A DNA stretch of 30,623 bases from a virus. The stretch is taken from positions 1-30,623 of IMG/VR virus record IMGVR_UViG_3300028025_006240. One strand, written 5' to 3'. Positions 1 to 30,623 of this stretch are shown here, in pieces. Positions within the stretch are counted from its first letter, which is position 1; each line of letters starts with the position of its first letter. The notes under the pieces were generated by a model that searched no databases, was not told where the DNA came from, and was given only the letters and a program-made list of their open reading frames with translations. The position numbers and the translations under genes are program-made.

Positions 1-8
1 GATATATA
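1..8 (+). promoter_or_regulatory. candidate late promoter (GATATATA)
   Basis: The window opens with GATATATA, 17 nt before the ATG of the first tail-tube gene. The same 8-mer recurs upstream of several other virion genes here. It resembles the -10-only late promoter of T4 (TATAAATA), which is read by gp55, and a gp55-like gene is present at 12440. The promoter role is inferred from recurrence and position. Confidence 0.5.
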
Positions 9-25
9 CATAAAATAAAGAATAG

Positions 26-583
26 ATGGCAGGATTACCTCACTACTCAAACTCGCAATCTGCATTAAACCTTTTTGAACCGGTTTTTCTAAACCAGTTC
101 GAGGTTATAATCGTTCCACCAGCTTCTGTGTTGGGAGGAAATTTACTTTTGGAGCACGTTAAATCAATTTCTGGATTAACACTGGATAAAACTCCAGAAC
201 CTATTTTCCAAAAGTATAAGTTTGCCAAGCGTAACTATGCAGGAGGAAAGCCAGCAACAACTTACATGGATCTTTCAATGAACTTCAACGTTAACTTGAA
301 CGATAGAAATTCTATGTACGTTTTTAAAACACTTCGTCAGTGGAGTGATCTGATTTATAATCCGATCACCGGAGCACAAGGTCTGAAAAGAGATTACGTT
401 GGATCTATGACTATCAGTATGTTCAATAAACAAGGAGATGTTTATCGCCGAGTTAGATGTATTGATTGCTTCCCAACTAAGCCTATCAGCCCTATGCCTC
501 TTAACTACGAAGAGGGAGAAGCAGTTTATGAAATTTCCCAGTTTGGCTGGGCAGTTGATTACTGGGAGGATCTATTCTTGTAA
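26..583 (+). CDS. tail tube protein, gp19-like, copy 1
   Basis: This 185-residue protein probably polymerises into the inner tube of a contractile tail. T4 gp19 is 163 residues, so the length is suitable. It opens with MAGLPH, carries the block EPVFLNQFEV near residue 20, a central LRQWSDLIYNPITGAQGLK segment, and ends in YWEDLFL. All of these recur in the next gene, so the two are tandem paralogs. The start is the first ATG after a GATATATA box, and no Shine-Dalgarno site is obvious. The tube assignment rests on recalled similarity to gp19-like proteins of marine T4-like phages and on the hub-type gene that follows. One copy could instead be a tube-fold baseplate or tail-terminus protein, as T4 gp48 and gp54 are. 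Confidence 0.78.
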   Translation: MAGLPHYSNSQSALNLFEPVFLNQFEVIIVPPASVLGGNLLLEHVKSISGLTLDKTPEPIFQKYKFAKRNYAGGKPATTYMDLSMNFNVNLNDRNSMYVFKTLRQWSDLIYNPITGAQGLKRDYVGSMTISMFNKQGDVYRRVRCIDCFPTKPISPMPLNYEEGEAVYEISQFGWAVDYWEDLFL

Positions 584-604
584 AAATAAAAGGAAACAAA
601 AGGC

Positions 605-1183
605 ATGGCCGGTTTACCACACTTTACAAATTCAAAAGCAGGACTTTTCAATTACGAACCAGTCTTTCTAAATCAGTTTGAGGTTTTAATAACTCCTCCT
701 AATGGGATAGTTGCTGCATCAAGAACTTTTAAGGGAGAAAGCATTCTAACCCAACAAATTAAAAGTATTGAAGGTTTAGCAGTTGATATTGCACCAGCTT
801 CACCAGTTGAACAAAAATACAAATTCGCAAGTCGTCGTTATGCTGGTGGGGAACCTTCAACATCGGATTTGCAGTTCTCTACAGTATTCGAAGTCAACCT
901 GGATGATACAAACTCTATGGCTGTTTATAAGATTCTTAGACAATGGGCAGATCTTATCTACAATCCTCTTACTGGAGCTATGGGTCTTAAAACTGATTAC
1001 GTTGGATCTATGCTTATTTCTATCTTTAATAAAAGAGGTGACGTTTTCAGAAGAATACGTATACCATCTTGCTTTATTGCTTCATCAATAAACGAGATGC
1101 CTCTTTCATACGATCAAGGTAATGCTATCTATACAGTTACACTGGAATGGAAAGCAGATTACTGGGAAGATCTTTTCCTCTAA
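605..1183 (+). CDS. tail tube protein, gp19-like, copy 2
   Basis: This 192-residue protein is a paralog of the preceding one. Both share MAGLPH, EPVFLNQFEV, QKYKFA, YAGG, LRQW(S/A)DLIYNP, DYVGSM and the terminal YWEDLFL. It differs mainly by a longer insert around residues 30-60. It starts 21 nt after copy 1 stops, with an A/G-rich leader (AGGAAACAAAAGGC) that may help ribosome binding. A strong intrinsic terminator follows, so the two tube genes look like one transcript. Whether both polymerise together, or one caps the tube or joins the baseplate, cannot be read from sequence. Confidence 0.78.
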   Translation: MAGLPHFTNSKAGLFNYEPVFLNQFEVLITPPNGIVAASRTFKGESILTQQIKSIEGLAVDIAPASPVEQKYKFASRRYAGGEPSTSDLQFSTVFEVNLDDTNSMAVYKILRQWADLIYNPLTGAMGLKTDYVGSMLISIFNKRGDVFRRIRIPSCFIASSINEMPLSYDQGNAIYTVTLEWKADYWEDLFL

Positions 1184-1202
1184 CATATTTAGAAACTTAT
1201 TT

Positions 1203-1242
1203 AGGCAGATTCGATAAAATAGAACGAATCTGCCTTTTTTTT
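1203..1242 (+). terminator. intrinsic terminator after the tail-tube pair
   Basis: AGGCAGATTCG (1203-1213) is exactly complementary to CGAATCTGCCT (1225-1235), an 11-bp stem with an 11-nt loop, followed by a run of eight Ts. It sits 20 nt after the stop of tube copy 2 and ends the tube transcript. The next gene then needs its own promoter. Confidence 0.9.
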
Positions 1243-1250
1243 GTTGGCTG

Positions 1251-1260
1251 GTTATATAAT
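1251..1260 (+). promoter_or_regulatory. possible promoter (GTTATATAAT)
   Basis: The AT-rich box GTTATATAAT lies directly after the terminator and about 17 nt before the ATG at 1277. It differs from the recurring GATATATA box by one base over the first eight. It would restart transcription for the hub gene. This is inference from position. Confidence 0.3.
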
Positions 1261-1276
1261 TGTACTAATAAGAACT

Positions 1277-2347
1277 ATGACATCTAAATTTAATTTATCT
1301 CCAGGAGACCTAATATCTGGAAGTGATGCTGAAGAGGCATTAAGAATCCTTCAGGAGAAAGAAAAAACCGGGGGTTTGAAGTATGATGAATTGCCAGAAT
1401 CACCTGAATTAGATAATAAAGAACATATTGAGGAAGAAGTTCCGGTAGTAAAGAAACAGGAAGGACCGCTTGGTAAATCCATATCTGCTCAACAGATGGA
1501 ACATAATAAAGTTCTGGCTATGCAAAATGGCTGGAAAAATTTACCTTTGAATCTGTTACCTAGCCAGGGTTTATTTTATCCTCATGGCACTCAGATTGCT
1601 ATTATAGCTGCAGAGGTAAAAGAAATTAGACACTTTTCTTCAATCGACGAAGGAGATTTAATTGATATCGAATCTAAGCTAAATTACATACTAGATAAGT
1701 GTAGTAGGATAATGTTTGGCGACGATGGGGTAGTTTCTTACAAGGATCTTAAATATGAGGATAGATTCTATATAGTTTTGGCAATACGTGATCTGACCTT
1801 TATAAAGGGCGAAAATAGAATCGTTCTTCAACCAAAAACAGATTGCGAAAAGAAAGATTGTTTATTAGCTAACGGGATTGAATTAAGAACCGGAGTATTA
1901 TCAAGATACGAGATACCTGATAATATTATGAAATATTATGATCAGGAGACTTCGTCATTCTCATTCACCATTAAAAAGACCGGTAAAAGAGTTGAAATGA
2001 CTATACCATCGATTGGTGTAATGGAAAGGATCTCAGAATTTTTTGGATCACAAAGAAGAAAGGGCGTTGAAATGGACGAGGGATTCCAAAAAATAGCTCC
2101 GTTTATTTTTCCTGAGTGGAGAGAGCTTAGTGATTCCACCATAATGAGTAAAATGAGGGAAATTGATTACTGGAGCAAGGAAGAATATTCTTTGGTTTTT
2201 GAGCTTAGCGAAAAAATTAAAGTAGGTACTAAACCACATCTTAACTTAAAATGCAATTGCGGTGCCGAGGTCGCCGCTGCTATAACCTTTCCCAGCGGAT
2301 ACAGATCTCTTTTCGTTATTTCAGATATCTTTAGCGAACTTCTTTGA
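1277..2347 (+). CDS. baseplate hub / tail assembly protein, gp26-like
   Basis: This 356-residue protein resembles the T4 gp26 baseplate family (PF12322), recalled rather than searched. About 90 N-terminal residues are charged and acidic. The core follows from NLPLNLLPSQGLFYPHGT, a typical opening of this family, and includes a Cys cluster near the C-terminus (LKCNCGAE). I chose the ATG at 1277; an in-frame TTG at 1241 would begin inside the terminator T-run. The frame ends at CTT TGA. The +1 frame then continues without a start codon for 61 codons in a Trp/Tyr-rich segment like the usual C-terminus of this family, so the product is probably partly extended by frameshift. It sits between tube and tape-measure-like genes, where frameshifted tail chaperones are found. 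Confidence 0.72.
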   Translation: MTSKFNLSPGDLISGSDAEEALRILQEKEKTGGLKYDELPESPELDNKEHIEEEVPVVKKQEGPLGKSISAQQMEHNKVLAMQNGWKNLPLNLLPSQGLFYPHGTQIAIIAAEVKEIRHFSSIDEGDLIDIESKLNYILDKCSRIMFGDDGVVSYKDLKYEDRFYIVLAIRDLTFIKGENRIVLQPKTDCEKKDCLLANGIELRTGVLSRYEIPDNIMKYYDQETSSFSFTIKKTGKRVEMTIPSIGVMERISEFFGSQRRKGVEMDEGFQKIAPFIFPEWRELSDSTIMSKMREIDYWSKEEYSLVFELSEKIKVGTKPHLNLKCNCGAEVAAAITFPSGYRSLFVISDIFSELL

Positions 2348-2531
2348 TATTAAGTTCAGACTATGGCATGAATATAGGCTTGATCCCGAATGGGTCGAGG
2401 GAATACCATATTGGGAATACCAGCTTTGGATCGATAAATTAAACGATGCAATAGAAAAACAAAATCAGGAAGCTATGACGGATGGTGGAAAAGTACAGGT
2501 GTTTAACCTGGTAAATCCCTCTGTAAAGTAA
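2346..2531 (+). CDS. C-terminal extension of the hub gene, reached by predicted +1 frameshift
   Basis: After the codon CTT at 2342-2344 the zero frame reads TGA. Slipping forward by one base (CTT to TTT) gives GAT and an open run of 61 codons to TAA at 2529-2531. No ATG occurs in this frame before 2475, so it is unlikely to be a separate gene. The peptide includes LWHEYRLDPEW and IPYWEYQLWIDKLND and ends NPSVK, a pattern expected of the gp26/tail-chaperone C-terminal domain. CTT TGA is the slip site used in bacterial prfB (release factor 2). A one-base sequence error, or a real mutation, is the alternative. Confidence 0.6.
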   Translation, partial: DIKFRLWHEYRLDPEWVEGIPYWEYQLWIDKLNDAIEKQNQEAMTDGGKVQVFNLVNPSVK

Positions 2532-2535
2532 CCCG

Positions 2536-2543
2536 GATATATA
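2536..2543 (+). promoter_or_regulatory. candidate late promoter (GATATATA)
   Basis: An exact GATATATA lies only 4 nt before the GTG at 2548 and 67 nt before the ATG at 2611. If it is a -10 element, transcription would begin on or just inside the annotated GTG. That implies either a nearly leaderless message or a true start at 2611. Confidence 0.45.
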
Positions 2544-2547
2544 AAGC

Positions 2548-3915
2548 GTGCCAAGTAATAAAATCCCGGAATCAGTTATATTGGATCTAGGTAGAAATCT
2601 AGATACCTTTATGAAAAAGCAAGACCAGATGATTGGTAAGTTATCTAGTGGTCTGGATAAATTTGATTCTATCCCGGATAGAATAGAGAAAGCACAAAAC
2701 TCTGTATTTGAAAAAATAGAAAAAGCTGCTTCACCTATTAATCTTGGTTCTGATATAGGAAAGAAATTAGATTCACTAGTTAAGGGTATAGCTGAACAAA
2801 ATATAGAAAGCAAAACCAGTTCGGAAAAAATACTTTCTATTTTTAAACCAGCTAAAGCAGAGGGTGAAAGAAAACCAGCAGATTTAACATCTATATTATC
2901 TGCATTGCCTAAATTTAAAAATGGTGGTGAGGTAAAAGAAGGCGGCATGGGTATAGTTGGCGATGCCGGTCCTGAAGTTGTTTTATTACCGAAGGGATCT
3001 GAGGTGGTGCCACTTAAATTGGAAGATGTATTTAGAGAGACAGCCCAATATTTTAAATCTATAGATCCTTCTGTTTCATTAAAAGAAATATTTGGATCAG
3101 ATGATCTTATATTTTCTAAATCCGAAGGAGAATTTCTAGCTTATAGAAAAAAGGCTAACTCTGAAGAGCCTGATGATAATTTCGACCCTATTTCCCTTAC
3201 TAAGAAGGTTGAGGATCTCCAAAATCTTGCCGAAGAGACCAGTAAAAATCCGGCTTCAACTGACGAGGAGCTGGAAACTAGTAGGGAGCAGGCCAGAGCA
3301 ATAAAGGATCTTATGGATCTTGTTAAGATTACCCCGCCCAAAATACTAGAAGGCCCTAAAAAGGAAGAGACTGCTGCTTTCATAAATACAGAGGAGAGAG
3401 TTAGATTAGCTGCTGAGAATAAAATAGCTGAGGAAAAGGCAAAGGTTGAGAATACGCTAGAAAACCTTTCACAGCCCGCTAAACCCCTTAACCCCATAAA
3501 AGAAACGGTCGAAGAACTGAAGAGCGCGGTATTAAAGAAAACCGAGATCCCTAAGCTAGAGGAACCAGTTTCACTAAGACAAGTAAATATACCCGAACTA
3601 AAGAGACCACCGGTATCTGCTCCAAAAGCCCAAGAGAGTACCAAAACACCAGGAGCTGAGAAACCAAATGAGGTCATAGTTAAACAAACCGAAACAGTTA
3701 CCCCAACTGCGGAAGCTTCAGCCACTGCAGAAGCTTCGATAAGGCAGGAAAAATCTAAAGAAGAGGACAGAGAATCTTCTAAAGCAGAATTCCAGCAAGT
3801 TATGCAGATGATGTCGGAAATATCTAAAACTTTATCCGATATGAACTCTTCTCTAAAAAGACCACTTATCGTTGCTGACGGGAATCCGATCCGGCCTAGA
3901 ACTACTAATTTTTAA
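2548..3915 (+). CDS. tail protein with tape-measure-like motif
   Basis: This protein has up to 455 residues and is largely charged helix and likely coiled coil. Around residues 129-152 it carries GGEVKEGGMGIVGDAGPEVV followed by LLPKGSEVVPL. That Gly-x-Val-Gly-Asp-Ala-Gly-Pro-Glu signature is common in phage tape-measure and tail-associated proteins. The C-terminal third is rich in Lys, Glu, Pro, Ala and Thr and looks disordered. Position, directly after a hub/chaperone gene, fits a tail-length or tail-core role, though it is short for a tape measure (T4 gp29 is 590 residues). The start is uncertain: GTG at 2548 is only 4 nt from a promoter-like box, and ATG at 2611 is the next in-frame choice. 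Confidence 0.5.
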   Translation: MPSNKIPESVILDLGRNLDTFMKKQDQMIGKLSSGLDKFDSIPDRIEKAQNSVFEKIEKAASPINLGSDIGKKLDSLVKGIAEQNIESKTSSEKILSIFKPAKAEGERKPADLTSILSALPKFKNGGEVKEGGMGIVGDAGPEVVLLPKGSEVVPLKLEDVFRETAQYFKSIDPSVSLKEIFGSDDLIFSKSEGEFLAYRKKANSEEPDDNFDPISLTKKVEDLQNLAEETSKNPASTDEELETSREQARAIKDLMDLVKITPPKILEGPKKEETAAFINTEERVRLAAENKIAEEKAKVENTLENLSQPAKPLNPIKETVEELKSAVLKKTEIPKLEEPVSLRQVNIPELKRPPVSAPKAQESTKTPGAEKPNEVIVKQTETVTPTAEASATAEASIRQEKSKEEDRESSKAEFQQVMQMMSEISKTLSDMNSSLKRPLIVADGNPIRPRTTNF

Positions 3916-3949
3916 ATTCTAAACTTTTTTTAATCCCGTAGATTTTCTT

Positions 3950-3957
3950 TATATTTG
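3950..3957 (+). promoter_or_regulatory. possible host-type (Bacteroidota) promoter -7 box
   Basis: TATATTTG matches the Bacteroidota primary-sigma -7 consensus TAnnTTTG and ends 15 nt before the dCMP deaminase ATG. I do not see a clear TTTG -33 box. It may mark the switch from the late tail module to host-transcribed genes. Confidence 0.4.
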
Positions 3958-3972
3958 TAAGATTATCACCGC

Positions 3973-4536
3973 ATGAGTAAAATTAAAGCGTCAGAATTTT
4001 TTAATTCACCAGAATTAATTAATAGCAATTATTGGACTGTTATTCAGCATCCTACATACAGGTCACTCGATATGATCTTATACGGGAATGACCTATCTGA
4101 TATAATGGGGTATCTGGATGAAAAAACCGTGAAAATGGATTTGATCTACCTTAGAATGAGTACTATATGGTCCGAATGCTCAAAATGCAATAGGATGAAG
4201 GTTGGCTGTTTAATGGTAAAAGACAAGTCTATTATATCAAATGGGTATAACGGATCACCACACGGATTTCCTAATATTTGCGAGGATGAAGATAATAACA
4301 CATTACCGTATGTTTTACATGCAGAAGCAAATGCAATTACCAAATTAGCAAAAAGTACTCTTAGCTCGGATGGATCAACGATATATGTTACCGTTTCACC
4401 CTGCTACGAATGCTCGAAACTAATAATCCAATCTGGCGTAAAAAGATTGGTAATCAAAGACTTATACAGGAAAACCGATTCTATACCCTTCCTCTGCGAA
4501 GCAGGTGTAGAAATAACTAGGATAGGGGTGATTTAA
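3973..4536 (+). CDS. deoxycytidylate (dCMP) deaminase
   Basis: This 187-residue enzyme should deaminate dCMP to dUMP, feeding thymidylate synthesis. The zinc-dependent deaminase signature is intact: His-Ala-Glu at residues 116-118 and Pro-Cys-Tyr-Glu-Cys at 143-147. A further Cys cluster (CSKCNRMKVGC, residues 69-79) and GYNGSPHG (91-98) are typical of dCMP deaminases. The first 55 or so residues form an N-terminal extension without a recognised motif. A candidate host-type promoter precedes it, and a sigma-factor gene follows 21 nt later. Confidence 0.9.
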   Translation: MSKIKASEFFNSPELINSNYWTVIQHPTYRSLDMILYGNDLSDIMGYLDEKTVKMDLIYLRMSTIWSECSKCNRMKVGCLMVKDKSIISNGYNGSPHGFPNICEDEDNNTLPYVLHAEANAITKLAKSTLSSDGSTIYVTVSPCYECSKLIIQSGVKRLVIKDLYRKTDSIPFLCEAGVEITRIGVI

Positions 4537-4557
4537 TAGAGCAGCACACACGAGAAT

Positions 4558-5169
4558 ATGACAAAAGAAATAAATATACAAAAGCTAGCGGAGGAGTTTA
4601 TACTATCCAAAAGCGAAAGGAGTTTTCAGAAATTATTCGAGAGATTAAAACCGGGATTAACCAACCATTGTTTTGTTATTTTAAAGGATATAGAATTAGC
4701 ACAGGATTCTTTTTTAAACACAATGTCTAAGATATGGCAAAAGATTGATCAGTATGATATGACAAGAGGTAATTTTTCAACCTGGTGTTATAACATTGCT
4801 AGGAATGAATCCTTACTCCTTTTAAAATCAAGAAAAAGGTACGTGAGCACGGAGGATGAAAATATTGAGAATATATTCAATATGAATGCCATGGCAAATG
4901 GTGATTATTATGACTTACACGATGATCCATCATTAACATTTATCAACGGGCAAAATAAGGTGGACGAATTATACGAAAGTATAATACAGGAGATTAAGGA
5001 ACTTCCTGATCTCTATAAGGATATAATGATAGACCGGGAGATTAACGGAATGAAGTACAAGGACATTGCAGCCAAGTATGATATTAAGAAAAGATCTATA
5101 GCAACGAGAATAAGAAGAGCTAGAAACCGGATAAAGAAAAAAGTTGAAAAATTAAAAGACATAAACTAA
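4558..5169 (+). CDS. ECF-type RNA polymerase sigma factor
   Basis: This 203-residue protein has the two-domain build of extracytoplasmic-function sigma factors. Residues 10-95 match region 2, including a DSFLNTMSKIWQKIDQYD segment and FSTWCYNIARNESL. Residues about 140-195 form a region 4 helix-turn-helix (ELPDLYKDIM, then YKDIAAKYDI and a basic terminal helix). No region 3 separates them. It would redirect host RNA polymerase to a phage or host promoter class. It is distinct from the gp55-like factor at 12440, so this phage may use two sigma factors. It lies in a compact block with the next gene starting 2 nt after its stop. Confidence 0.85.
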   Translation: MTKEINIQKLAEEFILSKSERSFQKLFERLKPGLTNHCFVILKDIELAQDSFLNTMSKIWQKIDQYDMTRGNFSTWCYNIARNESLLLLKSRKRYVSTEDENIENIFNMNAMANGDYYDLHDDPSLTFINGQNKVDELYESIIQEIKELPDLYKDIMIDREINGMKYKDIAAKYDIKKRSIATRIRRARNRIKKKVEKLKDIN

Positions 5170-5170
5170 T

Positions 5171-5602
5171 ATGGATATTATCTACAAAATAAGATTCTTT
5201 AGGATCTTTAGAGAAATCCGCATTTATTTTGAGTATCTTAAGCAGATTAGATTGGAGAGCGTAAATTCACCCAAGTGGTCTAAATTAAAACTCAGAAATG
5301 ATTGGATTGGCAGAATTTATACGGTTATAAACCTTCCGCCGGAAGTTACCCAATCACCGGATTTCCCAAAAGAAGCTAGACCAGCTTTTGTTATGGAAGA
5401 ATCAAGACCGATTAACGAGTATCTAACAGAGCTTAATCTACAAGAGCTATTAACTGTGGGATTCAAGCCTATAGAAGAAAATGGCGGTGATTCCTATTTG
5501 GTTATTTATTACTATCTCTTTAGAGAATTGACGTGGATGTGGGTATTAACCAGATCCCTATTTTGGACGGGAGCAATATATGCTTACCTTTATTTCGTAT
5601 GA
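5171..5602 (+). CDS. hypothetical protein with hydrophobic C-terminus
   Basis: I do not recognise this 143-residue protein. The first 35 residues are basic and aromatic, the middle is Pro- and Glu-containing, and the last 36 or so are strongly hydrophobic and aromatic (LVIYYYLFRELTWMWVLTR and following). The tail could anchor it in the membrane or pack as a helical hairpin. It begins 2 nt after the sigma factor stop and its TGA overlaps the ATG of the next gene, so it is probably translated with its neighbours. Confidence 0.65.
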   Translation: MDIIYKIRFFRIFREIRIYFEYLKQIRLESVNSPKWSKLKLRNDWIGRIYTVINLPPEVTQSPDFPKEARPAFVMEESRPINEYLTELNLQELLTVGFKPIEENGGDSYLVIYYYLFRELTWMWVLTRSLFWTGAIYAYLYFV

Positions 5603-6420
5603 TAGAAAAGACAATAGAAGAATATAGGAAAGAGATAGAAGAAAAATTAAAGGTATTCCAGACCGATAAATTTTCTTTTGAAGAGAAAGAGCATGTCTAT
5701 ACATACGAAAATACCAAGTATGATTCGGTAACAACATTTCTTAAGATATTTAAGGAACCATTCAAAAAAGATTATTGGGCTAATAAGAAAGCCATAGAAA
5801 GAGGAATTTCTAAGGAAGAAATTCTTAAAGAATGGAATGATAAAGCTTCCAGCGCCGGAACTTTAGGAACTGATGTACATAAATGGATAGAGGACTTTTG
5901 GACGGGCCTAAATGAAGGAATCGAACCGCAGGACCACTCAGATCCTGAAGTTATGTCTAGGGTTGGTAAATTCATGGATGTTTACGAGAAGAGACTATCT
6001 AGGCTTGTCCCACTTAAATCGGAACTTAAGATATTTTCTAGAAAATGGAGGTTAGCTGGTACGATAGATCAGCCTTTTTTATTCTGGGACGATATTAGGA
6101 AAAAACCTTTGCTGATAATAGGAGACTGGAAAACAAACAAAGAATTCAAGCATGATGATCATCCAAAGGGAAAGTATAAGAAATTGTTAAGACCCTTTGC
6201 AGACCTTTATGAAAATCAGCATAATGAATATTCAATCCAGATATCCCTATATAGATTAATATTGGAGGAAGAGGCAGGGATAGAAACTGAGGATGGATTC
6301 CTTTGCCATATTGGTCCAGATGAACCAGCTAAATTGTACAGAACGAAGGATCTGAGAGAAAGACTAAAGATTTACTTGGGAGAAAATAGAATAGAGAAAG
6401 ATATTTTTCTATTTGATTGA
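5599..6420 (+). CDS. PD-(D/E)XK nuclease, RecB/Cas4-like
   Basis: This 273-residue nuclease carries the expected core. GTLGTDVHKWIEDF supplies His94 and Glu98. AGTIDQ supplies Asp157. The strand LLIIGDWKTNK supplies Asp176 and Lys178. A downstream helix near YSIQISLYRLIL completes the fold, as in the RecB nuclease/Cas4 superfamily. It probably acts on DNA ends in recombination or host DNA breakdown. I chose ATG 5599, which makes an ATGA overlap with the upstream stop; the longer frame from 5533 would overlap the upstream gene by 70 nt. Confidence 0.8.
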   Translation: MIEKTIEEYRKEIEEKLKVFQTDKFSFEEKEHVYTYENTKYDSVTTFLKIFKEPFKKDYWANKKAIERGISKEEILKEWNDKASSAGTLGTDVHKWIEDFWTGLNEGIEPQDHSDPEVMSRVGKFMDVYEKRLSRLVPLKSELKIFSRKWRLAGTIDQPFLFWDDIRKKPLLIIGDWKTNKEFKHDDHPKGKYKKLLRPFADLYENQHNEYSIQISLYRLILEEEAGIETEDGFLCHIGPDEPAKLYRTKDLRERLKIYLGENRIEKDIFLFD

Positions 6421-6452
6421 AACTTTTTTTAGAATCTAGTATAAAGTAACAA

Positions 6453-6989
6453 ATGGCAAATTCTAAAAAAACCACCGGAAAGGTTTCTACACCAAACGAA
6501 GCACAATTACAAGGTGCAATTTCAGCAATGTCACATGATGAGATTGAATCTATCTTGGATAAATTGGATCATGCAAAAATTGCAGATCTTAAATCTGCAA
6601 TAGCAGACAAAAAAGAGCAAATTCAAAAGAAGGAATATGCTGTTAAAATCAGCGTTGAATCTTGGGGATATTTACGCTCTTATATCGAAGAAAATTCTGA
6701 ATGGCAACAATCAGAAGCAATCGGTATCATCGAAATCTGCAAAGTTTTTGATCAGATCGAAAAAGAGGGAATTAAAGATTCAACAATCTTCTTACCTGCA
6801 TTACCTTTAGAGGCTACCCATTATTTCCTTTCAAAAACTAAAGGAAGAGGATTATCGGAAGCTAAGAAATTCATGCAAGTTTGGAAGCCTATCGATCAAG
6901 CTGTTCAATCTGCAAAGATCGATGCTTATGAGATCACTAAGCTTGAAAAAGAATTAACTGCTGCAGAGCAGGGAATCGGATTAGCATAA
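6453..6989 (+). CDS. hypothetical helical protein
   Basis: I do not recognise this 178-residue protein. It is rich in Lys, Glu and Ala and almost entirely helical by eye, with a likely coiled coil at residues 30-65 and another near the C-terminus (ITKLEKELTAAEQ). Preferred codons resemble those of the large virion genes, which suggests strong expression. A strong terminator follows, so it may be an independently transcribed abundant protein. No signal peptide or membrane segment is present. Confidence 0.7.
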   Translation: MANSKKTTGKVSTPNEAQLQGAISAMSHDEIESILDKLDHAKIADLKSAIADKKEQIQKKEYAVKISVESWGYLRSYIEENSEWQQSEAIGIIEICKVFDQIEKEGIKDSTIFLPALPLEATHYFLSKTKGRGLSEAKKFMQVWKPIDQAVQSAKIDAYEITKLEKELTAAEQGIGLA

Positions 6990-7010
6990 CCCATCTACCA
7001 ACATCCATAT

Positions 7011-7044
7011 CACTAATCTGGCGCTGAAAGGCGCCTTTTTAGTG
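7011..7044 (+). terminator. intrinsic terminator
   Basis: GGCGC (7020-7024) pairs with GCGCC (7031-7035) around the loop TGAAAG, followed by five Ts. Outer arms CACTA and TAGTG pair as well, so the hairpin might fold in both directions. It ends the transcript of the gene at 6453. Confidence 0.8.
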
Positions 7045-7073
7045 CACCATATAATCCTTCAAATATCTAATCG

Positions 7074-7081
7074 GATATATA
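7074..7081 (+). promoter_or_regulatory. candidate late promoter (GATATATA)
   Basis: An exact GATATATA lies 22 nt before the ATG at 7104, between a terminator and the membrane-protein pair. The spacing equals that of the copy at 9343. Confidence 0.55.
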
Positions 7082-7103
7082 CAGAATCTAAATTCAAAAA
7101 ATT

Positions 7104-7385
7104 ATGATAAAAAAAATCAAAGAAAATTCCACCTTGATCATGATTGTGATCATGGTTTTGCTATTCCTTAAACAATGTGGGGTTAGCAGGGAAATGGGTA
7201 AAATGAGAAAAGAGATGGCTCAATTGTCAGCAGTATCCGACTCTATTAAAAATGAAACAGCAACGAGGAAAGAAATTAGGCTTGAAATGAATAAAGCACT
7301 ATTTGATTTTCTTATTTATGAAACCGATCTTGATAATGGAAAATCTTCACTTTCCGAAATCAGATCAAAAGTTGACAAGCCTTAA
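7104..7385 (+). CDS. small membrane-anchored coiled-coil protein
   Basis: This 93-residue protein has a basic N-terminus (MIKKIKENS), one membrane segment at residues 10-23 (LIMIVIMVLLFLK), then a charged helical domain of about 65 residues with coiled-coil character. That build is seen in inner-membrane spanins and other small phage anchors, but no family motif is visible, so no function is assigned. It lies behind a late-type promoter and 3 nt before a four-pass membrane protein, so the two probably act together. Confidence 0.65.
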   Translation: MIKKIKENSTLIMIVIMVLLFLKQCGVSREMGKMRKEMAQLSAVSDSIKNETATRKEIRLEMNKALFDFLIYETDLDNGKSSLSEIRSKVDKP

Positions 7386-7388
7386 TTT

Positions 7389-8072
7389 ATGAAAAAGAAT
7401 GCACTGGTCCACTGGTTTATTATAGGTACGTTTGTTACCTTATACCTAGCTGTTTCCGTGATTTCTACACTTCACGTTATTAAGTTCTTTGAAATGTCCA
7501 ATCCATACTGGTTATCAGTATCTTTAGCTATTGCATTTGAATTGGGAGCAGCAGCTTCTCTGGCAAGTTTGATAGTCTTAGATAGGATGAATAAGTTATT
7601 GGTTTGGATTCTATTTATTACGCTTACCCTTTTTCAAAGTATGGGAAATGTATATTACGCATTTGTCACACTGCATGATTACCAAGGATGGGTTGAGCTA
7701 TTCGATTTGGTTGATGAGGATATTCTTTACCAGAAGAGAATTCTTTCTATGATTAGTGGAGCAGTTTTACCTTTTGTTGCACTAGGATTTATTAAGTCAC
7801 TAGTTGATTACATAAAACCACAGGAAGAAATTCAGGAAGAAACTACAGAGGATACGAAGATCGAGGAAACCCCGGTGTTAAACGGCGGTGAAGAGATCGA
7901 GGAGGTTATCGAACCTTTAATCGATGAAAAGGAAGAGATAATAGTAAACGTCCCAGAAAAACCGGACCCCGTTCCTTCTTTAAGCGATGAGGTTGCTGAA
8001 ATGCTTGTTGATCCCAACATAGCTAATGTAGTAATCCCAATCGAAAATAAAGAGCCCGGTCAGTCCTACTGA
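7389..8072 (+). CDS. four-helix membrane protein with acidic tail
   Basis: This 227-residue protein shows four hydrophobic segments at about residues 8-32, 40-62, 68-92 and 118-138. A tail of about 85 residues rich in Glu and Pro follows, presumably on the cytoplasmic side. I do not recognise a family. Co-transcription with a small single-pass protein from a late-type promoter makes a role in lysis or host-membrane modification possible, but this is speculation. The ATG is 4 nt after the previous stop, with no clear ribosome-binding site. Confidence 0.65.
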   Translation: MKKNALVHWFIIGTFVTLYLAVSVISTLHVIKFFEMSNPYWLSVSLAIAFELGAAASLASLIVLDRMNKLLVWILFITLTLFQSMGNVYYAFVTLHDYQGWVELFDLVDEDILYQKRILSMISGAVLPFVALGFIKSLVDYIKPQEEIQEETTEDTKIEETPVLNGGEEIEEVIEPLIDEKEEIIVNVPEKPDPVPSLSDEVAEMLVDPNIANVVIPIENKEPGQSY

Positions 8073-8076
8073 AAGG

Positions 8077-8084
8077 GATATAAA
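8077..8084 (+). promoter_or_regulatory. possible late promoter variant (GATATAAA)
   Basis: GATATAAA lies 26 nt before the ATG at 8111. It differs by one base from the recurring GATATATA and could drive the pair of beta-rich genes that follows. Confidence 0.3.
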
Positions 8085-8110
8085 ATGAAAATTTAAAAAA
8101 ACTTAGACAT

Positions 8111-8803
8111 ATGTCAGCAACAGGAGCAGCGTTAGAAGATGCACAATTTTACTGGGACGGAGGCCAATCATCTGGTGCACCGGATCCAAGTTTCTATAAT
8201 ACACTTTATGGAGGTAGTGATCAATTTGCGTTAGCTCCTGGTGCTTCTGCTAGTACAGATATAGTTTACCGAAATGTAGCTCAGAATAGAGAGCAAATAA
8301 AGATTGTTGGTCTAACATTCAGAGACTATAACGATCCTAGGGAATTTAAATTTTTTAATACAGCTTGGAATATATCATACCAGGCACAGACAGAGGAAAC
8401 AGTAGACGTTACTAGTTTTTTCCATCCCATTCAAAGTTTTTCTTCCTGGCAGAAACAAACTGTAGTACTAGCACCATTAAGCTCAATCAACTTAGATCCC
8501 GGTGATTTTGACAACACAAAAGGTGAGATAAGTTTTATGTTGGTTAAGCCAATCTATAATCCTGCTGCAACAGAGGAAGAGCGTGTTTGCTTTTGGAACT
8601 ATAAAGGTACCCATAGATTCCTAATAGGATCTATATTAATATTATCAGGAGCGATAAAAGATGGTTATAAATGGAAAGGCTGGAGTGTAAGCCCGTTTCC
8701 CGACGATCTCCAATCCGGCGATCCTGATCCATCACTAGGTGGATTCATATTTTCAAATCCCACTGATCTTTCAGTGAAGCTAATAATTTTAACTGCATCG
8801 TAA
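8111..8803 (+). CDS. beta-rich protein, probable virion component
   Basis: I do not recognise this 230-residue protein. It is rich in aromatic, Ser, Gly and Pro residues and low in Lys/Glu helices, as in beta-sandwich phage structural proteins. Its last 80 residues resemble the end of the next gene: an aromatic WNY motif, IGSILILSG, a GW(S/N) motif, GGFIFSNP and a final VKLIILTAS. It could be a decoration, neck or fibre-associated protein; the sequence does not decide. Confidence 0.6.
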   Translation: MSATGAALEDAQFYWDGGQSSGAPDPSFYNTLYGGSDQFALAPGASASTDIVYRNVAQNREQIKIVGLTFRDYNDPREFKFFNTAWNISYQAQTEETVDVTSFFHPIQSFSSWQKQTVVLAPLSSINLDPGDFDNTKGEISFMLVKPIYNPAATEEERVCFWNYKGTHRFLIGSILILSGAIKDGYKWKGWSVSPFPDDLQSGDPDPSLGGFIFSNPTDLSVKLIILTAS

Positions 8804-8804
8804 T

Positions 8805-9293
8805 ATGGCTACAAGACCACCAGTTTGCCCACCAGTACAAGTACCCGGATTGGCATTCAATAGAACTGCTTTAGTTGAGGTATCCTCGGACGGAAGTTAT
8901 TCACCAAATCCATTGGTCGAATTGAAAGACTTCCTAATGGAGGTTAAAAGTTTCTCTCATCTTAGAATATCATTGGGCGAAAGCAAAAGTTATCTTTTAT
9001 CACAGACTGATATTGGTGACGATTTCGGATACGAGAGCTTTGTTCTTATCAAGGTAACATATCCTGCAGATACACCTGAGACGAAAAGATACCTTGAATG
9101 GGAGTATAACGATGCCAATTTTTATATAGGCGAATTGATGATCCTATCTGGAAAAAGAACATCTTCAGTAGATGCTAAACAGTTAGGATGGAACATATCA
9201 GCTGATGATGTATTCTACCAAGGAGGCGGTATAATTTTCACTAATCCGCATTCTACAATAAAAGTCAAACTTGAAATTCTAGTAGCTAGATAA
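8805..9293 (+). CDS. beta-rich protein, paralogous to the upstream gene
   Basis: This 162-residue protein begins 1 nt after the previous stop. Its C-terminal half shares an ordered set of motifs with the upstream protein: a WEYN aromatic patch, IGELMILSG, LGWNIS, GGIIFTNP and VKLEILVAR. The N-terminal half is shorter and Pro-rich. The two probably arose by duplication and may assemble together in the particle. Function is not recognised. Confidence 0.6.
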   Translation: MATRPPVCPPVQVPGLAFNRTALVEVSSDGSYSPNPLVELKDFLMEVKSFSHLRISLGESKSYLLSQTDIGDDFGYESFVLIKVTYPADTPETKRYLEWEYNDANFYIGELMILSGKRTSSVDAKQLGWNISADDVFYQGGGIIFTNPHSTIKVKLEILVAR

Positions 9294-9309
9294 TATTACT
9301 ACTAAAAAT

Positions 9310-9317
9310 GATATATA
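9310..9317 (+). promoter_or_regulatory. candidate late promoter (GATATATA), upstream copy of a tandem pair
   Basis: An exact GATATATA lies 33 nt upstream of a second exact copy, in the short gap between 8805-9293 and the large repeat-protein gene. Confidence 0.45.
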
Positions 9318-9342
9318 GCTCTAAAGTTTATCCTAAATAAAC

Positions 9343-9350
9343 GATATATA
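9343..9350 (+). promoter_or_regulatory. candidate late promoter (GATATATA), gene-proximal copy
   Basis: An exact GATATATA lies 22 nt before the ATG at 9373, followed by an A-rich leader. With the copy at 9310 it suggests especially strong late expression of the large repeat protein. Confidence 0.55.
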
Positions 9351-9372
9351 ACACAGAAAAAAATCTTCACAA

Positions 9373-12213
9373 ATGAATCTAATCGATAAAATTAAGAAGC
9401 TAAGCGAAACAACAACCTCACCAGAAGTAAAGCAGATCTGCGAAAACTTCCTGTCTGGTAACGTAGTTAGCGCTGAAGCTCACCAGGCTTTGATGGAATC
9501 AATCACATCAACAGAGCAAGATTCTAGCACAGAGATCAATGCATCAAACCAAGATCTTAAAACTGCTATGAGAAACAATGAACTAGCCCAATCAAAAAGC
9601 TATGCTGAAAAACTCATGGAAAGCTGGAAAGGCTTGGATTACATGGGAAGAGCAGTTACACCTAAAGGTGTTTATGGTTCTTATAAAGATGGATTTGAGC
9701 AAAATGCCAAACCAGAAAAAGAATCATCTGAGGTTCTTTCTTTATTAGAAAGCCATTCAGAGAAAGATGCACACGTTTCTGCACTTTTCAAATCTCAAGA
9801 AGTTGAAAATTTAGGAATTCGTGAATCTTTGGACAATATGTCTAAATCTGGTATCGGAGAGCATCATGCAGTAAGAAGCTTGATTACTAAATACAAGCAT
9901 CTTTTGGAAGGAAATAGACTTCCTGAGTATATTTTAGCTGAAAGCTTTATCCCAGAATTTTCTTCTTTCGATTGGGATTCTACTGTTAAGTCTGGAATCG
10001 AAAAGATCGCTGAGAATTGCGCTTCATTGAGAAATGAGATCGAAGTATCAAAAGCAATCTACCAATTAAAAGTATCTGATCCAACTAATTTCTACAAAGT
10101 AGTAGTTGAATCTCTTAATAGCTGGTTAATTTCTGACGAAAAATCGTTAGGACTTTTATCACGTGATTTGGAAAGATGGCAATTCAATCCAGTTGTTAGA
10201 AACTTAATCCATACTTTAAAAGTTAATGAGTCTAAAGCTGGTGTATTGAACATCACAAAGAAACAAGGTGAATCTGAAGTAAAAAGCATTTACACTCCTG
10301 TTCTTACAAGAGACAATAAATTGGTTTTCCAAATGTCTGGTTATGTTTTCGAAGCTGATGAAACCGGTGTTAGAAGACTTAATGCATCTCAAATGGAATC
10401 ACTTCCTCAAGACTTCATTTCTCTTTTAGAAAGCTTTAATCAACCTTTTATCAAAGTAAATGGAACTGGAGTTAATTTCTACGTTGGAAAAACTGGAATT
10501 AAAATTCAGGAATCAAATGATGGAGCATCAGTTATTTTGAACGGATCACCTTTGAGATTTAAAGATTCTGTTGAATTGGGACGTATTCTACACGTAGAAC
10601 TTGCATCTCAAAGCGGTGTAAATCCTTCAGCAATAACTAAAGACGTTATCAATGTTTACGAGTCATTCGATAAAATCGTTGAATTGGACATTGCTAAAAA
10701 TATCTCTTCTAAATTATACGAAGGTGTTTATGTTAACCTTTTGAAATGGAAGAATCAAATCTATGTTCAGAGAGTAAATGAAGGAATGAAAGAAAATTCA
10801 TTCTTGAAAACTTCTGGATCTCAAGCTTTGAAAGTTGTTCATGATCTATTGAAATTCGATATTTCAGAGGGTCTAAGCCAATTCTTAGAGGGAGAGAACA
10901 AAATGAAAGCAATCATGATCAACGACCGCAAAAAGGTTCTTGATAATATGACAGTAATAGAAGAGCAAGTTAAGAAACTTGAAACCTTAATGGCTTCTAA
11001 TTCTCTTTACGAATCTTCAGAGCAGATCAAAACTGCTTACAACCAATTGAAAAAAGAGCTAGACGTTCTTAAAGAGAAATGGTCAGCTATCAATTCTGAA
11101 TTGGAGCTATTCGAAAATGGATATGAAGAAATCCTATTGGACGAAGGAAAATACGCAATTGGTGATGCAGTTCGTGTTAAAGAATCTGGAGATTCCGGTA
11201 AGGTTATCTCAATAGATTCTTCTTCTGGATCTTATGTAATTCTAACAGACGCTGGTAAAACTGGTGAATACAGAATGGATGAGATTGAAGACATGTCATC
11301 AGCTATAAAAAGAGCTGAAGATGAGAATGAATTAGCAGCTAACGAAAACCCTAAGTCTAACCCAGAGCAAACCGATGATAACAACGGCGAAGAAGAAGTG
11401 AAAGAAGCTCAACAGCCAACTTTCGCTGCTGCTCCTGGTAAGGAAAAAGCTACCAAAGAGGATACCACTATCGAGAAGAAAGCTAAATCTTTAATGGCAC
11501 AAGCACCTAAAAGCATAGCTGCTCAAGCGGAAAGATCTAAAAACGACGTTAAGGACGAAAAAGCAGCTCAATTGGCTACTGCACCTGACGGAAAGAATCC
11601 AGATGTAGATTTCGAAGCAAATAAAGAAATTGGATACAACTTAAGAGAATCTAATGAATTGTCTAAAGAGAATCCAAATTTAGCAGATGCTCCAGCAAGC
11701 AAAACACAAGAAGCTGCTGCTAAAAAAGATATCGAGGATTTATCCAATCATAATCTGGCTGATGCTCCAGGAGACGCACACAGCAAGAAGATGGAAGTAG
11801 CTGACGGAATGGGATATAACTTAGCAGAGGCTTCAGCAGTTGCTACAGACGCATCTCAAATGGCAGTTGCACCATCTGCAGCATCACAGGACAAATCAGG
11901 AGCTAAAGACATTGAAGATCTTAAGGATCAAAATTTAGCTGAAGCACCTGGTACAGAAGGTGATATAGACATCAAAGTAAATGCTGAGATGGGATATAAC
12001 CTAGATGAAAAGGCTGATATCGAAAAAGCAGATCAGCAATTGGCTGAAGCGCCAGAAGCATCTTCTCAAGATAAATCAGGAGCTAAAGACATTGAAGATC
12101 TTAAGGATCATAACTTAGCTACAGCGCCTGGTACAGAAGGTGATATAGACATCAAAGTAAATGCTGAGATGGGATATAATCTAGACGAAAGCGACGACGT
12201 AAAAAAAAACTAA
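9373..12213 (+). CDS. large repeat-containing virion or head-internal protein
   Basis: I do not recognise a family for this 946-residue protein. Residues 1-500 are mostly helical with no motif I can name. Residues about 510-580 look coiled coil. Residues about 592-640 contain a KOW-like segment (GDAVRVKESGDSGKV). From about residue 678 the chain is low-complexity with recurring LA-x-AP motifs (LATAP, LADAP, LAEAP) and a 60-residue super-repeat whose last copies are nearly identical in DNA. Some repeats contain L-A-E before A, which fits the T4 prohead protease consensus (I/L-x-E before A/G). The frame stops at TAA directly after A AAA AAC; the -1 frame continues the repeat. Tandem late-type promoters suggest an abundant virion protein. 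Confidence 0.7.
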   Translation: MNLIDKIKKLSETTTSPEVKQICENFLSGNVVSAEAHQALMESITSTEQDSSTEINASNQDLKTAMRNNELAQSKSYAEKLMESWKGLDYMGRAVTPKGVYGSYKDGFEQNAKPEKESSEVLSLLESHSEKDAHVSALFKSQEVENLGIRESLDNMSKSGIGEHHAVRSLITKYKHLLEGNRLPEYILAESFIPEFSSFDWDSTVKSGIEKIAENCASLRNEIEVSKAIYQLKVSDPTNFYKVVVESLNSWLISDEKSLGLLSRDLERWQFNPVVRNLIHTLKVNESKAGVLNITKKQGESEVKSIYTPVLTRDNKLVFQMSGYVFEADETGVRRLNASQMESLPQDFISLLESFNQPFIKVNGTGVNFYVGKTGIKIQESNDGASVILNGSPLRFKDSVELGRILHVELASQSGVNPSAITKDVINVYESFDKIVELDIAKNISSKLYEGVYVNLLKWKNQIYVQRVNEGMKENSFLKTSGSQALKVVHDLLKFDISEGLSQFLEGENKMKAIMINDRKKVLDNMTVIEEQVKKLETLMASNSLYESSEQIKTAYNQLKKELDVLKEKWSAINSELELFENGYEEILLDEGKYAIGDAVRVKESGDSGKVISIDSSSGSYVILTDAGKTGEYRMDEIEDMSSAIKRAEDENELAANENPKSNPEQTDDNNGEEEVKEAQQPTFAAAPGKEKATKEDTTIEKKAKSLMAQAPKSIAAQAERSKNDVKDEKAAQLATAPDGKNPDVDFEANKEIGYNLRESNELSKENPNLADAPASKTQEAAAKKDIEDLSNHNLADAPGDAHSKKMEVADGMGYNLAEASAVATDASQMAVAPSAASQDKSGAKDIEDLKDQNLAEAPGTEGDIDIKVNAEMGYNLDEKADIEKADQQLAEAPEASSQDKSGAKDIEDLKDHNLATAPGTEGDIDIKVNAEMGYNLDESDDVKKN
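11881..12188 (+). repeat. 180-nt-period direct repeat in the 3' end of the large gene
   Basis: The segment 11881-12008 recurs at 12061-12188 with an offset of exactly 180 nt (60 codons). Long blocks are identical, including AGCTAAAGACATTGAAGATC and a stretch of about 53 nt starting CCTGGTACAGAAGG. Older, diverged copies lie upstream. The frame is kept, so this is expansion of a protein repeat by recent duplication. Confidence 0.85.
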
Positions 12214-12359
12214 GTAGGAACTTTGCAGTTGCACCTTCGGGTCCAGATCAGAACAAGCCGGGTGAGGCTTTCGTAGATCCAACGATCGGAAAATTTGCAA
12301 AAGCACCAGACGGAAAACCTATTTTATCCTCAACGGGAAAAGAGGATATGAAGGCTTGA
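12210..12359 (+). CDS. C-terminal extension of the large repeat gene, reached by predicted -1 frameshift
   Basis: Directly before the TAA at 12211 the zero frame reads A AAA AAC, a phased X XXY YYZ slippery heptamer within a run of nine As. In the -1 frame 49 codons stay open to TGA at 12357-12359. They encode NFAVAPSG, then GKFAKAPDG, the same x-A-x-AP repeat as the main frame, with almost the same spacing to the preceding GYNLDE block. No usable start codon lies in this frame before its end. A programmed -1 shift or a missing A in the homopolymer would both explain it. Confidence 0.65.
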   Translation, partial: LSRNFAVAPSGPDQNKPGEAFVDPTIGKFAKAPDGKPILSSTGKEDMKA

Positions 12360-12386
12360 AACTTAGAAAATATTATAGACTATAAT

Positions 12387-12420
12387 GAATTGTCCGGTTT
12401 TTCATAAAGCCGGACAATTC
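12387..12420 (+). terminator. probable intrinsic terminator
   Basis: GAATTGTCCGG (12387-12397) pairs perfectly with CCGGACAATTC (12410-12420) around a T-rich loop. The following T-run is weak (TGTTT). It lies after the frameshift extension and before the gp55-like gene. It may act as a terminator or as a stabilising 3' hairpin. Confidence 0.65.
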
Positions 12421-12439
12421 TGTTTAAAAAAAGAAAGCA

Positions 12440-12799
12440 ATGGCTAAAATATACGTAAAGAACGCCGATCTACTTCGCGCAATAAAAGAATCAAAATCCA
12501 ATGGGCAACTTACCAGGGAAACTATCGGTATGTTCATGCTCATGACGGATGGTATCTCTAAAAAAATGGCCTACAAGGATCAGGACGATAAGGACGATTG
12601 CATAGCATTTGCTTTAGAGGATCTTTGTAAATACTGGGACAGATTTGATCCTAGCAAATCAGACAATCCATTTGCATACTTCACACAGATAGCAAAGAAT
12701 GGATTTGCAAAAGGATGGAAGAAGATACATCCGCCAAATTCACCAAAAACAATTCCTTTTAGTTACATTACAGGCGACGACAATACATACAATGTGTGA
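12440..12799 (+). CDS. late-transcription sigma factor, gp55-like
   Basis: This 119-residue protein resembles T4 gp55, the sigma-like subunit that directs host RNA polymerase to late promoters. The opening (IYVKNADLLRAIKESK) and the core with DDKDDCIAFALEDLCKYW, then RFDPSKSDNPFAYFTQIAKN, correspond to the region 2-like part of gp55 and match many T4-like homologs I recall. It is shorter than T4 gp55 (185 residues), lacking much of the C-terminal region. Its likely target is the GATATATA box repeated in this window. Its TGA overlaps the next ATG (TGATG), so translation with the gp4-like gene is probably coupled. Confidence 0.75.
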   Translation: MAKIYVKNADLLRAIKESKSNGQLTRETIGMFMLMTDGISKKMAYKDQDDKDDCIAFALEDLCKYWDRFDPSKSDNPFAYFTQIAKNGFAKGWKKIHPPNSPKTIPFSYITGDDNTYNV

Positions 12800-13284
12800 T
12801 GTCAATCAAGAAAGTAAAACCTAGCGGTGGATTCATCTCTGGTCAATTTTCACCAAAGAATCCTAATAAGTACATTGGCGACGTAAATAATATTATTTGC
12901 AGAAGCTCGTGGGAAACTAGATTCTGCAATTTTTGCGATACGAATGATAAGATAATAAAATGGAGTTCCGAACCAATCGGGATTCCTTATTACTCTAAGC
13001 TGGATCAAAAGATTCATACTTACTACGTCGATTTTTATATCAAGGTAGAAAAACACGATGGACAGGTAGAGGAAATGATACTAGAGATAAAACCTCAAAA
13101 ACAAACGATAAAGCCTGTTCTTGAATCAACACGAACTACTGCAAAATCTCTAAAAGCACATAACGATAGAATGAGAACCTGGATAACTAATATGTGTAAA
13201 TTCCAGGCAGCTAAGGATTGGGCTGAAAGGAGAGGATTCCAGTTTAAGGTAGTTGATGAAAAATTTCTTTTCCAAAATAGATGA
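12799..13284 (+). CDS. head completion nuclease, gp4-like
   Basis: This 161-residue protein matches the T4 gp4 (gp50/65) head-completion family, which has an endonuclease-like fold and finishes DNA-filled heads before tail joining. Diagnostic blocks are GQFSPKNPNKYIGD, IICRSSWETRFCNFCD, IIKWSSEPIGIPYYS, YYVDFYIKV and a catalytic-type EIKPQKQT. ATG 12799 overlaps the upstream TGA; an in-frame GTG at 12796 is a less likely start. Its stop overlaps the next gene by 4 nt (ATGA). It sits in a head operon leading to the portal genes. Confidence 0.88.
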   Translation: MSIKKVKPSGGFISGQFSPKNPNKYIGDVNNIICRSSWETRFCNFCDTNDKIIKWSSEPIGIPYYSKLDQKIHTYYVDFYIKVEKHDGQVEEMILEIKPQKQTIKPVLESTRTTAKSLKAHNDRMRTWITNMCKFQAAKDWAERRGFQFKVVDEKFLFQNR

Positions 13285-13874
13285 GCTCCTTTGATGATTC
13301 AGCACAGAAATACCGAAATAGTTTTAAAACACTACAGGAATGTTTTTCTGCAACCAACAACTCATTTAACCTGAGTTATTTTGAATCCGGTATTGATTCT
13401 TTTTGGCCTAATTTAAAAATAGGATCAATCTATTCATTTGATTATAAACCTAAGTTTGATCCTAAATTCGATGGTGATTTTATAGACAGAAGACCTTTAT
13501 TAATACTTTTACCGATACCATCAAATTCCCCACGCAATACGATCTTCGGAATAGATTTAAATCTTGTCCCATTTTCAGAAAGAGCAAATATGCTTAGCAC
13601 ATATTCTAAAGTTTTAGGATATGATATGAAAGATGGTAAAGCAAATACCGAATCTATAGAATCAACCTCGTCTAAACTCTCTTACAATTCAGCGAAAAGA
13701 ATATTTGACGGAAGTGGATTTGAATCCGCCTATTATGGTTTTAAAGTCCAATACATACCAGGATTTAAATTTATCAGTCCGGATGATTGGATTAAGATAC
13801 CTTATTTAAACCTTCCTAAGATTGAAGGGTCCACTTTAAATTTGATATATAGTAACTATGGACGAAAGAAATAA
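13281..13874 (+). CDS. hypothetical protein of the head module
   Basis: I cannot name this 197-residue protein with confidence. It has a central segment with IGSIYSFDYKPKFDP and RPLLILLPIP, then FGIDLNLVPFSERANML. That resembles a conserved pattern in T4-like proteins near head and baseplate genes (a short beta core then G-x-N-x-H/V-Y/V-P). Its ATG overlaps the gp4-like stop, and the portal genes follow 34 nt later, so a role in head completion or the head-tail junction is plausible. An exact GATATATA lies within its last codons. Confidence 0.6.
   Translation: MSSFDDSAQKYRNSFKTLQECFSATNNSFNLSYFESGIDSFWPNLKIGSIYSFDYKPKFDPKFDGDFIDRRPLLILLPIPSNSPRNTIFGIDLNLVPFSERANMLSTYSKVLGYDMKDGKANTESIESTSSKLSYNSAKRIFDGSGFESAYYGFKVQYIPGFKFISPDDWIKIPYLNLPKIEGSTLNLIYSNYGRKK
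13844..13851 (+). promoter_or_regulatory. candidate late promoter inside a gene end (GATATATA)
   Basis: An exact GATATATA lies in the last codons of the upstream gene, 57 nt before the first portal ATG. Two other in-gene copies (26280 and 29493) sit 55 and 62 nt before starts, so this longer spacing may be a second class. Confidence 0.4.
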
Positions 13875-13908
13875 ATCATTTACGTCTACAATTTAAGTTA
13901 AAACTATA

Positions 13909-15531
13909 ATGGCAGGTTTCGTTGATGATTCAAAACAAGCACCGATCATACAAAGGATTAGGGATAGCGTAAAAAGCTTATCCTCTTTTGGTATGAGGTA
14001 TAACGATCTGGTGATTAAAAATTCCCAGGCGATCGGAGCAACAGAAGCGATATTCTTGAAAAAGAATCCAATCGAAGACGAGACAACTCTTTACGCTTTG
14101 GCAAAACAAGATACGCAGACAAAACAGTACATCTCGTATTTCGATAAGGACTATAAGGGTAAAAGAGAATTTCTCAGGAAATTTGCTTTAAATTCAGAGA
14201 TAGATTATCTACTGGATCTTGTTGCTGATGAGGCAATTACCTACGATTCTAAACACTTCTTTGCATATCCATCTTTTCTTAATTTTACTGATGCTAAAAA
14301 ACAATTGTTGGATGACATCAATACTACTTACAATAAGCTATATGATGTATGGGGTTTCAATGACGATATAAGTGCTTGGCAATTATTTAGACAGTTTCTG
14401 GTAGAAGGATTTCTAGCATTTGAAATGGTCTATGACGATAAGGGAAAGGAAATAATAGGTTTTAAAGAATTAGATCCTACAACCTTACAGCCTAGCGTAG
14501 AAAAGCAATTGGATGGAACCTTTTTAAACATCTGGGTTCAGTATCCAGATGACGATAAGAAAAGAAGGGTACTCTACGATTCACAGATCATTTATATTTC
14601 TTATGCTAAAGGAAACGCAGTTTCTAGAATAAGCTACGTTGAGAGATTGATCAGACCTTATAACGTATTGAGAATAATGGAATATACCAGAATTATCTGG
14701 TCTGTTATGAATGCATCTTTCAGGTTAAAGATGACTGTACCGATCGGTTCTAAATCTCCACAAAAAGCAATGCAGACCTTGGGAGAACTAATGTCTATCT
14801 ATAAGGAGGATATCAGATTTGACAATGACTCTGGAGAACTATTTGTAGATGGCAGGCCTAAAATACAGTTCTATAAGAACTATATGATGCCTTCTGGCAC
14901 AAACGGTACACCAACCATTGAACCAGTAAACATTGCAGGGCCTAATCTAAGTGACACAACACCATTACAATATTTTTGGGAAAAGTTCATAGAGGAATCT
15001 AAGGTTCCAGTTTCGAGATTTAGCGGTCCAGATTTTACCCCACAGGGAGCTTATGTAAATGGAGCAGAAGGACTAGATAAGGACGAGATTAGATTTGGTA
15101 AGTTCATCAATCGATTAAGATCTAATTTCCAAGATATGATGGTTAAACCTCTTTGGATTCAACTGTGCGAAAAATACCCGGCTTTAAAGAAAGACTTTGC
15201 TTTTAAAAGTCAGCTTGGTATAAGCTACGTAACTGAAAATCCATTTAGACTGAACCAGGAGATAGAAGTAATAACTAAGAAAAAAGATGGAGTTGTTGCA
15301 ATGGCTAGTCTATTGGATGATTTCGAAAGACCTTACTTCTCTCTTGATTTTCTAGTGAAGAATATGCTTGGCCTATCTGAGGATGATCTAAAAGAAAATA
15401 GAAGCACCAAGGAAAAAATAGCTAAGGAAAAAGCTAAGTTAGAAAAAGAGGGAGCAGAAACAACAGCTGCACAAGCAGCAGCCGCTCCAGCTGCAGAGCC
15501 AGCAACACCAACTGAAACAGCACCAGAATAA
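13909..15531 (+). CDS. portal vertex protein, gp20-like, copy 1
   Basis: This 540-residue protein should form the ring at the DNA-entry vertex, and T4 gp20 (524 residues) is the model. Features include INSEIDYLLDLVADEAIT-type helices near residue 100, LFRQFLVEGFLAFEMVYDD, KELDPTTLQP, a long helix with RIMEYTRIIWSVMNASFRLK, GRPKIQFYKNY, and DEIRFGKFINRLRSNFQDMM, the last typical of gp20. The last 35 residues are Ala/Glu/Pro-rich and probably disordered. Its TAA shares one base with the ATG of a second portal-like gene, so the pair is translationally coupled. Confidence 0.85.
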   Translation: MAGFVDDSKQAPIIQRIRDSVKSLSSFGMRYNDLVIKNSQAIGATEAIFLKKNPIEDETTLYALAKQDTQTKQYISYFDKDYKGKREFLRKFALNSEIDYLLDLVADEAITYDSKHFFAYPSFLNFTDAKKQLLDDINTTYNKLYDVWGFNDDISAWQLFRQFLVEGFLAFEMVYDDKGKEIIGFKELDPTTLQPSVEKQLDGTFLNIWVQYPDDDKKRRVLYDSQIIYISYAKGNAVSRISYVERLIRPYNVLRIMEYTRIIWSVMNASFRLKMTVPIGSKSPQKAMQTLGELMSIYKEDIRFDNDSGELFVDGRPKIQFYKNYMMPSGTNGTPTIEPVNIAGPNLSDTTPLQYFWEKFIEESKVPVSRFSGPDFTPQGAYVNGAEGLDKDEIRFGKFINRLRSNFQDMMVKPLWIQLCEKYPALKKDFAFKSQLGISYVTENPFRLNQEIEVITKKKDGVVAMASLLDDFERPYFSLDFLVKNMLGLSEDDLKENRSTKEKIAKEKAKLEKEGAETTAAQAAAAPAAEPATPTETAPE

Positions 15532-17126
15532 TGGCAGGATTTGTAGACCAAAACACAGGAAGAGGTGGCGTATTCAATAGAATATACCAAACATTGACAC
15601 GAGTTGGAAAACTCGGTATGCAATATGATGACATGGTCATTAACAACTCCCAAGCTATCGGAAGGGTAGAATCCCAATTCTATAATCAGGAGGATACAGG
15701 ATTTACCGACAATGAGGCATTCAGATGGACGGTTGGATACCAGGACATCAAAACAAGAAAGTATATTGCTTATTTCGATAAGGATTATGGAAGTAAGGTA
15801 AATTTTCTTAGAAAGTTTTCTCTTAATGGTGAGATAGAATTTATCCTTGATACTATATGCGACGAAGCTATAGTTTCTGATGATAGAAATTTCATCGCAT
15901 ATCCCACTTTAGAGGGTGTAGCAATGAAGGAAAAGGTCCTTAATTCTATTAGCGATAATTTCAAAAAACTATACATGCTTCTGGGATTTCAGAACGGAAT
16001 CACGGCATGGCAATATTTTAGACAATTCCTGGTTGAAGGATTCCTTGCTTTTGAGATTGTCTATGATGATAAAGCTAAAAATATAGTTGGATTTAAAGAA
16101 CTTGATCCTACATCTCTAGAACCACAAACGCAAAAGAATGCCGATGGGTCCTTCCAGCAACATTGGGTACAATACCCTAATGATAACAATATGAGAAGGG
16201 TACTTACCAACGAGCAGGTTATCTACATATCCTATGCTAAAGGTAATACGATCTCTAGGGTTTCTTACGTTGAAAAATTAATACGCTCGTATAATATTTT
16301 GCGTATAATGGAGAATACCAGAATTATCTGGAACGTAATGAATGCATCATACCGTTTGAAGTTCATTATACCGGTTGGTAACCAATCCCCGCAAAAGGCT
16401 TTAAATACGCTTGGCCAATTAATGTCCAATTATAAAGAGGAAATCGAGATAGATGACAACTCAGGAGAAATGACTATCAACGGAAGACCTAAGATCCAGT
16501 TCTATAAGAATTATCTTTTCCCAGACAAGAATGGCCAGACACCTCAGATCGATTCTTTAAATCCTAGTGGTCCTGATTTTAACGTAATGGAGAGCGTTAC
16601 TTACTTCTATAATAGACTTAAGATGGATTCCAAAATACCTTATGCAAGATTTGCATTTAGAGGCGCACCAGCATCTAATTATAGTGTAGGTATAGACCAG
16701 TTAGAAAGAGACGAAATCAGATACGAGAAATTCCTTTCCAGACACAGAGCTACGTTCCAAGAGATAATGATGAAGCCTTTGTATATCCAGATGATATTGG
16801 ATTATCCTGAATTGGCAAAGGATAGACAGTTTAAATCTAATCTGGGCATAACTTACAATAAGGAAAATCAATTTCAGGATTTTGTTAAGCTAGCTAACCT
16901 CACTAAAAGGATCACCTTTATTAATGGTATGGCTGAATTGAAACAAAAGGTTGGAGAGGAAGAGCAATCATACTTTAGTAAGGATTTCTTGGTTAGAAGA
17001 TATCTTGGTTTGTCTCCTGATGAGTATAAGCAGAATAATGATTATCTCAAGGCAGAAAAGATAGTAGCAGAGGAAGAAGCTAAGAAGAAAGCAAAAGCTG
17101 AAAAAGCTGAAGGATCTCCTGAATAG
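15531..17126 (+). CDS. portal vertex protein, gp20-like, copy 2
   Basis: This 531-residue protein aligns with copy 1 along its whole length. Shared blocks include the MAGFVD start, IAYFDKDYGSKVNFLRKFSL, FRQFLVEGFLAFEIVYDD, KELDPTSLEP, IYISYAKGN, RIMENTRIIWNVMNASYRLK, GRPKIQFYKNY and DEIRYEKFLSRHR. Both copies keep the core motifs, so neither looks decayed. Its C-terminal tail is Lys/Glu/Ala-rich, unlike the Ala/Pro tail of copy 1. It could form a mixed ring with copy 1, a separate ring, or an alternative portal; sequence alone does not say. Confidence 0.85.
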   Translation: MAGFVDQNTGRGGVFNRIYQTLTRVGKLGMQYDDMVINNSQAIGRVESQFYNQEDTGFTDNEAFRWTVGYQDIKTRKYIAYFDKDYGSKVNFLRKFSLNGEIEFILDTICDEAIVSDDRNFIAYPTLEGVAMKEKVLNSISDNFKKLYMLLGFQNGITAWQYFRQFLVEGFLAFEIVYDDKAKNIVGFKELDPTSLEPQTQKNADGSFQQHWVQYPNDNNMRRVLTNEQVIYISYAKGNTISRVSYVEKLIRSYNILRIMENTRIIWNVMNASYRLKFIIPVGNQSPQKALNTLGQLMSNYKEEIEIDDNSGEMTINGRPKIQFYKNYLFPDKNGQTPQIDSLNPSGPDFNVMESVTYFYNRLKMDSKIPYARFAFRGAPASNYSVGIDQLERDEIRYEKFLSRHRATFQEIMMKPLYIQMILDYPELAKDRQFKSNLGITYNKENQFQDFVKLANLTKRITFINGMAELKQKVGEEEQSYFSKDFLVRRYLGLSPDEYKQNNDYLKAEKIVAEEEAKKKAKAEKAEGSPE

Positions 17127-17186
17127 ATTTAGTATTCTATCCTTTTTTCAAAACGCGTTAATTCATTATTTTTACATGATAAAAAT

Positions 17187-18524
17187 ATGAAACGCGAATT
17201 ACAATTATTTCTCGACCTAGAATCTTTAACGGGTGAAGGATCAGTTAAAGGTAAACAGATTCTTATTTCTGCTAATTGCAGTGAAAAGCTGGAGTACTTT
17301 CTGGATGTTTGCTACAATCCATTTGTTACAACTAAATTGAACAAGTTGGAATTTTCTGAAACCTCAGAAGAAAAAAATCTAGATTGGTCTGATCTTGTAG
17401 AACTTGTTGAAACATTAAAATCAGCACCTGCAGCTAACGACTCTTTAAGAGAAAGAGCGGAGTCTTTCATTAACATGAAAATGGATGAGGATCCGGATAC
17501 TGATAGACAGATCAGACAAATGCTTATGAAAGTTCTGACCAAAAGAATGAATATTGGTATAGGAGCTAAAACAATTAATAAAGCAATGGGTAAGGAGTTA
17601 ATCCCTGACCCTTCCCTCATGTTGGCAACCGACAATGAGTCGGAAATCAGTGACTGGTCTGACATATACTGTGAAGAGAAGTATGACGGAGTTAGAGTTA
17701 TTGCTCTAGTTAAAAATAGCGGTAACGACGTTACCTTTTTCACAAGAGCATTCAACGAGCTTGATTCAAAATGCCTTTCCAAAATATCTTCTGAAATTAA
17801 AAAGGTTTTTGCTAATTCTGGTTTACTTGGCGAATGGTTTTTTGATGGAGAGCTCACCGACTTGGATAGAAAATCGGTTTCAGGTAAAGTTAATCAAATA
17901 TTGAAGGGTACTGCAAAGTCAGACATAGACAGTAGCTTTCTTTTTAATATCTTCGATTTGGAGGAAGCAGATACATTGGTGAAGGGAAAGGGAAGTATAC
18001 CATACTCAATTAGGAGAGATACACTAGAAGGTGTTCTATCTGAATGCACCGAAAATTCATCTCTCAGACTTGGGACCATGTACAAGGTTAAAACCAAAGA
18101 GGAAATACTCGAAATGTACAAAAGGATAGTATCCCAGGGAGGTGAGGGTGTAATTGTTAAAAATGATCACCTTTACGAGTGTAAAAGAAGTAAGAACTGG
18201 GTAAAGATAAAGGAGGTTAATGAATGCGACCTTAAAATAACCGGTTGGTACCCAGGTGAAGGTAAAAGAGAAGGATTTATAGGTGGATTTATCTGCACTG
18301 ATTCTTCCGAAACATTACATGTTAAAATAGGATCAGGATTTACCGATCATGATCTTGCAGAGCTTAGTGCTGATCCCGATTCGTTAAAAGGAAGAATAAT
18401 AGCTGTAAACTATAATGTTACCATCACGGATAAATTTGGTAATAGAAGTTTATTCCTTCCTAGATTTATTGAATTAAGACACGATAAATCAGAAGCAGAT
18501 GATATGAGTATTCTTTTTAAATGA
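17187..18524 (+). CDS. ATP-dependent DNA ligase, gp30-like
   Basis: This 445-residue enzyme seals DNA nicks in replication and recombination; T4 gp30 is 487 residues. Motif I is EEKYDGVR with the nucleotide-accepting Lys165. Motif III-like DGELTD, motif IV EGVIVKN and motif V NWVKIKE follow in order, then an OB-fold C-terminal region (ITGWYPGEG, HVKIGSG). The N-terminal 150 residues correspond to the DNA-binding domain of phage ligases. It starts at the first ATG after an AT-rich palindrome (ATTTTTA, TAAAAAT near 17168-17186). It begins a replication block with the clamp loader and RNase H. Confidence 0.92.
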   Translation: MKRELQLFLDLESLTGEGSVKGKQILISANCSEKLEYFLDVCYNPFVTTKLNKLEFSETSEEKNLDWSDLVELVETLKSAPAANDSLRERAESFINMKMDEDPDTDRQIRQMLMKVLTKRMNIGIGAKTINKAMGKELIPDPSLMLATDNESEISDWSDIYCEEKYDGVRVIALVKNSGNDVTFFTRAFNELDSKCLSKISSEIKKVFANSGLLGEWFFDGELTDLDRKSVSGKVNQILKGTAKSDIDSSFLFNIFDLEEADTLVKGKGSIPYSIRRDTLEGVLSECTENSSLRLGTMYKVKTKEEILEMYKRIVSQGGEGVIVKNDHLYECKRSKNWVKIKEVNECDLKITGWYPGEGKREGFIGGFICTDSSETLHVKIGSGFTDHDLAELSADPDSLKGRIIAVNYNVTITDKFGNRSLFLPRFIELRHDKSEADDMSILFK

Positions 18525-18558
18525 AATTAAACAGCTTTTTTATCCTATAATATAAGAT

Positions 18559-19503
18559 ATGGTTCAAGAATTATTAACAGAAAAATTAAGACCTAAAGAG
18601 TTAAGACACATGATCCTTCCTGAAAGGATTAGAAACCAATTTTCTTCAGGAGTGCAGCAGAATGTTTTGTTGACAGGATCACCAGGATGTGGCAAAACTT
18701 CTACCGCAAAAATCCTTTCTAAGGATCACCCTACAATGTTCATAAACGTATCTGATGAATCATCTGTTGATACGGTTAGAGATAAGATCAATGATTTCTG
18801 CATGATGGCTTCTATCATCGGAGGGAAAAATGCTATTAAGATAGTTGTTCTGGATGAGTTTGATGGTGCATCCGACCAATTCTATAAAGCACTTAGAGGT
18901 ACCATAGAAAAATTTGCACACACAACAAGATTCATTGCAACCTGCAATTGGATAAATAAAGTTCCTGAAGCAATCCAATCCAGATTTGAAGTGATCAATT
19001 TTGATCCGATCAATACACCTGAGGAGGAATACATGAAGGACGAATGGAAGAAAAGAATCAATCTCATTCTTAATAAACTTGGAATTTCTATTGACGAGCC
19101 AAGTTTGGAAGAATTTGCAAGGTTATACTTCCCAGATTTAAGATCGGCACTTAATAAAATACAGAGTTTACAGATATCTGGAATAACCGTTCTAGATCTT
19201 GAAAAAATTAAAGATTCCGGTTGGTCGTACATAGATCTTTACGAAATGCTAGCAACCTCTCATGACCCTGTTAAAAATTATCAATATGTTGTTGGTAACT
19301 TTTCAACCAAGGTTGATGATGTTATGAGCGCTATCGGAAGTGAATTTATAGATTGGCTAATTAAGAAACACCCAGATAAAGCTAAATTCGTACCTGCAAT
19401 TATAGTTGAAACAGCAAACCACCAGGCGCAAAGGAGTCAGGTAATCGATCCTGTTGTAAGTCTTCTTTCACTTATTTTTAGCATCCAAAAATTATTCGTA
19501 TAA
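18559..19503 (+). CDS. sliding-clamp loader ATPase, gp44-like
   Basis: This 314-residue AAA+ ATPase matches T4 gp44 (319 residues), the motor that loads the gp45 clamp. Walker A is GSPGCGKT at residues 40-47, Walker B is VVLDE at 96-100, and the arginine-finger motif SRF is at 141-143. In T4 the clamp is also needed for gp55-dependent late transcription, so this gene connects replication with the late promoters proposed here. The clamp itself is not in the window. A TATAAT box at 18546-18551 lies only 7 nt before the ATG, too close for a normal leader. Confidence 0.9.
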   Translation: MVQELLTEKLRPKELRHMILPERIRNQFSSGVQQNVLLTGSPGCGKTSTAKILSKDHPTMFINVSDESSVDTVRDKINDFCMMASIIGGKNAIKIVVLDEFDGASDQFYKALRGTIEKFAHTTRFIATCNWINKVPEAIQSRFEVINFDPINTPEEEYMKDEWKKRINLILNKLGISIDEPSLEEFARLYFPDLRSALNKIQSLQISGITVLDLEKIKDSGWSYIDLYEMLATSHDPVKNYQYVVGNFSTKVDDVMSAIGSEFIDWLIKKHPDKAKFVPAIIVETANHQAQRSQVIDPVVSLLSLIFSIQKLFV

Positions 19504-19505
19504 AA

Positions 19506-19859
19506 ATGCAATTACTACCAGTTACATTAACCAAAAACGGCTATTACTACAAGCAGATAAAAAAAGGAAACAAATCCGCTATCTATGAACAAACCTGCGA
19601 TGAATCACCAAACCCCATTGCTTATGAGGTTTTTAGGATTAAGATCGATAAGGAGAAAGTAGTATTTGGCCAGCTTTTACCTGAGAAAGAGATATTCCCT
19701 GGTAATGAGGATTTTGGTAAATGGGCTTGGACTTTTCGTAATCTCGATAAAGCATTGCTGAGATTTGAAGTACTAGAGAATGAAGATATGCCGGACACTG
19801 CGGATGATGAGATATCTATGGAGCCTGACGAAGAGGAGGATGTAGAGGATAATGATTGA
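19506..19859 (+). CDS. conserved-type hypothetical protein with acidic tail
   Basis: I do not know the role of this 117-residue protein. It has a compact N-terminal part (LLPVTLTKNGYYYKQIKKG, then YEVFRIKI, EIFPGNEDFGKWAW) and an acidic last 25 residues. I recall similar phage proteins without assigned function. It begins 2 nt after the clamp-loader stop and overlaps the kinase gene by 8 nt, so it belongs to the replication operon. Confidence 0.65.
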   Translation: MQLLPVTLTKNGYYYKQIKKGNKSAIYEQTCDESPNPIAYEVFRIKIDKEKVVFGQLLPEKEIFPGNEDFGKWAWTFRNLDKALLRFEVLENEDMPDTADDEISMEPDEEEDVEDND

Positions 19860-20397
19860 TTACGTAGTACTAGGGGTTGAAGCTAGTATCAAAAGAATAA
19901 TACTGGTAGGAAAGGGCGGATCTGGAAAGGATCATCTCAGGAAAATTTTAGAGGATGAAGGGCTAAATTATTGTGTCAGCCATACCACAAGACCAATTAG
20001 GGAGGGTGAACAGGAAGGAAAGGATTATTTCTTCGTTTCAGAAACCACCTTTCTGGAAATGATAGAAAAAGGTTACCTATACGAAAATGTTATATTCAAC
20101 ACCTGGTATTATGGAATATCCAGGGAGCAATTTAAAAAAGGGGATCTTTTAATTATGACACCAAAGGGTGTTTCAGCATTAACCAACGAAGACAGAAAAA
20201 GCTCGGCTGTTATTTATATAGACATAGACGAGGAGACCAGAAGACAAAGAATGTCTACCAGGAGAGATTCTGATCAGACCGAAAGAAGGTTAAAGGCGGA
20301 TTTTTTAGATTTCGAAAACTTCACGGACTTTGATCTAAAGATTACAGACCCATCATTTACAATAGAGACTTTTTACTCTCTTTTAAAATCCAAATAA
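19852..20397 (+). CDS. guanylate kinase-like nucleotide kinase
   Basis: This 181-residue kinase probably phosphorylates GMP/dGMP, supplying DNA precursors. The diagnostic substrate segment is SHTTRPIREGEQEGKDYFF, followed by a lid-type basic stretch (RRQRMSTRRDSD). Its P-loop is GKGGSGKD, with Asp where guanylate kinases normally have Ser or Thr after the Lys. T4 gp1, the phage dNMP kinase, also has a GKD P-loop, so substrate range may differ from the bacterial enzyme. The ATG lies in the last codons of the upstream gene. Confidence 0.82.
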   Translation: MIDYVVLGVEASIKRIILVGKGGSGKDHLRKILEDEGLNYCVSHTTRPIREGEQEGKDYFFVSETTFLEMIEKGYLYENVIFNTWYYGISREQFKKGDLLIMTPKGVSALTNEDRKSSAVIYIDIDEETRRQRMSTRRDSDQTERRLKADFLDFENFTDFDLKITDPSFTIETFYSLLKSK

Positions 20398-20400
20398 GAT

Positions 20401-21531
20401 ATGGTAAATTTATTATTTGATTCGAATTATTTATTTCATAAAACGCTAGGCGTTTTCGCAGGATACGGTAGTGTAGATCCTTCTGAGGTATTTTCAACAC
20501 TAGACGAAAGAGCCGCTTTTATTAGAAAAGTTAGCACAGACCTATGTGCATCACTAAAATCTTTGCCATCAGGTGGGAAGGTAGTTATGTGTGTTGATAG
20601 CAGATCGTGGAGGAAGGATATTGAAATAGTCGGAGGAGGCTATAAAAGTAACAGGGTTAAGGACGAAACCGTAGATTGGTCAATCTTTTTCCAGATGATG
20701 ACTTCTTTCGCTGAGCATCTTGAGAAAATGGGATTTATATTTTCCAAGGTAAATGGAGCGGAGGGTGACGACCTTCTTTATTTCTGGTCTAGACACTTCA
20801 ATACCAAAGGAGAAAATTGTATAGTTGTTTCTGCAGATAAGGATCTTCATCAGCTAGTTAAGAACACTAAAAATGGATCATGGACTGCAGTGTGGAATAA
20901 CAATTCCAAAAATAGCGTTTTATACGTTCCTCAGCTATGGAAGGAACATTTAGAGACCAAACAGGAGGTTTCTATTTTTGATCTCGGTAGTTCTTTAGAT
21001 CCTTCTAAAGAAAAATTAAAGGAATTTGCATCTAAGGTAAAGGTAGAGGAAATCTATTCTCGAGTAGTTTCAATAGAAAAGATACTGAGCGGGGATAAGG
21101 GTGATGCTGTACCTTCTGTTTGGGTCATAGAGAAGAATGGACGGAATCATGGTATAACACCGAAAAAGGTGGAGGCAGTGCTCGAATACATCAACGAATC
21201 TAAATGGAGAGGGGTAACAACAAGAGAGCTTTTAGAGGATCCCGAATTTACCCATTATCTAGCTGGGTATCTACTTAGGCTAATTGGAGATATAGATAGC
21301 ATGGATAATAGGAATAGGGTATTGGAAAACCTGGAGAGAAATAAAAAATTAGTATGGCTTGATAAAACGGTTTATCCCCAGGATCTTGTATATGATATCC
21401 AAACGGATATTACCAGAGGAGATTCCCTACCAAGAAAATCAATAACAGCGGATAGAATAAAATTGCTGGAGGGAACCGAATGGGTAACCGAAGGATATGT
21501 ACCAAAGAAATTTGACCCTTTTGGATTATAA
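20401..21531 (+). CDS. 5'-3' exonuclease / RNase H of the FEN family (T4 rnh-like)
   Basis: This 376-residue nuclease probably removes RNA primers and flaps from lagging strands; T4 RNase H is 305 residues. The acidic metal-binding set is visible: Asp7 in LLFDSNYLFH, Asp66 in CVDSRSWR, Glu121, Asp123 and Asp124 in GAEGDDLLYFW, Asp146 and Asp148 in VSADKDLHQL, and Asp232 and Asp235 in LSGDKGDAVPS, where the helix-hairpin-helix begins. Arg/Lys residues of the arch (YKSNRVKD) are present. A region near residues 185-215 is longer than in T4. It shares one base with the next ATG. Confidence 0.88.
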   Translation: MVNLLFDSNYLFHKTLGVFAGYGSVDPSEVFSTLDERAAFIRKVSTDLCASLKSLPSGGKVVMCVDSRSWRKDIEIVGGGYKSNRVKDETVDWSIFFQMMTSFAEHLEKMGFIFSKVNGAEGDDLLYFWSRHFNTKGENCIVVSADKDLHQLVKNTKNGSWTAVWNNNSKNSVLYVPQLWKEHLETKQEVSIFDLGSSLDPSKEKLKEFASKVKVEEIYSRVVSIEKILSGDKGDAVPSVWVIEKNGRNHGITPKKVEAVLEYINESKWRGVTTRELLEDPEFTHYLAGYLLRLIGDIDSMDNRNRVLENLERNKKLVWLDKTVYPQDLVYDIQTDITRGDSLPRKSITADRIKLLEGTEWVTEGYVPKKFDPFGL

Positions 21532-21941
21532 TGGAATTATTTGATATAGTAAAATTAATTACGGCTAAGAATAACAATTGGTCTAAGGTTACAAACAATG
21601 AAAAATCCAGGAATTTTTTCATGATTAATCGAATCATGAGCATAAAATTTCCGGTGTGGGCGAATCAGTTTAATAAAACAAAAATAAATCCTATACCAGT
21701 TGTTAATTGGTGGTACAATACGCTTAGCCACAATTACACAAGAAATCCTGATTGGATTTTCACAAAAACCCTAAAGAAAGAAAAAGCCTTAAAAGAAGCA
21801 GTTTATGAGGATGCCGAAAAATTTGTCAGAGAAAAGATGGCTATTTCCAAAAGAGAACTTAGTGAATTGAAACAATTTTACCCTGAGAAGTACAACAAAT
21901 GGATCAAAAGTATTGATCAGCAAATTAAGGTTAGAACGTAG
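21531..21941 (+). CDS. small replication-operon protein, possible gp62-type partner
   Basis: This 136-residue protein is not clearly recognised. It has NFFMINRIMSIKFPVWANQF and VVNWWYNTLSHNY, then a long charged C-terminal helix. It is coupled by a 1-nt overlap (TAATG) to RNase H and lies in the operon with the gp44-like loader. In T4 the loader needs a small second subunit (gp62, 187 residues). Nothing else in the window could fill that role, so I list it as a candidate, but I see no residue match to gp62. Confidence 0.5.
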   Translation: MELFDIVKLITAKNNNWSKVTNNEKSRNFFMINRIMSIKFPVWANQFNKTKINPIPVVNWWYNTLSHNYTRNPDWIFTKTLKKEKALKEAVYEDAEKFVREKMAISKRELSELKQFYPEKYNKWIKSIDQQIKVRT

Positions 21942-21945
21942 AAGG

Positions 21946-21953
21946 GATAAATA
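21946..21953 (+). promoter_or_regulatory. possible late promoter variant (GATAAATA)
   Basis: GATAAATA lies 7 nt before the ATG at 21961. It differs by one base from both the T4 late consensus TATAAATA and the GATATATA box here. The short distance weakens the case. Confidence 0.25.
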
Positions 21954-21960
21954 TTAAGCT

Positions 21961-22539
21961 ATGGCTCATAAGTACACGCATCTGGTAAACGGGGTTATTA
22001 AGAATCTGGATTGGGATTCTATATTGCTCGTGCATAAATCATTTAATAAAGGGGTTGGCTGCGAAGCAACTATAATACCTGGGGTTAAGCGTAAGCCATA
22101 CTCAGAAGACTTAACTGTCAAAGATATAAAGCAGGAACTGAAAGCAGTTCTTAATTTTGTTATTGAGAGAGGAAGCGGTGAACTAAACTATGGGCTTTGG
22201 CTTATCAATTGGTATAATGCAGACGAGGAGGAATTTATGGACATGGGCGATGATGAATTTGAAGATGATGAGAATGATCAGGAAGATCATGATGAATTCA
22301 ACGATGTCGAAACATGGTTTCCAACAAAGCTACAAGTTATACTAAGCCCTCAGAGAATCTCTATCCTGGATTATTCTAGCGAAAGATTCGAGGTTGATAT
22401 GAATCCGAACTTTAAAAGTTTAGATATCATGCTGGAAGAAGCAATAGGTAATGAAGACTATGAATTAGCCAATAAATTGAAGGCTGTTATCTCACATAAA
22501 TCTAAGGACAAAAATCACGACGCACATAAAGATAAATAG
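21961..22539 (+). CDS. hypothetical protein with UVR-like C-terminal motif
   Basis: I do not know the role of this 192-residue protein. An N-terminal domain of about 80 residues is followed by a very acidic stretch (residues 84-118). Near the C-terminus LDIMLEEAIGNEDYELANKL resembles the UVR motif (PF02151) that mediates UvrB-UvrC contact and also occurs in unrelated adaptors such as McsA and ClpC. That suggests a protein-binding role, possibly in repair since a glycosylase and a UvdE-like gene lie downstream, but the link is weak. Confidence 0.6.
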   Translation: MAHKYTHLVNGVIKNLDWDSILLVHKSFNKGVGCEATIIPGVKRKPYSEDLTVKDIKQELKAVLNFVIERGSGELNYGLWLINWYNADEEEFMDMGDDEFEDDENDQEDHDEFNDVETWFPTKLQVILSPQRISILDYSSERFEVDMNPNFKSLDIMLEEAIGNEDYELANKLKAVISHKSKDKNHDAHKDK

Positions 22540-22545
22540 TATGTC

Positions 22546-23034
22546 GTGAAACTTAGATACATTAAAACAATTAACGAATTTTTTGACCCTGGAGTTTTCG
22601 GGGATTCCCCTGGATACGGTGGGGCAAATGGTGTTTTTAGGGTTAGCTATAAACCCTTTAAGGATCTATCCGTTTCGGTTGGACCTGACCCTAATGTTCC
22701 TAGAACTATACCAGGATGCGAATATCAAGTTGGAGACATAGTAATTGGCCAGCCGATAGATAGCAAGAAAAAGGTAGGCGGAATGGTCGTAAAGGTGGAC
22801 AAAGCTGCTGATGGCAAATCATATAGATATTTTGTCATGGTTCAGTCTATAGGATCTGATGAAAAGAAAGTAATGGAGCTTAATCCAGTAACAGTTGTTT
22901 TTGCAGATATGGGCGATCATGGACATAAAGAGATATTGAATAAGTATAGTGTAGCTAAATTACCAGGTGGCACATATAATTCTAATACTGTTTACAATGA
23001 CGTTGAGCTAGGCATTGAAAGAATTGCTCCTTAA
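22546..23034 (+). CDS. hypothetical protein, GTG start
   Basis: This 162-residue protein begins at GTG; an ATG 5 nt upstream at 22541 runs to a stop after two codons. The N-terminus (MKLRYIKTINEFFD) resembles the short Asn/Gln-Glu-Phe leader of T4 head-internal proteins but lacks the protease site that should follow. The middle has a beta-barrel-like stretch (YQVGDIVIGQPIDSKKKVGG), perhaps KOW- or SH3-like. I assign no function. Confidence 0.55.
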   Translation: MKLRYIKTINEFFDPGVFGDSPGYGGANGVFRVSYKPFKDLSVSVGPDPNVPRTIPGCEYQVGDIVIGQPIDSKKKVGGMVVKVDKAADGKSYRYFVMVQSIGSDEKKVMELNPVTVVFADMGDHGHKEILNKYSVAKLPGGTYNSNTVYNDVELGIERIAP

Positions 23035-23066
23035 GAAACTTTATAAACTATCGTATCTTAAATGAT

Positions 23067-23966
23067 ATGATGAAACCTATTGTGACCCAAATACAACCTA
23101 GAATTGGTTGGCTAAACACAGATACAGATTCTTCTGGGTGGAATATAGAGAATCCTTCCGATTTTTTGGAAAGACTTGAATACCAAATCCATAATTCAGT
23201 TTCTAATAACATTAAGATTGTTTCACTAAATCTTAACATCCCTGATTTAGATTCATTACTCGAGGATCTTTTGGATTCCAGAGATGCTCTAGTTAAGCAC
23301 AGAATACAAACTATTACGAATCTTGTAAGCTACCACCAGATTAGATTGGTCTTTTGCTTGCTAAGAGGATATATGCTTGTTCATAGCATAGAAGCAAAGA
23401 GAGAATCCTGCGTAGATATCCTGAATTCACTCGGTATATTGATGGACATATTTTCTCCACAGCAAGGGGATATCCTGATAAGAGTTGGGAGTGCTTATGG
23501 AAATAGAAAAAATTCAATAGCTCTATTTAACTCTGAAATAAGCAAAGTGAATAAATCTGCACTAGATAGACTAGCTATTGTTAACGACGAGGAACCAAGT
23601 CTTTTCTCAGTCACTGATATTCTTGCTGGTATATTTTTCCAGAACAAAATACCGGTTAGTTTCAGAACCCTCTCTCAGCTAGCACACAATGGTGGACTTT
23701 CTATGAGGGAAGCTTTTATGCTTTGCTACTCTACCTGGGGCGAGGGAAGAAAGCCGATATTTATACATGCAGAACCAACTGAATTTTTACACAGCAAATA
23801 CAAATCGCCAATAGCAACGGTAGATGTATTAAAGCATAGAATACCAAGCTATGGAGTTGAGTTTGATGCATTGATTCAAACTTCATCTGGAGTAGAAGCA
23901 TGCATCGATTATTACAACAACTGGAGATCTCTCCCTCCTATAGTTATACCTAAGGAAGAAAAGTAG
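23067..23966 (+). CDS. UvdE-like TIM-barrel protein, apparently degenerate
   Basis: This 299-residue protein looks like the UV-damage endonuclease (UvdE) branch of xylose-isomerase-like TIM barrels. It starts with PRIGWLN, has repeated strand-helix pairs, LDRLAIVNDEEP where UvdE has a metal-binding END motif, IPVSF before a His-containing segment, and EAFMLCYSTWGEGRKPIFIHAE, close to the family's terminal TW...RKP-x-x-H pattern. Several positions that usually bind metal (the His of a strand-end HPG, one of a His-His pair) look replaced. It may be a binding protein or an enzyme with changed chemistry. An ATG at 23070 is equally possible as the start. Confidence 0.5.
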   Translation: MMKPIVTQIQPRIGWLNTDTDSSGWNIENPSDFLERLEYQIHNSVSNNIKIVSLNLNIPDLDSLLEDLLDSRDALVKHRIQTITNLVSYHQIRLVFCLLRGYMLVHSIEAKRESCVDILNSLGILMDIFSPQQGDILIRVGSAYGNRKNSIALFNSEISKVNKSALDRLAIVNDEEPSLFSVTDILAGIFFQNKIPVSFRTLSQLAHNGGLSMREAFMLCYSTWGEGRKPIFIHAEPTEFLHSKYKSPIATVDVLKHRIPSYGVEFDALIQTSSGVEACIDYYNNWRSLPPIVIPKEEK

Positions 23967-23976
23967 ACAATTTTTT

Positions 23977-24007
23977 ATCCCGCTTTGTTTCTTTAATCTA
24001 GCGGGAT
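23977..24007 (+). promoter_or_regulatory. start-adjacent hairpin of the glycosylase gene
   Basis: ATCCCGC (23977-23983) pairs exactly with GCGGGAT (24001-24007), leaving a 17-nt loop. The 3' arm ends directly against the ATG at 24008. No T-run follows, so it does not look like a terminator. It could hinder ribosome access to the start. Confidence 0.5.
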
Positions 24008-24826
24008 ATGCCAGAATTAGCCGAACTTAAATTAACTGCAGACTTTGTAAACTCCTCGTGCAGGGACAAATTATTTTTTGACTCGTGGAAAAACCCAGCA
24101 CACAAAGGACTTATTATCTCCGGAATATACCAGGTTTTAGGAGTCAAAGACGATTTTTCGATCTCTGCACAGAGTAGAGGCAAGGAGCTAAAGCTCACAC
24201 TAAGATCTACAAATTCGAAGAGCATAGACCTTTTATTTACAATGGGAATGGGTGGTAATTTTCAATTTTGCACGCCATCAGAAAGACCTAAGCATACACA
24301 CTATTCATTTATCAATAGGGATAATTTATATGAACTGGATTTCGTTGATGTAAGAAGGTTCGGTAGATGGAAGATAGGAGGATGGAATCCGGAAAGAGGT
24401 CCAGACCCAACCACAGAATTTGAAGATTTTGTTAAGAATATCAAAAATAATATAGCTCATCGGGATTTTAATAAACCGTTGTATGAATGGCTTATGAATC
24501 AGAAATGGGTAAATGGATTTGGTAATTATCTAAGAGCGGAACTTTGCGAAAGATTAGATACCGATCCATTCAAGTCCGCTAGGTCTGTTATTATCTCTGA
24601 TTATGGAGAAAAATTATTTGAGCTATGCCATCAGCTGCCATGGGACGCTTATGAGCTGGGCGGTGGCCAGCTTTACACATGGAAAAATCCAAATGATGAA
24701 AAACCTCTTAAAAAGCTAGAGTGGGACGAGTGGATGATAGCTTATAAGAATAAGAAATTTGAAAATATGCTAGATAGTAACGATAGAAGATTTTGGTTTA
24801 ACCCTAAATGGAAAAAGAATGATTAA
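24008..24826 (+). CDS. Fpg/Nei-family DNA glycosylase
   Basis: This 272-residue base-excision enzyme keeps the catalytic N-terminus: Met removal exposes Pro2, then Glu3 (MPELAE; MPELPE in classic Fpg). Lys59 lies in a SRGKEL motif, FVDVRRFGR (112-120) matches the FxDxRRFG block, and VNGFGNYLRAELC (168-180) is the helix-two-turns-helix. The C-terminal Cys4 zinc finger is absent; an aromatic, Lys-rich end replaces it, perhaps as a zincless finger. The gene overlaps the exonuclease by 8 nt, making a small repair pair, and has a hairpin against its start. Confidence 0.82.
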   Translation: MPELAELKLTADFVNSSCRDKLFFDSWKNPAHKGLIISGIYQVLGVKDDFSISAQSRGKELKLTLRSTNSKSIDLLFTMGMGGNFQFCTPSERPKHTHYSFINRDNLYELDFVDVRRFGRWKIGGWNPERGPDPTTEFEDFVKNIKNNIAHRDFNKPLYEWLMNQKWVNGFGNYLRAELCERLDTDPFKSARSVIISDYGEKLFELCHQLPWDAYELGGGQLYTWKNPNDEKPLKKLEWDEWMIAYKNKKFENMLDSNDRRFWFNPKWKKND

Positions 24827-25520
24827 TAAATCACATATACAAAAATATCTGTTTATAGACGTAGAAACTGCGAGCGGACAGCCTGATTTTAAAACACTTC
24901 AAGAAGAAGATCCTAAGCTTGCCCTGTTATGGGAAAAAAGACACAGATATTATTCTGGAAATTACTCAGAGTATTATGAGAGCGATCCCTCGGTAACGTA
25001 TAGAGATAAAGCAGGATTAGAACCAGAATTTTGCAGAATAATCTGTGTTAGCTTTGGAACATACCATCAGGACTACGAGGGAGGGAAGAGATTAGTGTCT
25101 TTTCATGGTGAGGAATCGGATATTTTAGAAAAGACTAAAAAGGTGATGCATAATTCACACGCAACCGGATATTCCCTCTGTGGACATAACATCAAAGCTT
25201 TTGATGTACCTTGCATAGGCAAACGGATGCTATATAACGGTATAATGCCGCCAGCCATGATCAATGTTGTTAACAAAAAACCGTGGGAGATTAATTTTGT
25301 GGATACCTCTGAATTATTTTCATTCGGTAGTTGGACTAATCAAAAATCTCTTAGCCTTGATCTATTAACTCATAGTCTGGGTATACAGTCTCCTAAATCA
25401 ATTATGGACGGATCCCAGGTTAGCGAATTCTTCTATAATGGGAGAATATCTGATATTGTTACTTACTGCGAGGCTGACGTTAGAGCGGTCATGGAAGTTG
25501 TAGAGACTGTTTCAGTGTAA
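24819..25520 (+). CDS. DEDDy 3'-5' exonuclease, PolB-exonuclease-like
   Basis: This 233-residue protein holds the four acidic residues of the DnaQ/PolB exonuclease fold: Asp14 and Glu16 in FIDVETASG, Asp129 in GHNIKAFDVP, and Asp220 with Tyr216 in TYCEADVRA, the DEDDy arrangement. No polymerase domain is present. It resembles the stand-alone predicted exonuclease family PF10108. It overlaps the glycosylase gene by 8 nt, suggesting that the products act on damaged DNA or DNA ends, possibly in repair. About 50 residues between motifs I and II form a Tyr-rich insert. Confidence 0.85.
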   Translation: MINKSHIQKYLFIDVETASGQPDFKTLQEEDPKLALLWEKRHRYYSGNYSEYYESDPSVTYRDKAGLEPEFCRIICVSFGTYHQDYEGGKRLVSFHGEESDILEKTKKVMHNSHATGYSLCGHNIKAFDVPCIGKRMLYNGIMPPAMINVVNKKPWEINFVDTSELFSFGSWTNQKSLSLDLLTHSLGIQSPKSIMDGSQVSEFFYNGRISDIVTYCEADVRAVMEVVETVSV

Positions 25521-25529
25521 TCTTTTTTA

Positions 25530-25537
25530 GATATATA
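25530..25537 (+). promoter_or_regulatory. candidate late promoter (GATATATA)
   Basis: An exact GATATATA lies 21 nt before the GTG at 25559, just after the exonuclease stop. If it is a -10 element, transcription begins near 25543-25545, at the end of the 5' arm of a hairpin that covers the start codon. Confidence 0.55.
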
Positions 25538-25563
25538 GCACTCAAATAATCCAAGAGAGTGCT
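25537..25563 (+). promoter_or_regulatory. hairpin enclosing the GTG start of the nucleotidyltransferase
   Basis: AGCACTC (25537-25543) is exactly complementary to GAGTGCT (25557-25563), with a 13-nt loop. The GTG start (25559-25561) lies in the 3' arm. Transcripts arriving from upstream would fold it; transcripts begun at the adjacent GATATATA box would lack most of the 5' arm. This matches the known T4 arrangement that keeps late genes silent on early messages. Confidence 0.5.
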
Positions 25564-26341
25564 GTACAGATACAATGAATTTATTAGCGAGGGAAGAATT
25601 TCCGAGTTTTACAACGACGAATTAAACCCCAAATTCTGGACCAAGAAGAAAAACCAAAAGGGTGAAACCGAATGGGTTTTAGATAGAAATGTCCGCAAGA
25701 AGCTATTAATCATAGCTAAAGATTTTTATTCAAAATTTGAAGATACGATTGGCAAGCCTAAGATTGTAGATATACAATTAACGGGTTCTTTGTCCAATTA
25801 CAACTATACGAAGTATTCAGATCTCGATGTGCATGTCTTGGTCGACTTTGATAAAATAGACGCACCCAAGAAGGTTTTAAAAAGTGCAATAGACGGGATT
25901 AGATTCATTTGGAATCTGAGACACGACATCAGAATCAGAGGTCATGAGGTTGAAACCTATATGCAGGATTCTGAGGAGCCTCATGTAGCAAGCGGACTTT
26001 ATTCACTAATGGACGATGAATGGATTAAAAAGCCAACATTCGATCCACCATCCGTTGATCCTGCAGACGTAGATAAAAAGTACGAAGGAATAGCATCGGA
26101 TATAAATAAATTCGAGGAGAAATTGGTTAAGCAAAATACCACTCCTTCTAATGCCAAAGAGCTTTATGATAAAGCTGGTAAATTAAAAGAAAAGATTATG
26201 AAAATGAGAAAAGAGGGTCTTCAGAAAGAAGGAGAATTCTCTGTGGGTAATCTTGCTTTTAAGAAGCTTAGGAATGAGGGATATATAGAGAAATTGATTG
26301 ATACTATCAGTCAGGCTTACGATAAAATTTATTCAGAATAA
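25559..26341 (+). CDS. nucleotidyltransferase-fold protein with a capsid-targeting-like leader
   Basis: This 260-residue protein has a nucleotidyltransferase core: VDIQLTGSLSNYNYTKYSD followed by LDVHVLVDF, the Gly-Ser and Asp-x-Asp elements that bind metal and nucleotide. A helical, Lys/Glu-rich C-terminal region follows. Its substrate is unknown. The N-terminus MLYRYNEFISEGRI closely resembles the capsid-targeting leader of T4 internal proteins (MKTYQEFIAEARV in IPIII), and Ile9-Ser10-Glu11 before Gly12 fits the gp21 protease consensus. I infer that it may be packaged in the prohead and cleaved after Glu11. GTG 25559 is the only start that gives this leader. It lies two genes upstream of the protease. 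Confidence 0.75.
   Translation: MLYRYNEFISEGRISEFYNDELNPKFWTKKKNQKGETEWVLDRNVRKKLLIIAKDFYSKFEDTIGKPKIVDIQLTGSLSNYNYTKYSDLDVHVLVDFDKIDAPKKVLKSAIDGIRFIWNLRHDIRIRGHEVETYMQDSEEPHVASGLYSLMDDEWIKKPTFDPPSVDPADVDKKYEGIASDINKFEEKLVKQNTTPSNAKELYDKAGKLKEKIMKMRKEGLQKEGEFSVGNLAFKKLRNEGYIEKLIDTISQAYDKIYSE
26280..26287 (+). promoter_or_regulatory. candidate late promoter inside a gene end (GATATATA)
   Basis: An exact GATATATA lies within the last 20 codons of the nucleotidyltransferase gene, 55 nt before the ATG at 26343. It could give the large downstream gene its own late transcript. Confidence 0.4.
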
Positions 26342-26342
26342 G

Positions 26343-28817
26343 ATGATATTATTATTCCCATCGAAGGGCAGCATAACAGAGGGGCAAGCACTCCCGTTAA
26401 TACAGGTTCCATTAAACGCTATTAAAGGCGGACAGGACGTCGAGCTAAATGATTTTCAATGGTGGGCTAAAACATCAGAATGGCAGGAATGGCTTAAAGC
26501 AAATCCAAGATCTTGGCAAGCTGAATCCGAAAATTTTGAGGATTATCCGCACCATTCCGATTTTAGAAGACTTTCTAATTATTCCGATTTCAAAAAACTA
26601 CTTGAGTCTGAAGGAATATACGAAGCGGATGATTCTACCGAATCTACGCCAGAGCAGACAACTGCTATGCTAAAATTTATCCAAGCTAAGGAAAATCTTT
26701 CTAAAGCGGGAAAGATAGATCTTAGCGTTGATTTTGGTACTGTTAAGGACGGTGAGGAACTAGCTTGGTTCCTTTCACATACTGGATCTGATGGATCAGA
26801 TATCTCCAATTCAGAGATGGCCTATAAGATATCTAAGAAGTATGCTTCAACCGGACAATTCTCTATTTACGAACTAACCGAGATACAACCTATAGGTATA
26901 AAGGTTGATGACGGAACATTACTCCAACAAATATATGAGCAAACCCTAAAATGGGCTAAGATAGCTTCAGTTGGGGCTGCTACAATATTTGGTGGCTATA
27001 TTGCGATCAAATCTGTTGGAGGCCTTATAAATCTTGTAAAACTAAATTCTAGGGTTGCAAAACTAGGGGGTAAAACAAAATCTATTAGAAAACTAATCAA
27101 TGTTAAAAATTTCCTAAAAACCGGAGCAAGCTCTGCTTTCAAAGGACTAAAGAACACTGGAAAATTAATAGGAGGATTAGTTAAAGGGGTTGGCACAGGA
27201 GGTAAATGGGCTAGACAGGCATTTAAATTTTCTAAGGCAGCTGGCGCAGGAACTTCTAAAGCTGTGTCTAGAGGTGTTAGTGCATTTGCTAGAGGATTTG
27301 GTAAAAGTGCATCTAAAGCATTGCCAAAAACATTAGGTGAGGCTATTCCTGTTGTTGGATGGGTAATAGCAATAGGAGACGTAGCACAGCAAACATATAA
27401 CTGGTTTTCTGGAAATCAAGCACCAAGATTTGGTGAGGTCGATACTTTTGCAAAAGACGTATTCGAACCAGGTAAAATAGCACCAGGCGAGATTATTACC
27501 GTGTGCTGGACACAAGAGGGATCTAATTCTAATTCTTGGGTGGGATTCCTTCCTATGTCTGCTGACGATACCAGAACAACAATGGATCTTGCAAAAGTTG
27601 GAAATTTCTCTGGATCATCTCTCTTTATACTGCTTAACATCGGATCTAAGGGAATGGGCACTGAGTTTGCAAAGAACGATGTAACATTTATACTTTTCCC
27701 TGAATCTTCGAAGTTTGAAACCGGTGTTCTAGATAACGACGATCTTAGCTTTAAAGTAGTTGGTGTACAGAATGCAAAAGAGTCAGCTATGTCCATGTTC
27801 TTCCACGGAACTTGTCCATGGGGTGAATTCTTGTCATCGTATGATGGAGCATCTGCAACACTTGTAAATATAGATCCGGGAGCTCCTGCAGATTTTAAAT
27901 TCAATTTCCTAACTGAAACCACTAGGGTTAATGTTAAGGGAACATTGGTTGATCCCGATTTTGTTGATCTGCAAAATCCAGATTCTGGACTTAATAAAAT
28001 GGTTGGTAAAGCTTTCGATGAAACATCGCCTGAAATCGATAGTGATGAAAGCGGTGAAGAAACAGAGGAGGAGGTATCCGATTCCCTCAAATATTCTGGT
28101 AAAGTTCTTTCCTTTAACGAATTCAATAATCCGATCTTTGAAGCTACAGAAGAAAAGGAATCAATGGATATCGAATTGACTCCAGAGAATGTTGCAATCT
28201 ATAGAGTCGTTGAAATCAATAACGCTGACGAAAACGCTAAAACCGAAACCCCTAAATTTGAGTACTTTGTTATTCCAGCAGAGCCTTCCACATACAATGC
28301 TAGCGAAGGATCTGAAATAGATGTAGCATCTGATGAGATTTCTTTGGAAGACACAAGAATGGGATTTGCCCCAATAATACCTGCTGTTCAAAAAGCAGAG
28401 ATTGAGCAAGACGAAGTTGAAGTACAGGCAGCACCTTCTTTTGATGATACCCCGGAGGTTGAGGAAGTAACTTCTACCATAGTGGTACCAGAGGATGAGG
28501 TTAAATTCAAATACAAAGAAGATAAAGAAAAGGTTAAAGATATTAAGAGAGGTGGATTTAATCTTCTTAAATCTCTTACCACTGAAGAGGAAAGAGATGA
28601 GTTAGGAATAGGTAAATGGAATGAGTTAGATGTTATAAAAGTGAAAGGTAACGTCGAGGATAATAAGCCTCGCATGATTAAACTTAGAGAAAAAGGTGAA
28701 GGTGGAACACTTATTCCGGACGGTGAAAAACTTAAATTCACACCTGCAGACGGTAATAAATACGACTTAGCCCTCTCTATTTTCAACAGAATGAAAGATC
28801 GGGTGAAGAATCAATAA
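26343..28817 (+). CDS. large multi-domain virion or ejection protein
   Basis: I do not recognise a family for this 824-residue protein. Residues 1-200 are mixed, with Trp-rich WWAKTSEWQEW near 40. Residues about 200-355 are rich in Gly, Ala, Lys and hydrophobics and end in LGEAIPVVGWVIAIGD, like membrane-active segments of toxins and phage ejection proteins. About 360-570 looks beta-rich, and the last 250 residues are acidic, then charged. Two sites fit I/L-x-E before A/G: Ile11-Thr12-Glu13/Gly14 and Ile598-Phe599-Glu600/Ala601. The second follows FNEF, which resembles the T4 targeting leader. ATG 26343 lies just after the upstream stop; an ATG at 26298 would overlap that gene. Confidence 0.6.
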   Translation: MILLFPSKGSITEGQALPLIQVPLNAIKGGQDVELNDFQWWAKTSEWQEWLKANPRSWQAESENFEDYPHHSDFRRLSNYSDFKKLLESEGIYEADDSTESTPEQTTAMLKFIQAKENLSKAGKIDLSVDFGTVKDGEELAWFLSHTGSDGSDISNSEMAYKISKKYASTGQFSIYELTEIQPIGIKVDDGTLLQQIYEQTLKWAKIASVGAATIFGGYIAIKSVGGLINLVKLNSRVAKLGGKTKSIRKLINVKNFLKTGASSAFKGLKNTGKLIGGLVKGVGTGGKWARQAFKFSKAAGAGTSKAVSRGVSAFARGFGKSASKALPKTLGEAIPVVGWVIAIGDVAQQTYNWFSGNQAPRFGEVDTFAKDVFEPGKIAPGEIITVCWTQEGSNSNSWVGFLPMSADDTRTTMDLAKVGNFSGSSLFILLNIGSKGMGTEFAKNDVTFILFPESSKFETGVLDNDDLSFKVVGVQNAKESAMSMFFHGTCPWGEFLSSYDGASATLVNIDPGAPADFKFNFLTETTRVNVKGTLVDPDFVDLQNPDSGLNKMVGKAFDETSPEIDSDESGEETEEEVSDSLKYSGKVLSFNEFNNPIFEATEEKESMDIELTPENVAIYRVVEINNADENAKTETPKFEYFVIPAEPSTYNASEGSEIDVASDEISLEDTRMGFAPIIPAVQKAEIEQDEVEVQAAPSFDDTPEVEEVTSTIVVPEDEVKFKYKEDKEKVKDIKRGGFNLLKSLTTEEERDELGIGKWNELDVIKVKGNVEDNKPRMIKLREKGEGGTLIPDGEKLKFTPADGNKYDLALSIFNRMKDRVKNQ

Positions 28818-28835
28818 AAATTCTGAATCTGATTT

Positions 28836-28843
28836 GATATATA
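28836..28843 (+). promoter_or_regulatory. candidate late promoter (GATATATA)
   Basis: An exact GATATATA lies in the gap before the protease-scaffold gene, 17 nt before GTG 28861 and 26 nt before GTG 28870. Confidence 0.5.
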
Positions 28844-28869
28844 GTTGAACATCAAAATAAGTGTTTGTA

Positions 28870-30623
28870 GTGAATAACAACAGTCTAAACGAACAATTAG
28901 TATTCATCCTTGAAAAACAGGATTCTGTACTAGAAGCCAAAAAAGGATCTTCTGATGACGTAGTCCTTGCTGGAACTGCAGCTGTCTTTGGAGAAGAGAA
29001 CAGTAATCATAGAATCTATGAAGAGTCTGAGTACTTGCCACACCTAGATTATTTGCAAGAGAAAATCAAGCAAAAAAGACTAGTAGGTGAACTTGATCAC
29101 CCAGAAAAGTTTGACGTGTCCTTAAAGAACATCTCTCACGTAATCGAATCTTTGGATTACGACAAGGATAAAAGAAAACTTAACATCAAAGTAAGATTGC
29201 TTGATACACCAGCAGGTAAAATAGCTAAAAGCTTAGTTGAAGCAGGAATTCCTATTTCTATTTCATCTAGAGCAGCTGGTAACGTTGGTCCTGATAAGAA
29301 AGTTCAGATCAAGAAAATATTTACTTATGACCTTGTTGCTGATCCTGGATTCAAAAATGCACAGCTAGAAAGAGTTTACGAAAGTGCTGGATATAGCTAT
29401 GATGAATTCCAAAATTTGAAGAGATCAAGCGTAATTGATAACCTACATCTAATTAACGAGAACTTTGGATTAGGAAATGATTCAGATACGAAGATATATA
29501 GTGTAGAAAACAACGAAGAGTTTTCAAAGTTAATCGCACAAGACAAAATAAAAACAGCAAAAATGGATAACAACAAGGAATTCGTTACTGCAGAAGAGCT
29601 TAACAAATATTCAGTTTATCTGAAAGAGCAAATGAAAGCGATGAGGAATGAAATTTCCGAATTGAGATCTACAGCTCAACCAGCTCCAGCAGTAGTTACG
29701 GAATCAAATCATGACACAGAAGTACACGGACGTGTTGCTAAATTGGAAAAGTATTGCGAATACTTGGCAGAAAGTCTAGATAACGCTATTAAGTATGGCG
29801 AATATTTGGGCAAAAATCTTGATGATAGCATCGCTTATGCTAAGTATCTGGCTGAAAATTTGGACAAGTCTATTGATTACCAAAAATATTTGGCAGAAAA
29901 CGTAGATAAGTCTATTAGCTACGCAGAGTATGTTGCAGAAAACGTGGATAAAAACATCGAATACAGCAAATATCTTGCTGAAAAATTGGATAACAACATC
30001 TCTTATTCTGAGTATGTTGCAGAAAACCTAGACCAATCAATTTCTTATTCAGAGTATTTGGCTGAGAACGTTGATAAGGGTATTGCTTACTCTGAGTATC
30101 TTGCAGAGAAAGTAAACCAAGGTATTTCTTACACTGAATATGTTGCAGAGAATTTGAACAAAGGTATTTCTTATAGCGAATACATTGCAGAGAATTTGAA
30201 CAAAGGTTTAGCATATTCTGAGTATTTGGCAGAAAAATTAGATTCTTCTATCAAATATTCTGAGTATATCGCAGAATCTGTTGCAACAGAAGGTGAAGTT
30301 GCTCTAAACGAGCAAGCAAAAGATCAAGTTGAACTTGCAGCTGGTGCTGATTTAAACGAATCAGGATTTGCAGGTAACTACGAAGATCTTGGATTTAAAA
30401 TTGACAAGCTAATCGAATCAGTTAATACACAGAAGACTGAAAGTTTGATAAAAGAAGCTGAATCTAAAATTTCAGCAAATGCCGGGACACAAAAGGCGAC
30501 GAATGAATCTCAAGAAGTTGAAGTAAACGAAAACTCTACAGGTTTAAAATTCATCGATGAAATGCCAGAGCAATTCCGTCCTATCTGGGAAGGTTTAAAT
30601 GAAGGTCAAAAAGGATCTATCAT
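28870..30623 (+). CDS. prohead protease (gp21-like) fused to a repeat scaffold; 3' end outside window
   Basis: At least 584 residues are present and the frame is open at the window end. Residues 1 to about 215 match the T4 gp21 prohead protease (T4, 212 residues): NSNHRIYE, LVGELDHPEKF with the catalytic-type His77, SISSRAAGN with Ser132/Ser133, and YDLVADPGF. Residues about 232-290 are coiled coil. Residues 295 to about 470 hold thirteen 14-residue repeats (Y-S-E-Y-L-A-E-N-L-D-K-S-I-x). An acidic region follows. T4 encodes protease and scaffold (gp22) separately. An in-frame ATG at 29563 with a GATATATA 62 nt upstream could express the scaffold alone. No ATG precedes the protease domain; GTG 28870 or GTG 28861 must serve. 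Confidence 0.82.
   Translation, partial: MNNNSLNEQLVFILEKQDSVLEAKKGSSDDVVLAGTAAVFGEENSNHRIYEESEYLPHLDYLQEKIKQKRLVGELDHPEKFDVSLKNISHVIESLDYDKDKRKLNIKVRLLDTPAGKIAKSLVEAGIPISISSRAAGNVGPDKKVQIKKIFTYDLVADPGFKNAQLERVYESAGYSYDEFQNLKRSSVIDNLHLINENFGLGNDSDTKIYSVENNEEFSKLIAQDKIKTAKMDNNKEFVTAEELNKYSVYLKEQMKAMRNEISELRSTAQPAPAVVTESNHDTEVHGRVAKLEKYCEYLAESLDNAIKYGEYLGKNLDDSIAYAKYLAENLDKSIDYQKYLAENVDKSISYAEYVAENVDKNIEYSKYLAEKLDNNISYSEYVAENLDQSISYSEYLAENVDKGIAYSEYLAEKVNQGISYTEYVAENLNKGISYSEYIAENLNKGLAYSEYLAEKLDSSIKYSEYIAESVATEGEVALNEQAKDQVELAAGADLNESGFAGNYEDLGFKIDKLIESVNTQKTESLIKEAESKISANAGTQKATNESQEVEVNENSTGLKFIDEMPEQFRPIWEGLNEGQKGSI
29493..29500 (+). promoter_or_regulatory. candidate internal late promoter (GATATATA)
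   Basis: An exact GATATATA lies inside the protease-scaffold gene, 62 nt before the in-frame ATG at 29563 (MDNNKEFVTAEEL). That ATG is placed exactly where the protease part ends, so this may drive a separate scaffold protein. Confidence 0.4.
29752..30282 (+). repeat. 42-nt tandem protein-coding repeat (14 residues, 13 units)
   Basis: Tyr codons that open each unit fall every 42 nt from 29752 to 30256. Twelve full units and one partial unit read Y-x-E-Y-(L/V/I)-A-E-(N/K)-(L/V)-(D/N)-x-x-I-x. The DNA of units is diverged while the peptide is conserved, so selection acts on the protein. Fourteen residues equal two heptads, fitting a long regular coiled coil or helical rod. Confidence 0.92.

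Follow-up and report, generated by a model that had tools for sequence, protein, structure and literature searches.

The window analysed here is one entire IMG/VR contig of 30,623 bp. Close to one end it carries a gene whose product has 356 residues, and the features of this locus are collected in Table 1. Its neighbours are two tail-tube paralogs upstream and a gene with a weak tape-measure match (8e-4) downstream. The tube genes stand in tandem and are 56% identical. In named relatives, the sheath gene is found further upstream. A dCMP deaminase gene (window 3973-4536) directly follows the tail gene block. Elsewhere in the window, two tandem overlapping genes (13909-15531 and 15531-17126) belong by profile match to the portal family phrog_213, with E-values of 9e-56 and 4e-64. 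They share 50% identity, and two portal-like proteins are unusual for a phage.

Table 1. Features of the tail gene locus, in window coordinates
Feature	Position	Strand	Basis or detail
Tail-tube paralog 1	26..583	+	PHROG tail tube, 4e-6
Tail-tube paralog 2	605..1183	+	PHROG tail tube, 9e-11
Frame-0 ORF, short form (TAC-N, gp26/PF12322-like)	1277..2347	+	ATG 1277, stop TGA 2345-2347, 356 aa
GAG GTC	2267..2272	+	Third positions without change in two clades
+1 reading frame	2286..2531	+	Stop TAA 2529-2531; predicted long form 338 + 79 = 417 aa
TTT CCC, candidate +1 slip site	2288..2293	+	Codon invariance, zero parsimony changes, TTTCCC in 138/157
CTT TTC ("site B")	2309..2314	+	Amino-acid constraint switches to the +1 frame here; judged not to be the slip site
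Conserved +1 C-terminal domain, homologous to gp51 (TAC-C, "T")	2310..2528	+	Profile comparison
CTT CTT TGA	2339..2347	+	Taken as frame-0 stop only
Tape-measure-like gene	2548..3915	+	PHROG tape measure, 8e-4 (weak)

The 3' end of the gene is covered by two reading frames. The +1 frame is already open 20 codons ahead of the frame-0 stop and continues for 61 codons beyond it. Before position 2475 it holds no ATG, GTG or TTG, and its earliest ATG, at 2475, stands close to the end of the frame. A conserved +1 peptide, FSLFQISL..NFF, starts approximately 11 codons upstream of CTT TGA. The ending in CTT CTT TGA and the 61-codon frame with no usable start are thus as first described.

Several comparisons link the two parts of the gene to tail proteins of T4-like phages. 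The frame-0 protein is similar to T4-like gp26 (hhalign, E 8.5e-8), and the +1 extension to the cyanophage -1 extension and the C-terminus of T4 gp51 (probability 94.3, E 9.9e-8), each E-value coming from a single comparison of two profiles. A search with the window protein gave no match to the profile PF12322 (T4_baseplate, gp26/gp51). Two relatives exceed the gathering cut-off of 24.5 for that profile, namely L012 with 29.2 bits and phage PAU with 33.9 bits. A structure model of the frame-0 protein (mean pLDDT 77) gives Foldseek matches to baseplate hub proteins of other phages. It also matches a predicted tail assembly chaperone, or TAC (E 0.11, probability 0.95), and weakly the solved TAC of HK97 (2ob9; E 5.5, TMt 0.40).

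In T4, gp26 and gp51 are separate genes. Both belong to PF12322, they are homologous to each other (blastp 5e-6), and gp51 has an extra C-terminus. A -1 shift at T_TTT_TTC near the frame-0 stop connects gp26 with gp51 in 80 of the 80 distinct cyanophage-type sequences sampled. Records of cyanophages, pelagiphage Mosig and Stenotrophomonas phage DLP_6 (L190, L192 and L193; IMG/VR sequences L194-L273) list gp51 as a separate small gene. There it reads as a -1 extension of gp26, and many public annotations are incomplete at this point.

The window gene combines a location between tube and tape-measure genes, a 3' frame overlap with a long form sharing its N-terminus, and homology to recognised TACs. 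These features support its assignment, by sequence and gene order, as a TAC gene of the G/GT type, with frame 0 homologous to gp26 and the extension to gp51. The gp26-like identity and the role as a tail chaperone had been proposed before, and the two profile comparisons and the gene order agree with both. The accompanying description as a T4-like hub gene uses an old label; gp26 and gp51 are now seen as the T4-like TACs.

Relatives of the gene were found by tblastn in 31 phage records. These include Lak phages, LR huge phages, Chryseobacterium phages MA9V-1 and MA9V-2, Tenacibaculum phages pT24, PTm1 and PTm5, Sphingomonas phage PAU and Flavobacterium phage MaF61. Scans of IMG/VR gave several hundred matches, the best of which were retrieved for comparison; no relatives came from a scan that used the MA9V-1 protein as query. 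Site counts are taken over 157 distinct relatives. Since relatives lie on contigs of up to 434 kb, the window is probably part of a jumbo phage.

The split arrangement is kept in more than 150 distinct relatives, among them LR huge phages, pT24, PTm1, PAU and MA9V-1. In all lineages examined but one, the last part of frame 0 is overlapped by a +1 frame that codes for a similar peptide. The extension is longer in the Lak phages; the aligned extensions are those of other relatives. The exception is formed by L274 and L275 (2380-2700), where the frames do not overlap and the gp51-like domain starts at an ATG of its own just beyond the frame-0 stop. These two sequences read TTT CCA at the hexamer, and stops close their +1 frame. 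They represent a natural loss, in which the signal has gone where the frameshift has gone. The preservation of both frame and peptide among relatives lends support to the proposal of programmed +1 frameshifting with a short form of 356 and a long form of 417 residues.

Conservation at the level of nucleotides is seen in a short element 54 nt upstream of CTT TGA. An in-frame TTTCCC occurs here in 138 of the 157 distinct relatives, and TTT followed by C in 153. In the clade of the window, both TTT and CCC are fixed (59/59 each), and other invariant proline columns use three to four codons (two to four across the clades compared). In the L015 clade, TTT CCC is fixed in 49 of 49 sequences while other invariant proline and phenylalanine columns vary, and CCC is absent from the rest of the gene body (0 of 402 proline codons). 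Sequences within a clade are related, so that such raw counts overstate independence; parsimony counts, which allow for kinship in part, give 0 changes at all six bases on trees of length 10.3 and 6.1. Other third positions change on average 7.05 times in the window clade and 6.45 times in the L015 clade, which are the two clades with the best sampling.

In the marine clade, the same column holds TTT in 51 of 54 sequences. The next codon varies there (CCC 43, CCA 4, CCT 3, CAA 2, CGC 1, CGT 1), which points to UUU_C as the core element. UUU_C is the element common to nearly all relatives, and CCC would add a slow codon; its frequency in the window is 2.9 per thousand codons. The site resembles the cassette of influenza PA-X, with UUU in the P site, C as the next base and a rare codon in the A site. 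UUU_C is not universal. In L348, L349 and L352 the +1 frame is kept although the site reads TTC CCA, and in L018 it reads TAC CCC.

If ribosomes change frame at TTT CCC, the sequence downstream should be constrained in both frames. Directly after TTTCCC, third-position changes drop from 7.05 to 2.4 in the window clade and from 6.45 to 1.4 in the L015 clade, as dual coding predicts. No relative that keeps the overlap has a +1 stop between 2288 and 2309. In the window clade it is open from TTTCCC to CTTTTC in 38 of 38 cases, compared with a mean of 0.60 in a simple synonymous shuffle, a contrast among related sequences that is not to be read as a probability. Likewise, a variable codon for Leu, Ile, Phe or Tyr stands before Arg or Lys in this clade, and it never gives a +1 stop (59/59) despite 8 inferred changes. 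The marine clade has xTC or xTT before Arg or Lys in 54 of 54 sequences, with choices among Ile, Val and Leu. The peptide that the +1 frame encodes from TTTCCC to CTTTTC is itself poorly conserved, as it would be in a linker. Over the 11 codons that precede the stop, most substitutions leave the +1 peptide unchanged and alter the frame-0 one, and thus the +1 product is what selection sees there.

Elements that might stimulate a shift were also sought. No correctly spaced Shine-Dalgarno (SD) sequence was found for the candidate slip site. An SD-like GAGGT approximately 17 nt upstream of TTT CCC is conserved, the third positions of GAG GTC (-19 and -16) showing 0 changes in both clades; its spacing fits neither known +1 nor known -1 stimulation, and it was set aside. 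A stimulatory RNA structure was likewise rejected, as no alignment fold at the site beat shuffled columns. The only fold that did lies in a downstream stretch in the window clade (2 of 100) and is not seen in the L015 clade. In phage PAU (L022, 4815-4860), a hairpin starts at the TTTCCC site (z -1.65); other clades are without it. The window has a second in-frame TTT CCC at 8696, which is taken as chance, since a +1 stop follows shortly.

Several other explanations can be considered for the two frames. A sequencing indel or a decayed pseudogene could split a gene in this way, and the window is one contig. The same arrangement is found in three contigs from other metagenomes (L002-L004, approximately 97% protein identity), which excludes an indel in this assembly, and more than 150 distinct relatives share it with both frames under constraint. 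The indel that was once left as a possibility has therefore become negligible, as has the pseudogene. It is also very improbable that the gp51-like frame is a separate gene, translated without any frameshift from an internal start or by re-initiation. In L274 and L275 the domain does form an ORF apart, with an ATG to begin it, annotators have listed small ORFs here, and in the L015 clade the overlap contains ATG codons that could allow internal starts. Against this, no start codon occurs in the +1 frame of the window before 2475, upstream of which the conserved peptide already begins, and a separate gene leaves both the invariance of TTTCCC and the maintained open +1 frame unexplained. Another possibility is the one originally put forward, a slip at CTT TGA. 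prfB is read by +1 frameshifting at CUU_UGA, and the window has CTT TGA at 2342-2347, as do 40 of the 157 distinct sequences in all, every one of them in the window clade. The split frame, which was to be checked in relatives, proved to be conserved; CTT TGA did not. No other clade has it, and some members of the window clade retain the extension without it, with CTT GGA GAT TAA, CTT GGA AAT TAA, CTT CGA CCT TAA, TTT TGA or ATT TGA instead. The likeness to prfB thus extends to the +1 direction and to CTT TGA at the stop, and differs in conservation and in the SD element. The prfB-like AGGGGG approximately 3 nt upstream is absent, CTT TGA being preceded by TTTAGCGAACTT. In addition, the conserved frame ahead of this point is +1 and not frame 0. 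Since CTT TGA is unconserved even within the window clade and the conserved signal is TTT CCC, a prfB-type slip was rejected as hardly credible.

The strongest competitor is a +1 slip at CTT TTC, where tRNA-Leu would move from CUU to UUU. Up to this point amino-acid constraint lies on frame 0, beyond it on +1, and the position matches that of the cyanophage -1 site T_TTT_TTC. CTT TTC is also present in L348, L349 and L352, the sequences without UUU_C, and may serve as their slip site. In the marine clade, however, the Leu codon varies freely (CTT, CTC, CTA, CTG, TTA, TTG), and most of these codons cannot re-pair in the +1 frame. CTT TTC therefore cannot be the slip site in that clade. The invariance of its TTC is expected from dual coding, and a slip here explains neither the invariance of TTTCCC nor the +1 frame held open upstream. 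As the general slip site, CTT TTC is unlikely. Shifts by -2 were considered and rejected as well. The register TCT CTT TTC fits the window clade and not the relatives with ATT TTC or TTA TTC; at TTT CCC, inspection finds no -2 re-pairing.

The preferred reading is that of a TAC gene with a +1 slip at UUU_CCC, giving forms of 356 and 417 residues, and we put its probability at roughly 0.8. In this model, most ribosomes would stay in frame 0 and make the short, gp26-like form, comparable to lambda gpG. A minority would slip into the +1 frame at UUU_CCC. With the rare CCC waiting to be decoded, the peptidyl-tRNA-Phe would move from UUU to the better-paired UUC. The slipped reading would run ..ITF-P-ADTDLF-SLFQISLANFFDIKF.. 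and yield the long form, which ends in the gp51-like domain as a counterpart of lambda gpGT. If the parallel with lambda holds, the tape measure may be bound by the shared part and the tube protein recruited by the extension. If the model is true, its tie to rare CCC could set the ratio of short to long form through tRNA supply.

This model would give a function to a gene pair that the records of Tenacibaculum phages pT24 and PTm1, Chryseobacterium phage MA9V-1 and Flavobacterium phage MaF61 call "hypothetical protein". The same pair is unannotated in Lak and LR huge-phage records. Small ORFs annotated at this locus would be corrected. For the study of slippage on ribosomes of the host phylum, UUU_CCC with no stop codon would be an unusually well conserved natural +1 site.

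The closest parallel in gene organisation is lambda G/GT (Xu, Hendrix and Duda). Both genes lie between tube and tape measure, and in both the N-terminus is shared and the shift falls near the 3' end. The lambda shift is -1, whereas the window gene would shift +1 at UUU_CCC and belongs to the gp26/gp51 family. For haloarchaeal myovirus HSTV-2, a +1 shift in the TAC is described as "very likely" (PMC5009743). It likewise joins a TAC pair by +1, in an archaeal virus, and the comparison here is one of direction.

Other +1 systems resemble the proposed site itself. Slippage at CCC is reported for Listeria phages PSA, A118 and A500 (CCC_UGA) and for SPP1 gp17.1* (CCCUAA) (PMC5009743, PMC6316719). 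As proposed for the window gene, rare CCC drives +1 shifting in phage structural genes. These phages slip on CCC itself, in capsid or tail-tube genes and mostly beside a stop codon; the window site is UUU_CCC, with no stop, in a TAC gene. The influenza PA-X cassette, UCC_UUU_CGU (PMC5009743), shares the proposed slip of the P-site tRNA, UUU to UUC, next to a rare codon in the A site, and one relative of the window gene even has TTT CGT. The virus and the gene are unrelated, and in relatives of the window gene the E-site codon is unconserved and the A site is mostly CCC.

The identification of TACs in T4-like phages, some of which use poly-T -1 signals and others two genes, is credited to Vladimirov et al. 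2022 (cited through PMC10885494 and PMC12846349). Both of their domains are homologous to those of the window gene. The open-access literature searched gave no earlier account of a +1 shift at UUU_CCC, either for this gene or for these phages, and a +1 UUU_CCC version of the TAC across jumbo-phage lineages is, as far as found, new. It seems somewhat probable that a broad set of jumbo and mega-phages, several of them infecting Bacteroidota, make the ancient gp26/gp51 switch by +1 at UUU_CCC, where cyanophages keep -1 at U_UUU_UUC near the equivalent position. There would then be three solutions (-1, +1 and two genes), with a secondary loss in one lineage or more. Homologous proteins would thus form an evolutionary series, joined by -1 at T_TTT_TTC in cyanophages, by +1 from one gene in the window, or arising by gene duplication, with T4 keeping two genes.

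Follow-up and report, generated by a model that had tools for sequence, protein, structure and literature searches.

A nucleotidyltransferase with a predicted capsid-targeting leader in a T4-like phage, and the same leader motif on many proteins of its relatives

The nucleotidyltransferase (NTase) encoded at positions 25559-26341 of a 30,623-nucleotide virus sequence (IMG/VR record IMGVR_UViG_3300028025_006240, unclassified; hereafter the window) is likely to be packaged in the phage head and processed there. Packaging and trimming are supported by the enrichment of its N-terminal motif at protein N-termini in related phages, by a bias toward Ala, Ser, or Gly after the Glu of the motif, by a homolog detected in purified virions and by scaffold repeats with the same motif. 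The gene and the 2 genes downstream of it, with all of the features described within them, are located on the plus strand.

The NTase gene has a GTG start codon and encodes a protein of 260 amino acids that reads MLYRYNEFISEGRISEFYNDELNPKFW..., with the N-terminus MLYRYNEFISE/GRISEFYNDELNPKFW, where the slash marks the predicted cut here and below. The start is well fixed, since an in-frame stop codon is located 4 codons upstream (25547-25549), only one codon separates the upstream stop from the GTG in an ortholog that is 79% identical (L003), and a GTG or ATG start codon is found at the equivalent position in the orthologs. In T4, 10 residues suffice for targeting to the capsid, with residues 4 and 7 serving in targeting and residues 8 and 10 in processing, and the protease gp21 cuts after L/I-X-E (PMC9026906). 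All 4 determinants were found in the window protein, shifted by one residue, such that the predicted leader (residues 1-11, 25559-25591) contains 2 aromatic residues 3 positions apart, Y5 and F8, followed by the processing residues I9 and E11. The sequence I9-S10-E11 is followed by G12, as noted in the first-pass annotation, which places the cut predicted for the prohead protease at the Glu11-Gly12 bond (25589-25594). The T4 internal-protein start MKTYQEFIAEA quoted in that annotation could be read from both ipII and ipIII, with the cut after MKTYQEFIAE. Its demand for an E/A or E/G junction was however too strict, since the published rule is L/I-X-E only (PMC9026906) and close orthologs of the NTase have K or N after the Glu; we replaced it by [ILV]xE with a preference for A, S, or G. 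In an AlphaFold2 model, the NTase domain was predicted with confidence (pLDDT 91), whereas residues 1-8 had pLDDT values below 50 and the first strand started at residue 13, so that the predicted cut would fall just outside the fold.

The mature protein, residues 12-260 (25592-26341, including the stop codon), is a predicted NTase of the Pol-beta superfamily, and this part of the earlier annotation was borne out by a match to phrog_36119 (E = 8e-42), a family to which no function had been assigned, by the AlphaFold2 model and by catalytic residues that are invariant in 63 orthologs. The catalytic motif G76-S77...S87-D88-L-D90 (25784-25828) and the third acidic residue E132 (25952-25954) together make up the Pol-beta signature G[SG]...DxD plus a third acidic residue. 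The NTP_transf_2 profile scored 18.4 bits in the window protein, which is under the cut-off, and exceeded the cut-off in relatives in which the domain is fused to others. Comparisons of the model to PDB structures gave weak matches (TM about 0.24), and the Foldseek and HMM matches were likewise all weak (best E = 3e-4; DrrA, E = 0.01), the nearest being aminoglycoside adenylyltransferases and MNT/CdnC. These were generic Pol-beta NTase matches and were dropped as a guide to the substrate, as was SidM_N (E = 8e-4), the top-ranked Pfam profile, which was under the cut-off and reflects the common active-site motif only. The family shares the GS-x9/10-DxD site, and the arrangement of an NTase domain with helices after it, with AAD(9), AadA, ANT, the MNT antitoxins and the adenylyltransferase domain of DrrA/SidM, but differs from them in its own conserved C-terminal motif, GEFS.GNLAFK.LRN. 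A search for an NTase ortholog in T4 found none, and T4 genetics can therefore not give the function of the enzyme.

The NTase gene is part of a T4-like head module. The window contains genes for tail-tube-like proteins, 2 adjoining portal paralogs, DNA-repair and replication genes, and then genes for an Fpg-like glycosylase, a PolB-like exonuclease, the NTase, a protein of 824 amino acids (26343-28817) and a gp21/S77-type prohead protease with a scaffold-like tail (28861-30623), which runs off the end of the window. The NTase had been described as located two genes before the protease, and a single gene indeed lies between them. The protease was identified by matches to PF03420 (E = 2.6e-7), PF20034 (E = 6e-7), and phrog_207 (E = 2e-31). 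In a contig that is 99% identical (L002), the gene for the 657-amino-acid protease is followed directly by the gene for the major capsid protein (MCP), and no gene for a separate scaffold protein intervenes. The 2 portal paralogs of the gp20 type (13909-15531 and 15531-17126) are 50% identical over 504 residues; duplication of the portal gene is unusual in a T4-like phage. Upstream of the portal genes is a gene for a protein of 946 amino acids (9373-12213) with the N-terminus MNLIDKIKKLSE and with C-terminal repeats, DIEDLKDHNLAEAPG ... EMGYNLDE, that contain several L-A-E/A sites; a PHROG search gave no match to it and a Pfam search one below the threshold only, and it may be an internal head protein that undergoes extensive processing.

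The 824-amino-acid protein, which had no match in Pfam and PHROG searches, has orthologs at the same place in 6 relatives. In an otherwise variable linker it contains an internal leader-like site, SFNEFNNPIFE/A (residues 590-600, 28110-28142), which resembles the N-terminus of gp15 of cyanophage S-CREM2, a protein detected in virions. Aromatic residues in some form and [ILV]xE followed by A, G, or K were present at this site in all 7 aligned orthologs, and the F-x-x-F pair was kept in 6 of the 7, with G003 having DFLKE/A only.

The tail of the protease contains 13 tandem repeats of 14 residues (residues 298-466, encoded by 42-nucleotide tandem repeats at 29752-30297), with the consensus YSEYLAENLDKGIS (YSEYLAEN..), and 12 of these contain the leader motif [FY]xx[FYW][ILMV]xE. 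The same repeats were found in the proteases of all same-lineage contigs and in uncultured phages with genomes of 630-735 kb. A position weight matrix built from the scaffold repeats alone gave the NTase leader a score of 23.0, compared with 18.7 for the 99.9% quantile of internal segments. With this matrix, 4.9% of the N-termini scored above the internal 99% quantile, whereas the mean for 60 column-permuted control matrices was 1.0% and the maximum 2.8%. The presence of one motif in both the leader and the protease tail suggests that cargo proteins dock on the scaffold; the leader may take a place in the scaffold as one helix resembling a repeat, and the protease may cut both.

To quantify the motif elsewhere, the strict pattern [FY]xx[FYW][ILMV]xE within the first 20 residues was compared with a background of internal 20-amino-acid segments. 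In a set of 673 proteins from the window and 9 contigs of the same lineage, from which the protease tails had been removed, the strict motif was present in 18 N-termini compared with 26 of 10,211 internal segments (odds ratio 10.8, p = 3e-11), and a relaxed motif with variable spacing in 81 of 673 compared with 207 of 7,193 (p = 3e-23), where both p-values are optimistic because the contigs are related and 2 of them overlap. At the background rate of 0.25%, about 0.1 chance match would be expected among the approximately 34 proteins of the window. The search of relatives for the same leader on other genes, proposed in the first-pass annotation, gave a yet stronger result in LR756501 (L158-L194), an uncultured phage of 735 kb, for which the pattern had already been fixed: 53 of 822 N-termini contained the strict motif compared with 39 of 8,757 internal segments (odds ratio 15, p = 4e-33), among them the phage's own NTase (MLKYNSFIKE). 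The Glu was followed by Ala, Ser, or Gly in 29 of these 53 leaders, compared with 8.1 expected (3.6-fold, p = 4e-11), as would be expected if proteolysis took place at this position. In a Pfam scan that covered 52 of the leader proteins, we identified PPK2, methyltransferase, DeoC/LacD aldolase, and radical-SAM domains, with most of the proteins having no match; by sequence, these proteins make up a candidate list of virion cargo.

The strict leader was found in none of the proteins in the negative controls Molly (0 of 167), Cr30 (0 of 172), and the first 50 kb of T5 (0 of 66). Molly had no match to the protease and an NTase with no leader, and the NTase of Cr30 has no strict leader. In the positive control, T4, the pattern [FY]xx[FYW][ILMFV]xE was found at the N-termini of ipII, ipIII, 61.1, and 61.4, and internally at the maturation site of gp23, FGSFLTE/A. 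Gene 61.1 (NC_000866, 18966-19130) encodes 54 amino acids and starts with MKTFKEFIKED, nearly the leader of the internal proteins, which makes its product a candidate for a further internal protein. In T4, the leader is known from a small number of internal proteins only, and the collection of papers that we searched contained none on the leader in cyanophages or huge phages.

Orthologs of the NTase were identified in the 630-735-kb uncultured phages, Lak phages, Maribacter phages, cluster C cyanophages, and Caulobacter phage Cr30, as well as in many IMG/VR contigs. Among close but diverged orthologs (L003, L005, L007, L024-L031) the leader recurred with a drifted sequence, examples being MLYRFHQYINE/K, MDPVKSFSDFLFE/N, MELVKKFNDYFLLE/K, and MKHLKPYNQFLNE/G. 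In 77 nonredundant orthologs, the strict leader was found in 11, the relaxed leader in 19 and at least [ILVMF]xE in 48, with a few more missed because of mis-called starts. Across the wider family the leader has a patchy distribution, occurring in about 25% to 30% of the 77 orthologs, and a leader conserved family-wide was ruled out by a clade (L032-L052) in which the protein starts directly at the domain. Since near relatives keep a drifting leader whereas the wider family is patchy, the leader is an appended module rather than part of the enzyme.

Other arrangements were also observed. In L032 (5947-7026), with no N-terminal leader, the segment ESFKTFFE is located between the NTase domain and an extra C-terminal domain, and may mark an internal cut; the L034-L052 proteins are similar in having an NTase domain with no N-terminal leader. 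The NTase orthologs in L063-L065 contain an extra basic segment at the N-terminus (of the type CVKKVQKQGK...AYAIC in L064 and L065) ahead of an SFKQYFE-type motif. Large fusions were found in L102 (1450-5058), L103 (3-2840), and L092 (4480-7062); that in L102 has cytidylyltransferase-like and Zn_protease-like domains before the NTase, and both L102 and L103 contain a segment, EKTDGQNL or EKLDGQNL, that by eye is apparently ligase-like. Genes of the S-CREM2 gp154 type or TagD-like genes are located near the NTase gene in cyanophages and Cr30, but a cytidylyltransferase as a recurrent partner was rejected, as a homology search placed one near a minority of the loci only.

The proteome of CsCl-purified virions of Synechococcus phage S-CREM2 includes a full-length ortholog of the NTase, ORF156 (gp156, 126012-126725; 33% identity, E = 4e-40), for which 6 unique peptides gave a coverage of 15.2% (PMC10665884, Table 3). 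The authors of that study considered contamination possible for the virion-associated enzymes, but the single-stranded DNA-binding protein and ribonucleotide reductase are absent from their table (PMC10665884), and the lack of such abundant replication proteins argues against gross contamination. The ortholog has the same catalytic residues as the window NTase and differs from it in its reduced leader, MKKLISE/L, which contains the processing half only and no aromatic pair. Leaders were present on other enzymes detected in the virions, namely a SAM hydrolase (MKDFDSFLEE), an APH kinase (MKRFDAFLTE), and a cytidylyltransferase (MKNFSSFLTE/A), and Cas9 (gp12, L104 7704-10313) has the leader-like RFASFMAE/A near its N-terminus, which suggests that this protein is packaged. 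Overall, the motif was found in 5 of 52 detected and 2 of 167 undetected proteins (p = 0.009), a post hoc association, since the pattern was written after looking at that protein list.

A less probable alternative is that the NTase is packaged and trimmed but acts in the head or its assembly, by regulating the scaffold or protease or by modifying head proteins or DNA ends, and that its ejection is incidental. The NTase gene is located beside the protease and MCP genes throughout the clade of the window, the scaffold repeats contain the same motif, and no host target is known, all of which would fit such a role. In cyanophages, Cr30, and Molly, however, the gene is located away from the head genes, and the diversity of the leader-bearing cargo, from PPK2, methyltransferase, radical-SAM, and aldolase proteins in LR756501 to the SAM hydrolase, kinase, and Cas9 of S-CREM2, fits a delivery route better than assembly.

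It is improbable that the leader is an uncleaved N-terminal helix for docking on the scaffold or for localization, with no tie to packaging in the virion. The residue after the Glu varies in close orthologs (K, N, D) and some orthologs have the aromatic pair alone or [IL]xE alone, as such a helix would allow, but the enrichment of A, S, or G in the LR756501 leaders, the retention of [ILV]xE while the spacing to the aromatic residues changes, and the virion-associated homolog in S-CREM2 all speak for cleavage and packaging. That the NTase is an ordinary cytoplasmic enzyme whose N-terminus resembles the T4 leader by chance is highly improbable, since, even though the motif is short and most of the distant orthologs lack it, the match expected by chance in the window is about 0.1, the leader recurs in diverged close orthologs, and it is strongly enriched in relatives and absent from relatives in which the NTase has no leader.

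The claim that the N-terminus is a capsid-targeting leader of the T4 type, including a site for the prohead protease, was supported by the enrichment and the A/S/G bias, the disordered N-terminus, the occurrence on many unrelated genes and the virion homolog. For packaging and delivery of the NTase, we infer the following order of events. During head assembly, the Y5/F8 pair would dock the enzyme on a scaffold core made up of the helical repeat tail of the protease, in which the same pattern takes the form Y-x-x-Y-[LVI]-A-E. A cut after Glu11 by the gp21-like protease would then leave the mature enzyme, starting at Gly12, loose in the filled head. By the precedent of T4, the mature enzyme would most likely be ejected into the host with the DNA and would there, at an early stage of infection, attach a nucleotide to a host molecule. 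A role as a putative early takeover or anti-defense effector, as proposed in the first-pass annotation, is plausible.

The predicted system resembles that of the T4 internal proteins IPI, IPII, and IPIII, which are processed by gp21, in its short N-terminal leader with aromatic residues 3 apart followed by aliphatic-x-Glu, in an S77 prohead protease encoded beside the portal and MCP genes, and in sharing its motif with the cleavage site of the T4 MCP. It differs in that the cargo is an NTase, for which no T4 homolog was found, in that the leader is present on dozens of genes in relatives, in that the scaffold is a tail of leader-motif repeats fused to the protease and in that the spacing from the aromatic residues to the cut varies. 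The predicted delivery of the window NTase is also similar to that of T4 Alt and the "polyvalent proteins," which are enzymes delivered with the genome and among whose predicted protein-modifying domains are Pol-beta NTases (PMC5512222). Unlike these, the window NTase is a single-domain protein, with multidomain fusions found in its relatives L102, L103, and L092.

Because the same kind of tag is found on dozens of unrelated proteins in relatives, the virus particles of this phage family probably carry many enzymes as cargo. Whether the huge T4-like phages have a general head-delivery code is, in our estimate, evenly balanced. In such a code, a seven-residue pattern that is also present in a 14-residue scaffold repeat, and that is located at the N-terminus of at least 6% of the proteins, would draw dozens of enzymes, including the window NTase, into the head, where they would be cut free to be delivered with the genome. 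The published virion proteome of S-CREM2 fits, with its SAM hydrolase, kinase, cytidylyltransferase, and Cas9 carrying such leaders. Provided that the leader is readable from sequence, it would become possible to predict which proteins uncultured huge phages carry in their virions, and the 53 candidates in one 735-kb genome, most of them with no assigned function, would narrow down the enzymes that arrive in the host ahead of any phage gene expression, which is where early anti-defense functions are expected.
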